Assembly: GCA_902777355.1 (NCBI GenBank)
Contig: CACYTU010000005.1
Span: 75,039 to 120,007, forward strand
Direction of reading: 5' to 3'
Origin: an uncultured Lachnospiraceae bacterium
Lineage (GTDB): Bacteria; Bacillota; Clostridia; Lachnospirales; Lachnospiraceae
Length of the DNA: 44,969 nucleotides
Both the position numbers and the translations under genes were made by a program. The notes beneath the pieces were generated by a model. The model did no database searches and was not told the DNA's origin. It worked only from the letters and a program-made list of their open reading frames with translations. Shown here piece by piece: positions 1-44,969 of the stretch. Every line of letters starts with the position of its first letter. The stretch's first letter is position 1.

Positions 1-85
1 CGCAATGGTCCTGCGGTTGTATGTGCATATTGACGAGACTCAGAGCCTTTTCCTGGCTTTTGACCTTTACATCATATGATTCATG

Positions 86-120
86 AACTCACACTAACCG
101 CGGGGCGGCCAGTGTGAGTT
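86..120. other. Stem-loop downstream of tyrS
   Basis: The arms AACTCACACT (86-95) and AGTGTGAGTT (111-120) are perfectly complementary across a GC-rich 15-nt loop. It lies about 70 nt past the tyrS stop, where a terminator would sit, but no clear T-run follows on the minus strand. Between it and tyrS is a short decanucleotide repeat (CTGTGTAATC, about three imperfect copies, 122-150). Nothing else is recognisable in bases 1-190. Confidence 0.4.
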
Positions 121-190
121 CCCTGTAATCCTGTGTAATCCTGTGTAATCATGACATCAGTCCGTCAGAACCAGGTTCAGGACCGTCTTG

Positions 191-1435
191 TCATTTCCCG
201 GCGCGCAGGCGCTTGTAGCTCTTCTTTCCCCGCTGCAGGAGGATTCCCTTTTCAAGAGTCTCTTTGCTGAAGACCATATCGATGTCTTTCACCTTGGCGC
301 CGTCTACACTGACACCGCCCTGTTTCACATCGCGGCGTGCATCGGATTTGGACTTCTCAAGGCCGCACTTGACCAGTGCAGTGAGAATGCTGAGACCGCC
401 GTCCTCAAGCTCGTCATTTGTCAGGACTACTTCGGGGACATTGGACATGTCCGAAGCGCTGCCTGCCGCAAAGAGGGCCTTTGCTCCCTTCTCGGCCTTG
501 ACAGCCTCATCCTCGCCGTGGACAAGGGTGGTCAGTTCATGAGCCAGGATTTCCTTTGCCGTGTTGAGCTGGGCTCCCTCCCATTTATCCATCTCATCAA
601 TCTGTTCGAGAGGCAGGAAGGTCATCATGCGCAGGCACTTGAGGACATCAGCATCCCCGATATTCCTCCAGTACTGGTAGAAATCATAAGGGGAGGTCTT
701 GTCGGGGTCAAGCCAGACAGCGCCCTTGGCGGTCTTGCCCATCTTCTTGCCTTCGGAATTGAGCAGCAGAGTGATGGTCATGGCGTGCGCATCCTTGCCC
801 AGTTTCTTGCGGATCAGCTCTGTGCCGGCCAGCATGTTGCTCCACTGGTCGTCGCCGCCGAACTGCATGTTGCAGCCGTATTTCTCGTACAGGCACAGGA
901 AGTCATAGGCCTGCATGATCATGTAGTTGAATTCCAGGAAAGAGAGACCCTTTTCCATCCTCTGCTCGTAGCATCTGGCCCGGAGCATGTTATTGACGGA
1001 AAAATGTACGCCGATATCGCGGATGAATTCGATATAGTTGAGATCGCGAAGCCAGTCCGCGTTGTTGACCATGAGGGCCTTGTCGGGACCGAATTCGATA
1101 AATCTGCTCATCTGCTTTTTGAAGCACTCACAGTTGTGGTCGATCGTCTCCACAGTCATCATGGAGCGCAGGTCCTGCCTGCCGGAAGGATCGCCGATCA
1201 TACCCGTGCCGCCGCCCACGAGAGCGACAGGCTTGTTGCCGGCTTCCTGCAGGCGCTTCATCAGAAGAAGAGCCATAAAGTGACCGACATGGAGAGAATC
1301 CGCTGTGGGATCAAATCCGATATAGAAAGTGGCTTTTCCGTTGTTGACGAGATCGCGGATCTGGTCCTCATCTGTCAGCTGGGCCAGGAGCCCTCTTGCC
1401 TGCAGTTCCTCGAAGATTTTCATGTTCTTTTCCAT
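191..1435 (-). CDS. tyrS: Tyrosyl-tRNA synthetase
   Basis: Class I aminoacyl-tRNA synthetase that charges tRNA-Tyr in the cytosol. It has 414 residues, the family's usual length. The class I signature is HVGH at residues 49-52. The KMSKS loop reads KMGKT near residue 235, a variant known in bacterial TyrRS. The C-terminal ~65 residues look like an S4 RNA-binding domain (LVKCGL, then SKSDARRDVKQGG). I take the ATG at 1435, with AAGGAG about 13 nt upstream; that spacing is long, and the ATG four codons further in is an alternative. No T-box motif is visible in the 255 nt upstream, although many Firmicute tyrS genes have one. It follows plsY on the same strand across an AT-rich gap, so it may be its own unit. 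Confidence 0.97.
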   Translation of the reverse strand: MEKNMKIFEELQARGLLAQLTDEDQIRDLVNNGKATFYIGFDPTADSLHVGHFMALLLMKRLQEAGNKPVALVGGGTGMIGDPSGRQDLRSMMTVETIDHNCECFKKQMSRFIEFGPDKALMVNNADWLRDLNYIEFIRDIGVHFSVNNMLRARCYEQRMEKGLSFLEFNYMIMQAYDFLCLYEKYGCNMQFGGDDQWSNMLAGTELIRKKLGKDAHAMTITLLLNSEGKKMGKTAKGAVWLDPDKTSPYDFYQYWRNIGDADVLKCLRMMTFLPLEQIDEMDKWEGAQLNTAKEILAHELTTLVHGEDEAVKAEKGAKALFAAGSASDMSNVPEVVLTNDELEDGGLSILTALVKCGLEKSKSDARRDVKQGGVSVDGAKVKDIDMVFSKETLEKGILLQRGKKSYKRLRAGK

Positions 1436-1534
1436 CGGTGAATGAGTATCTCCTTTACTGGTAAAAAATCTGTTATAACTCTATTATCTATTAATATTTT
1501 TATCTGCAAAAATTTTAAACTATTGAAATTATAT

Positions 1535-1582
1535 CAGTTGAAAATTTTATCAGTTGAAAATTTTATCAGTTGATATTTTCTC
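1535..1582. repeat. AT-rich 16-bp tandem repeat upstream of tyrS
   Basis: The unit CAGTTGAAAATTTTAT occurs at 1535-1550 and 1551-1566, and a diverged third copy begins at 1567. Weaker relatives (ATCTGTTGATATTATATC and similar) continue to about 1650, so most of the 1436-1691 gap is built from variants of one AT-rich motif. It is much more AT-rich than its surroundings. The function is unknown; the region probably contains the tyrS promoter, but I could not fix one clear -35/-10 pair. Confidence 0.7.
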
Positions 1583-1691
1583 TTTTGAAATGTATCTGCA
1601 GGAATCTTTATCTGTTGATATTATATCTGTTTAAATATCATGTGTAGAAATTTAAAGATCATCTGCAGAAATCCTCATCGGTTGAAAAGGA

Positions 1692-2375
1692 TCATTTTTT
1701 ATTGAGGTCGAGCTGCTCGGAGTTGCGCTTGAAAATATAGGTCTTGCGTTCGGTACCGGTGACCAGTCTTTTGATATTTGCGCGGTGGCGGAACCAGGCC
1801 ATAAAAGTCAGAAATCCCTGGATGATGATAATCTCAGTCAGCTGTGCACCGGAAACACCGAACATCCCCATTTTCCCCTCAATGATCAGCTGGATGAAGG
1901 TTCCCAGATATAAGAGGAGGGAACCCAGGGAGACGAATTTTGTCGTCAGGTAGGGAATGAAGAAGAGCGCGAGCCCAGTGGGAATGAAGGACCAGTGAAA
2001 ACCAAAGACAAAGCCTGCCATGACCGCAACTCCCTTGCCGCCCTTGAAATTCATATAGACAGGATAATCGTGTCCCAGCACAACTCCCGCGAATGTCCAG
2101 ACCTTGAGCAGGTAAACCGCTTCCGGATGGGATTTTCCGAAAATGGCGCCGACCAGCAGAAGGGCAAGGAGGGCCTTGAGCATATCTCCGATGAATACGA
2201 TCAGGCCGGCCTTTGTTCCCAGGATCCTCATGGCGTTAGTGGTTCCGGCATTGCCGCTGCCGTAGTCACGGATATCGATACCTTTGCTTTTGCCGAGTAT
2301 ATAGGCTGTCTGAAACAAGCCAAAAATATACCCTATCACAAGACAGACCCCTCTCAGTATAATGAGCTGATCCAT
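1692..2375 (-). CDS. plsY: Glycerol-3-phosphate acyltransferase PlsY
   Basis: Membrane acyltransferase that transfers the acyl group of acyl-phosphate to sn-glycerol-3-phosphate, giving lysophosphatidate, the first step of phospholipid synthesis. Its substrate is made by PlsX, encoded at 33366-34400. It has 227 residues with several hydrophobic segments. The family motifs are visible: the glycine-rich YGSGNAGTTN stretch near residue 40 and the MNFKGGKGVAV motif near residue 110. The ATG at 2375 follows AGGAGG at 7-nt spacing. The C-terminus has a charged tail of about 20 residues. It lies just downstream of der, a common Clostridia pairing (der-plsY-gpsA); gpsA is not here and tyrS follows instead. 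Confidence 0.95.
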   Translation of the reverse strand: MDQLIILRGVCLVIGYIFGLFQTAYILGKSKGIDIRDYGSGNAGTTNAMRILGTKAGLIVFIGDMLKALLALLLVGAIFGKSHPEAVYLLKVWTFAGVVLGHDYPVYMNFKGGKGVAVMAGFVFGFHWSFIPTGLALFFIPYLTTKFVSLGSLLLYLGTFIQLIIEGKMGMFGVSGAQLTEIIIIQGFLTFMAWFRHRANIKRLVTGTERKTYIFKRNSEQLDLNKK

Positions 2376-2565
2376 TAAACACCTCCTGTTGAATTCATAC
2401 TTGTGGCCATGATCCTGCGTTCACAAACATGTATAAATAAACTACGCATAGCTCACAGACTCACATGTAAAAAGCTGCGTGTGCCGTAATCGTATGATTA
2501 AAGGTGCGCGCTGCTTCGCACGTCCTGCGGATTTTTAAATAAATGAAAAAATAATTGAAACGTGA

Positions 2566-3903
2566 TCACTTCTTTTCAGACCGTTCACGGATGACGAATT
2601 TCAGCGGAGTACCCCTGAATCCGAAAGCATCCCTGATCCTGTTTTCAATATAGCGCTGATAGGAAAAGTGCATCAGCTTCCTGTCATTTACGAACAGGAC
2701 AAATGTAGGCGGACAGACTCCCGCCTGAGTCCCGTAATATATCCTGAGGGAACGTCCCTTGTCCGAAGGGGGCTGCTGCATGATGCAGGCTTCCGCGATG
2801 ATCTCGTTGAGCACGCCGGTCTGGATGCGGAGATTCTGGTTGTCATGGACCATGTCGATCATCTCATAGAGCTTGACCAGACGCTGTCCGGTCTCCGCAG
2901 AGACAAAGATGAGTTCCGCATAGGGCAAAAAGGAAAGCACCTGCCGGACCTTGTCAGTGAATTTCTTTACGCTCTGATTGTCCTTTTCCACCAGGTCCCA
3001 CTTGTTGACGGCGATTATCACAGCCTTGCCCCGCTCGTGAGCAATGCCGGCAATCTTGGCATCCTGTTCTGTCACGCCTTCTGTCGCGTCTATGACAAGG
3101 ATGGTGATATCCGCCCGGTCTATGGCGCCCACACTGCGGGCGATCATATAGTGCTCCAGAGTCTCTTTGATCTTGTTTTTGCGGCGAATGCCGGCCGTGT
3201 CTATGAAGACGTATTCCTTTCCGTGCCAGACGATCCTGGTATCGATGGCGTCCCTTGTCGTGCCCGCAATATCGGAGACGATCACTCTGTTCTGTCCGAT
3301 CAGCCGGTTGATGATAGAGGATTTTCCCACATTGGGCTTGCCTACGATTGCAATACGCACAGCGTCGTCTTCTTCTTCGCCGGCTGAATCCTCGGGAAAA
3401 TACTTGATCATTTCATCCAGCATGTCACCGATGCCTGTGCGGTTTGCCGACGAAACGGGCCAGGGATCTCCAATTCCAAGATTATAGAATTCATAGATGT
3501 CCGCCATCATTTTAGTCGGGCTGTCCACCTTGTTGACAACCAGAATGACCGGCTTCGCGGATCTTCGCAGCATATCAGCTACCTTGTTATCCGAATCCAC
3601 CATTCCTGTCGACCGGTCGACCATGAACAGGATCACATCCGCCATATCGATCGCCAGCTGTGCCTGCTCCCGCATCTGCGACAGAATGACATCTTTCGAG
3701 TCCGGTTCAATACCGCCTGTGTCGATCAGCGTGAATTCTCTGTCGAGCCAGGAACAGTCCGCGTAAATGCGGTCCCGGGTGACACCCGGCGTGTCCTCGA
3801 CGATAGAGATGCGCTTACCCGCCAGCACATTAAACAGAGTGGACTTCCCCACATTCGGCCGGCCGACAACCGCGACAATCGCCTTTCTCTTTCTTTTTGC
3901 CAT
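2566..3903 (-). CDS. der: Ribosome biogenesis GTPase Der (EngA)
   Basis: Double-GTPase factor needed for maturation of the 50S ribosomal subunit. It has 445 residues, typical for the family. Two complete G domains are visible: the first with GRPNVGKS at about residues 14-21, DTGGI and NKVD; the second with GKPNVGKS near residue 190, DTAGI and NKWD. A basic C-terminal KH-like domain follows from about residue 355. The ATG at 3903 follows an AAGGGA sequence with a long spacing (~11 nt), so initiation may be moderate. It is separated from prs upstream by a gap containing two strong palindromes and from plsY downstream by 190 nt without a recognisable gene. Confidence 0.97.
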   Translation of the reverse strand: MAKRKRKAIVAVVGRPNVGKSTLFNVLAGKRISIVEDTPGVTRDRIYADCSWLDREFTLIDTGGIEPDSKDVILSQMREQAQLAIDMADVILFMVDRSTGMVDSDNKVADMLRRSAKPVILVVNKVDSPTKMMADIYEFYNLGIGDPWPVSSANRTGIGDMLDEMIKYFPEDSAGEEEDDAVRIAIVGKPNVGKSSIINRLIGQNRVIVSDIAGTTRDAIDTRIVWHGKEYVFIDTAGIRRKNKIKETLEHYMIARSVGAIDRADITILVIDATEGVTEQDAKIAGIAHERGKAVIIAVNKWDLVEKDNQSVKKFTDKVRQVLSFLPYAELIFVSAETGQRLVKLYEMIDMVHDNQNLRIQTGVLNEIIAEACIMQQPPSDKGRSLRIYYGTQAGVCPPTFVLFVNDRKLMHFSYQRYIENRIRDAFGFRGTPLKFVIRERSEKK

Positions 3904-3970
3904 AAAAAATCAGATCCCTTTCTTCTGCCCCGGCAGGAACTGCCGAAGCCGCTATTATTTCAGCAAATGT

Positions 3971-4043
3971 CCGGGCAAGCCCGGAAAATGTAAGCACAAG
4001 CTCGTAAAATGTCCGAAAATGCCCGGGCAAGCCCGGCATTTTC
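3971..4043. repeat. Paired intergenic palindromes between prs and der
   Basis: The 14-nt palindrome CCGGGCAAGCCCGG occurs at 3971-3984 and again at 4023-4036. The second sits inside a longer hairpin (4015-4043, arms GAAAATGCC and GGCATTTTC). Read on the minus strand the longer hairpin ends in a short T-stretch, so it may also terminate prs transcription. The flanking string CTTTCCTCGCTGCTT (about 4050) recurs in the 20907-21143 repeats, which marks a dispersed repeat family. Confidence 0.7.
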
Positions 4044-4064
4044 GTCCACTTTCCTCGCTGCTTC

Positions 4065-5300
4065 TTACATGTGGTTATTATATTCTTCGTCGTGCATGGC
4101 CTTTTTCTCGAAGCGGTTGTATTCAGCAAGCAGCTCCCGGATCTTCTGGGCTGTGATCCTGACGTTGGAGATAGAGGCGTCATGGTTGAAAAAGTCAATG
4201 ATGGTCGCCAGATACATGCTCATGTCGGCCTCGGCGAAATAGGGTCTCTCACGGAGTCCCTCGGGCAGATAGGTGAGGTTGGTAGTGACCAGTTTGTCGA
4301 ACCAGCCTTCCCCGTAAGCCCTGTCAAAGGCCTCGAGGCCGTCTGTGAAAAGGCCGAAGGTCGTGCAGATAAAGACACGTCCGGCGTGCATGTTCTCCTT
4401 GAGCTGGCGGGATGTGTCAAGCATACTGCCGCCCGAAGAGATCATATCGTCGATGATAATGGCATCCTTGCCGGCCAGGTTGGTTCCCAGGAACTGGTGT
4501 TCCACGATGGGGTTCTTGCCGTTGACAATCCTGGAGTAATCGCGCCTCTTGTAGAACATTCCCGTATCCGCGCCGATAACGTTGGCGAAATAGACGGTCC
4601 TGTCCAGCGCGCCTTCATCGGGACTGATCACGACGACGTGTTCCTTGTCTACTTCCAGATCGTCTACTGTGTTCAAAAGCGCGTGCAGAAACTGGAAGGG
4701 AGAGACAAAGTTGTCAAAGTTATCCAGAGGAGCAACGCTGGCGATTCTGGGATCATGGGCGTCGAAGGTGATGAAATTATTGATACCCAGCTCAAAAAGC
4801 TCATGAAGCATATTGGCCGCATCCAGCGACTCCCGGCCGCTGCGGTGATGCTGGCGTCCCTCATAGAGGAAGGGCATGATGACAGTGACACGTCTTGCCT
4901 TGCCCTGTATCGCCGAGATCACTCTCTTGAGGTCCTGGAAATGGTCATCCGGAGACATATGATTGATGAAACCGTTCATCCGGTAAGTCACAGTCCAGTT
5001 CATCACATCAACGAGGATGAATACATCTTTGCCACGGGCCGATTCCCTGAGCACTGCCCTGCCCTCTCCGCTGGGGAAACGCTCAAGGTGAATATCCATA
5101 AGGTAATTATCCTCAATGTAATGGTCTCTGTCGCTCAGAGAAGGATCCTTTTTAAGGGACTCTTTTCTGAAAGAGGATATGTGCTGATTGACCTTTTCCC
5201 CCATAGGGGCGGCTGAAGGCATAGCAATGATGGCAAGGGGCGCTACCGGCATGCTCCTGTCAAGTTTTTCAATAAGCGAAGTAGTGGAATCTGAAGCCAT
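4065..5300 (-). CDS. prs: Ribose-phosphate pyrophosphokinase
   Basis: PRPP synthetase: converts ribose 5-phosphate and ATP to PRPP for nucleotide, histidine and tryptophan synthesis. The reading frame is open from 5396, but I choose the ATG at 5300 because AAGGAGAT precedes it at good spacing and it lies within 70 nt of a strong promoter. This gives 411 residues, longer than the ~315 of classical Prs. The long form, with an N-terminal extension and a diverged core, is known in Clostridia. Visible motifs are the FDAHDPR region (about 179-185), VVISPDEGALDR (about 223-233) and the PRPP-binding loop IIIDDMISSGG (about 281-291). The long form makes the exact subclass uncertain; the Prs fold itself is clear. 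Confidence 0.9.
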   Translation of the reverse strand: MASDSTTSLIEKLDRSMPVAPLAIIAMPSAAPMGEKVNQHISSFRKESLKKDPSLSDRDHYIEDNYLMDIHLERFPSGEGRAVLRESARGKDVFILVDVMNWTVTYRMNGFINHMSPDDHFQDLKRVISAIQGKARRVTVIMPFLYEGRQHHRSGRESLDAANMLHELFELGINNFITFDAHDPRIASVAPLDNFDNFVSPFQFLHALLNTVDDLEVDKEHVVVISPDEGALDRTVYFANVIGADTGMFYKRRDYSRIVNGKNPIVEHQFLGTNLAGKDAIIIDDMISSGGSMLDTSRQLKENMHAGRVFICTTFGLFTDGLEAFDRAYGEGWFDKLVTTNLTYLPEGLRERPYFAEADMSMYLATIIDFFNHDASISNVRITAQKIRELLAEYNRFEKKAMHDEEYNNHM

Positions 5301-5367
5301 GGGATCTCCTTCATGCAATTCAAAACAGATGATACGGGGTGTTACTCGATTAATACGTTTACCCTTT

Positions 5368-5396
5368 ATCATAGCGAGTACAAAAGAAAATCGCAA
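5368..5396 (-). promoter_or_regulatory. Sigma-A promoter of prs
   Basis: On the minus strand TTGCGA (-35, 5391-5396) and TATGAT (-10, 5368-5373) are separated by exactly 17 nt. The predicted start point is near 5361, giving a leader of about 60 nt before the prs ATG at 5300. Confidence 0.75.
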
Positions 5397-5415
5397 GCCT
5401 TTATGCTCTCGTTCT

Positions 5416-5449
5416 CTGTACAGCGTTATCTGCCGCGTTATCTGTACAG
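5416..5449. promoter_or_regulatory. Twin CTGTACAG palindromes upstream of the prs promoter
   Basis: The self-complementary octamer CTGTACAG occurs at 5416-5423 and 5442-5449, centres 26 bp apart. The segment between them contains a direct repeat of CGTTATCTG. It starts 20 bp upstream of the prs -35 box, in the space between the rnhB-yraN stop and prs. The spacing suits a dimeric regulator on one face of the helix, but no binding protein can be named. Confidence 0.4.
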
Positions 5450-5461
5450 GTTATTCGTACC

Positions 5462-6553
5462 TTATCTACAAGAGAAAGCATCGCGGATCCAGCGGATTTC
5501 CTTTCCGGTGACGCAGACCACATCAAAGCGCATGGGCATCTCCGTTCCCCGCCCGGTTTTGTACAGATAATATCGGGCAGTCCTGCTGATAGTGCGCTGT
5601 TTTTCAGGTGTGACCGCCTCGGCGGGGTCTCCCCAGCGGGCGCTGCTGCGGTATTTGACTTCAAAAAATACCAGGGTTCCGTCCTCTTCCCCGATTATAT
5701 CGATCTCTCCGTCCCTGTCCCTGAAATTCCGCTCCAGGATCCTGACCCCCCTGTCCGACAGGAATCGCACCGCTGTCTCCTCTCCCCGCTGTCCGGTCTC
5801 CCTTCCGGAAGGCACTCTCCCGGAAAAAAGAAAATCAGGTTTATCTCCCGGCTCCCCCGGTTGATTTACTGCGTCTTCTTTTCCTGCCAGGATTTTTCCC
5901 AGGAAGCTTCTGCGGTGGATGGGACTGGGGCCGTAGTCCAGTATTGCCTGGCAGTGGGCTCTTGTTCCGTATCCTTTATGGCCTGCAAACCCATATTGGG
6001 GATAAAGAGCATCCATTTCTTTCATGTAAGTATCCCTGGTGACTTTAGCCAGAATACTGGCTGCCGCCACGGAAATGCACTTGGCATCCCCCTTTATGAC
6101 CGGAACCTGAAGAATGTCGATGCCGGGGATCGTCACCGCGTCGTTGACCAGTACACCGGGCCGCACTTGCAGTGAAGAGACAGCCTGGCGCATAGCCTCA
6201 TAAGTAGCCTGAAGAATGTTGATTTCATCGATTCTCTCAGGCGGCACCATGATGACCGACCAGGCAAGAGCCTTCTCCTTAATCTTCAGGAACAGGGCCT
6301 CTCTTCTCTTCTCAGTGACTTTTTTGGAATCATTCAGATAGGGAAGTATCAGGTCTTCAGGAAGAATGACCGCAGCAGCTGCGACCGGTCCTGCAAGAGG
6401 CCCGCGGCCCGCTTCATCGATCCCGCAGATGAGACCGCTTCCGCCGGCTCTGCGGACAATCTCTGCCTCAAAGGCCCGCATCTGCTCAACACGCTCGATC
6501 TCCGCCTGCATACGGGCTTCTTTTTTCTGCCTTGCGGCCTCGGCTTTTGTCAT
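5462..6553 (-). CDS. rnhB: RNase HII fused to a YraN-type nuclease-fold domain
   Basis: One 363-residue frame holds two proteins that are usually separate. Residues ~38-215 are RNase HII, which removes RNA from RNA/DNA hybrids and misincorporated ribonucleotides. The motif GIDEAGRGPLAGP gives Asp46 and Glu47, and Asp138 (LVNDAV), Asp156 and Asp174 (KVTRD) are candidates for the remaining acidic positions. After a ~35-residue linker, residues ~251-363 match the YraN/UPF0102 family: GERGEE-like start, RNFRDRDGEIDII, and the EVKYR motif of a Holliday-resolvase-like nuclease fold. The first ~37 residues are a charged helix not needed by RNase HII. The ATG at 6553 overlaps the rbgA stop as ATGA, which implies translational coupling. 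No stop or frameshift separates the domains. Confidence 0.93.
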   Translation of the reverse strand: MTKAEAARQKKEARMQAEIERVEQMRAFEAEIVRRAGGSGLICGIDEAGRGPLAGPVAAAAVILPEDLILPYLNDSKKVTEKRREALFLKIKEKALAWSVIMVPPERIDEINILQATYEAMRQAVSSLQVRPGVLVNDAVTIPGIDILQVPVIKGDAKCISVAAASILAKVTRDTYMKEMDALYPQYGFAGHKGYGTRAHCQAILDYGPSPIHRRSFLGKILAGKEDAVNQPGEPGDKPDFLFSGRVPSGRETGQRGEETAVRFLSDRGVRILERNFRDRDGEIDIIGEEDGTLVFFEVKYRSSARWGDPAEAVTPEKQRTISRTARYYLYKTGRGTEMPMRFDVVCVTGKEIRWIRDAFSCR

Positions 6554-7908
6554 TTTCTCCTCCCGCTGTTTCTGCGGTTTCCTGTTCCGCTGCCGTTTCT
6601 GCCGGACTGACCCCGGTTTCTGCTCTGAGGACCGTCCCCGGCGCCGGTTTTGCCCGCTCTGTTTCCACTGCTTCTGTCCTTTGATCTGCCGCCTGCCCCT
6701 GTCCGGCCGCCATATCCTGAGCCGGAAGATCCTTTGGCCTTTCCGGTCCCGGGTCTCCTGCCGGCTTTTGAGGAAGGGGCGGAAATGCCTGTGGCAGACT
6801 CTGCTGCTTCCTGATCCCGGATCAGCTTCCTGCGTTCCTCATCCATGGCCTCAGCGTCTTCGGGTCTGTCCAGGGAAATCCTGCCGATTCTTCCGTTTTT
6901 ACAGTCATCAAGCAGGACAGCAGCCGCGCGCTCAAGGTCAGGTTCTCCCCCTTTCAGGAGCAGTCGTCTGGAGACAGCGATCCTTCTGAGAAGTTCAAAA
7001 CCGGCAGGAGCCATGTCCGTCAGATCCTTCTCTACACCCCCGGTTTCATAAGCCGCTTTTTCATAAACTGCTTCTTCCCGAGCCGTTTCTTCCTGGGCTG
7101 CTTCTTCCTTGGCTGCTTCTTCCTGAGCTGCCTCTTCATGAGCCGTTTCTTCCTGAGCTGTTTCTTCAATAGCCGTTTCTAGCCCGTCCGGCAAACCGCC
7201 GGCAGAGAGTTCAGGAAGGTCTCCGCAAGTCAGGTATTTTTTCTCCACAGCTCCCGGATATTCCCTCTGCAGATAATCGAGCAGCCAGATCGCCAGTTCT
7301 ACCCGGTCCAGGATTTCATTGCGGATCGCGCCCACCAGGGCCAGCCGCATACCGATCTCCTGATTGTCAAACTTGGGCCAGAGTATTCCGGGAGTGTCCA
7401 GAAGTTCCACGCTGCCGCCCATGCGGATCCACTGTTTTCCACGGGTGACGCCGGGTTTATTGCCGGTCTTTGCGCTTGCTCTTCCCGCAAAGGAATTGAT
7501 AAAAGTGGACTTTCCTACATTGGGAATCCCTGCCACCATGGCACGAAGAGGCCGTCCGACGATGCCGCGGGCTCTGTCGCGGGCTATTTTCTCTTTACAG
7601 GCCTCCTGGACGAAGCGGCGGACGACATCTCCCGCTCTGCGCTCCCGGGCGTCCGCAGAAACTGCCAGTATCCCTCTGCTGCGGAAGTACTCCTCGAACT
7701 GTTCTGTCTTTGCGGGATCGGCCAGGTCCGCCTTACATAAAAGGACGATCCGTCCCTTTCCCCGACAAAGAGCATCAATATCGGGATTTCTGCTGCTCAG
7801 AGGGATTCTGGCATCCACCAGTTCGATCACGAGGTCGACAAGACGGATGTTTTCTTCCATCATGCGTCTCGCTTTCGTCATATGTCCCGGGTACCACTGA
7901 TACTCCAT
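6550..7908 (-). CDS. rbgA: Ribosome biogenesis GTPase RbgA/YlqF with acidic repeat and Gly/Arg tail
   Basis: Circularly permuted GTPase for late 50S assembly. The G motifs run G4 (CKAD, residues 58-61, in place of NKxD), G1 (GIPNVGKS, 127-134), G3 (DTPG, 171-174), the permuted order of the YlqF/RbgA group. The N-terminal WYPGHM motif is also typical. It has 452 residues against ~285 in Bacillus. Residues ~247-285 are a five-residue acidic repeat (EEAAQ, EETAH and similar, 15-bp DNA units around 7058-7190). Residues ~380-452 form a Gly/Ser/Arg-rich basic tail that looks like a disordered RNA-binding extension. The ATG at 7908 follows AGGAGG. It lies between rplS and rnhB as in many Firmicutes, and its stop overlaps the rnhB start. 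Confidence 0.93.
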   Translation of the reverse strand: MEYQWYPGHMTKARRMMEENIRLVDLVIELVDARIPLSSRNPDIDALCRGKGRIVLLCKADLADPAKTEQFEEYFRSRGILAVSADARERRAGDVVRRFVQEACKEKIARDRARGIVGRPLRAMVAGIPNVGKSTFINSFAGRASAKTGNKPGVTRGKQWIRMGGSVELLDTPGILWPKFDNQEIGMRLALVGAIRNEILDRVELAIWLLDYLQREYPGAVEKKYLTCGDLPELSAGGLPDGLETAIEETAQEETAHEEAAQEEAAKEEAAQEETAREEAVYEKAAYETGGVEKDLTDMAPAGFELLRRIAVSRRLLLKGGEPDLERAAAVLLDDCKNGRIGRISLDRPEDAEAMDEERRKLIRDQEAAESATGISAPSSKAGRRPGTGKAKGSSGSGYGGRTGAGGRSKDRSSGNRAGKTGAGDGPQSRNRGQSGRNGSGTGNRRNSGRRK

Positions 7909-8222
7909 TGTGCCCTCCTATTTCCAAAGGAAGCAGGGCGGAGGCGGCACCGCCATCCACTCATCCACTGCCCCCATACCGGCCCTGTCCGCCGCATGGG
8001 CGGTACTCTTACATTATCGCCGGTCAATACACCATACCGGCCCTGCCCGCTGCATGGGCGGTACTCTTACATTACGCCGTCAATACACCATACCGGCCTT
8101 TCCGCCACAAGCGCGGACAATTACATTTGGCAGGCCTTGTCAAAAAGAAAGTGCCGTGCCAAAACAGGCACGACACTCCCGATGATAACTCTTGCTCGAA
8201 ATGAACAAATGCAGAAACTGCA
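7909..8222. repeat. Gap between rplS and rbgA with a ~57-bp tandem repeat
   Basis: The 314-nt space holds no convincing gene. It contains two full copies of a 56-58-bp direct repeat (7974-8031 and 8032-8087) and a partial third (8088-~8118), each starting CCATACCGGCC. Each full unit contains a small inverted repeat around GCATGGGCGG. The rplS terminator occupies 8141-8177. In many Firmicutes the signal peptidase gene lepB sits at this position; nothing like it is present. There are no spacers of differing sequence, so this is a simple tandem repeat. Confidence 0.8.
8141..8177 (-). terminator. Intrinsic terminator of rplS
   Basis: On the minus strand an 11-bp stem (AGTGTCGTGCC paired with GGCACGGCACT, one G-T pair, 8150-8177) with a 6-nt loop is followed by TTCTTTTTG. 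It lies 46 nt after the rplS stop codon. The tandem repeats, and then rbgA, come after it, so rbgA probably depends on read-through or its own promoter. Confidence 0.85.
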
Positions 8223-8585
8223 TTATTTCTTTCTGTCGTCGATTCTGGCTTTGACCTTCGCCTTCTTGCCGCTCAGACCACGCAGATAGAACAGTTTGGC
8301 TCTTCTGACTTTACCTCTGCGGACAACTTCAACGTTCTCCACATTGGGGGAATGAATAGGCCAGGTCTTCTCAACGCCGATGCCGTTGGAAATCTTTCTG
8401 ACAGTGAAGGTAGTCCTTGCGCCGCCGCCCTGGATCTTGATAACAGTACCCTCGAAGATCTGTACTCTTTCACGAGTACCTTCTTTGATACGGTTGTGAA
8501 CACGGACAGTGTCGCCCGTTGCGAACTGAGGTACTTCCGCCTTCAGCTGCTCCTTCTCGAGTTCCTTGATAATTTCGAAATTCAT
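8223..8585 (-). CDS. rplS: 50S ribosomal protein L19
   Basis: Ribosomal protein L19 at the 30S/50S interface. From the ATG at 8585 it has 120 residues, the usual length; AAGGAGAA precedes this ATG at good spacing. The frame is open for seven more codons but they lack a ribosome binding site. Diagnostic stretches are [26 protein letters not shown], and [15 protein letters not shown] followed by a basic tail. Normally rplS directly follows trmD; here trmD ends 10.8 kb away, across the Pel cluster. It has its own promoter and a ~280-nt leader. Confidence 0.97.
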
Positions 8586-8866
8586 TCTGTTCTCCTTCCT
8601 TTCCACGCCGGACGTTCTTGCCCTCCTGCGCTCCTTACAAAAATCCCGACTGAACAGGTCTTGTGTCAGCGCACTCTCTTGAAAACGGCGCCGGAAATGA
8701 GTCTTCTTTCAGAACCTTCAGCTCTCTCCGCATCCGGTCTGTTCCGCCCGTCTCAGATATTTAATAATATAAATTAAAGAAGGTGTTTTTTGTCCCTCAG
8801 TCTCAACCGGCAGAGGAACGTCTTAAGTGTTCAGAAATACGGCTGATATGCCGATTAAAAAGCAAC
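8586..8866 (-). promoter_or_regulatory. Long rplS leader, candidate L19 autoregulatory leader
   Basis: From the predicted transcription start near 8866 to the rplS ATG there are about 280 nt without a gene. The beginning can fold a small hairpin (CGGCATATCAGCCG on the minus strand, 8840-8853). An L19 leader family is known in Firmicutes, but I cannot match its consensus by eye. The length alone suggests regulation at the RNA level. Confidence 0.35.
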
Positions 8867-8872
8867 GCTAAT

Positions 8873-8901
8873 AATCTATCACATAAGGGAAAAATACGCA
8901 A
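8873..8901 (-). promoter_or_regulatory. Promoter of rplS
   Basis: On the minus strand TTGCGT (-35, 8896-8901) and TAGATT (-10, 8873-8878) are separated by 17 nt. The promoter sits between the MITE-like element (8940-9102) and rplS, downstream of the last Pel gene. It would let rplS be expressed without depending on transcription through the 10-kb insertion. Confidence 0.7.
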
Positions 8902-8939
8902 GAGATTTTTTCCTGTATGTCCACATTATTCATTTCATC

Positions 8940-9102
8940 GTTACAGTTCAGGCCATGCTGAAAACAATACGCCTTTTGTGCATCACAGTTTCGGCGGGAC
9001 GCTCCCGCTCCGTGAAAAACGCAGCGGATACTAAGTTCAAGGCCCGCCTCTACAGCAATGCACAAAAGGCGCTCCAAGAATCAGGTGGGCCTGAACTGTA
9101 AC
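8940..9102. mobile_element. MITE-like element with target-site duplication
   Basis: A 163-bp segment bounded by perfect 15-bp terminal inverted repeats, GTTACAGTTCAGGCC (8940-8954) and its complement (9088-9102). The direct octamer ATTTCATC flanks both sides (8932-8939 and 9103-9110), which looks like an 8-bp target duplication. Inside is a second inverted pair, CGCCTTTTGTGCA near 8969 and TGCACAAAAGGCG near 9059-9071. A central hairpin, GCGGGACGCTCCCGC (8994-9008), is also present. It is too short to encode a transposase. It lies 12 bp past the stop of the last Pel gene. A diverged, inverted relative is at 37697-37905. Confidence 0.8.
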
Positions 9103-9114
9103 ATTTCATCCGCT

Positions 9115-10563
9115 TTACTGACGGTATCTGTATATCTTATGAATTCCGCCCGGGCCGGGGACGACTCCCTTCTGACCCAGTGTGATGAAATTCCTGCCGT
9201 CAGGACTATTGATCGAGATTCCCACACTGTACCCTTTCAGCAGACTGTCGGAATATGGCACGGTGCCGGTCGCTGTAACAGTTGTACCGGGAAGAAGCCG
9301 GGAAAGCGAAAGGTCCAGTTTCTGTTCCCGGATACATTCCTTCTGATCGTCAAATACATACATAGTGACAGGCCAGTCCCAATAGAATGGGGCATTTCCT
9401 ACGTTGGTAAACGACAGTGAGAAAACCAGGTCGTCCCTGATGAAATCGACTGTTGTCTGAAGCCGGCTCAGATAAAAACAATATCCCACATTTCGGAGTA
9501 TCATTCCGCTTCCGTTTGTATCCTGCCTGGAGGCGTCCGGACAGACGGGTCCGATAAAGGAAGTGTGGGAACTCCTGATCTGGGCCAGAGTATCGGACAG
9601 ATTCTCCATCAGCAGCTGATCCATGTCGATCACCTGCGTCAGCCCTCCGCCAACGGGTCCTGTCATCCAGGGGGAAGCATCACCCTCGGAGAGATAATCG
9701 TCAAGAGTCTTCTTTTCTATAACATCACCGCTTTCATCAACCGGGGTGTCTGTCTGTTCTTCTCCGGCATCCGAAATCTGTGTGTCCAGGTTCTCCCTGA
9801 TCCATTGCGATGCCTCCAGCGGAGCGCCCAGAACATCGTTCCAGTTTCCCGATTTATCCGTGGCGGAAGCTCCGGGGCTGTTCAGAAGCCTGATTTGGCC
9901 CTCAGCGGGGAAGCATTCGGCATACTGCCGCTGGTACTGCGTACGGACAGAATCCGCAGGAACGGTGCCTCCTGCTGCGGGGAATGCGGTCCACAGGCCG
10001 TTCTGTCCGATCGATCCCATCTCCACATATGAGACAAAGCTGTCCCTTGCGCACCAGTCCGCCAGTGCCCTGAGAGCTCTTCCGTGAGCTTCTATAAAGA
10101 CTGCATTGCTGTAATCAGGACAATAGCCTTTTCCGGAGGGATCGTCATAATCCCTTCCGTCTGCGGTCTTCTCATACAGCCAGTCGGGAATGTCTCTGTG
10201 CTGTGTATCCCCGGGCTTATCGCATACAAGTCTCAGCACGGCATGTTTTTTCGCTTCCCGGTACTCCGCAATATGGTATTTTGCCTCGATGGCATCAAAG
10301 TCAAACACGCCTTCCTGTGGTTCCAGCTCGGAGAGAGTCAGAAGGATAAAGACCAGGTCGGTTTTATCACAGTCTTCAGGATTCTCGGCGGGCGGCGCGT
10401 ATCCGATCAGGGGGTTCTGAGGCATCATTTCCGATGCGTCATACAGGACAATATCATAGAGCCGATATCTTCCCGGAACAATATAGAGCAGGATCCCCGC
10501 GATCAGGACCACCTGTATGGCGATCATAATAAACGGAAGTTTTTTACGAATGAATGATTTCAT
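9115..10563 (-). CDS. Membrane-anchored DUF4832-like protein at the end of the Pel cluster
   Basis: It has 482 residues. A basic N-terminus is followed by one hydrophobic segment (about 11-29), consistent with a membrane-anchored extracellular protein. The middle part resembles a glycoside-hydrolase-type barrel (RLVCDKPGD, ALADWCARD, YVEMGSIGQNGLW), and the C-terminal ~110 residues form a beta-sandwich-like module (VFSLSFTNVGNAPFYWDWPV). This arrangement resembles DUF4874/DUF4832 proteins, by memory of the pattern rather than a search. A ~25-residue acidic Thr/Asp/Glu stretch interrupts the barrel region. The start is ATG 10563 with GAGG 10 nt upstream. It is separated from pelG by 41 nt, so it is probably co-transcribed. 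A role in polymer processing or export is inferred from position only. Confidence 0.65.
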   Translation of the reverse strand: MKSFIRKKLPFIMIAIQVVLIAGILLYIVPGRYRLYDIVLYDASEMMPQNPLIGYAPPAENPEDCDKTDLVFILLTLSELEPQEGVFDFDAIEAKYHIAEYREAKKHAVLRLVCDKPGDTQHRDIPDWLYEKTADGRDYDDPSGKGYCPDYSNAVFIEAHGRALRALADWCARDSFVSYVEMGSIGQNGLWTAFPAAGGTVPADSVRTQYQRQYAECFPAEGQIRLLNSPGASATDKSGNWNDVLGAPLEASQWIRENLDTQISDAGEEQTDTPVDESGDVIEKKTLDDYLSEGDASPWMTGPVGGGLTQVIDMDQLLMENLSDTLAQIRSSHTSFIGPVCPDASRQDTNGSGMILRNVGYCFYLSRLQTTVDFIRDDLVFSLSFTNVGNAPFYWDWPVTMYVFDDQKECIREQKLDLSLSRLLPGTTVTATGTVPYSDSLLKGYSVGISINSPDGRNFITLGQKGVVPGPGGIHKIYRYRQ

Positions 10564-10604
10564 TTACGAAATGCCTCATTTCAGGACTAATGATCAGAGC
10601 AGGA

Positions 10605-12128
10605 TCACCTCTGCGGCCTCACTGCCCTCCTTTTTCCATCTTTCAGTTCAGTGACCTTCTTTGTCCTCTGCTGATTTCCCAGGCGTTTGTCTATCCCGGT
10701 AAGGATACGGTCAAGGCCTGTAAAAATCCCGGCAGCAGGGACATACTCCGCCTGCCTTCCCAGAAGCAGATAGGGCAGGCGCTGTGTCGCCCACTCCAGG
10801 CGGCAGAACACAATGAGGAAGTAGACGATCGCCCCGGCCATGAATCCCAGGCCATAATAGGCCGTGTCGCCATAGACTGCCTGCCAGATCGTCACCGCAT
10901 TGGCGACAACAGCGAAGGCCGCCGTGGCCGTCAGGGTGCCGACATAGTCTTCAAAATAGAGCAGGATGAGCATCATGGCATTCGCGATTGCGTACAGGCC
11001 GTAGCCGACACACAGAGTACGGAAAATACCTTTGCCCAGGTCTGTCATACCCAAAGGCAGGAAATCCATGATGAAACCGCCGAAAACAACGAAGAGGAGG
11101 GTACTGACGATCTGCCTGTAACCACAGTAAGTCAGCTCACGGCTCAGTACTTCGACCATCCTGTCCTCTGCTGCTTCTATATCACTGATCGATCCCCCGT
11201 CATTGTACAGGCTGTAATACTGCCTGTATTCAGGATAAAACTGCACTTCCACCGAGGTCACAAAACTGATCGTTGTGATAAGAATGGAAAAAAAGGCTGT
11301 CAGCGAGGGGATATCGTAGCTTGGAGCCGCATAGAACAGACCCATAATCTTCTTGTGGAGGGGACCGAAATACATGATCACCAGGTGACCATAGAGCCCC
11401 AGGTTGACGAATACGCCAGTGAAGGCCAGTGCCCTGCACTTGTCGAACCACTGAAGAAAGGTGAAGGGACTTCCTTCCCCGCGGGGAAAATATCCCAGCA
11501 TGAGAGTAAAATACCAGATACTCATTACCCCATAGGAAAGGATCACGCAGAACATGAGGCTCAGCACTGTTCCCCTGTGGAAAAAGGCCAGTATGAGGCC
11601 GGCCAGGAATCCGGTCATCATCGACGAGGCAAAGCCAAGGGCGATGGAGCGGTAATCTTTAAGCGCTGACAGATAATTCATCTGTGTCCAGACCACGATC
11701 ATAGTCACGGCGAACCACATACTGACGATGCGATAGACAAGAGGGACTCCCGAAAACATCAGGACGATCCCGTATCCCACCATACACAGAGGCAGCATGA
11801 TCGCCAGGGCTCCAAAGAAAGACGGCATGACCCGCTCTCTCTTTCCCTCATAGAGCATATCAGAAATATATCTTGTCAGGATCATATTAAAGAAGCTTGA
11901 GACAAACAGAGAGACCAGCAGGCTGTAAGTCAGCATGCAATTCATTATCTCCCTCTGTCCCTGCGGCATGCCTGCGACCTGGGATACAAATGATATTCCC
12001 AGAAGCAGGCAGACACCCATGACCATGGGACCGATCGCCACGGCTCCCGCATAGGCATAAGCCCTGCACAGATTCAGCATACCTTTTTTCTGGAATAGCC
12101 TGTTCAGGCTGAATCCTATACCTGCCAT
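10605..12128 (-). CDS. pelG: Pel exopolysaccharide membrane transporter PelG
   Basis: Polytopic inner-membrane protein of the MOP flippase type, which with PelD and PelE exports the Pel polymer (a partly deacetylated GalNAc-rich polysaccharide). From the ATG at 12128 it has 507 residues with about 12 hydrophobic helices. The N-terminal MAGIGFSLNRLF is the characteristic PelG beginning; the frame extends to a TTG at 12149 but that would place the AGGAGG inside the coding region, so I use the inner ATG. Conserved-looking stretches are SFFNMILTRYISDMLYEG and the segment around GYFPRGEGSPF. It sits 68 nt downstream of pelF. Confidence 0.9.
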   Translation of the reverse strand: MAGIGFSLNRLFQKKGMLNLCRAYAYAGAVAIGPMVMGVCLLLGISFVSQVAGMPQGQREIMNCMLTYSLLVSLFVSSFFNMILTRYISDMLYEGKRERVMPSFFGALAIMLPLCMVGYGIVLMFSGVPLVYRIVSMWFAVTMIVVWTQMNYLSALKDYRSIALGFASSMMTGFLAGLILAFFHRGTVLSLMFCVILSYGVMSIWYFTLMLGYFPRGEGSPFTFLQWFDKCRALAFTGVFVNLGLYGHLVIMYFGPLHKKIMGLFYAAPSYDIPSLTAFFSILITTISFVTSVEVQFYPEYRQYYSLYNDGGSISDIEAAEDRMVEVLSRELTYCGYRQIVSTLLFVVFGGFIMDFLPLGMTDLGKGIFRTLCVGYGLYAIANAMMLILLYFEDYVGTLTATAAFAVVANAVTIWQAVYGDTAYYGLGFMAGAIVYFLIVFCRLEWATQRLPYLLLGRQAEYVPAAGIFTGLDRILTGIDKRLGNQQRTKKVTELKDGKRRAVRPQR

Positions 12129-12196
12129 CCGACTGCAAACCTCCTGCAAATCAATTTACAATGTTGTGTTCATGGAGCGATGCACGCAGCAGCTCC

Positions 12197-13618
12197 TCAC
12201 TGCCTGCGGGATCTCCATCTGCGGAAAACATCCTCATAGGCGTCCAGATAATTCCGGATCATATCCTCGTGGCGGAAATATTTTTCAGCTCTCTGTTTTG
12301 CCACATTTCCCATCTGCAGCCGTCTGGCGCTGTTGCGGCACAGATCTTCCATAGCGCGTGCGAGCTCATGGGGCTGCATGGGAGGCACGCAATATCCTGC
12401 CTGCCCGAGTTTGTCATCGCCGTCTCCGAAGATCAGCTCCTTGCAGCATCCCACATCCGTCGTCACGCAGGGGCGGCCTGACGCGAAAGATTCCAGGACG
12501 GAGAGCGGCTGTCCCTCGGAAATACTGGAAAGCACAGTAAAATCAAAGTCTCCCATATATTGGAGAACATTGATGGTGCCCATGAACACAGCGTTCTTTA
12601 TCCCCAGCTGGTTCATGAGATTTCTGCATTCCAAAGCATATTCCGGATCATCTTCGGGACCCGCGATATAAAGCTTTGCGGCGGGAATATGCTGTTCAAC
12701 CTCCGCGAAGGCATAGAGCATGGTCTTGACATCCTTGATCGGGGCGATTCTGAGCACGGCTCCGATATGAATGTCATCTGCCCGGGCGCGGGGGGGCACA
12801 GCGGCAAATTTTTCATAATGGATGCCGTTGGCTATCCACCTGCACAGGTCCGGATCCGCTCCTATTTCAATCTGTGTGAGTCTGGCGCGGTTGAACAGGC
12901 TGGTGACCATGGAGGCACCGTCATAGGCCGCGCTTGAAAGCATGTAGAAAAATCGGATCCACAGATCCTTGAAATCAGGAAGCACCCAGTTTGCCCGGAT
13001 GATTTCCTCCTCCCTCTCACGTGTGTAAATTCCGTGCTCTGTGAGAAGGAAGGGAACCCTGCTTTTCCAGCTGCCCAGCCTGGCCAGCACGCCCGCATAT
13101 CCGGTCGCGATCGTGTGATATACATCCGCCTGAGGTACATCGGAACACATCACGTAGAGAAGCGGGAACAGCATAGAGCGGATCGTGTGGAAATAGTCTG
13201 AAAAAGCTGTGTATGTATACTTCTGGCGGCAGATCTCCGACAGAGTGTCCAGAAAGTATTTGCTGGAAAGGAAGTCGGCAGGCGAGACCTTCTTCTGCTG
13301 GAAAATTCCGAACAGCACTTCCCAGTCCGGTCTTCCGCACTCGACAAGTTCGCGCATGGCGCCCAGTTCGGCATCGGTGAATTTCAGACTGCGCTTACGG
13401 TCTCTGCGGGGCGCAGCATTTGTAAGGGATACTTCCCGCACTTCCACTACATTTGGCGGAAGCTGATAGCGGAATTTCCCGTTCTGAGAGGGATCTGCAT
13501 TGATAGCCCAGACCACAAACTCATGCTGAGGCATCGCCTGTATATACTGATGCATCCAGGATGACACACCTCCGGTCACATAGGGATAGCATCCCTCCAG
13601 TATCACGCAAATTCTCAT
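12197..13618 (-). CDS. pelF: Pel polymer glycosyltransferase PelF (GT4)
   Basis: Cytosolic retaining glycosyltransferase of family GT4, which polymerises Pel from a UDP-sugar donor. It has 473 residues. The N-terminus has the PelF-type acceptor loop (EGCYPYVTGGVSSW, about 8-21). The C-terminal Rossmann domain includes RIAPIKDVKTM and the GT4 E-x7-E motif (EGQPLSVLE, followed by SFASGRPCV) for UDP-sugar binding. The ATG at 13618 follows AAAGG. Unlike general GT4 enzymes it carries a long insertion between the two domains, as PelF does. Its partners in the same operon are PelG, PelE and PelD. Confidence 0.92.
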   Translation of the reverse strand: MRICVILEGCYPYVTGGVSSWMHQYIQAMPQHEFVVWAINADPSQNGKFRYQLPPNVVEVREVSLTNAAPRRDRKRSLKFTDAELGAMRELVECGRPDWEVLFGIFQQKKVSPADFLSSKYFLDTLSEICRQKYTYTAFSDYFHTIRSMLFPLLYVMCSDVPQADVYHTIATGYAGVLARLGSWKSRVPFLLTEHGIYTREREEEIIRANWVLPDFKDLWIRFFYMLSSAAYDGASMVTSLFNRARLTQIEIGADPDLCRWIANGIHYEKFAAVPPRARADDIHIGAVLRIAPIKDVKTMLYAFAEVEQHIPAAKLYIAGPEDDPEYALECRNLMNQLGIKNAVFMGTINVLQYMGDFDFTVLSSISEGQPLSVLESFASGRPCVTTDVGCCKELIFGDGDDKLGQAGYCVPPMQPHELARAMEDLCRNSARRLQMGNVAKQRAEKYFRHEDMIRNYLDAYEDVFRRWRSRRQ

Positions 13619-13720
13619 ATCTGCCTTTCATCTTGGATTCCGGTACGTCTTCTGAATCCTTATCTTGGTGCCGGTTTCCTGCCGGTCCCGGACTATTTCC
13701 GGTTCCCTGCTGATCCCGGC

Positions 13721-15559
13721 TTATTTATTGATCTCAATCTCCAGCTCCGGAGAAGCCGCTTTCACGAGATAGAGTCCGTCTGAAGCCTGACTGATGGTAC
13801 CTCCGCTCACGCGTCCGGGCCTTCCCTCGTTGACCCTCAGGTAGAACCAGGCCTCGTCACAGAATCCGCCCAGAGAAATATGGATTCCTCTGGCGGTGTC
13901 CTCCCGCCTGATCTGCAGTGCGTCATAGCGCTGCACCGCTCCGGTCAGCTCGCTGCCGGTCAGGTTTCTGAGCTGCGGTATGGCACTGTGCAGCCATTCG
14001 ACGTAATCCGTGAGACGATTGAACAATTCTTCCCATCCCAGAGCCGCACCTCTGTCCGTATCAAGCACGTCGTCAGGATGCTGGAAATGTGTGTTGACAC
14101 AGTGAAAATACAGCTCGCTCATGGCAGCTGCCCGCATATAATCGTCCAGCACGTAGCCGGATATGATACGGGGAGTCTGGACCATTCCGTCATCCGTGAC
14201 AGTGAAATCCTGACTGTAAGAGACATCATTGTCGTCCGGAAGATACAGACTGGCAATAGCCCTGATCTCAGGAAAATCTTTTGCCAGCAGTTCCCGTCCC
14301 TCCGGAGAAATAATATTCGAAGGGGGGACATAGACATGATAGTCCTCGCCGGGGAAGACAGACTGACAGAAATTCCTGAGTTCGATCAGGGAATCCCTCA
14401 TGGCCTCCACGCTCTCCCACTGGCGATAGGAATCATATAAGCCCATATAGTCAAAGCTCTCTGGAACGAGCGGCATGTGGTTATAGCCGTGATAACCCAG
14501 TTCTCCGCCCTCGCGCAACAGCATATTTCCGAAGTACTGGAATCTCGTGATATCCTTGTTTCTGGGGAAGACACCACTGACCTGTGCGGAATAATCCTCG
14601 ATTACAAGACCGGTGTAGCGGATGTTATACTTTTTGGACAGATTGTAAACATCTTTCCACCAGTGATGAGTATAGAAATCCTTGATATCCATCCCGTAGT
14701 CTTTCTGGATGAACTGGCTGTCTCCTTCGGGGACAGGGGAAGGAAAATCATCAATATAAAAAGTCGAGCCGTTGATAACAGGCCAGATACATTTGTCATC
14801 GAGAAGAGAATACGCAGCGCAGTGAAAGCCCCGATAGGCCTTCTCAAGAAAGCTGAGATTGTCAAAGACTATACTGCCCTGACCATAAGCATATCTCCAG
14901 AGCAGAGGTGTCTCAGACTGGCCCTGCGATTCCATAAAGACTTCGCACTTTTTGTCCAGAGTGACGTTCAGCGAAGATTTATAGGGATCCGTGATGGGAA
15001 AATCTCTGTCGGCGCCAGGCATAAACTGCCTGGTAAAGTGGATGCCCTCGACCCTGGCCATATCATTTCCGACAGTCCTGATCCCGAGTTTGTCCGACAC
15101 TGACAGAAATGTTGCTTCGTTAAAAGGAGGGAACAGGAAGAGCAGGGAATGTCCTTCAGAGACCCAGTCCAGCAGATCAGTGAGACCTTTTCCCAGGGAA
15201 TTCAGGTCAGACACCGAAAGAACGGCTATATCTTTGCCGGAAAGATGTCTTGCGGAAAAATCGGACGCTTCCCTCTCCTCAAAAGGAATCCTCATCTGGG
15301 AAAGAATCGCCTCCATTTCCCCGCGGCCTTCCTCTCCGGTCCCTTCTTTCTCCCAGATCAGGAGTGTCCCGGCATTTTCAGGCTGGACTGTCCCTTTAAA
15401 ATCAGACGATTCAAGGATGCTGACAGTATGTTTGCCGACACTGTAAAGGACATTTCGTCCAACTGACAGTACTACGGCGAACATAAGTGTATAAATAATC
15501 AGAATCTGAAGAAGCTGCAGAAAACGCAGCTTTCTGTTTGGTTTCTTTTTTTTCTCCAA
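13721..15559 (-). CDS. pelA: Pel deacetylase, PelA-type (DUF2194)
   Basis: It has 612 residues: one N-terminal membrane segment (about 15-34), a Rossmann-like domain (~60-250), then a polysaccharide-deacetylase-like barrel. The metal-binding pattern of CE4-type deacetylases is visible as Asp270-Asp271 (FYIDDFP) and His357/His361 (GYHGYNHMP). In Gram-positive Pel clusters the deacetylase is a separate membrane-anchored protein without the fused hydrolase of Pseudomonas PelA, which fits here; the hydrolase is the separate GH114 gene at 18530-19495. The start is a TTG at 15559 with GGGGG seven nt upstream; no ATG of comparable quality precedes the membrane segment. A 61-nt gap follows pelE. Confidence 0.87.
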   Translation of the reverse strand: MEKKKKPNRKLRFLQLLQILIIYTLMFAVVLSVGRNVLYSVGKHTVSILESSDFKGTVQPENAGTLLIWEKEGTGEEGRGEMEAILSQMRIPFEEREASDFSARHLSGKDIAVLSVSDLNSLGKGLTDLLDWVSEGHSLLFLFPPFNEATFLSVSDKLGIRTVGNDMARVEGIHFTRQFMPGADRDFPITDPYKSSLNVTLDKKCEVFMESQGQSETPLLWRYAYGQGSIVFDNLSFLEKAYRGFHCAAYSLLDDKCIWPVINGSTFYIDDFPSPVPEGDSQFIQKDYGMDIKDFYTHHWWKDVYNLSKKYNIRYTGLVIEDYSAQVSGVFPRNKDITRFQYFGNMLLREGGELGYHGYNHMPLVPESFDYMGLYDSYRQWESVEAMRDSLIELRNFCQSVFPGEDYHVYVPPSNIISPEGRELLAKDFPEIRAIASLYLPDDNDVSYSQDFTVTDDGMVQTPRIISGYVLDDYMRAAAMSELYFHCVNTHFQHPDDVLDTDRGAALGWEELFNRLTDYVEWLHSAIPQLRNLTGSELTGAVQRYDALQIRREDTARGIHISLGGFCDEAWFYLRVNEGRPGRVSGGTISQASDGLYLVKAASPELEIEINK

Positions 15560-15620
15560 TGGCTGCCCCCTGGCTGACCTGCCTTAATCGCAAAAATCCC
15601 ATCCGGAGTACCTTCTCCGC

Positions 15621-16556
15621 TCAGGAAGACACTGCACTCCAGAACTCAAGCTGCTTTCGTTGCTCTGGAGAAAAATATACATTCCGCTCCTGTGCTTCGC
15701 GAATGATCCGGGCGATCGCGCTGCCGTCTCTGACAAGCGCCTTTGCCCTGATCCTCAACATACAGCAGTCTCCATCGAAGGGGTTCTCCTGCTGCAGCAT
15801 TCCTGTATACTTCTCTGCCGCCTCGACATCTCCCTGAAGAAGACACATGGCAGCAATCCGTTTCTGTGCGGCAAGGCGCTGCCCGGCGTATGTTCCGGGA
15901 CGGGCATTGCCCATGGCCCGGCTCTGCCAGTCGATCACATTGAGAAATCTCTCCAGCTTATTCCGGCAATCAGAAATCAGTTCCATCCTCTCGGAGTTCT
16001 CGGGAAGTCCGCTGTTCAAATACTCTTCATAAAGATCCGCGCAGTCCAGAAGAAGTCCCGGATCTCCGGGAGATTCCGTGAGTTTTTTCTCTAATTCGGA
16101 AATCCTCTGGGTATATTCGCTGCGGATCTCGACAAGAGCCGTCACGGCATAATGGACGACTTCCGTGTCGTCATTAACTCCTGCGATTCTGAGAGGTCTC
16201 ACAAAATCCTTTGGTCCGGAATGAAGGACAGACAACAGCAGGCTTCTCCTCTGACGGGGAGAGCCGCTCACAAGGACATCTTCAATGGGAAGGACATCAT
16301 CTACGCCGCCCTTATCCATGCGGATGTTTCTGTAGACTTCGTCTGTGATTCCGAACCGGCTGCTCTCTGCCTCCTGATCCGCTTTTTGTCCGCCCATAAT
16401 ATGGATCTGTGCCACCAGCACGCTGACAGGCCCCCAGATGGGGAGAAGAAAGCAGATCACAAGCATGGCGGGACTTACATATACAGTTCCGCGCTGCCAG
16501 AGAATACAAATCAGAACAGCCGAGATCAGATGTATAGTCATCAAAAAAAGTATCAT
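15621..16556 (-). CDS. pelE: PelE-like membrane protein with helical repeats
   Basis: It has 311 residues. Two hydrophobic helices at the N-terminus (about 2-19 and 28-49) are followed by a soluble alpha-helical region (~80-305) with a TPR-like pattern (LLLDCADLYEEYL, then KRIAAMCLLQGDVEAAEKYTGML). This is the layout of PelE, which bridges PelD and PelG in the export complex. Its ATG overlaps the pelD stop (ATGA at 16553-16556), a sign of translational coupling and fixed stoichiometry. Sequence conservation of PelE is low, so the assignment leans on layout and position. Confidence 0.8.
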   Translation of the reverse strand: MILFLMTIHLISAVLICILWQRGTVYVSPAMLVICFLLPIWGPVSVLVAQIHIMGGQKADQEAESSRFGITDEVYRNIRMDKGGVDDVLPIEDVLVSGSPRQRRSLLLSVLHSGPKDFVRPLRIAGVNDDTEVVHYAVTALVEIRSEYTQRISELEKKLTESPGDPGLLLDCADLYEEYLNSGLPENSERMELISDCRNKLERFLNVIDWQSRAMGNARPGTYAGQRLAAQKRIAAMCLLQGDVEAAEKYTGMLQQENPFDGDCCMLRIRAKALVRDGSAIARIIREAQERNVYFSPEQRKQLEFWSAVSS

Positions 16557-18394
16557 TCGAGGACCCTCTCACGCAGGGATGCATGTTCCAGAGCATCCTG
16601 CAGCAAACCGCAAAGGATAGAAAAATGACTGACGTACCAGAGGCTCTGCTGTTCCTGTGCCGCCTGCTCTACAGTCACGAGAAGTCTGATCACATCTTTG
16701 TTCCCGGATTCCGGGCTCAGGATTCTCTCAAAAGAGACCATGGAGGCGTACATAGGAGCCCCCTCCATGAATCCGGTATTCCTCCAGGTCCCGCCATTTC
16801 CGACTGCGTTCATCATCTCAGGGAACTGAGCTGTGTTAATCTGGCTTCTGGTCGCGTTCTCCCGGCAGCAGGACAGGAGGTAGGCCCTTCCGTTTGCGGG
16901 ATTGATCTGATAAATACAGAAAGTGTTGTTGTCCAAAAGTTCTCTGATCACTTTGACAGACTCAACGCACACTGCCTCAGGTGTTCTCTGGGACAGACGG
17001 CGAATGGCTTCATAGAGTTTTCTGTAGCTCTCCTCTTCGCTGAGCACCTGGGCGCGCAGCTCTTTTTTGTCCCTCACGCTTTCGCGGTAGGCGTCGTTCA
17101 GGAACAGATATTTCTTTCTGATCAGTCCGTTTTCCGCTGATACAGAGCGGATTTTCTGTTCATTTTTCTGGTGCGTATAACCACAGATTACGCCTGCTGT
17201 CAGATAGTAGACAAAGGGAATCCAGTTTTCAACATTGTAGAAAAGAAGCAGGCCGGAAATACCGATCTCTTTGTAGCGGAGCACAAGCATAATGCATTGC
17301 AGAACCGCTGCCCCACTTCCTGCCGCCAGTCCGTGCATCATGCCCATCAGGACTACATACAGGAGACGGACATCCACGATTTTAAAATAGACCGAGTCAG
17401 AAGTGATTTTAGCCAGAAACTCCGTGATCACGAACATGACCAGCAGATCCAGGATCACAACAGAAAAACGTCCGAATCTGCCCAGATAGGCTGCTGCTTT
17501 CTCTCTGAAAGGCAGCCTGTCTTCAGATTCCTGTATCAGTTTCGCATACTGTGCCGCAACGGTTTCTTTCCAGTCGATCATGGCAGGCAGACTGTACATC
17601 TCTTCGAGACTGCCGTCCAGACCTCCCATATAAGGCGCGGGAAGTTCGATCACCACAGAGCCCCTGGGGTCAGTTCCGGGGATTTTCTGCATCTCCCCGT
17701 CTTTTCCCGTGAAACCGATCTGCGCGTCTGGTCTGCAGGACAGGAGGACTTCCCTGAAATTTTCCAGAGAAGTGATATTTCCCGTTGCCGAGTAGATTCC
17801 GGGTCTGAACCAGGACTCCGATGTCATCCTCACGAGAAGGGAACACAGTTCTCTTATAGTCAGGATCGCTGCCGGTGAGCCCGCCGTTCCTTTCAGAGAG
17901 ACAAACCGCTTTTTCTGCATCAGCTTGAAAATCCTGCTCAGCCGGCTGCGGTTGATGTCCGTGCCCGATACCAGAGGCAGGCAGACCACTGCCATCTCAA
18001 CTTTTTGTCCGGCTTCTTCAGGCTCCGACCACTTGCCGATCATCCAGCGATAGTCAGCGGGATCAGTGCTCTCTGTGATCACGACCATCCTGCCGACGCC
18101 GGACCTGGCACACTGCTGAAGGATAGCCTCGATCCGGTCTGTCTCGTCCACAGGCTTTCCGCCGTCGGCGCAATGAGTGACATACCAGACCGCGCTGATC
18201 CGTCCCGCTTCAAAAATCCTTCCGAAATCGTTATCTGAAGGATCGGTCGAAAAACTGCGGATATTCTCCGGAATGCTTTCTTTCACATCATTCCTGTTTT
18301 TATCCGCAATATAAACACTATGCGCTGTATTGAAATATGCGAGCGCCTCAGTAGGAAAGAGACGCGTATTCCCTGTCAAAAGGATTGTATTCAT
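16553..18394 (-). CDS. pelD: PelD: degenerate SDR domain, membrane helices and GAF domain, no GGDEF
   Basis: It has 613 residues in three parts. Residues ~1-250 resemble an NAD-dependent epimerase/SDR fold (MNTILLTGNTRLFP start, VVITEST, ATGNITSLENF), but the dinucleotide glycine motif is eroded. Residues ~311-405 contain three to four membrane helices. Residues ~455-605 look like a GAF domain (RRLSQRTPEAVCVESV to the end). In Pseudomonas and Bacillus, PelD ends with a degenerate GGDEF domain whose RxxD site binds c-di-GMP and switches on export. Here the protein stops within about ten residues of the GAF domain, so that receptor is missing. The ATG at 18394 follows AGGAT at 7 nt. The 135-nt gap to the GH114 stop contains the perfect 14-bp palindrome GTCTGCGCGCAGAC. 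Confidence 0.87.
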   Translation of the reverse strand: MNTILLTGNTRLFPTEALAYFNTAHSVYIADKNRNDVKESIPENIRSFSTDPSDNDFGRIFEAGRISAVWYVTHCADGGKPVDETDRIEAILQQCARSGVGRMVVITESTDPADYRWMIGKWSEPEEAGQKVEMAVVCLPLVSGTDINRSRLSRIFKLMQKKRFVSLKGTAGSPAAILTIRELCSLLVRMTSESWFRPGIYSATGNITSLENFREVLLSCRPDAQIGFTGKDGEMQKIPGTDPRGSVVIELPAPYMGGLDGSLEEMYSLPAMIDWKETVAAQYAKLIQESEDRLPFREKAAAYLGRFGRFSVVILDLLVMFVITEFLAKITSDSVYFKIVDVRLLYVVLMGMMHGLAAGSGAAVLQCIMLVLRYKEIGISGLLLFYNVENWIPFVYYLTAGVICGYTHQKNEQKIRSVSAENGLIRKKYLFLNDAYRESVRDKKELRAQVLSEEESYRKLYEAIRRLSQRTPEAVCVESVKVIRELLDNNTFCIYQINPANGRAYLLSCCRENATRSQINTAQFPEMMNAVGNGGTWRNTGFMEGAPMYASMVSFERILSPESGNKDVIRLLVTVEQAAQEQQSLWYVSHFSILCGLLQDALEHASLRERVLE

Positions 18395-18529
18395 AAAAAA
18401 TATCCTGCTATTTCTGTATAAAACCGCACACCCTCAACCATGGTCTGCGCGCAGACTCTGCGTGAAACTCCTCAAGTCCCACGCAGGTTTAACCTGTAAC
18501 GACACACGTATGAATAATCCCGCAAGGCA

Positions 18530-19495
18530 CTACTCATAGGGATTCAGATTTACGTGCTCGGATATATAATAGCGGTATCCGTTTTTTTCACTATATCGGG
18601 CAATCTTCTCAGCAAGATCTGCATCGCGTGTATATTCCAGAAGGAAAACATCGAGCCCTGCATCACTGCACATTTTCAGATAGCCAACATAAAACTGTTC
18701 CTGTTCTTCCTTTGCCTTGCCGAATTTATCGCGGTCATAATCGATAATCCTGGTAAATACAGTCTCCTGGTTGACTCCGCGGATCAGATCATGCTCCTCT
18801 TCCTCTATGAGCCGGGTAACAAAATCATCCGCCCCGTTGACAAGGACCGGAAGGCCCATGTCCCGGTAGGATTCCAGAATTTCGATCAGAGAATCATAAG
18901 TGCCTGCGGCAATATCCTTGTATTTTTTCTTTTCCTGCACATGCCCGTATATATCCAGGTTATCCAGGAAAAAGCCATCGATCTGCGGATCTTTTTCCAG
19001 GATCATTTGGGGAAGGGTTTCCCCGGCAAACTTGATCCATGCCTTATCTGTCACATTCACCCAGATTTCATCGGGCCAGTTATCATATCTGTCCAGGCAC
19101 AGCTTTTTGTATTGTCCGAAATACTCCCTGTTCTTTTCCAGGGAACCGACATTCAGATAAGAGTAAACGGTATGGCCCGTAGAATGCAGCTGCCTGAGCT
19201 GTTCTGCCCTCAGTTCCTGGGCGTCAATAACTACGAAATCATAGCCCTCAAAATCCCTGATGTTGAAGGAATTTTCATCGATCCCCAGAAAAACGCCATA
19301 GCTCTCATCATATTTTTCTGAGGTGTCAATCAAATCTTCTTTTCCTGTTCCCGGCTTCTCCCCCTCTTCGCCACATCTGTCAATCAGGAAGATGACTGCC
19401 AGAAGCGTCAGAATCACAGCGATCGCTGCTATTATTCTTTTGAACTTCCGCCGTCTCAATTTCTTTCTCTTTCTTTCTCCTGCGGCGTTCCTCAA
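18530..19495 (-). CDS. Membrane-anchored GH114-type glycoside hydrolase of the Pel cluster
   Basis: It has 321 residues: a very basic N-terminus, a membrane segment (about 20-38), then a single catalytic-type barrel. Motifs fit the GH114 endo-alpha-1,4-polygalactosaminidase family: YDFVVIDAQEL, VYSYLNVGSLE, GFFLDNLD, PVLVNGADDFV and FLLEYT. GH114 is the hydrolase type fused to Pseudomonas PelA, which cleaves the Pel polymer; the Asp residues of FFLDNLD are candidate catalytic residues. The start is a TTG at 19495 with GGGAG seven nt upstream, lying inside the 3' end of trmD in another frame. No ATG precedes the membrane segment, so the overlap seems real. It is the first gene of the Pel cluster. 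Confidence 0.85.
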   Translation of the reverse strand: MRNAAGERKRKKLRRRKFKRIIAAIAVILTLLAVIFLIDRCGEEGEKPGTGKEDLIDTSEKYDESYGVFLGIDENSFNIRDFEGYDFVVIDAQELRAEQLRQLHSTGHTVYSYLNVGSLEKNREYFGQYKKLCLDRYDNWPDEIWVNVTDKAWIKFAGETLPQMILEKDPQIDGFFLDNLDIYGHVQEKKKYKDIAAGTYDSLIEILESYRDMGLPVLVNGADDFVTRLIEEEEHDLIRGVNQETVFTRIIDYDRDKFGKAKEEQEQFYVGYLKMCSDAGLDVFLLEYTRDADLAEKIARYSEKNGYRYYISEHVNLNPYE

Positions 19496-20249
19496 TTCGC
19501 CTCTCCCTTTCGATCCTCTTCCGTCTCTCTTCCATCAGTCCGGGATTGTCACGCACAAATTTTTCATAGAGGTCCGGTCTTCGTTCTTTTGTTATAGCAA
19601 GAGACTGTTCGAAACGCCAGATGTCCACTTTCGCGTGATCTCCGGATAAAAGCACCGGAGGCACTTCCTCTCCGTTCCAGACAGCCGGCCGGCTGTACTG
19701 GGGATACTCCAGCAGACCGTTCATAAACGAATCCGTATCCGCAGATTCCCGGTTGCCCAGAACACCCGGGATCATACGCGACACTGCGTCAATAATCACC
19801 ATGGCGGGAAGTTCTCCGCCAGTCAGGACAAAATCACCTACCGATACTTCTTCCGCCCTGACTGCCCGCAGGGCACGGACATCGATACCCTCATAATGGC
19901 CGCAGAGCAGGATCAGTTCCTCTTCCAGGGCCAGTTCCTTAGCCATCTCCTGATTGAAGGTCCTGCCCTGAGGCGACATATACAGGACTCTGGCGGGCTT
20001 TTTCTGTCTCTCAAGAATCCCGGCCTGTACAGAGCAGCAGCAGTCAAAGACAGGCTGTGCCTGCATCAGCATACCCGCTCCGCCGCCGTAAGTATAGTCG
20101 TCGACACTGTTATGAATATTATCGGAGAAATCCCGGATATTCACAGCATTGATCTGAAGCAGCCCCTTCTGAGCGGCCCTTCCGAGAATACTGCTGTCAA
20201 GCGCTGTCCTGACCATATCCGGAAACAGCGTGAGTACATGAAAAATCAT
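19380..20249 (-). CDS. trmD: tRNA (guanine-37-N1)-methyltransferase
   Basis: SPOUT-class enzyme methylating G37 next to the anticodon, which prevents +1 frameshifting. I use the ATG at 20249 (AGGAGAG at good spacing) rather than the TTG two codons upstream. Family motifs are YGGGAGMLMQAQPVFDC, LLCGHYEGIDVRAL and SVGDFVLTGGELPAMV, which form the trefoil-knot SAM site. It has 289 residues against ~245 in most bacteria. The extra C-terminal ~45 residues are highly charged (runs of Arg, Glu and Lys) and end in a Ser/Asp-rich tail. The last 116 nt also encode the start of the GH114 protein. It follows rimM by 25 nt. Confidence 0.96.
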   Translation of the reverse strand: MIFHVLTLFPDMVRTALDSSILGRAAQKGLLQINAVNIRDFSDNIHNSVDDYTYGGGAGMLMQAQPVFDCCCSVQAGILERQKKPARVLYMSPQGRTFNQEMAKELALEEELILLCGHYEGIDVRALRAVRAEEVSVGDFVLTGGELPAMVIIDAVSRMIPGVLGNRESADTDSFMNGLLEYPQYSRPAVWNGEEVPPVLLSGDHAKVDIWRFEQSLAITKERRPDLYEKFVRDNPGLMEERRKRIERERRIEERRRRKKEKEIETAEVQKNNSSDRCDSDASGSHLPD

Positions 20250-20274
20250 CCGCAAACTCTCCTGTATTCTGTCT

Positions 20275-20787
20275 TTACAAATCCTCCAGCCCGGGCATTA
20301 CGTAGACTGTCATAAAGCCCTCATCGGGTCTGACATCCAGTATACAGTCTGCAATAGCCGGGAGAAGCAGGTCCTTTTTTCCTTCCCTGGCAACCGCGTA
20401 GACATCATTGGATCCCGTCTCTATGACTTCCCGGAGTTTTCCGATTTCCTTTCCGTCCTCAGTCCGGACAGAAAGACCGATGATATCCGCCACATAATAC
20501 TGGGCGTATCCAAGAGGAAGGGCATCACTGCGGTCAATCAGAAGAGGGATCCCCCGCAGGCGCTCCACATCTTCAATGCGGTCAAGGCCCTCAAATCCGA
20601 GGATGACGAATTTTTTAAAAAACTTCACGCTCCGGATCACGAGTCTGCGCTCTCCTTTGGGAGCATCCAGTATCACCTCTTCCAGATCCAGAAAGCGGGC
20701 GGGGTCCTCCGTAGTGGGAAAAACCTTCACCTCTCCGCGAAGTCCGTGTGTACCTGTGATCACACCAACCTGGAAACGTTCTGTCAA
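20275..20787 (-). CDS. rimM: 16S rRNA processing protein RimM
   Basis: Assembly factor for the 30S head, binding S19 during 16S rRNA maturation. It has 170 residues, the usual size. The N-terminal RimM domain is recognised by VGVITGTHGLRGEVKV and the C-terminal PRC-barrel by YYVADIIGLSV and LLLPAIADCILDV. The start is a TTG at 20787, preceded by AGGAGG at nine nt; no ATG start is available that keeps the VGVITG motif. It lies upstream of trmD with a 25-nt gap. A terminator and a repeat-rich gap separate it from khpA, so it may begin a new transcription unit that runs into the Pel cluster. Confidence 0.95.
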   Translation of the reverse strand: MTERFQVGVITGTHGLRGEVKVFPTTEDPARFLDLEEVILDAPKGERRLVIRSVKFFKKFVILGFEGLDRIEDVERLRGIPLLIDRSDALPLGYAQYYVADIIGLSVRTEDGKEIGKLREVIETGSNDVYAVAREGKKDLLLPAIADCILDVRPDEGFMTVYVMPGLEDL

Positions 20788-21201
20788 GTTTCAACACCTC
20801 CTCAACCCGGAGCCTCGTACGGGGATACAGAAAACGGCACTGTGAAGACCGGGGCTGTCCGCCCCGCGCACCCGGCCGCTTTCCCCGCTGCTTTAATTTG
20901 ATTAAAGCCCGAGCGGGCTCGGCATTTGCTGCCGCTTTCCTCGCTGCTTTAACCTTTTTTTGATTAAAGCACGCGCTGCTTCGCGCGTCCCGCGCTCCCG
21001 CATCGCTACACCCATTCGGAACCGCTCATTTTGCGCGCCTTCCGCGCTCAAAATGGCTTATTCCTCATGTGTGTGCGCTCGGAAAATGTCCGCAAATGCC
21101 CGAGCGGGCTCGGCATTTGCTGCCGCTTTCCTCGCTGCTTTAATCACACATAATAAAGAACAAAAAGCGGCGTTTCCGCCGCACTTTTGTTTCAGCCAGT
21201 T
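20788..21201. repeat. Repeat-rich gap between khpA and rimM
   Basis: A 414-nt gap without genes. A 46-bp segment starting GCCCGAGCGGGCTCGG is repeated identically at 20907-20952 and 21098-21143; each copy contains the palindrome CCGAGCGGGCTCGG, and the second forms a longer hairpin with flanking GCAAATGCC. Between them is a GC-rich stretch (CACGCGCTGCTTCGCGCG near 20969) that recurs in shorter form near 2505 and 27045. The related hairpins at 3971-4043 share the CTTTCCTCGCTGCTT tail. These look like dispersed intergenic palindromic units. The khpA terminator is at 21162-21187. I could not identify a clear rimM promoter. Confidence 0.75.
21162..21187 (-). terminator. Intrinsic terminator after khpA
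   Basis: On the minus strand GCGGCG-GAAA-CGCCGC (21167-21182) is a perfect stem with a GNRA tetraloop followed by TTTTTG. It lies about 15 nt past the khpA stop and would separate ffh-rpsP-khpA from rimM-trmD-pel. Confidence 0.85.
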
Positions 21202-21435
21202 TCAATCGATGTCGACATCGATCCTATAGTCTTCCTGGGATGAGGCGGCCTTAACGACAGATCGGATCGCTCTGGCGATTCGTCCCTGCCGACCGATCAC
21301 TTTTCCCATGTCCGAAGGCGCCACATGCAGCTGTACCCGGATGTTCCTGCCTTCTTTTTTCTCGGTCACGACGACTTCGTCGGGATTATCGACAAGAGCC
21401 TTCGCAATCACTTCAACCAATTCTTTCATAGACAA
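21202..21435 (-). CDS. khpA: KH-domain RNA-binding protein KhpA (YlqC)
   Basis: It has 77 residues, a single KH domain with the GxxG loop GRQG inside GKVIGRQGRIARAIRSVVKA. KhpA binds RNA, often as a partner of KhpB (Jag), and influences cell-division and envelope genes in Firmicutes. The ATG at 21435 follows AAGGA. Its place between rpsP and rimM is conserved across Firmicutes, and an intrinsic terminator follows directly. Confidence 0.95.
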   Translation of the reverse strand: MSMKELVEVIAKALVDNPDEVVVTEKKEGRNIRVQLHVAPSDMGKVIGRQGRIARAIRSVVKAASSQEDYRIDVDID

Positions 21436-21458
21436 TCCTTCCGGTCATCAGGTAATGA

Positions 21459-21701
21459 TTATTTAATACCTGCCTGCTTGAACAGTTTTTTGACCACAGT
21501 CGTGGGCTGTGCGCCATTTTTGAGCCATTTCTTAGCGGCTTCCGCATCGATTTCGACAGTGCCGGGATCTGTGTTGGGATTATAATGTCCGATCGTGTCG
21601 ATCGCTCTGCCATCCCTGGGAGTGGATGCGTCTGCCACTACGATTCTGTAAAGAGGCACTTTCTTCTCACCGATTCTTGTAAGTCTGATTTTAACTGCCA
21701 T
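21459..21701 (-). CDS. rpsP: 30S ribosomal protein S16
   Basis: It has 80 residues from the ATG at 21701, which follows AGGAGG with ideal spacing; the frame is open further upstream to 21833 but those codons have no family similarity. Recognised by [26 protein letters not shown]-type sequence (split here: [11 protein letters not shown], then [11 protein letters not shown]), [13 protein letters not shown] and [12 protein letters not shown]16 is an early assembly protein of the 30S body. It is 23 nt upstream of khpA. The gap to ffh (21702-22086) is 385 nt without a recognisable gene and contains no clear promoter by eye. Confidence 0.97.
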
Positions 21702-22086
21702 TGTCTTTCCTCCTCCTTGCATCCGCTTTTTCCGCGGTATGCTTCTGTTTTGATGTTTGTGAATCTGTTTCGCGTCTGTATATCTGCAGGACCTGTTACT
21801 GAGCGGTCTCCGCGCCCTGTCCGTTTCTTTCAAAAAAGTCCCAGCCTCAGGCGGGCTGTACTGTCAGGTGCAGTCCTCTTTTCCGGAACCTGATCATGAG
21901 TCCCTGCAGACCCGTCAAGTTTCCGGATCAAAAATCCCGGCTGCATTTTCACATGATGATACATGGATTTTTCATGCAGGAAGCCGTGTATTGCTTTGCG
22001 CTTAAGGCGCCTCCGCAATGCTCCGGGCATTCGGAAATAACGGCCGGGAAATCTGCCATAAATTTAATTGTGTATAAATCTCAAGA

Positions 22087-23478
22087 TCAGAAAGGGAATC
22101 CTCCGCGCCGTCCGCCCATGCCACCGAACATTCCGGACAGAGGGTTTCTTCCGCGCCTGCGGCCTCCTCCCATGTTTCCGACCTGTTTCATCATTTTCTG
22201 CATCTGCGTAAACTGTTTGATGAAGCGGTTTACCGTTGCTATGTCACAGCCGGATCCCTTGGCGATTCTGTGTTTGCGCTGGGGAGTCAGGATCTTGGGA
22301 TTGGCCCGCTCCTGAGGAGTCATACTCAGGATGATGGCCTCAGTCTGTTTGAGCTGCTTTTCGTCGACGGCTCCCTCGATCATATCGCGGCTCATGCCGA
22401 GTCCGGGCAGCATGGAAAGGATGCTGGACATACCGCCCATCTTGCGCATCTGCTTCATGCTCTCCAGGTAATCGTTGAAATCGAACTTACCCTTGCGCAC
22501 GCGGCCTGCCATATCGCGGCTCTTCTCCTCATCCTCCTTGTCAAGCGCTTCCTGCGCCTTATCGATCAGGGTGAGGACATCGCCCATGCCCAGAATGCGG
22601 CTGGCCATTCTGTCGGGATAAAACTGCTCCAGATCAGACAGTTTCTCGCCCATACCGATGTAGAGAATGGGTTTCCCTGTGACAGCCTTGATTGAAAGCG
22701 CCGCACCGCCGCGGGTATCGCCGTCCATCTTAGTCAGGATCACACCATCGACACCGACTTTTTCGTCGAATGTTTTGGCGACGTTCACCGCCTCCTGACC
22801 GGTCATGGCATCTACTACCAGGATGGTCTCGTGCACGGTGACACTGTCCTTGATGTCAGAGAGTTCCTCCATCATGGCCTCATCGATCTGCAGACGGCCC
22901 GCAGTATCCAGAATGATCACATTCTCGCCCTTCTCACGGGCATACTGCATGGCGGCCTCGGCGATCCTGGCCGGCCTGCGCCCGTCCTCCATGGCAAATA
23001 CATCCACGCCCTGTTTTTCGCCGTTCACCTGCAGCTGTTTGACAGCCGCCGGCCTGTAGATGTCCAGTGCCACCAGAAGAGGCTTACGGCCCTTTGATTT
23101 GAACTTTCCTGCCAGCTTAGCGGCCGTAGTCGTCTTACCTGCGCCCTGAAGTCCTGCCATCATGATCACGGTGGGACTTCCACCTGGCTGAAGGGGAATC
23201 TCAGTCATCTCCGATCCCATGAGACTGGTCATTTCCTCATTGACGATCTTTACGACCATCTGCGCGGGATTCAGACCACTCATGACGTCCGAGCCGATCG
23301 CCCTCTCCTGTACAGAAGACACAAAGTTTTTAACGACTTTGAAGTTAACGTCGGCCTCGAGAAGTGCCATCTTGACCTCTCTCATGGCCGATCTGACATC
23401 TGCTTCTGTCAGACGCCCTTTGCCGCTGAGGTTCCGGAACACCTGATTCAGTTTTTCAGTCAGACTCTCAAATGCCAT
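22087..23478 (-). CDS. ffh: Signal recognition particle GTPase Ffh
   Basis: SRP54 homologue: binds SRP RNA and nascent signal sequences and docks with FtsY at the membrane. It has 463 residues. The N domain is followed by the G domain with GLQGAGKTTTAAKLA (about 107-121), DTAGRLQ and TKMDGD. The Met-rich M domain follows, containing the SRP-RNA-binding helices (PKILTPQRKHRIAKGSGC). The C-terminus is a Gly/Arg/Met tail (GGGRRRGRN to GGFPF). The ATG at 23478 has AAGGAA upstream. It is 61 nt downstream of ylxM, whose promoter probably drives it. Confidence 0.97.
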   Translation of the reverse strand: MAFESLTEKLNQVFRNLSGKGRLTEADVRSAMREVKMALLEADVNFKVVKNFVSSVQERAIGSDVMSGLNPAQMVVKIVNEEMTSLMGSEMTEIPLQPGGSPTVIMMAGLQGAGKTTTAAKLAGKFKSKGRKPLLVALDIYRPAAVKQLQVNGEKQGVDVFAMEDGRRPARIAEAAMQYAREKGENVIILDTAGRLQIDEAMMEELSDIKDSVTVHETILVVDAMTGQEAVNVAKTFDEKVGVDGVILTKMDGDTRGGAALSIKAVTGKPILYIGMGEKLSDLEQFYPDRMASRILGMGDVLTLIDKAQEALDKEDEEKSRDMAGRVRKGKFDFNDYLESMKQMRKMGGMSSILSMLPGLGMSRDMIEGAVDEKQLKQTEAIILSMTPQERANPKILTPQRKHRIAKGSGCDIATVNRFIKQFTQMQKMMKQVGNMGGGRRRGRNPLSGMFGGMGGRRGGFPF

Positions 23479-23539
23479 TCACTCTGTTCCTTTCTCCTTC
23501 CGGTCCGCCGGAAAGAATCACAGCCTCAGCCCGCTTCTG

Positions 23540-23881
23540 TCAGCTCAGGCTGTCCAGTATCCTGTCCGCGATCTCGCGGACAATCCCGGCCAGTTCGTCG
23601 CGGTCCTCCGCTGTATCAGCTGCCGCCCGGAGCTGCCCTGCTGCCTCTCTCAGACTGTGAAACCGCCTGATCATACCAAGTTTCTTCTCATATCCCTTCA
23701 TAAGATCCGTCGCCCTGCGGATGAGATCATGAACTGCCTGACGGCTGATCCCCTCCTGCTCCGCGATCTCGTTGAGTGAGAGATTCTCGTAAACAGCCTG
23801 CTCATATATTTTCTGCTGATGTGCCGTGAGGAGCTGTCCGTAGAAATCATACAGGAGCCCCTGTTCTACTATTTTTTCCAT
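23540..23881 (-). CDS. ylxM: YlxM/p13-like helix-turn-helix protein
   Basis: It has 113 residues of the UPF0122 family, typical in length. A sigma-70 region-4-like helix-turn-helix is visible at about 35-60 (LNEIAEQEGISRQAVHDLIRR). In Gram-positives YlxM stimulates the SRP pathway and is encoded just before ffh, as here. The ATG at 23881 lies only nine nt after the -10 box of a consensus promoter, so the transcript would be nearly leaderless; no good Shine-Dalgarno precedes it. The next in-frame Met would remove the conserved N-terminal helix, so I keep this start. Confidence 0.92.
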   Translation of the reverse strand: MEKIVEQGLLYDFYGQLLTAHQQKIYEQAVYENLSLNEIAEQEGISRQAVHDLIRRATDLMKGYEKKLGMIRRFHSLREAAGQLRAAADTAEDRDELAGIVREIADRILDSLS

Positions 23882-23890
23882 ACCTGTGCT

Positions 23891-23919
23891 ATTTTACTCA
23901 CCGCCCCTGTGATTGTCAA
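23891..23919 (-). promoter_or_regulatory. Consensus promoter of ylxM-ffh
   Basis: On the minus strand TTGACA (-35, 23914-23919) and TAAAAT (-10, 23891-23896) are spaced 17 nt. The predicted start point is about 23884, only 2-4 nt before the ylxM ATG. Confidence 0.85.
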
Positions 23920-23936
23920 GCAAAAATTCTTGACAA
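23913..23936. promoter_or_regulatory. Palindrome overlapping the ylxM -35 box
   Basis: TTGTCAAG (23913-23920) and CTTGACAA (23929-23936) form a perfect inverted repeat with an 8-nt spacer. One arm contains the -35 hexamer. A regulator bound here would block or recruit polymerase; alternatively the second arm is a leftover duplicate -35 box. Confidence 0.45.
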
Positions 23937-24121
23937 ATCAGCAATATTTTTTATTGCCATTTTTTTTATGGCAGATTTTTATTTCCGTCATTACCGGTCA
24001 GGTCTGTTCACGCTCCCGGGCATGTGGACATAATAGAGCAGGGGCGGAAGCGCCGCCCTCTGTCACCCTTCCGGACCGCGTCCTCCCCAAGACGGAAAAC
24101 ACATTACACGGGCTGTGTCAT

Positions 24122-24188
24122 AAAAAAAGGCGAAACCCCCATTCCGCCGGGCAAGCCTTTGTTTTTGCCCCGCGTTGGGTTTTTCGCC
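24122..24188 (-). terminator. Intrinsic terminator after the GH25-like gene
   Basis: On the minus strand GGCGAAAAACCC (24177-24188) pairs with GGGTTTCGCC (24129-24138) around a GC-rich inner stem, and is followed by seven T (24122-24128). It lies ~50 nt past the stop of the gene ending at 24239. Confidence 0.75.
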
Positions 24189-24238
24189 ACGCACCAAAAG
24201 CATTCCGGGTGAAAAGAGCCGGATCCAGGTGCATTTTT

Positions 24239-25543
24239 TTACTCTCTAAGTTGGATTCTGGCATAGAGAAGGGCGTCTCCGGGGACTCCGTTAAGGCGTC
24301 CGTCTCTGCTGTATTCCCAGCAGGATATGCTGTAGGGAAAAGAAACCGCCATCTCGTGATCGATCAGCCACCGGTCATACTCCGCTGCCCCGGTGATATC
24401 CAGCTGGGCGGCAAATGTGTGGATGCTGCCGCCGACCATTGGCTTCATGCCTTTTTTCTCCAGTATTTTACAGAGTCCGGACACAGTATCTGTCCATTTC
24501 TTATAATCCTTTTCATTATCGGATATATTTTCCACATTGCGGATTCTGATGACTACTGTCACAGCATCTTCTTCTACAGCACCGGAAGCAGCCTCAATCT
24601 CCTTCTCAGCTTCCCCTATAGGCTCAGAACTGTTCTCCTGCCCTGATTTTTCTGTATCGGTGTCCTCAGTATCCGCAGCTTCTTTTTCTGTGTCCTCAGT
24701 TTCCGCAGCTTCTTTTTCTGTGTCCTCAGTTTCTGCAGCTTCTTTCTCTGTGTCATCAGTTTCCGCAGCTTCTTTTTCCGTGTCCTCAGTATCCGCAGCT
24801 TCTTTTTCCGCGGATTCTTCTCCGGAAGATTCCACACGGGAAATAAGGGACATCATCTCATCGACTGCCCTGGACAGGACGCTCTCACTGCAGGGTTTAT
24901 CCACTTCCAGACAGAGCATGACGGGTATATTCCTCTTTCCCGCTTCCTCATAGTTTCTCTCAAACTGGCGGTCAGGGTCAAACCCGCCGGACCTTAATTT
25001 TCCAGCCCGGATCGTCAACTCGCTGACATCGCTCTGTGAAAGCCTGTCCCAGTCTATCCTTCCGTTGTCATCGGAGATCAGTGCTCCGTGAGACAAAGTC
25101 ATTGATGGATAGGATCCTTTGTACTCCACAGTTTTTCCGTCTTCACAGATAAGCATTCCCGACGGAATGATGTTTTTTTCGACATCTTCTTTGACAGGAT
25201 AAAAATAGTACTTCCCTTCGCTCACCACGACCATCTGATCGCTGAACACCTGGCGCAGCATGAGTGTCGTGCCCTGACCGGACTCCAGAGAATCTCTCAT
25301 TTTGGCAAGAATGATCTGCCTTTCCCGCTCTGCAGCCTCTTCCCGGATCGACCTGAGCTGGGCATCTGAATAGAATTTTCTGATCCCGTCGGTTCCGCGT
25401 ACACGCAGACGGAAAAATACGAACATGGCAAACAGCAGAGCCGCGATCGTCAGACAGCTAAGGAAGATAATATTCCATAACATTATTATCCGGACCTTGT
25501 TCGAATTCATTTTTTCGTCCTTTTTGACATTCTTCCGGTCCAT
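24239..25543 (-). CDS. Membrane-anchored, GH25-like protein with tandem acidic repeat
   Basis: It has 434 residues. A basic start and a membrane helix (about 19-43) are followed by an extracellular part. The pattern after ~residue 150 follows GH25 lysozymes: GRIDWDRLSQSDVSELTIRAG, RNIPVMLCLE, then WTDTVSGLCKILEKKGMKP and a C-terminal CWEYSRDGRLNGVPGDA. GH25 enzymes cleave peptidoglycan. The usual GIDVS start of the fold, which carries a catalytic Asp, reads PSMTLSHGA here, so activity is doubtful. Residues ~245-294 are five copies of a ten-residue acidic repeat (EKEAAETEDT type). The ATG at 25543 has GAGGG close by; the ATG at 25510 with AAGGA is an alternative. It sits between ilvA and ylxM, ending in its own terminator. 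The GH25 relation is inferred by eye. Confidence 0.6.
   Translation of the reverse strand: MDRKNVKKDEKMNSNKVRIIMLWNIIFLSCLTIAALLFAMFVFFRLRVRGTDGIRKFYSDAQLRSIREEAAERERQIILAKMRDSLESGQGTTLMLRQVFSDQMVVVSEGKYYFYPVKEDVEKNIIPSGMLICEDGKTVEYKGSYPSMTLSHGALISDDNGRIDWDRLSQSDVSELTIRAGKLRSGGFDPDRQFERNYEEAGKRNIPVMLCLEVDKPCSESVLSRAVDEMMSLISRVESSGEESAEKEAADTEDTEKEAAETDDTEKEAAETEDTEKEAAETEDTEKEAADTEDTDTEKSGQENSSEPIGEAEKEIEAASGAVEEDAVTVVIRIRNVENISDNEKDYKKWTDTVSGLCKILEKKGMKPMVGGSIHTFAAQLDITGAAEYDRWLIDHEMAVSFPYSISCWEYSRDGRLNGVPGDALLYARIQLRE
24661..24810. repeat. Five 30-bp tandem repeats inside the GH25-like gene
   Basis: Five consecutive 30-bp units at 24661, 24691, 24721, 24751 and 24781, each beginning TGTCCTCAGT or TGTCATCAGT on the plus strand and differing at only a few positions. 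They are in frame and encode a ten-residue Glu/Ala/Thr/Asp repeat. The near identity suggests recent expansion and possible copy-number variation. Confidence 0.9.
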
Positions 25544-25702
25544 TTTCCCTCATTTCCGAAACCTGCAGCCGGTCAGGCAGTGTTCCTGCCCGTCCCGGCA
25601 GTGTTTCTCCAGAACTGTTTCTGTATACCGCAGCGCTGTTTCCCCGGTACTGTTTCATCAGGCATAGTTCCCTGATGCCGCCGGAAACTCCAAAAAAGAA
25701 GA

Positions 25703-26956
25703 TCAGCTTCTGGTCTTTGCCGGACGGGGATGAAAACCGCCCTTCTTGAGGACCTCAATGATCTCGTTTTTGTGTTCCGTCCCGAACGCCTCCATTGTGA
25801 TGCGAAGTTCCACCGCGGCGCTGCGATTGATCGAAACAAACTGATTGTGCTCCAGTTTGACGACGTTTCCGCTGGTCTGAGCGATGAGTCCTGAAATGCG
25901 GTGCAGTTCGCCCGGCTTGTCGGGCAGAAGGACCGAGACGGTAAAAATGCGGTCCCGCAGGATCAGTCCCTGCTGGACGACAGACGACATTGTGATGACA
26001 TCCATGTTGCCCCCGCTCAGGACGCTTACGACTTTTTTGTCGGCGCAGTCTATATGGCGCAGGGCGGCTACTGTCAGAAGGCCTGAATTCTCCACGATCA
26101 TCTTGTGATTTTCCACCATGTCAAGGAAGGCGGTGACCAGTTCTTCATCAGGAACTGTGATGACGCCGTCCAGATTCTGTTGAAGATAGGGGAAAATACG
26201 GCTGCCGGGAGTCTTCACGGCAGTGCCATCCGCGATTGTGTTGACTGTAGGGAGGGTGACTACCTCTCCCGCTTCAAAGGACGCTTTGAGGCAGGCAGCT
26301 CCCTCAGGTTCCACGCCGTATACCTTCACATTAGGCTTGAGAAGTTTGGCAAGGGTGGAGACACCTGCCGCCAGTCCGCCGCCGCCAACAGGAACCAGAA
26401 TGATATCTACAAGAGGCAGGTCCTTGATGATCTCCATCGCGATCGTCCCCTGTCCTGTGGCGACATCCGGGTCGTTGAAGGGATGAATGAAAGTATATCC
26501 GTTTTCCTGAGCCAGTTTGTCCGCATAAGCAGCGGCGTCATCATAGACATCCCCGTGGAGGACTACCTCGGCCCCCAGTGCCTTTGTGCGGTTTACTTTG
26601 ATCAGAGGTGTCGTCGTGGGCATGACGATGACCGCCTTTGCCCCGCACTCTCTCGCCGCATAGGCTACTCCCTGTGCGTGGTTTCCGGCAGAGGCCGCGA
26701 TCAGTCCCCTTTCTCTCTCCTCCGGAGACAGGGTGCTGATCTTGTAATAGGCACCTCGCACCTTATAGGCACCGGTTCTCTGCATGTTTTCGGGTTTAAG
26801 GTAGACTTTTCCTCCGGTCCGCTCGCTGAAATAGTCCGAATAAACCAGTTTCGTATCCAATGTCACACGGCTGACCGCCTCACAGGCCGCCTCGAACTGA
26901 TTCAATGTCATAACATTCTCCACTGCCGTTCCAGTCTGTTCTGTCTCTGTTTTCAT
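25703..26956 (-). CDS. ilvA: Threonine ammonia-lyase
   Basis: PLP-dependent deaminase converting threonine to 2-oxobutyrate and ammonia. It has 417 residues. The PLP lysine lies in TGAYKVRGA, followed by ASAGNHAQGVAYAA and the phosphate-binding glycine loop VPVGGGGLAAG. The C-terminal ~75 residues are a single ACT-like regulatory domain (VSVLLPDKPGELHRIS). One ACT domain and this length resemble the TdcB-like short class rather than the two-ACT IlvA of E. coli, so biosynthetic versus catabolic use is open. The start ATG 26956 follows GAGGTGAG; an ATG 15 codons in matches the usual family beginning. It follows ftsY at a distance of 346 nt and is not part of the usual ftsY-ylxM-ffh order. Confidence 0.94.
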   Translation of the reverse strand: MKTETEQTGTAVENVMTLNQFEAACEAVSRVTLDTKLVYSDYFSERTGGKVYLKPENMQRTGAYKVRGAYYKISTLSPEERERGLIAASAGNHAQGVAYAARECGAKAVIVMPTTTPLIKVNRTKALGAEVVLHGDVYDDAAAYADKLAQENGYTFIHPFNDPDVATGQGTIAMEIIKDLPLVDIILVPVGGGGLAAGVSTLAKLLKPNVKVYGVEPEGAACLKASFEAGEVVTLPTVNTIADGTAVKTPGSRIFPYLQQNLDGVITVPDEELVTAFLDMVENHKMIVENSGLLTVAALRHIDCADKKVVSVLSGGNMDVITMSSVVQQGLILRDRIFTVSVLLPDKPGELHRISGLIAQTSGNVVKLEHNQFVSINRSAAVELRITMEAFGTEHKNEIIEVLKKGGFHPRPAKTRS

Positions 26957-27302
26957 GCCTCACCTCTAAAGCAAAATCCGCATAAGCTGAATTTCGCAAA
27001 TGCTATGATTTCAAAAAATAAGTATAGTTTAAACCGGCTGCTGCTCCGCGCGTCCCGGATTCCCGCATACCGCATAATGGGCAATGCATAATGCATAACG
27101 CGTTATGCGTTATGCGTTATGTGTAATGTGTAATGTGTAATGTGTAATGTGTAATGTGTAATGTGTAATGATTTTACAACACTTCGGGCTTTGATATACC
27201 TGCCTTTTTTGAAAATATTCCAGGCCGGAATCGCCCCGGTCCCATATTTGAATGTATTCCAGGTGTCTTCGAAAGCTTCGAAAACCGCGGTTTCAAACAG
27301 CT
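26957..27302. other. Gap between ftsY and ilvA
   Basis: A 346-nt gap with a heptanucleotide tandem repeat (27100-27169) beginning inside a 16-bp palindrome (27093-27108), and a GC-rich string CTGCTCCGCGCGTCCCGG (about 27040-27057) related to motifs near 2505 and 20969. No gene and no firm promoter could be recognised; an ilvA promoter should lie within it. Confidence 0.6.
27093..27169. repeat. Ten tandem heptanucleotides with a palindrome
   Basis: Three copies of GCGTTAT (27100-27120) run directly into seven copies of GTGTAAT (27121-27169). The left edge overlaps a perfect 16-bp palindrome, GCATAACGCGTTATGC (27093-27108). It lies ~140 bp upstream of ilvA and ~130 bp past the ftsY stop. Confidence 0.95.
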
Positions 27303-28211
27303 TCAATAGAACAGCGCGTCCACATACTCATCGGGATTAAAGCGCTGCAGATCCTCTATTTTTTCACCTACTCCGATAAACTTGACCGGCACCCCCACTT
27401 CGGACTGGACCGCGATTGCGATGCCGCCCTTGGCCGTTCCGTCCATCTTGGTCAGTATAATGCCTGTCAGATTGGTCACAGAAGCAAATTCCCTGGCCTG
27501 TGAGACAGCGTTCTGTCCGGTGGCCGCGTCCAGCACGACCCAGTTCTCCCTATAGCACTCGGGGAACTCTCTGGTGATGATCCTGTCGATCTTGGCCAGC
27601 TCGTTCATCAGGTTCTTTTTGTTGTGAAGCCTTCCTGCCGTGTCACACAGCAGGATGTCGATCTTTCTGGCTTTGGCCGCCTGTACCGCATCATATACCA
27701 CACTGGCCGGGTCGGATCCTTCCGCACCCCCGATGATATCGACACCGGCCCTGCGGGCCCACTCGGTCAGCTGCTCGTTGGCAGCCGCCCTGAATGTATC
27801 CGCTGAGGCGATCAGGACGCGCTTGCCCTGTTTTTTATAGTTGGCTGCCAGTTTTCCGATGGAAGTGGTCTTGCCTACGCCGTTGACGCCGATCACCAGG
27901 ACCACAGCAGGACCCTTTTCGAAATCGTAGGCATCCTTTCCCTGCTTCATGCGGTTGCGGATCCCCAGGATCAGCTCCTGACGGCAGTCCGCCGCATATT
28001 TAATGCGCTCCGCCCGGACCTCTTCACGCAGATGATCCAGAAGATCCTGCGTGGTCTTCACGCCGATATCTCCCATGATCATGGTCTCTTCGAGTTCCTC
28101 ATAAAAATCTTCATCCACTCTCTCGTAGCTGTTGAAGATCTGGTCCATACTGTCCGTGAAGTTGGCCCTGGTCTTTTTCAGGCCCTCTTTGAGTCTGTCA
28201 AAAAATCCCAT
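27303..28211 (-). CDS. ftsY: Signal recognition particle receptor FtsY
   Basis: SRP receptor GTPase that docks Ffh-ribosome complexes at the membrane. From the ATG at 28211 (AGGAGG at 5 nt) it has 302 residues; the frame is open 23 codons further but without a binding site. The start MGFFDRLKEGLKKTR is the typical short amphipathic beginning. The NG domain shows GVNGVGKTTSIGKLA (about 107-121), DTAGRLHNKK, and TKMDGTAKGG. It lacks the long acidic A domain of E. coli FtsY, as in most Firmicutes. It is 46 nt downstream of smc in the conserved rnc-smc-ftsY order. Confidence 0.97.
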   Translation of the reverse strand: MGFFDRLKEGLKKTRANFTDSMDQIFNSYERVDEDFYEELEETMIMGDIGVKTTQDLLDHLREEVRAERIKYAADCRQELILGIRNRMKQGKDAYDFEKGPAVVLVIGVNGVGKTTSIGKLAANYKKQGKRVLIASADTFRAAANEQLTEWARRAGVDIIGGAEGSDPASVVYDAVQAAKARKIDILLCDTAGRLHNKKNLMNELAKIDRIITREFPECYRENWVVLDAATGQNAVSQAREFASVTNLTGIILTKMDGTAKGGIAIAVQSEVGVPVKFIGVGEKIEDLQRFNPDEYVDALFY

Positions 28212-28257
28212 ACAATCCTCCTGTTTTCCTTTCCTGAAAAAAGAATCAGCCCCCCGC

Positions 28258-31200
28258 TCAGTCCGCAAGGTCCTTATCATCGATCAGGTCGACGCTGACC
28301 ATGGTCGAGACGCCCTTCTCCTGCATGGTGATGCCGTAAAGCCTGTCCGCCTGTTCCATGGTGCCGCGCCTGTGGGTGATGACAATAAACTGTGTTTTCT
28401 CTGTCAGGTTATGGAGATACTGGGCAAATCTGCCCACATTGCTCTCGTCCAGCGCCGCCTCGATCTCGTCCAGAAGACAGAAGGGGGACGGCTTCAGGCT
28501 CTGGATCGCGAAGAGGAGGGCGATTGCCGTCAGAGCTTTCTCTCCGCCCGAGAGCTGCATCATATTCTGGAGTTTCTTGCCCGGAGGCTGCGCGATCACC
28601 CGCACACCTGCCTCCAGAATGTCCACGTCCTCCATTAGTTCCAGTCTGCCCCCGCCGCCTCCGAAAAGTTCGGCGAAAACCTTGTCAAAGGCCTTCTGTA
28701 TGTCCGCAAACTGCTCCCGGAACTGTTTTCTCATGGCTTCATCCAGTTCGGCGACGATCTTCTCCAGGGAGCCCGCAGCCTCTGTCAGGTCATCGTATTG
28801 TCCTTTCAGGAAAGTATAGCGCTCCATCAGTTCCTTATATTCTTCAATGGCTGCGACATTCACACTGCCCAGCGCCCTGATCTGGGAGCGAAGGCGGGCG
28901 ATTTCTTTCTTCATGGCGGCCAGGTCGGTCAGCGTCTCGTCCCGCAGGGCCGGCGCGTCAGAGGCAGTCAGTTCATACTCTTCCCACATGTAGGCCGCCT
29001 TCTGGTCCACAGCCTCCTCCAGTCTCTCCCTGCGGGAGGACAGTCTGTAACACTCCTTATCGAGCCCGGAAATCACCTCAGAGACATTCTCTCTCTCCCG
29101 GGCTGCCTCTTCCTGTTTTTCCTCCAGTTCCTCCGCCTCTTTCCGGAGTGAGCGGAGAACATCCTCATCGGAGCTCTTTGATCCTTCGGATGCCTGAGCC
29201 TCCTCTGTCAGGCTCCTGATGCGTTCCATTTTCTCTTCGATTCCGGAGCGGTCACTCTCCATGCTCTGAGTCACTGTCAGCAAATCACTGCGGAAGCCCT
29301 CCAGCTCCCTGCGGATCCGCCCGGCATTCTGTTCCTGGAAACGGAGTTCCTGTTCAAGGCGGCTCTTCTCCAGTTCCAGTTTGGAGAGAAGTGCCGAATC
29401 CTTCTCAGCATCGCCCTCTCTGGCGGCCAGCCCGTCCTGAAGGGAGGAGGCTGAAACCGAAAGTTCTTCCTCCTTCTTTTCGCTCTGAGTCAGTTCAGCT
29501 TCCGCTGATACACAGGAGGCTTCCGTCGAGGAGATTCTCTCTTTCAGAGCCCTGAGCTCCTGACGCATGTTTTCCGCATTGCCGGAGGCTTCCTGCAGCT
29601 TCTGCTCCTCCTGCTGGATTTTCATCCTCAGAGTGTTCTGCCGGAGAAAGGTCTCCTGCAGAGTCCTCTTGTTCTCATCCAGCTTTCTTCGAAGGACATT
29701 CCTGCTCTCTTTGGTATCCTCGATGGCCTTTTCCTGGCGCTCTACTTCCTGTCTGAAGTGTTCCGTGCTGGCTGCCAGTTCTTCCATCTCGCGGCGCCTG
29801 CCCAGGAGATTGCTGGCATTTTTGTATGTGCCGCCGCTGATCGCTCCGCCGGGAGCGAACAGTTCGCCTTCCAGGGTCACCATCCTGACCCCCCTGCCTG
29901 ACCTTCTGGCAATGGCGACCGCGTGGTCAAATGTATCCACGATCAGAGTCCTGCCCAGGAGCGACTCCGCCACCTGCCGGCAGCCCTCCGCTGTCCTGAC
30001 CAGGGTGTCGGCCGTCCCGATCACCCCGTCCTGGCCGAGAATCTTCTGATCGATGGAGGCTCCTCCGGCGCGGATACCGGAAAGAGGCAGGAAGGTTGCC
30101 CTGCCCGCCTTCTCGCGCTTGAGGATCTCGATCAGGCGCCTGGCCGTCTCTTCGTCCTTTGTCACGATATTCTGGATACTTCCGCCCAGAGCGACTTCAA
30201 TGGCGGTCTCATATTTCTTTTCAGTCTTGAGCAGATCTGCCACGGTCCCGATGATTCCGGGTTCGCGCTCCCTCTCCTGCATCACGCGCTTTACGCTGAC
30301 ACCGAATCCCTCATAGCGCTCCGCCAGATTGGCCAGCGCGTCAAGTCGGGATTTTTCCTGATGATAAGAATATTCCGCGCTGCGCAGTCTGGCATCAGCG
30401 TCTCCAAGTGATGTCTTGTGGGCAGCAATCTGCTCTTCAATTTCCTTCTGGCTCTCCTTGATGGACCGGATCTTTTCACCGACAGCCCTGAATTCCTCTG
30501 TCAGGGCTGCGATGGCGTCATCGGAATGTGCCCGTTCGTCGCTTGCTGCCGAGAGTTCACTCTCCAGTTCTTCGCGGCGCGCCGTCTCCTGCGCCTGAAG
30601 AGTCCTGAGGCTGGCCAGTCTTGACTTGATATTGGCCCGCCTGTCCATCTCTTCCAGAATGCTCTCCCGGGTCTCCTCCAGTTTTTCCCGCAGGGACTGC
30701 ACGTCGTCCGAGGACACGCCTGCGGTCTCCCTGGCCGTTTCATATTCCCGGGTGATTTTTTCAAGGCGTTCCTGGGCGGACCGGATCTCCTGGGAGATCG
30801 CCCGCTCCTGGGTATCGCGCTCCGCGATATCTGCCCTGAGTATCTTCTCCTGCTCGGTCAGACGTGAGCATCTCTGCCTGGCTCCGCGGATCTGTTCCTC
30901 AAGCACTTTGATATCGCCCTCGATCCTCCCCCGCACGATGCTCGCGTCGGTGATCCTGCCCCGGATCTTCTCGATCCTGGATTCCAGGTCCCGCCGCTGC
31001 TCCTGCATCTTTTCAATGCGGGCACGCAGGGTCTCATTTTCCGCACGCGCGCTCTCCAGATCCTTAGCCGCCGTCTCCTCCTGAGAGACAAGTTCAGCCA
31101 GCTGGCGGGTATTATTCTCATTTTCAATCAGAAAGGCATTGACATCGAGCCTTTTTAAAGCATCTCTTCTCTTGAGGTACTCACGGGCTTTCTCCTGCTG

Positions 31201-31836
31201 CTTTTCCAGGGAGGGAATCTGCTTTTCCAGTTCACCCAGAATGTCCGTGATCCTGGCCAGGTTGCCGCGCTCGTTCTCAAGGCTCTTGAGAGTCTGTTCT
31301 TTGCGGTGTTTGTACTTGACGATTCCGGCAGCCTCATCAAACAGGGCGCGGCGGTCCTGGGGCTTGTCGGAGAGGATCCGGTCGATCTGGCCCTGGCCTA
31401 TGATCGAATAGCCCTCTTTGCCGATGCCGGTGTCATAAAAGAGCTCGTTGACATCCCGCAGCCTGCACACCGTTCCGTTGAGCAGGTACTCGCTCTCGCC
31501 GCTGCGATAGATCCGCCTTGCCACCGTGACCTCACTGTAATCGATTGGAAGGGCTCTGTCCGTGTTATCCAGAGTGATGGCAACAAAAGCAAAGCCAAGC
31601 GGCCTGCGCGCCTGCGTCCCCGCGAAGATGACGTCCTGCATGGAAGACCCGCGCAGCTGCTTGACTCTCTGCTCACCCAGCACCCACCTGACCGCGTCCG
31701 CGACATTGCTCTTTCCGCTGCCGTTAGGGCCTACGATTCCCGTGATGCCGTTATGAAATTCAAATTTAATCTTGTTTGCAAAGGACTTGAATCCCTGAAT
31801 CTCTATACTTTTTAAATACAAATCCGCTCTCTTCAA
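28258..31836 (-). CDS. smc: Chromosome partition protein Smc
   Basis: Chromosome condensation ATPase acting with ScpA and ScpB. It has 1192 residues, the full family length. The Walker A motif is GPNGSGKSN (about 36-44), two long coiled coils (about 170-500 and 680-1010) flank a hinge (about 520-640; GFGVSVKRVMQ to RATFLPLSGI), and the C-terminal head has the ABC signature LSGGEKALTAIALLFAIQ and Walker B FCLLDEIEAALDE. No ATG is available near the N-terminus: the start is a TTG at 31836 or, more like the family (LYLKSIEIQGFKSF), a TTG at 31821. Neither has a strong binding site. It lies between rnc and ftsY. Confidence 0.97.
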   Translation of the reverse strand: MKRADLYLKSIEIQGFKSFANKIKFEFHNGITGIVGPNGSGKSNVADAVRWVLGEQRVKQLRGSSMQDVIFAGTQARRPLGFAFVAITLDNTDRALPIDYSEVTVARRIYRSGESEYLLNGTVCRLRDVNELFYDTGIGKEGYSIIGQGQIDRILSDKPQDRRALFDEAAGIVKYKHRKEQTLKSLENERGNLARITDILGELEKQIPSLEKQQEKAREYLKRRDALKRLDVNAFLIENENNTRQLAELVSQEETAAKDLESARAENETLRARIEKMQEQRRDLESRIEKIRGRITDASIVRGRIEGDIKVLEEQIRGARQRCSRLTEQEKILRADIAERDTQERAISQEIRSAQERLEKITREYETARETAGVSSDDVQSLREKLEETRESILEEMDRRANIKSRLASLRTLQAQETARREELESELSAASDERAHSDDAIAALTEEFRAVGEKIRSIKESQKEIEEQIAAHKTSLGDADARLRSAEYSYHQEKSRLDALANLAERYEGFGVSVKRVMQEREREPGIIGTVADLLKTEKKYETAIEVALGGSIQNIVTKDEETARRLIEILKREKAGRATFLPLSGIRAGGASIDQKILGQDGVIGTADTLVRTAEGCRQVAESLLGRTLIVDTFDHAVAIARRSGRGVRMVTLEGELFAPGGAISGGTYKNASNLLGRRREMEELAASTEHFRQEVERQEKAIEDTKESRNVLRRKLDENKRTLQETFLRQNTLRMKIQQEEQKLQEASGNAENMRQELRALKERISSTEASCVSAEAELTQSEKKEEELSVSASSLQDGLAAREGDAEKDSALLSKLELEKSRLEQELRFQEQNAGRIRRELEGFRSDLLTVTQSMESDRSGIEEKMERIRSLTEEAQASEGSKSSDEDVLRSLRKEAEELEEKQEEAARERENVSEVISGLDKECYRLSSRRERLEEAVDQKAAYMWEEYELTASDAPALRDETLTDLAAMKKEIARLRSQIRALGSVNVAAIEEYKELMERYTFLKGQYDDLTEAAGSLEKIVAELDEAMRKQFREQFADIQKAFDKVFAELFGGGGGRLELMEDVDILEAGVRVIAQPPGKKLQNMMQLSGGEKALTAIALLFAIQSLKPSPFCLLDEIEAALDESNVGRFAQYLHNLTEKTQFIVITHRRGTMEQADRLYGITMQEKGVSTMVSVDLIDDKDLAD

Positions 31837-32077
31837 CGGGACTGCCGGCGGATCCGGACAGCATGCGGTCGGACAGTCATCCCGCCCTCAGCCGGGCCGT
31901 TTGAACCTCCCTTCATCAAGGGAGAGCCGCCTGACCCCGCCGCAAAAACTGTGTTTTAATTAAAACCTGCCATGCCTCCGGCCGCCCGGATCAGCCTCCG
32001 GGTTTTCCTGAAATAATGATTAAAATAATGATATAAAACACCGATATTAAATACCGATATAAAATACTGACCGATAT

Positions 32078-32109
32078 AAAAAAGCACGGGATTGACCGCC
32101 GGCGTCCCG
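32078..32109 (-). terminator. Possible terminator after rnc
   Basis: On the minus strand CGGGA (32105-32109) pairs with TCCCG (32087-32091) around a GC-rich loop and is followed by TGCTTTTTTAT. It lies just past the rnc stop. The stem is short, so it may attenuate rather than stop transcription into smc. The rest of the rnc-smc gap (31837-32114) has a small hairpin CTCCCTT/AAGGGAG (31908-31924) and AT-rich repeats of CCGATATAAA. Confidence 0.4.
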
Positions 32110-32114
32110 GCCGG

Positions 32115-32825
32115 TCACCCCAAGTGAGGCATTCTGGAGCCTCCCAGTGCCGCATAGGCCGCCTGCTGCTCCGCCGCCTTCTTGGATCTGCCCTCTCCAA
32201 TGCCGCAGTTCTCTCCGTTGACAAGAGCCGCGACCCGGAAGGTCTTGCAATGTCCCGGTCCGCTCTCATCCAGCAGTTCATACCTGACTTCATATCCTTC
32301 CCTCTGAGCCCTCTCCTGCAGGATGGATTTTGCGTCGTAGAAAAGCTGTTTATCCTCAAGATCAGACAGGATAAAGTTCAGAATAAATTTTCTGGGCACT
32401 TCAATGTCCTTGCTGTCAAGGTACATGGCACCGATCAGAGCCTCCATGACGTCGGAGATGATGGAGTCCTTCTCTCTTCCGCCGCTGGCTTCCTCGCCCC
32501 TGCCAAGCCGTATGAATGCGCCCAGGGACAAGTCCCGGGCGCAATAAGCCAGAGCAGGTTCGCAGACCAGCGAAGCCCTCAGTTTTGTCAGCTCGCCTTC
32601 CTTTTTTTCCGGATAAGTACGGAAAAGGAATTCACTGGAGATCATCTCCAGGACAGCATCCCCCAGAAACTCGATCCTCTCATAATCTTTATAGGTCTGT
32701 ATCTTCTGTTCATTGGCAAAGGAGGTGTGGGTCAGAGCACATTCCAGCAGATATCTGTCCGTGAATCTGTACCCGATCCTTTCCTCCAGTAATCTCAGTG
32801 AATCATCTGTCATGTCTGCAGTCAT
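32115..32825 (-). CDS. rnc: Ribonuclease III
   Basis: Double-strand-specific RNase for rRNA processing and RNA decay. It has 236 residues. The catalytic domain carries the signature ERIEFLGDAVLEM (about 49-61) and the second acidic motif DVMEALIGAMYLD (about 125-137). The C-terminal double-stranded-RNA-binding domain ends with GRSKKAAEQQAAYAAL. GGAGG lies only 2 nt before the ATG at 32825 and 14 nt before the next ATG (32813), so neither start is ideal. It stands between acpP and smc, as in many Firmicutes. Confidence 0.96.
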   Translation of the reverse strand: MTADMTDDSLRLLEERIGYRFTDRYLLECALTHTSFANEQKIQTYKDYERIEFLGDAVLEMISSEFLFRTYPEKKEGELTKLRASLVCEPALAYCARDLSLGAFIRLGRGEEASGGREKDSIISDVMEALIGAMYLDSKDIEVPRKFILNFILSDLEDKQLFYDAKSILQERAQREGYEVRYELLDESGPGHCKTFRVAALVNGENCGIGEGRSKKAAEQQAAYAALGGSRMPHLG

Positions 32826-32973
32826 GACCTCCGTTTTTATTGCGCGTCAGCGTATACATAAGAGGAAAAAGCCGCACGCAGCAGGCCTGTACAAATGTAA
32901 ATAAAACCCCGGGCCCTGCGCGGAAAAGCCGCGCACGACAGCCCGCGTTTCAGGCAGGCCTGTACTATATAAT

Positions 32974-33225
32974 TCAATCGTCACTATACTCTTCGGATGC
33001 GTTCTTGATCAGCTCAAGAGCCTGGCCAACCGTAGTCACCTGGGATGCAACTTCCGTGTCCACAGTGACATCGAATTCCTCTTCAATTCCCATGATGATC
33101 TGAGCGACATCCAGAGAATCCGCGCCCAGGTCATCCACAAAAGTAGTATCGGGAGTAATATCATCTTCTTCGACTCCGAGGACGTCAACGATGATTGAAC
33201 ATAATTTTTTAAATTCCATATCCAT
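32974..33225 (-). CDS. acpP: Acyl carrier protein
   Basis: It has 83 residues from the ATG at 33225, preceded by AGGAGG at 10 nt; an ATG two codons later is also possible. The phosphopantetheine attachment serine lies in DLGADSLDVAQIIMG. The protein is strongly acidic, as expected. It carries the growing acyl chain in fatty acid synthesis, and its neighbour PlsX takes acyl groups from acyl-ACP. The 148-nt gap to rnc contains a twice-repeated GCAGGCCTGTAC (about 32881 and 32953). Confidence 0.96.
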   Translation of the reverse strand: MDMEFKKLCSIIVDVLGVEEDDITPDTTFVDDLGADSLDVAQIIMGIEEEFDVTVDTEVASQVTTVGQALELIKNASEEYSDD

Positions 33226-33365
33226 ACTTTTCCCCTCCTGAATACAACTGAATACAACTGGATACAATTAGAATTTATGTAGAAAAACAGCCTGGCCCTT
33301 CCGTCTCCCCCGGAACAGGACAGAACTGGTCATTCTCCACCAGATTCTATTTGTTTTCCCGGCAT

Positions 33366-34400
33366 TCAGGACTCCTCAGCCTTTTTGGGCTGTGCAAGTC
33401 CCATGCTCTCGATAAACTGTCCGTTGATATTTTTCTTCTTAAAAAGGATACACTGCTCGATCGCATTCCGGATCTCAACAGCCTCAGAATTGCCGTGTGT
33501 CTTGACCACGAGTCCTCTCAGACCCAGCATGGGAGCTCCTCCGTAGCTGGTGATATCAAATTCTTTGAGAAGTCCTTTGAGCGCGGGCTTAATCATAAGC
33601 GCTCCGATCTTTGACCGCAGCGTGGACATCAGGGCCTCTTTAATCTTGTGCAGCAGCATGGAAGCAAGCCCTTCATAGAGTTTGAGTATCACATTTCCGA
33701 CAAAGGCGTCACAGACAACGACGTCAGCGTCTCCCGCGGGAATGTCTCTTGCTTCAATATTTCCTATAAAATTGATTCCCTCACATTCCTTGAGAAGAGG
33801 GAAGACTTCCTTGACCAGGGCATTTCCCTTCTCTTCCTCAGCGCCGACATTGACCAGAGCCACTCTGGGGTTCTCAATACCCGCCATATTGCGCATATAG
33901 ATAGAACCCATCTGGGCAAACTGAACCAGCTGAGAGGGGCGGGCATCCATATTGGCTCCGCAGTCCACCAGAAGGACAGGGCCTTTTGCGGTGGGCATAA
34001 TGGGTGCAAGCGGAGGCCGCTCAATACCGCGGATACGGCCGACCAGAAGCTGTCCGCCAGCAAGCGTCGCTCCCGAGCTTCCCGCTGTCACGAAAGCATC
34101 GCACGTCCCTTCCTTGACCAGACGAAGTCCCCTGACAATGGAGGAATCCTTCTTTTTACGGATCGCGTTTACGGGAGGTTCTGCCATTTCGATCACTTCC
34201 CGGGCGTCCAGGATTTCAAGCCTTTCCTCCGGATATTTATATTTAGCGAGTTCCCCGCGGATCACTTCCTCTTTTCCAACCAGAGTGATGTGGAGATTCT
34301 TCCTGTCTTCAAGCGCCTGGACAGCACTTTTGACGGGCTCGGCCGGTGCGAGATCGCCGCCCATGGCATCCACTGCCACTCTAACAAATTTCTTTCCCAT
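33366..34400 (-). CDS. plsX: Phosphate acyltransferase PlsX
   Basis: Peripheral membrane enzyme that makes acyl-phosphate from acyl-ACP, the substrate of PlsY (1692-2375). It has 344 residues, usual length. Recognised by VAVDAMGGDLAP at the N-terminus, VTAGSSGATLAGG, LLVDCGANMDARPSQL and VCDAFVGNVILKLYEG. The ATG at 34400 has GAGAGG upstream. It follows a strong promoter (34465-34493) and the rpmF terminator, so plsX heads the plsX-acpP-rnc-smc-ftsY unit. Confidence 0.97.
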   Translation of the reverse strand: MGKKFVRVAVDAMGGDLAPAEPVKSAVQALEDRKNLHITLVGKEEVIRGELAKYKYPEERLEILDAREVIEMAEPPVNAIRKKKDSSIVRGLRLVKEGTCDAFVTAGSSGATLAGGQLLVGRIRGIERPPLAPIMPTAKGPVLLVDCGANMDARPSQLVQFAQMGSIYMRNMAGIENPRVALVNVGAEEEKGNALVKEVFPLLKECEGINFIGNIEARDIPAGDADVVVCDAFVGNVILKLYEGLASMLLHKIKEALMSTLRSKIGALMIKPALKGLLKEFDITSYGGAPMLGLRGLVVKTHGNSEAVEIRNAIEQCILFKKKNINGQFIESMGLAQPKKAEES

Positions 34401-34464
34401 ATATCAATAAACCTCTCATTTTATCTGGACCCGCTCCGGGTCCGAACGGTTTTTATTTACAATA

Positions 34465-34493
34465 AATATACTATTCCATGCCTTATATTGCAA
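34465..34493 (-). promoter_or_regulatory. Promoter of plsX-acpP-rnc-smc-ftsY
   Basis: On the minus strand TTGCAA (-35, 34488-34493) and TATATT (-10, 34465-34470) are spaced 17 nt. The start point is predicted near 34458, ~58 nt before the plsX ATG. Confidence 0.7.
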
Positions 34494-34652
34494 GCGGGGA
34501 TGTATCCGGGGCACAATCCCGGTCACAATCCATACCCTCTGATTAAGCCCTGTTATTATCGTTAAACAGAGGAGGCAAAAAGGCAAAAACGTTTCAGGCA
34601 GGCACATTCACTGACTCAAGATCCCCGATCTATCCCGCGCGATCCCGCGCAG

Positions 34653-34688
34653 AAAAAAAGCCTCTCGCCGCCCTAGGCGGTGAGAGGC
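34653..34688 (-). terminator. Strong intrinsic terminator after rpmF
   Basis: On the minus strand a 13-bp stem (GCCTCTCACCGCC paired with GGCGGCGAGAGGC, one wobble, 34660-34688) with a 3-nt loop is followed by seven T. It ends the rpmF transcript about 115 nt past the stop codon. Confidence 0.93.
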
Positions 34689-34804
34689 CTGCCAAACAAA
34701 TCTGTATTTCCGGTCAGAACCAGCTGCATAAACTCACCCGTCAGAAACTAGTTCCACCGGGAATCCCCGAAGCCTGACGGCTGGAGGGAACTCTTGCTTT
34801 ATGC

Positions 34805-34987
34805 TCAGTCTTCGACCTGGATGATCTCCTTCTTGTTGTAGGAGCCGCACTTCGCGCATACTCTGTGGGGAACCATAAGGGCGCCGCACTTGCTGCACTT
34901 TACCAGAGTGGGAGCGGACATCTTCCAGTTTGCTCTCCTTTTGTCTCTGTGGCTTTTCGAAGATTTATTTTTAGGGCAGATCGACAT
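34805..34987 (-). CDS. rpmF: 50S ribosomal protein L32
   Basis: It has 60 residues from the ATG at 34987, preceded by AGGAGG. The start MSICPKNKSSKSHRDKRRANW is typical, trimmed here to MSICPKNKSSKSHRDKRR. Two CxxC pairs (CSKCG and CAKCG, about 31-34 and 45-48) make it the zinc-binding form. In many Firmicutes a DUF177 (YceD) gene comes just upstream; none is present here, where a consensus promoter directly precedes rpmF. Confidence 0.96.
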   Translation of the reverse strand: MSICPKNKSSKSHRDKRRANWKMSAPTLVKCSKCGALMVPHRVCAKCGSYNKKEIIQVED

Positions 34988-35026
34988 GATTAACACCTCC
35001 TTCTTTCAAAGAATCGCACGAAGGAT

Positions 35027-35055
35027 ATTATATGGACGTAATCCGGATTTGTCAA
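35027..35055 (-). promoter_or_regulatory. Consensus promoter of rpmF
   Basis: On the minus strand TTGACA (35050-35055) and TATAAT (35027-35032), both perfect hexamers, are spaced exactly 17 nt. Transcription should begin near 35020, ~33 nt before the ATG. This is one of the strongest promoters in the window. Confidence 0.93.
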
Positions 35056-35117
35056 CAGTTTTTTCTTTACAGATTGACACTGTTTTTCTTTACATACCGA
35101 CACGGTTTTTTTTCGGG
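35056..35117. repeat. Tandem ~23-bp repeats upstream of the rpmF promoter
   Basis: Units beginning at 35056, 35080 and 35103 share CNGTTTTT(T)CTTTACA and end in GACA; the third is truncated. They abut the -35 box of rpmF and are T-rich on the plus strand, thus A-rich upstream of the promoter on the minus strand, as UP elements are. A 10-bp inverted repeat, ATCGCACGAA (35013-35022) and TTCGTGCGAT (35129-35138), brackets the whole region. Confidence 0.65.
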
Positions 35118-35170
35118 TTTCAATAGCTTTCGTGCGATCGGGCTCTCACGCCGGCCGGCCCGGCCTTAAA

Positions 35171-36109
35171 TCAGGCCTTTCCGTCAGAACCCAGAACCAT
35201 CGTGATCTTGTGTGCCACGATATCCTTGACATATTTGCGGCCGTCGCCGATGTACTGTCTGGGATCGAAGTGGTCGGGGTGAGCCACAAAGTGCTCGCGG
35301 ATGCCTGCCGTCATGCCCAGACGAAGGTCGGAATCGATATTGATCTTGCAGACTGCGCCTGCCGCCGCCTTGCGGAGCTGCTCCTCGGGAACGCCGATCG
35401 CATCCTTGAGGGCGCCGCCGTGGGCATTGATGATCTTTACATATTCCTGAGGAACAGAGGAGGATCCGTGAAGAACGATCGGGAATCCGGGCAGCCTTCT
35501 GGCCACTTCCTCCAGCACGTCAAAGCGGAGCTTGGGATCTGTGCCGGGTTTGAACTTGTAAGCGCCGTGGCTGGTGCCGATCGCGATCGCCAGGGAATCC
35601 ACGCCGGTCCTCTTTACAAATTCCTCGACCTCGTCGGGATCTGTGAACATAGCCTTGTCGGCGTCAACTTTGACCGCGTCTTCGATGCCTGCCAGTGTTC
35701 CCAGCTCAGCCTCTACGACGACGCCGTGCTCATGTGCGTACTCCGCCACACGTCTGGACTCCTCGATATTCTCCTCGAAGGAGTGGCTGGAATAGTCGAT
35801 CATAACGGAAGTAAATCCGCTGTCCACGCACTCTTTGCAGACATTGAAATCAGCGCCGTGATCCAGATGCAGGGCAATGGGAATCTCAGGATACAGCTCT
35901 ACTGCCGCCTCGACCAGCTTTTTCAGATACACGGAGTTTGCGTACTTGCGGGCGCCGGCGGAAGCCTGCAGGATCACAGGGGATTTCAGCTCTGCTGCCG
36001 CCTCGGTGATTGCCTGGACGATCTCCATGTTGTTGACATTGAATGCGCCGACTGCATAGCCGCCATCGTATGCCTTTTTAAACATCTCTGTAGTTGTTAC
36101 CAATGCCAT
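35171..36109 (-). CDS. fba: Class II fructose-bisphosphate aldolase
   Basis: Zinc-dependent aldolase: fructose 1,6-bisphosphate to DHAP and glyceraldehyde 3-phosphate. It has 312 residues. Metal and substrate motifs are HLDHGAD (about 79-85), the VEAELGTLAG segment with the conserved Glu, GTSHGAYKF with the second His ligand, and VLHGSSSVP with the third. The final region has NIDSDLRL. Length and motifs suit the class IIB aldolases of Firmicutes. The related tagatose-bisphosphate aldolases are hard to exclude by eye, but the sequence reads as Fba. It has its own extended -10 promoter and stands between pdxA and rpmF. DHAP made by the neighbouring acid-sugar pathway would be its co-product. 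Confidence 0.93.
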   Translation of the reverse strand: MALVTTTEMFKKAYDGGYAVGAFNVNNMEIVQAITEAAAELKSPVILQASAGARKYANSVYLKKLVEAAVELYPEIPIALHLDHGADFNVCKECVDSGFTSVMIDYSSHSFEENIEESRRVAEYAHEHGVVVEAELGTLAGIEDAVKVDADKAMFTDPDEVEEFVKRTGVDSLAIAIGTSHGAYKFKPGTDPKLRFDVLEEVARRLPGFPIVLHGSSSVPQEYVKIINAHGGALKDAIGVPEEQLRKAAAGAVCKINIDSDLRLGMTAGIREHFVAHPDHFDPRQYIGDGRKYVKDIVAHKITMVLGSDGKA

Positions 36110-36544
36110 CTCTTTTTCCTCCTTTTCAGAATAACAAATAAAAATGCCGCATTGCTTTCAGCGCACAGGAATCATCCGCTTTCGCAGCCATCTTGTCCCA
36201 CCGGCGGAAGCCTGCCGGACCTGTCTCCCGCAGTCCGCTGAAAACGCAGGACTCTTTCCGGAGTCCTGTCCTTTTAAGTAACAGATATACTGAAAACTAC
36301 TTAAATCATAGCACAGATAAGGCAAAAATTGTATAAAAGACCAATCATTTTGCTGTCTTTATCAAGAATTAATCCGGAATCCTGTCAAAAAGGTTTCCGG
36401 AAAGCTCCAAACATTCGCACCCCGCCCCGCGGCTGCCGCACATAAAAAAGTACCCCCCTTTACTGTTTGCAAGTAAAAGGAGGTACCACGGCATGGACTT
36501 AACTGTTACAAAAGAATCACGCCTTCTTCACGAAGAAGGGAGCA
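36110..36544. promoter_or_regulatory. fba promoter region and pdxA 3' flank
   Basis: A 435-nt gap. The fba promoter is probably the extended -10 TGCTATGAT (-10 hexamer at 36305-36310) without a strong -35. Its transcript would carry a perfect 8-bp leader hairpin (CAGGACTC/GAGTCCTG, 36247-36268). The pdxA terminator is at 36444-36485. A duplicated fragment of the pdxA 3' end lies at 36521-36545. Between ~36330 and 36440 I see nothing else. Confidence 0.6.
36444..36485 (-). terminator. Intrinsic terminator after pdxA
   Basis: On the minus strand GTACCTCCTTTTACT pairs with AGTAAAGGGGGGTAC (36450-36485, loop TTGCAAAC-like) and is followed by TTTTTTATG. It closes the acid-sugar operon 60 nt past the pdxA stop. 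Confidence 0.85.
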
Positions 36545-37510
36545 TCATGCCTTCACGAAGAAAGGAGCATATTTTGCTGCCAGGAGAATGGCCTCGGCCA
36601 TGCTGATCTCGCTGACGATTCCCTTGCCGGCGATATCGAAAGCTGTGCCATGGTCCACGGACGTGCGCAGGATGGGCATGCCGTTGGTGATGGAGATGGT
36701 GCGGTCAAAGTCCAGGGTCTTGGTCGCGATGTGGCCCTGATCATGATACAGGGACAGGACGCTGTTATAGCGGCCCAGGGCTGCCTGATGGAAGACAGAA
36801 TCCGCGCCGATGGGGCCGGTCACAGGATAGCCTTCCGCCTTGAGTTCTAGGCCGTGCTCGCCGCAGTGGGGGTTAAGGCCGGCAATTGCCATGGTTCCTT
36901 CTGTGACGCCCAGACGTCTGAGGGCTGCAAGACTCTCCTTGACGCAGGCCTTGATGTTGTCTTTTGTGATGTCATCGAGCATAGCCCGAAGGGATTTGTG
37001 GCGGGTCAGGAAGAAGACGCGCAGACCATTTGTCTCAAACATAGTCAGCGGATCCGGTGTATTGGTCAGGGCGCCGAAGATCTCGGTGTGGCCGATGAAA
37101 GGAACTTCCGCTGCGTGCAGGGCTTCCTTATTGATCGGTGTTGTGGCAACAGCATCCGCCTCGCCGTTCATGGCAAGCTCGATGCTCTTTTTGATGTAGG
37201 CAAAAGCCGCCTTGCCGCACATAGCCTGGACAACGCCATAGGAGAACTGAGACTGGTCGATGTTGTCGAGGTCGATCAGATTGAGGATACCGGGACGGTA
37301 GTCGCCGTCAGCAGGTTTGTCCACGACATTGATCTTGAGGTCCGCGCCAACGATGCCGATCGCTCGCTCCATGACCTGACGGTCGCCGATGACGATCACA
37401 TCCGCTGCATCATTGACTTTTTCCAGCGCACATGCCTTGGCAACGATCTCGGGGCCTACGCCGGCGGGATCACCAATCGGTACTGCAATCATAGGTTTCT
37501 TCTCTGCCAT
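36545..37510 (-). CDS. pdxA2: PdxA-family 4-phosphate dehydrogenase, probably PdxA2
   Basis: It has 321 residues from the ATG at 37510, which follows GGAGG. PdxA-family motifs are [12 protein letters not shown] at the N-terminus and three metal-binding His segments: [16 protein letters not shown] and [11 protein letters not shown]. PdxA proper oxidises 4-phosphohydroxythreonine in vitamin B6 synthesis. The PdxA2 subgroup oxidises and decarboxylates D-threonate (or D-erythronate) 4-phosphate to DHAP, after phosphorylation by a DUF1537 kinase. The immediate DUF1537 neighbour and the absence of other B6 genes favour PdxA2. The 3' end shows a small tandem duplication just past the stop (36521-36545). 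Confidence 0.88.
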
Positions 37511-37696
37511 TTTCTTTCCTCCGTATTGTATCTGCAATTATCAATGTCTTTTTGAAGCAGGTATCCGCAGATTTCAGGCTTTTCAACAGTATATGCCCCT
37601 TAAGGGTGTGTAAATAAAGCCACTTCTTATTTTATCATGTGAAAGCCCAAACTGCGCAGTCTTTCCTGCAAAATCAAATTAATATGATTCACATTA

Positions 37697-37905
37697 GTTA
37701 CAGCCTGCCTGATTTTTGGAAGGCCTTTTGTGCGTTGCTGCAGCGGTGGGCCTTGAAAAACGCCGGTACTTGCTTTTTGCAAGCCCTGGCGAAGCAAAAA
37801 GCTTAGTATCCGCTGCGTTTTTCATGGAGCGGGAGCGTCCCGCCGAAACAGTGATGCACAAAAGGCGCATTGTTTACAGCAGGGCTGCAGCTCAATTCAA
37901 GACTC
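37697..37905. mobile_element. Second, diverged copy of the MITE-like element (inverted)
   Basis: It aligns to the reverse complement of 8940-9102. The core inverted pair GCCTTTTGTGC (37723-37733) / GCACAAAAGGC (37856-37866) and the strings GGGCCTTGAA, TTAGTATCCGCTGCG and GGAGCGGGAGCGTCCCGCC are shared. This copy has about 45 extra nt in the middle (about 37757-37801) that form a hairpin with arms GCTTTTTGC and GCAAAAAGC. The outer ends are eroded: the left keeps GTTACAG, the right does not match, and no target duplication is visible. It is probably an older insertion. Confidence 0.7.
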
Positions 37906-37919
37906 GCTCGCGAGTCTTG
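37898..37919. other. Perfect 10-bp hairpin downstream of the DUF1537 kinase
   Basis: CAAGACTCGC and GCGAGTCTTG are perfectly complementary with a 2-nt loop. It lies ~21 nt past the stop of the kinase at 37941 but no T-run follows, so it may stabilise the upstream mRNA or be a weak terminator. Confidence 0.5.
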
Positions 37920-37940
37920 CGCGATGAAGAATAAAACAAA

Positions 37941-39245
37941 TCAGATAAACAGCTTCTCCTTCAGATAGTTGACACAGACATTGAGAGCGGTCTTATCCCC
38001 CTGGCTACCGCCCTTGGTGATGAAATCCAGTCCGTCGAATTCTCCGCCGCTGAACTGTCCGTAGGCGGCCAGAGGCAGAACCTCATCCCTCAGGTCAAGT
38101 CCCGCCGCGCCAAAGCGACCGCAGAGGGCCTGTGTCACATCGCCGCCGCAGGCATAGAGTCCCTGGAAGCGGGGCTGTTCCCTGAGAAGGCGGATGGTGA
38201 TCTCTGCCAGAGAATTGTTGATCATATCCGTCACTTCCTCCATGGAACAGTTGTATCTGTCCATATAAGGCCGGAAGTCAATCCTGTTTTCAAGGTAGAT
38301 TCCGTCTCCGACGACAGTGGTAGTCGTGTAGTTCTCCGCCTCTTTCAGGACTTCGCTGACGACACGGCTGATCTCCGCCTCCCTGCGCTCTTCTCCTTCC
38401 AGAAGCTCCCGGGTTCTGACCATCACATTGTTGGCTTCCTGGGTCAGCCAGAACTCCTCCAGCTGGGCGGTGGTACTGGAATTGACACTGCCCACGACGA
38501 CCAGGATATGGTTCTGTCTGCGGTCCATTCTGGGTTTGATGATCTTTCTGGCCAGGGAAGCGGTAAAAGCACCGGGATCCACAGCGATGATCTTCTCTTT
38601 GCTTTCGATGCAGGCATCCGCGATCAGATCCAGATCCTCCTGTGAGACACAGTCAAATGTGAGAATGCGGCTTCCCGCCTGATGGCAGGCCCGGATCTTT
38701 TCCGCCAGGGCCTTTACGCCATCCATCATCTCGCCCATACGGATGGCAGTCACCTGGTATTTGCTCTGTTCCCGGAACAGCCTGTCCACCTCGGAGATCC
38801 TGACAGGGCATTTGGGATCCAGCGCGATATTGGTCCTGTGCAGGGGCGTTCCGTTCACCAGCATGTAATTGCCTATGACAATCCTCCCGGAAGAAGGAAA
38901 GCAGGGTACTGCTACTGCTATGTAATCCTCTCCCAGACTGTCCAGCATGGCATCGGTCTCACTTCCCAGGTTGCCCCTGAGGGTGGAATCGATTCTCTTG
39001 CCGTACACAAGTACATTGTCATTTTTCAGAGACTGTGAGGCCTCAAATACTCTCCTGTATGCCGTATCGGCATCTACGCCGCGGCTGTCGGTGGGGTACA
39101 GCAGGCAGTCGCACTCCTTCATCTCTTCCGGATCATTATTCTCCAGAGACATGATCGTCGCTGCCCTGTACTGCATTTTTGTCAGAAGCACACCGGTCGC
39201 ATTGGCGCCTGTCAGATCATCTGCCACTACTATACATGCAGCCAT
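37941..39245 (-). CDS. Four-carbon acid sugar kinase (DUF1537), DtnK-like
   Basis: It has 434 residues. The N-terminal domain starts VVADDLTGANATGV, the substrate-binding signature of DUF1537 kinases, with the KRIDSTLRGN motif near residue 85. The C-terminal nucleotide-binding domain has VVVGSVNSSTTAQ and the glycine motif YACGGDVTQAL, and ends FITKGGSQGD. Family members phosphorylate D-threonate, D-erythronate, L-threonate-derived or 2-oxo-tetronate substrates at C4. Its closeness to pdxA2 suggests an aldonate kinase (DtnK/DenK type) feeding PdxA2, but the substrate cannot be read from sequence. The ATG at 39245 follows GGAGG. It is the second DUF1537 gene in the operon. Confidence 0.88.
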   Translation of the reverse strand: MAACIVVADDLTGANATGVLLTKMQYRAATIMSLENNDPEEMKECDCLLYPTDSRGVDADTAYRRVFEASQSLKNDNVLVYGKRIDSTLRGNLGSETDAMLDSLGEDYIAVAVPCFPSSGRIVIGNYMLVNGTPLHRTNIALDPKCPVRISEVDRLFREQSKYQVTAIRMGEMMDGVKALAEKIRACHQAGSRILTFDCVSQEDLDLIADACIESKEKIIAVDPGAFTASLARKIIKPRMDRRQNHILVVVGSVNSSTTAQLEEFWLTQEANNVMVRTRELLEGEERREAEISRVVSEVLKEAENYTTTTVVGDGIYLENRIDFRPYMDRYNCSMEEVTDMINNSLAEITIRLLREQPRFQGLYACGGDVTQALCGRFGAAGLDLRDEVLPLAAYGQFSGGEFDGLDFITKGGSQGDKTALNVCVNYLKEKLFI

Positions 39246-39521
39246 ATTGCCTCCTCTATCGTTGATTATGACTTTGTGGTTATGAATATGTGTTTACAAA
39301 AACTCTGCCAGGCACATAAGCCCATATTCTCAAATATCCCATGCCCGCAGATAAGCCGCCGAGCATGGAATCGATCATATTCTCAGGCTGTGCGCCTGAA
39401 TTTTGTATCTCACATGTTCCTGTTATTATCAGTCTATATCCCTCAGATGTCTCATTCCAATAGTGCATCTACACAGAGGTAATCATGGAGTCGGCGGAAC
39501 ACGCAAGGACAAAACCTGTTA

Positions 39522-40784
39522 TCAGTGCATGAAAATACTCAGGATGAGGATCTCGACAACACCGACTGCCCAGGCGATGGTGGAAGTGATGGACCAGATC
39601 TGCAGCTGATCCTTGGCTTCGCTGACACCCATGGTGCGGTTGACGACCCAGAAGTAGGAATCGTTGAAGTAACCGAAGAAGAGGGAGCCGACGCAGCATG
39701 CGATCGCGCCGAGCGTGGGGTTGACACCTGCCGCGATCAGAATGGGCGCGGAGATGGAGGCAGCTGTTGTCATGGCAACCGTACCGGAACCCTGGATGAA
39801 ACGCATTGCAGTGGAGATAACCAGAGGCAGGATGATGATCGGGATGGCAGTGTGGGAAAGGCCTTCTGCCATAAAGTTGCCAAGACCGGAATCCTTGATG
39901 ATCTGGCCGAGGGCACCGCCGCCGCCGGTAACCAGCATGATGATACCTGCGGACATCATTCCCTTTTCCATCTCTGCCAGAGCGGTAGAGCGGTCAAGGC
40001 GATTGCCCAGTGTGAAAATAGCTACGATCAGGCCGAGGCCGACTGCGATGATGGGCTGGCCGAGGAAGATCAGGACACCCATGATGCCGGTCTTCATTCC
40101 CAGTGCGGAACCAACAGTGTTGATGAGGATCAGGATGATGGGCAGAATCAGGGGCATGAAGGACTCGAGCGTTCCGGGAACTCCTTCCATATCCATGCTG
40201 AAAGCGCCGTCATAATCAGGCTTCTGGTAAGGCTCACTGTGGGGCTCATCATTCTCGTCGAGCAGCCAGTAATATTTCTTTGCAAGGACTACACGGGCAT
40301 AGACGATGCAGGCGATTGCCATGGGCAGGGCCAGGACGATTGCCAAAAGGATAAAGAAACCGACATCGATTCCGAAGATACCGCAGACGCCCAGAGGACC
40401 GGGTGTGGGCGGAACCAGGGAGTGGGTGATGACCAGGCCTGCTGCCAGGGAGACGCCCAGAGCGATGACAGACTTCTTGGTAGCCTTGGAAAGTGCCTTT
40501 GCGATAGGGGCAAGGACGACGAAACCGGAGTCACAGAAAATCGGAATGGATACCAGGAAACCGGTGAATGCCAGAGCCTCTTCTTCACGTCCCTTGCCGA
40601 ACAGTTTCAGGAAGGTATAGGCCATTCGCTTGGCGGCGCCGGTGACTTCGAAGATCTGTCCCATCATGACGCCGAAGCCAATGATGATACCTATGCTTCC
40701 CAGCGTACCGCCGAAGCCCGAGGTAATGGAATTGATGATACCGAAGGTCTTTCCGTCATCCAGTGTGATGTTCAGGAGCGGCAT
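39522..40784 (-). CDS. gntP: GntP-family acid-sugar permease, N-terminus disrupted
   Basis: H+-coupled gluconate-type permease, probably importing the four-carbon acid sugar used by this operon. It has 420 residues from the ATG at 40784, hydrophobic throughout; motifs GFGGTLGSIGIIIGFG, FCDSGFVVLAPIAKAL, LVPPTPGPLG, GSGTVAMTTAAS and YFNDSYFWVVNRTMG are GntP-like. The ATG at 40784 has no ribosome binding site, and the frame is open up to 40862 with recognisable family sequence (KTKIQAFLALITTTVLVGVIGG). Upstream, an ATG at 40878 with ideal GGGAG starts a different frame that stops after 40 codons. The first transmembrane helix of the family is missing. A deletion with frameshift is the simplest reading, so transport may be lost or the sequence may be in error. 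Confidence 0.85.
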   Translation of the reverse strand: MPLLNITLDDGKTFGIINSITSGFGGTLGSIGIIIGFGVMMGQIFEVTGAAKRMAYTFLKLFGKGREEEALAFTGFLVSIPIFCDSGFVVLAPIAKALSKATKKSVIALGVSLAAGLVITHSLVPPTPGPLGVCGIFGIDVGFFILLAIVLALPMAIACIVYARVVLAKKYYWLLDENDEPHSEPYQKPDYDGAFSMDMEGVPGTLESFMPLILPIILILINTVGSALGMKTGIMGVLIFLGQPIIAVGLGLIVAIFTLGNRLDRSTALAEMEKGMMSAGIIMLVTGGGGALGQIIKDSGLGNFMAEGLSHTAIPIIILPLVISTAMRFIQGSGTVAMTTAASISAPILIAAGVNPTLGAIACCVGSLFFGYFNDSYFWVVNRTMGVSEAKDQLQIWSITSTIAWAVGVVEILILSIFMH

Positions 40785-40939
40785 GCCGCCGATGACACCG
40801 ACCAGGACCGTTGTGGTGATCAGAGCCAGGAAGGCCTGGATCTTTGTTTTCAGAACCTCCGCTTAATCCGTTAACCATTTTGTACTCCCTTTCTTATGTT
40901 GATAATTTTCAAGTTCCTTTATGAAATTTTTCAAATCAA

Positions 40940-42364
40940 TCATTTAGCAGTAAGAACCTCGACCGCTTCGCGCAGTGTCGTATTTTCGCCGACGTTGCCG
41001 GGGAAAATGACGTAAGGAGTCTGCGGGAATTTGCTCTCCTCGCCGGTCTGCCACACGGGGATGCCGGGGCGGATCTGTCCGAGGACATTAGCGCGCTTGA
41101 CGGCCAGAGCCTTTGTACCGACATCACTGGAAGTGATGCCGCCCTTGGCGATGACGAAAGCAGGCGTGACAGTCAGTCTTCCGACGAGAGACTGCACTGC
41201 GTCAGAAATGCGGACGGACAGACGAAGCTCGTCTTCCTTGTCGCCTGTATCTGCTGTGATCAGAGCTCTGGTCGTGTAGCAGCAGACTGTCTTTCCGGAG
41301 CGGATGCACTCCTCTTCCTTCGCCAGGCAGCGCCTGACTTCATTCTCAAAAGCTTCCTCATCGCGTACCAGGGTCGCGTCGAGCTCGATGAATTCGATGT
41401 CGGTGAGCTTCTTGAGCTCCTCGACCTGGGCTGTGGTCTTATTGGTGTGGGAACCTACGACGATGATGCCGCCGTTGTCGGTCTCCTTGACGACCATCTG
41501 CGCTCTGGTCAGCAGGGGCTGATCCGAGACGCCGCCCATAACCTTGACGATCGCGGCCGCTGTGCGGAACATGAATACCTTGCCTTTGGCCATCGCGCGG
41601 TAAAGAGCTACGCAGAAGACCTTGAGGTCAGCGTAATCGACTGCGTTGACAACGATCTTGTTGAAATCTTTGACCGCCATGAGCTGGGCCTCGATCTTGT
41701 CATAGGCCATATCATGGATATCCTCGAGCGAGATGCAGGTGACATTCTCTGCCTTGTAGGCGCCGCCGGTCTTCTCTTCCACATACTCGGGCATGGAAGC
41801 TGCCTTGTATCCGAAAGTCTTATCCTTTGCGAACTCTGTCTCGCAGGCATTGACCAGCTCATCGCCGTATTTTACATAATGAACGTTTCCGATGGTGAAA
41901 CGTCCGCCTTCTTTAAAGAAGGGGCACATGATCTCGCCGTCGATCTGCTTGCCGGTGTACTTTTCATAGTCGGCCTTCAGGAGCTCTGTCTCCAGCGGAT
42001 AGTGTCCGCGCAGAGTGGAGTCGCTGCGGCTGATGAAAATGTACTCTCTGCCGGTCTCTTTAGCTACCTGATCCACGACTGCCGCGATCTCGTGATGGGC
42101 CTTTGTGGTCTGCTCAGCCGTGAAACCGCGTGAATTGGTCATCACGTAAAAGAGGTTGTTCTCTTCTTCGAAGCCGGCCTTGATGCTGTCGTGGTCCCAG
42201 TTCGTGTAGACGTGAATGTCATGCACGGTCTGGACACCGGTGGGGTCGTCATCCAGAACGACGATTTTCTTGTTGTTGGCGGCGATTTCTTTTGCCAGGA
42301 GGGCGTCGGCCGCTGCCTCATCTATTTTCTTATAGGAAGTTAAAACATCCGCACTGATCGACAT
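40940..42364 (-). CDS. Four-carbon acid sugar kinase (DUF1537), OtnK-like
   Basis: It has 474 residues from the ATG at 42364, preceded by AGGAGA at nine nt; the frame is open 67 codons further without family similarity. The N-terminal motif is VLDDDPTGVQTVHD, followed by MTNSRGF and ISRSDSTLRGHYPLE. The C-terminal domain has VVGSHTNKTTAQVEEL and the glycine loop FVIAKGGITSSDVGTKAL. It belongs to the longer, DDPTG-type branch, different from the ADDLTG-type paralogue at 37941. Having both branches in one operon suggests kinases for two substrates. It lies between the dehydrogenase and the permease. Confidence 0.88.
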   Translation of the reverse strand: MSISADVLTSYKKIDEAAADALLAKEIAANNKKIVVLDDDPTGVQTVHDIHVYTNWDHDSIKAGFEEENNLFYVMTNSRGFTAEQTTKAHHEIAAVVDQVAKETGREYIFISRSDSTLRGHYPLETELLKADYEKYTGKQIDGEIMCPFFKEGGRFTIGNVHYVKYGDELVNACETEFAKDKTFGYKAASMPEYVEEKTGGAYKAENVTCISLEDIHDMAYDKIEAQLMAVKDFNKIVVNAVDYADLKVFCVALYRAMAKGKVFMFRTAAAIVKVMGGVSDQPLLTRAQMVVKETDNGGIIVVGSHTNKTTAQVEELKKLTDIEFIELDATLVRDEEAFENEVRRCLAKEEECIRSGKTVCCYTTRALITADTGDKEDELRLSVRISDAVQSLVGRLTVTPAFVIAKGGITSSDVGTKALAVKRANVLGQIRPGIPVWQTGEESKFPQTPYVIFPGNVGENTTLREAVEVLTAK

Positions 42365-42494
42365 ATCGCTATTTCTCCTTTTTGAATACTTTAGTGCCAT
42401 GGACTTTGAACACTTATGACCATGGAAGCAAACCGCGGGCACAGCTGAATCAGACTTGAAGCATACTGCCGGCTCACGGCCTGCAGTCTTGATA

Positions 42495-42636
42495 TCACTC
42501 GGGTCTCTTGACCTGGCAGTCAGCCAACTGCTCAAAATACTGTACGATTCCGCCGTGGTCGTCATTCATGTGACCATGGATCTTGAGATACTGCATGATC
42601 TCATAGAGCTGTGCGGTGTAGGGAATCGGAACGTCG
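42495..42636 (-). pseudogene. Displaced 3' end of the GarR-like gene
   Basis: Past the duplication, the original frame continues here in another phase and ends at TGA 42495-42497. Translated, it gives IDVPIPYTAQLYEIMQ, then HGHMNDDHGGIVQYFEQLA and a short basic tail, matching the C-terminal helix of GarR-type reductases (GHGNDDHSA pattern). It shows that the intact gene would encode about 295 residues, the family's normal length. Confidence 0.85.
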
Positions 42637-43387
42637 ATCGCATCGCATGAGCGGAGTTGACGCAGTTCTTGATGTCCTTGTGGTTGATGCGGATGGGGCC
42701 GCCGGGCTTGAAGTTGCGGTCGATGATCATAGGGATCTTGGCATCCATGACTGCGCTGCCTGCCAGTCCGCCGCGGATGGCCTGATAGACCTTCTCGGGA
42801 TCTGCGCCTGCCTTTGCGGCAAACACAAATGCCTCAGATACGACTGCGATCGTGTTGTTGACGATCATCTGGTTGGCAAGCTTGGCTGTTGAACCGCTGC
42901 CGCTGGGACCGATCAGAAGAGCGGAATTACCGAGAATATCAAAGAAAGGCTTCATAGCGTCGAAATCCTTCTGGTCGCCGCCGCACATAATGGCAAGGCT
43001 TCCCGCGACTGCACCGGGCTCTCCGCCGGAAACAGGTGCATCGACAAAGCCGACACCTTTTTCTTTCAGTTTCTCATAGCAGTACTGGGACTCTACAGGA
43101 GTGACAGAGCTCATATCACAGACCAGGGTGCCTTCCTTGATGGTGGATGCGACACCGCCCTCACCGAAAAGAATGGACTTTACGATGTCACCGCTGGGAA
43201 CCATGGTGATAATGACGGGGCACTCCGCTCCGATCTCTGCGTAGGAGGCCTCTTTGCCTCCGTTTGCAACGACATCCGCTACTGCTTCCTTATTAAGATC
43301 CGCGCAGACAACTTCCACGCCTGCCTTGAGAAGGTTCTTAGCCATAGGCCTGCCCATAATTCCAAGACCGATAAATCCAACTTTCAT
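42566..43387 (-). CDS. garR: GarR-like 3-hydroxyacid dehydrogenase, frameshifted near the C-terminus
   Basis: Beta-hydroxyacid dehydrogenase of the tartronate semialdehyde reductase / L-threonate dehydrogenase family. The ATG at 43387 follows AAGGGG and starts MKVGFIGLGIMGRPMAKNLL, with the dinucleotide motif. DAPVSGGEPGA, the catalytic-Lys segment KLANQMIVN, and RGGLAGSAVMDAK are also family motifs. After HKDIKNCVNSAHA the protein departs from the family: ATCGC is tandemly duplicated at 42637-42646, shifting the frame, and a stop comes at 42566 after unrelated residues. The normal end is at 42495. First gene of the operon. In context it could oxidise an aldonate before phosphorylation; reductase use is the alternative. 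Confidence 0.85.
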   Translation of the reverse strand: MKVGFIGLGIMGRPMAKNLLKAGVEVVCADLNKEAVADVVANGGKEASYAEIGAECPVIITMVPSGDIVKSILFGEGGVASTIKEGTLVCDMSSVTPVESQYCYEKLKEKGVGFVDAPVSGGEPGAVAGSLAIMCGGDQKDFDAMKPFFDILGNSALLIGPSGSGSTAKLANQMIVNNTIAVVSEAFVFAAKAGADPEKVYQAIRGGLAGSAVMDAKIPMIIDRNFKPGGPIRINHKDIKNCVNSAHAMRSTFRFPTPHSSMRSCSISRSMVT

Positions 43388-43527
43388 TTCGTTCCCCTTT
43401 CTTTCCCGTAACCGGGAAAAACCTTCCATGACTCATCCCCGCTGCCGTTCCCTGTTGTCAGGAGTCATGTCCTTTGCATCTTACAACCGCCTTTCCTCTG
43501 CAGTGGAAAGCAGTCTCTTTATTCGGC

Positions 43528-43574
43528 ATACCGGTATACCGCTTTGTTGATTTTATTATACTGCATACCGGTAT
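43528..43574. promoter_or_regulatory. Twin ATACCGGTAT operators of the acid-sugar operon
   Basis: The perfect 10-bp palindrome ATACCGGTAT occurs at 43528-43537 and 43565-43574, each within GCATACCGGTATACC, with centres 37 bp apart. One lies in the -35/-10 spacer of the operon promoter, the other near +10 of the transcript. They are most likely the sites of the adjacent GntR/FCD repressor, whose family usually binds short palindromes. Confidence 0.75.
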
Positions 43575-43583
43575 ACCGGTCAA
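43555..43583 (-). promoter_or_regulatory. Promoter of the acid-sugar operon
   Basis: On the minus strand TTGACC (-35, 43578-43583) and TATAAT (-10, 43555-43560) are spaced exactly 17 nt, and the spacer is filled by an operator palindrome. Transcription should begin near 43548, giving a leader of ~160 nt before garR. Confidence 0.9.
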
Positions 43584-43670
43584 GAACATTTTGCTACGCA
43601 TTTTTCACAAAATATTTATCCGCGATTTGTGAAAGTCCCACAATCTCGTTATTCAATTAACAATTCTTTG

Positions 43671-43722
43671 TTGATTGTCCATTTAAGGACATGAAATTGA
43701 TTGTCCATTTAAAGACTTGAAA
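43671..43722. repeat. 26-bp direct repeat in the control region
   Basis: TTGATTGTCCATTTAAGGAC and its near copy with AAAGAC occupy 43671-43696 and 43697-43722, differing at two positions. They lie about 90 bp upstream of the operon -35 box. They may be activator or regulator sites, or a simple duplication. Confidence 0.6.
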
Positions 43723-43917
43723 AATCGTTTCTGTCCAGATTGCATCCGGCCGTTGATACTCCAATGATTAATCAAAAAGGAGGAGGCAGCTCCGCCTCTC
43801 TGGTCCCCTGCAGGCACGCGTACGCATATACAGTATCTTCACGACGTTTCGCTAATTAGAATAATCTTCTGTTGCCAACAAGAAGTGTTTTCTGTCTCGC
43901 TAAAAACAATTGTCTTG

Positions 43918-43946
43918 TTGACATCCTTCTGTTGAATTAATACAAT
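43918..43946 (+). promoter_or_regulatory. Promoter of the GntR-family gene
   Basis: TTGACA (43918-43923) and TACAAT (43941-43946) are spaced 17 nt. The start point should be near 43953, ~50 nt before the ATG. An imperfect inverted repeat around CTTCTGTTG/CAACAAGAAG (43867-43886) lies upstream and could be an autoregulatory site. Confidence 0.85.
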
Positions 43947-44003
43947 GAATTAATGTGCAAATCCGTTTATATGGATAGTTTTTAGCATCAGATTGGAGTT
44001 TTT

Positions 44004-44669
44004 ATGGCAAAATATACGCCTCTTCAGGAAAAAGCTTATGAATTCCTGAAAAATAAAATCACACGTGGTGAGCTGGAACACGGCAAGTTTTATTCGGAAA
44101 CAAAAATGGCGGCTGAAATCGGAATTTCCCGCACCCCATTCAAAGACGCGCTTGTGCGTCTGTCACAGGACCGCTATATCGACATCGTTCCCAGCCGCGG
44201 ATTCTGCCTTCATACGCTTTCTCTGCAGGATATCATCAATACATACCAGTCCCGCACAGCGGTAGAAGGATTCTGTGCTTTCTCCCTTCACACAAAGCGC
44301 AAAGAAAAAGAAGCTGCAGCTGTTATAGAAGCCCTGTTCCGGGACAATGAGAATATGGCAAAGGCCATTGCGGATAATGCCTCTTTTTCAGAAATACTCA
44401 GCCACGATTTCTCTTTTCACAAGCGCATTGTTGAATTCAGTAAAAACGATGAGTTGATCAGACTCTACGAATCCATTAATCACCAGCTCTACGATATTGC
44501 CATGAAGACCTTTGAGCTGGAAGGAAGACCTGCCATTGCCGTCTCAGAACACCAGTTAATCCTGGACAATATCGTGTCCGATGACGAGAGTGCGACCGCG
44601 GGTACCTATCTCAGCGTGATGAAGCATATGGACAATATAAGAGAAATTGTCATAAGTCTGATGTCCTGA
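44004..44669 (+). CDS. GntR-family transcriptional regulator, FCD subfamily
   Basis: It has 221 residues. The N-terminal winged helix-turn-helix has the GntR pattern (GELEHGKFYSETKMAAEIGISRTPFKDAL, quoted here as SETKMAAEIGISRTPFKDAL) at about 22-51. The C-terminal all-helical FCD domain keeps the metal/ligand-binding Asp and His positions (HDFSFHKRI, INHQ, SEHQLIL). FCD regulators respond to small organic acids. It is divergent from the acid-sugar operon with paired palindromes in between, so it probably represses that operon until its acid sugar or a phosphorylated intermediate binds. The ATG at 44004 follows GGAG. A terminator lies 142 nt past its stop. It is the only plus-strand gene in the window. 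Confidence 0.93.
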   Translation: MAKYTPLQEKAYEFLKNKITRGELEHGKFYSETKMAAEIGISRTPFKDALVRLSQDRYIDIVPSRGFCLHTLSLQDIINTYQSRTAVEGFCAFSLHTKRKEKEAAAVIEALFRDNENMAKAIADNASFSEILSHDFSFHKRIVEFSKNDELIRLYESINHQLYDIAMKTFELEGRPAIAVSEHQLILDNIVSDDESATAGTYLSVMKHMDNIREIVISLMS

Positions 44670-44734
44670 TCCTGTTAACATGGCACGTGCTGTGATCATA
44701 TAAGCTTTATACAAAGTGTCCTATATACGTTTAT

Positions 44735-44773
44735 GAGCAATGTTAATGAACAATGTTAATGAACAATGTTAAA
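44735..44773. repeat. Three 13-bp tandem repeats after the GntR gene
   Basis: GAGCAATGTTAAT (44735-44747), GAACAATGTTAAT (44748-44760) and GAACAATGTTAAA (44761-44773) follow each other without gaps. They lie between the gene's stop and its terminator. Function unknown. Confidence 0.85.
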
Positions 44774-44811
44774 ACAATGATTTGAAAAAGTATTGACAAT
44801 AAGTAAAAAAG

Positions 44812-44847
44812 ACCCGGGAACTGCTCATCAGTTTCCGGGTTCTTTTA
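44812..44847 (+). terminator. Intrinsic terminator of the GntR gene
   Basis: ACCCGGGAACTG (44812-44823) pairs with CAGTTTCCGGGT (44829-44840), one G-T pair, loop CTCAT, followed by TCTTTTAT. An A-run precedes the stem, so it could work in both directions. Confidence 0.88.
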
Positions 44848-44879
44848 TCGTGTCGATTTTGTCGAAGACAAATAGGGTA

Positions 44880-44939
44880 GAGGGGAGCCGAATGGCTCCG
44901 CCCCTCCCATTGCACCGGACGTACGGTTCACGTATCCGG
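44880..44939. other. Structured element at the window end
   Basis: Two hairpins lie side by side: GAGGGG-AGCC / GGCT-CCGCCCCTC (44880-44906) and CCGGACGT / ACGTATCCGG with loop around ACGGTTC (44915-44939). The GTACGGTTC string and the paired-stem layout remind me of border sequences near group II intron reverse-transcriptase elements, but this is memory only. No reverse transcriptase is in the window; one could lie to the right. Confidence 0.3.
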
Positions 44940-44969
44940 CGCTACATTAACTGCAAATTAATATCGAGT

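Follow-up and report, generated by a model that had tools for sequence, protein, structure and literature searches.

A cluster of genes for the exopolysaccharide Pel lies between trmD and rplS in an uncultured Lachnospiraceae bacterium, on the stretch of 44,969 nucleotides analysed here (the window). This raises the question whether a biofilm operon has been placed inside a translation operon and tied to growth rate, as a sequence-only reading of the window had proposed, or whether the cluster belongs to a smaller transcription unit, and how often and from where it came to this place.

Gene content of the window

Window ORFs searched against Pfam and NCBIfam give the minus-strand order rimM, trmD, GH114, pelD, pelE, pelADA, pelF, pelG, DUF4832, rplS (Table 1). 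The seven minus-strand genes already read between trmD and rplS are thus confirmed in order and coordinates. PelG reaches 415.7 bits in PF16933 (cut-off 29) and PelF 360.9 bits in NF038011 (cut-off 100), the latter also carrying PF11997 (DUF3492) and PF13692 (glycosyl transferase group 1). PF09960 spans residues 36-598 of the 612 aa of PelADA, in which no Pfam hydrolase family was matched. Neither PelD nor PelE has a Pfam match at E 0.01; both lie upstream and in order, and are recognised through relatives and alignment rather than Pfam. Judging from these families, the product of the trmD-linked cluster would be a GalNAc-rich Pel polymer.

The likelier start of GH114 is the TTG at 19459, not 19495, which gives an overlap of 80 nt with trmD; for rplS, alignment favours the ATG at 8585. 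TrmD of the window carries a basic C-terminal tail. The repeat between DUF4832 and rplS has 46 matches within its own genome and, in a comparison of this gap among ten pel species, occurs at that place in the window's species only.

Table 1. Features of the trmD-rplS region, in positions of the window.
Feature	Position	Strand	Evidence
Terminator-like hairpin with T-tract, kh-rimM gap	21161..21182	-	sequence reading
rimM	20275..20787	-	TIGR02273, 2.6e-41
trmD	19380..20249 (ATG at 20249; ORF to 20255)	-	TIGR00088, 2.6e-89
GH114, putative secreted endo-galactosaminidase	18530..19459 (ORF to 19495)	-	PF03537, 5.5e-18
pelD, 613 aa	16553..18394	-	location, relatives, alignment of 11, AlphaFold model and Foldseek
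pelE	15621..16556	-	relatives at equivalent place; 4-nt overlap with pelD
pelADA, DUF2194 deacetylase	13721..15559	-	PF09960, 2.8e-149
pelF, glycosyltransferase	12197..13618	-	NF038011, 1.3e-107
pelG, exporter	10605..12149	-	PF16933, 3.3e-124
DUF4832 protein	9115..10563	-	PF16116, 8e-10; domain kin of Streptococcus intermedius hydrolase SIR_1591
Palindromic dispersed repeat	8940..9102	-	inverted repeats
Predicted rplS promoter, TTGCGT-17-TAGATT, extended -10	8873..8901	-	-10 profile; -35 from alignment
rplS leader, L19-leader-like, arms 8822-8809 and 8611-8622	8611..8822	-	arm pairing
rplS (ribosomal protein L19)	8223..8585 (ORF to 8606)	-	TIGR01024, 3e-46; L19 Pfam, 4.7e-49
Intrinsic terminator 3' of rplS	8147..8180	-	sequence scan

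Distribution and origin of the linked cluster

Of the 62 genus genomes searched, 11 have the cluster behind trmD in unchanged order, Sarcina sp. DSM 11001 among them. Nine of the 11 are contiguous with rplS on one contig; the cluster of G054 is split over two contigs, and that of G040 is likewise split, with rplS not found. PelG exceeds its Pfam cut-off in 12 genomes of the genus (14 at E 0.001), and the twelfth, G031, carries a different pel cluster at another place and shows nothing unusual between trmD and rplS. Matches to trmD were obtained in all 62 genomes and to rplS in 59. A second trmD-like gene is common in the genus, and the trmD matches of G014 and G061, both without an rplS match, may be that copy. 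The trmD-rplS gap measures 91-242 nt in 43 of the 45 genomes without the linked cluster (G031 included). G015 has a gap of 1,035 nt holding an amidase gene, and G024 one of 4,106 nt with Schlafen/AlbA_2, HTH and Phd-like genes. About 165-390 nt separate the matched trmD and rplS stretches of G021, G022 and G028, and in G048 the two genes are split over contigs.

The family survey (250 genomes, one per genus) gave PelG in 43 genomes at E 0.001 and in 42 over the cut-off, the window's own genome included. rplS was found in 40 of the 42 other PelG genomes, in none of them at less than 12 kb from PelG on the same contig; the nearest such pair in this survey is that of G210 (~31 kb). The class survey (391 genomes) gave PelG in 19 genomes at E 0.001 and in 15 over the cut-off; among the 13 further genomes over the cut-off, rplS was found in 12, never near PelG on one contig. 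Linkage outside the genus was judged by the placement of PelG and rplS, mostly in drafts with the two genes on different contigs. Since G103 and G153 gave no rplS, and since some PelG matches of the family survey are fragments or lie near contig ends (<1.5 kb in G098 and G301), linkage in these cases is not fully excluded.

A genus tree of seven genes (ylxM, ffh, rpsP, kh, rimM, trmD, rplS) comprises 55 of the 62 genomes, five not having been fetched and G042 and G055 being left out because columns were missing. In this tree the 11 pel species make up a single clade, with support 100 and no pel-less member. Restriction to one clade, together with absence elsewhere in the family and class samples, points to a single derived event. 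Comparison of the interval across Lachnospiraceae, which the sequence-only reading had proposed as a check, shows the trmD-pel-rplS arrangement to be neither common nor ancestral in the family samples; a common or ancestral arrangement is rejected by the surveys and the clade tree together.

In a tree of 45 PelG sequences, including nine of the 11 linked ones, the linked PelGs adjoin those of other Lachnospiraceae genera, at 57-58% identity; across the closest relatives (loci L177 and L183-L186, other Lachnospiraceae) identity is 52-58%. One acquisition from within the family would be the simplest reading of these sequences. Among the named records of the clade are Sarcina sp. DSM 11001 and bins from gut or rumen that carry the labels Lachnospiraceae or Eubacteriales. 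The former is placed in Clostridiaceae by the NCBI taxonomy and in the window's genus by the genome survey; its abundance in goat rumen is among the results reported in PMC11322510. A literature search, which covered PMC7112168 apart from its supplementary figures, found no paper describing the trmD-pel arrangement.

The junction of trmD and GH114

The most plausible start of GH114 lies between -80 and +39 nt from the trmD stop in 10 of the 11 pel species: at -80 in G000 (the window's genome), -68 in G025, -50 in G044, -8 in G027, -4 in G005 and G054, -4 to +2 in G043, +3 or +6 in G034, -4 or +11 in G018 and +30 to +39 in G040. The exception is G026 (+133), and the starts of G027 and G044 are uncertain, later alternative starts being present. 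GGAGG precedes an ATGA overlap of trmD and GH114 in G005 and G054, and the cluster may be translationally coupled to trmD in several species. A stem-and-T-tract scan gave no terminator match at this junction in ten species; G026 has a weak terminator-like hairpin (-7.9 kcal/mol) in its 133-nt gap. Within the cluster the same scan gave further terminator-like matches at GH114-pelD in G025 and at pelE-pelADA in G044 and G005. A profile scan, with a profile trained on sequences including the pel species, detected no promoter-like site common to the 11 species at the trmD-GH114 junction or in the GH114-pelD gap. Because the genes overlap or nearly abut in ten species and neither a conserved promoter nor a strong terminator parts them, pel is probably transcribed with rimM-trmD, and on this point the sequence-only reading is likely to hold.

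Alternatively, the cluster may occupy a neutral seam and be served by a promoter of its own, at the trmD 3' end, in the GH114-pelD gap (135 nt in the window) or deeper, with read-through from rimM-trmD merely incidental. This place has indeed taken other inserts, namely the Schlafen/AlbA_2 and Phd antitoxin island of G024 and the amidase of G015, and G000 possesses a sigma-70-like match (10 of 12, p=0.05) at 19459-19431, inside the trmD/GH114 overlap. That match is missing in the sister genome G025, however, and no promoter-like site is shared by the species at either of the first two places. Promoter-like scores with p<=0.03 are scattered within the cluster in five of the 11 species, i.e. in G000, G018 and G025 (pelADA-pelF), G026 (pelF-pelG) and G027 (pelE-pelADA); we discount the scores of G018 and G025, as their -10-like letters appear to be the coding start of pelF. 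Moreover, GH114 overlaps or abuts trmD in ten species, and every sampled member of the clade retains the cluster at this place. We regard a cluster with its own promoter as unlikely, and as the strongest competitor of co-transcription with rimM-trmD.

The predicted promoter and the leader of rplS

The short trmD-rplS gap of pel-less species holds a promoter-like sequence, TTGCAT followed after 17 nt by the extended -10 TGTGGTAAATTA, and a two-armed leader. A -10 profile built from pel-less species only (40 of 45) finds a match in all ten testable pel species, every one of them with a score higher than those of all 300 shuffles. In a test of 55 species the two leader arms form all four pairs in 49; three pairs form in four species and a single pair in one, and in G031 the arms were not found. 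Choosing the best-pairing second arm somewhat inflates these counts. A stronger sign than the number of pairs is their covariation (GACG/CGTC, GATG/CATC, GACA/TGTC, GATA/TATC). The Rfam L19-leader model gave no match at its gathering score in the window or in ten pel-less loci, nor in the window at relaxed thresholds. The leader shares its place upstream of rplS with the L19 leader of Bacilli, where (L19)-rplS is one of the units listed for Bacillus methanolicus (PMC4342826); unlike that leader it lacks an Rfam match, and its role is likely alike, its sequence separate or diverged.

If the conserved sequence acts as the promoter it is predicted to be, rplS very probably possessed a promoter of its own by the time pel came in, and keeps it. 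As promoter and leader are already present in pel-less species, pel was appended to the 3' end of the rimM-trmD unit. Pel as part of the rplS transcription unit is rejected by the promoter-like sequence seen in pel-less and pel species alike, and the idea of a matrix operon inside a translation operon is not borne out, rplS having its own predicted promoter and leader, ancestral in the genus.

One long operon from rimM through trmD and pel to rplS, under ribosomal growth-rate control, was the proposal of the sequence-only reading. All the genes lie on one strand, and nothing stronger than a modest hairpin was found between DUF4832 and rplS: it occurs in 7 of 10 pel species, has an energy of -7 to -10 kcal/mol and shows a weak T run, so that read-through into rplS is possible. 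Against such an operon stand the conserved signals of rplS just described, ancestral in the genus, and, at the other end, a G+C-rich hairpin followed by T residues in the kh-rimM gap, which direct reading places in all 11 pel species. A scripted search recovered ten of these; the hairpin of the window lay outside its span and was read by eye. Some pel-less species have this hairpin too, and others have kh-rimM gaps of a few nt. We consider the long operon very improbable.

The promoter profile scan recognised no convincing or conserved promoter after the hairpin and before rimM. Transcription of the rimM-trmD unit may therefore depend on partial read-through from ffh-rpsP-kh or start at an unrecognised promoter. 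With a terminator-like hairpin parting rimM from ffh-rpsP-kh and no rimM promoter recognised, the proposed tie of pel to growth rate through ribosomal promoters is possible but unsupported. E. coli RimM and TrmD are made far below the level of the ribosomal proteins encoded in their operon.

PelD and c-di-GMP

PelD of the window has an SDR-like N-terminal domain, membrane helices and a GAF-like C-terminal domain, and no GGDEF-like domain. Its AlphaFold model has a mean pLDDT of 74; the 50 Foldseek matches listed are UDP-sugar epimerases of SDR fold, matched by the N-terminal half. The C-terminal half aligns with outgroup PelD, whose model (C-terminal half, pLDDT 66, built with three sequences) matches PelD and GAF structures: those of Pseudomonas aeruginosa PelD, including the c-di-GMP complex 4dn0, take ranks 2-6 behind a diguanylate cyclase, at low TM-scores of 0.32-0.36. 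Two PelDs from outside the clade gave no Pfam match.

All 11 linked PelDs stop after the GAF-like part and lack the C-terminal receptor-like domain (G040 from a C-terminal piece), so that the degenerate GGDEF with RxxD characteristic of c-di-GMP-regulated PelD occurs in none of them. Outgroup PelDs end in RxxD and a degenerate GGDEF in six of six readable cases. The absence of the receptor-like domain throughout the clade, and its retention by all six readable relatives, is a new observation. PelD of the unlinked G031 cluster (497 aa) gave no match to the RxxD/GGDEF motif pattern. No GGDEF domain was found in four of the 11 pel genomes (G000, G025, G026 and G027, the last 98% complete), and the other seven have one to eight; among nine genomes without the linked cluster, three have none and six have 1-39. 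GGDEF domains thus occur in seven pel genomes and are missing in three of the nine others, i.e. their scarcity is not special to the clade. Loss of the receptor-like domain suggests that c-di-GMP control was lost in the clade and that Pel output is probably not set by this messenger.

Two Gram-positive systems lend themselves to comparison. As described in PMC7112168, the Bacillus cereus cluster pelDEADAFG equals the linked cluster in gene order, each with an accessory hydrolase, and in its PelD a degenerate GGDEF binds c-di-GMP by way of RxxD; the same paper gives clostridial PelDs an N-terminal epimerase-like domain. The linked PelDs differ from that of B. cereus in lacking the degenerate GGDEF domain, and the cluster in its place behind trmD. 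Streptococcus intermedius PelD, without GGDEF, is assigned to class IV (degenerate SDR, membrane helices, GAF) in the account of PMC12345266, which also reports hydrolase activity of the DUF4832 protein SIR_1591 and names Pel regulation without c-di-GMP as an open question for that species. Likened on fold, the linked cluster resembles this one in its PelD, since that of the window combines an SDR-like N-terminus with the absence of GGDEF as in class IV, and in its DUF4832 protein. The linked cluster is a class IV-like variant of the Gram-positive Pel cluster.

Accessory genes and selection

Streptococcal and clostridial pel clusters are accompanied by cotH, a polyphosphate polymerase and DUF4956, according to PMC7112168. 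The Lachnospiraceae pel loci L177, L179, L180 and L183-L186, the last four from close relatives outside the genus, contain cotH, and all of them except L185, whose record ends there, contain VTC and DUF4956. The loci L177 and L183-L186 are not linked to rplS and, unlike the linked clusters, have PelDs with a GGDEF-like end wherever readable. None of cotH, VTC and DUF4956 was found in the trmD-rplS interval of the linked clusters, nor did the unlinked cluster of G031 (L120) match them. Compared with the S. intermedius cluster, cotH, polyphosphate polymerase and DUF4956 are missing between trmD and rplS, and GH114 stands in front. This gene leads the linked clusters, and GH114 matches number two to five in each of the 11 pel genomes and zero in each of nine genomes without the linked cluster, G031 included.

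Across three species pairs, the pel genes have dN/dS values of 0.05-0.18 (pelE being saturated in one pair), which indicates that they are maintained by purifying selection. Their dS values (0.85-2.67, partly saturated) greatly exceed those of rplS (0.14-0.33) and overlap with the rimM and trmD values (0.52-1.22), a pattern that would argue against very high expression of pel.

Discussion

The reading that we consider probable has three parts. A single acquisition would have brought the Pel cluster into the ancestor of one clade of this Lachnospiraceae genus, at the seam that divides rimM-trmD from the separate rplS promoter. The cluster would now form the 3' part of a rimM-trmD-GH114-pelDEADAFG-DUF4832 transcription unit, while rplS retains its promoter and leader. 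PelD would have lost its C-terminal c-di-GMP-receptor-like domain after the lineage separated from its nearest sampled relatives and before the ancestor of the clade. Pel output would then probably be set by steady, modest rimM-trmD transcription rather than by c-di-GMP. An assembly or binning artefact, conceivable as the window's genome is a draft (150 contigs, 84% complete, 5% contaminated), has a negligible probability, since the order recurs in 11 of the 62 genus genomes, which excludes chance and a contig join, and nine contiguous cases come from separate assemblies, including the DSM-numbered strain Sarcina sp. DSM 11001.

The absence of the receptor-like domain and the probable capture by rimM-trmD fall on the same stretch of the tree, so that matrix output may follow the genes of tRNA and ribosome maintenance. 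A further step is tentative, and rather doubtful as matters stand: Pel may have been rewired from a biofilm polymer gated by a second messenger to a constitutive housekeeping polymer of the envelope, with output following the level of rimM-trmD. If this were true, Pel could be a permanent cement between the cells of a coccus that grows in packets, such as Sarcina sp. DSM 11001, which we take, from the name of its genus, to have that habit.

The region from trmD to rplS is often taken for one operon; it appears to have a promoter seam that tolerates a 10-kb insertion. The clade amounts to a natural experiment, in which loss of the receptor domain and the move behind a housekeeping pair fall on one branch, the relatives keep the domain and another location, and one strain has a culture-collection number. 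The combination of the move with the loss of the c-di-GMP-receptor-like domain most deserves testing. In this clade of rumen and gut bacteria, the place of the cluster behind trmD and the missing domain suggest that Pel may be made as routine business of the cell.

Repeats and structured RNA around the pel cluster

The palindromic element between the last gene of the pel cluster and rplS (see table) has 46 matches within the window's own genome and resembles dispersed repeats of the MITE or REP type. The other nine pel species that were aligned lack it at the corresponding position. Immediately 3' of the rplS terminator, window 7974-8103 contains direct repeats 43 and 25 nt long. The kh-rimM gap, upstream of trmD, measures 415 nt in the window, whereas the remaining ten pel species have gaps of 70-206 nt; one arm of the Clostridiales-1 RNA found there is partly duplicated alongside it (window 20904-20952).

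Variation in TrmD and PelG

In the 11 pel species TrmD has a length of 257-317 aa and a basic C-terminal tail (window 19380-19550); the TrmD proteins of pel-less species span 230-280 aa, and most of these are shorter. Genes for a second protein of the TrmD family are present in many genomes across the genus (G000:C18:55934-56650 in the window's own genome); in some of these genomes the match consists of two pieces in a single frame. In the pel species G040, pelG (L122:70-1562) reads as two separate parts, owing either to a frameshift or stop or to a sequencing error.

Insertions between trmD and rplS

Genes unrelated to pel occupy the trmD-rplS interval in pel-less G024, and an amidase is inserted there in pel-less G015 (L118). 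Within the genus, this interval has received at least three different insertions.

Features in and near the trmD-rplS interval
Feature	Coordinates	Position
Insert of G024: Schlafen/AlbA_2 with HATPase, HTH, Phd antitoxin	L117:3906-8000	trmD-rplS interval
Clostridiales-1 RNA (RF01699)	window 20964-21143	between kh and rimM
Palindromic element, ~165 nt	window 8940-9102	between DUF4832 gene and rplS
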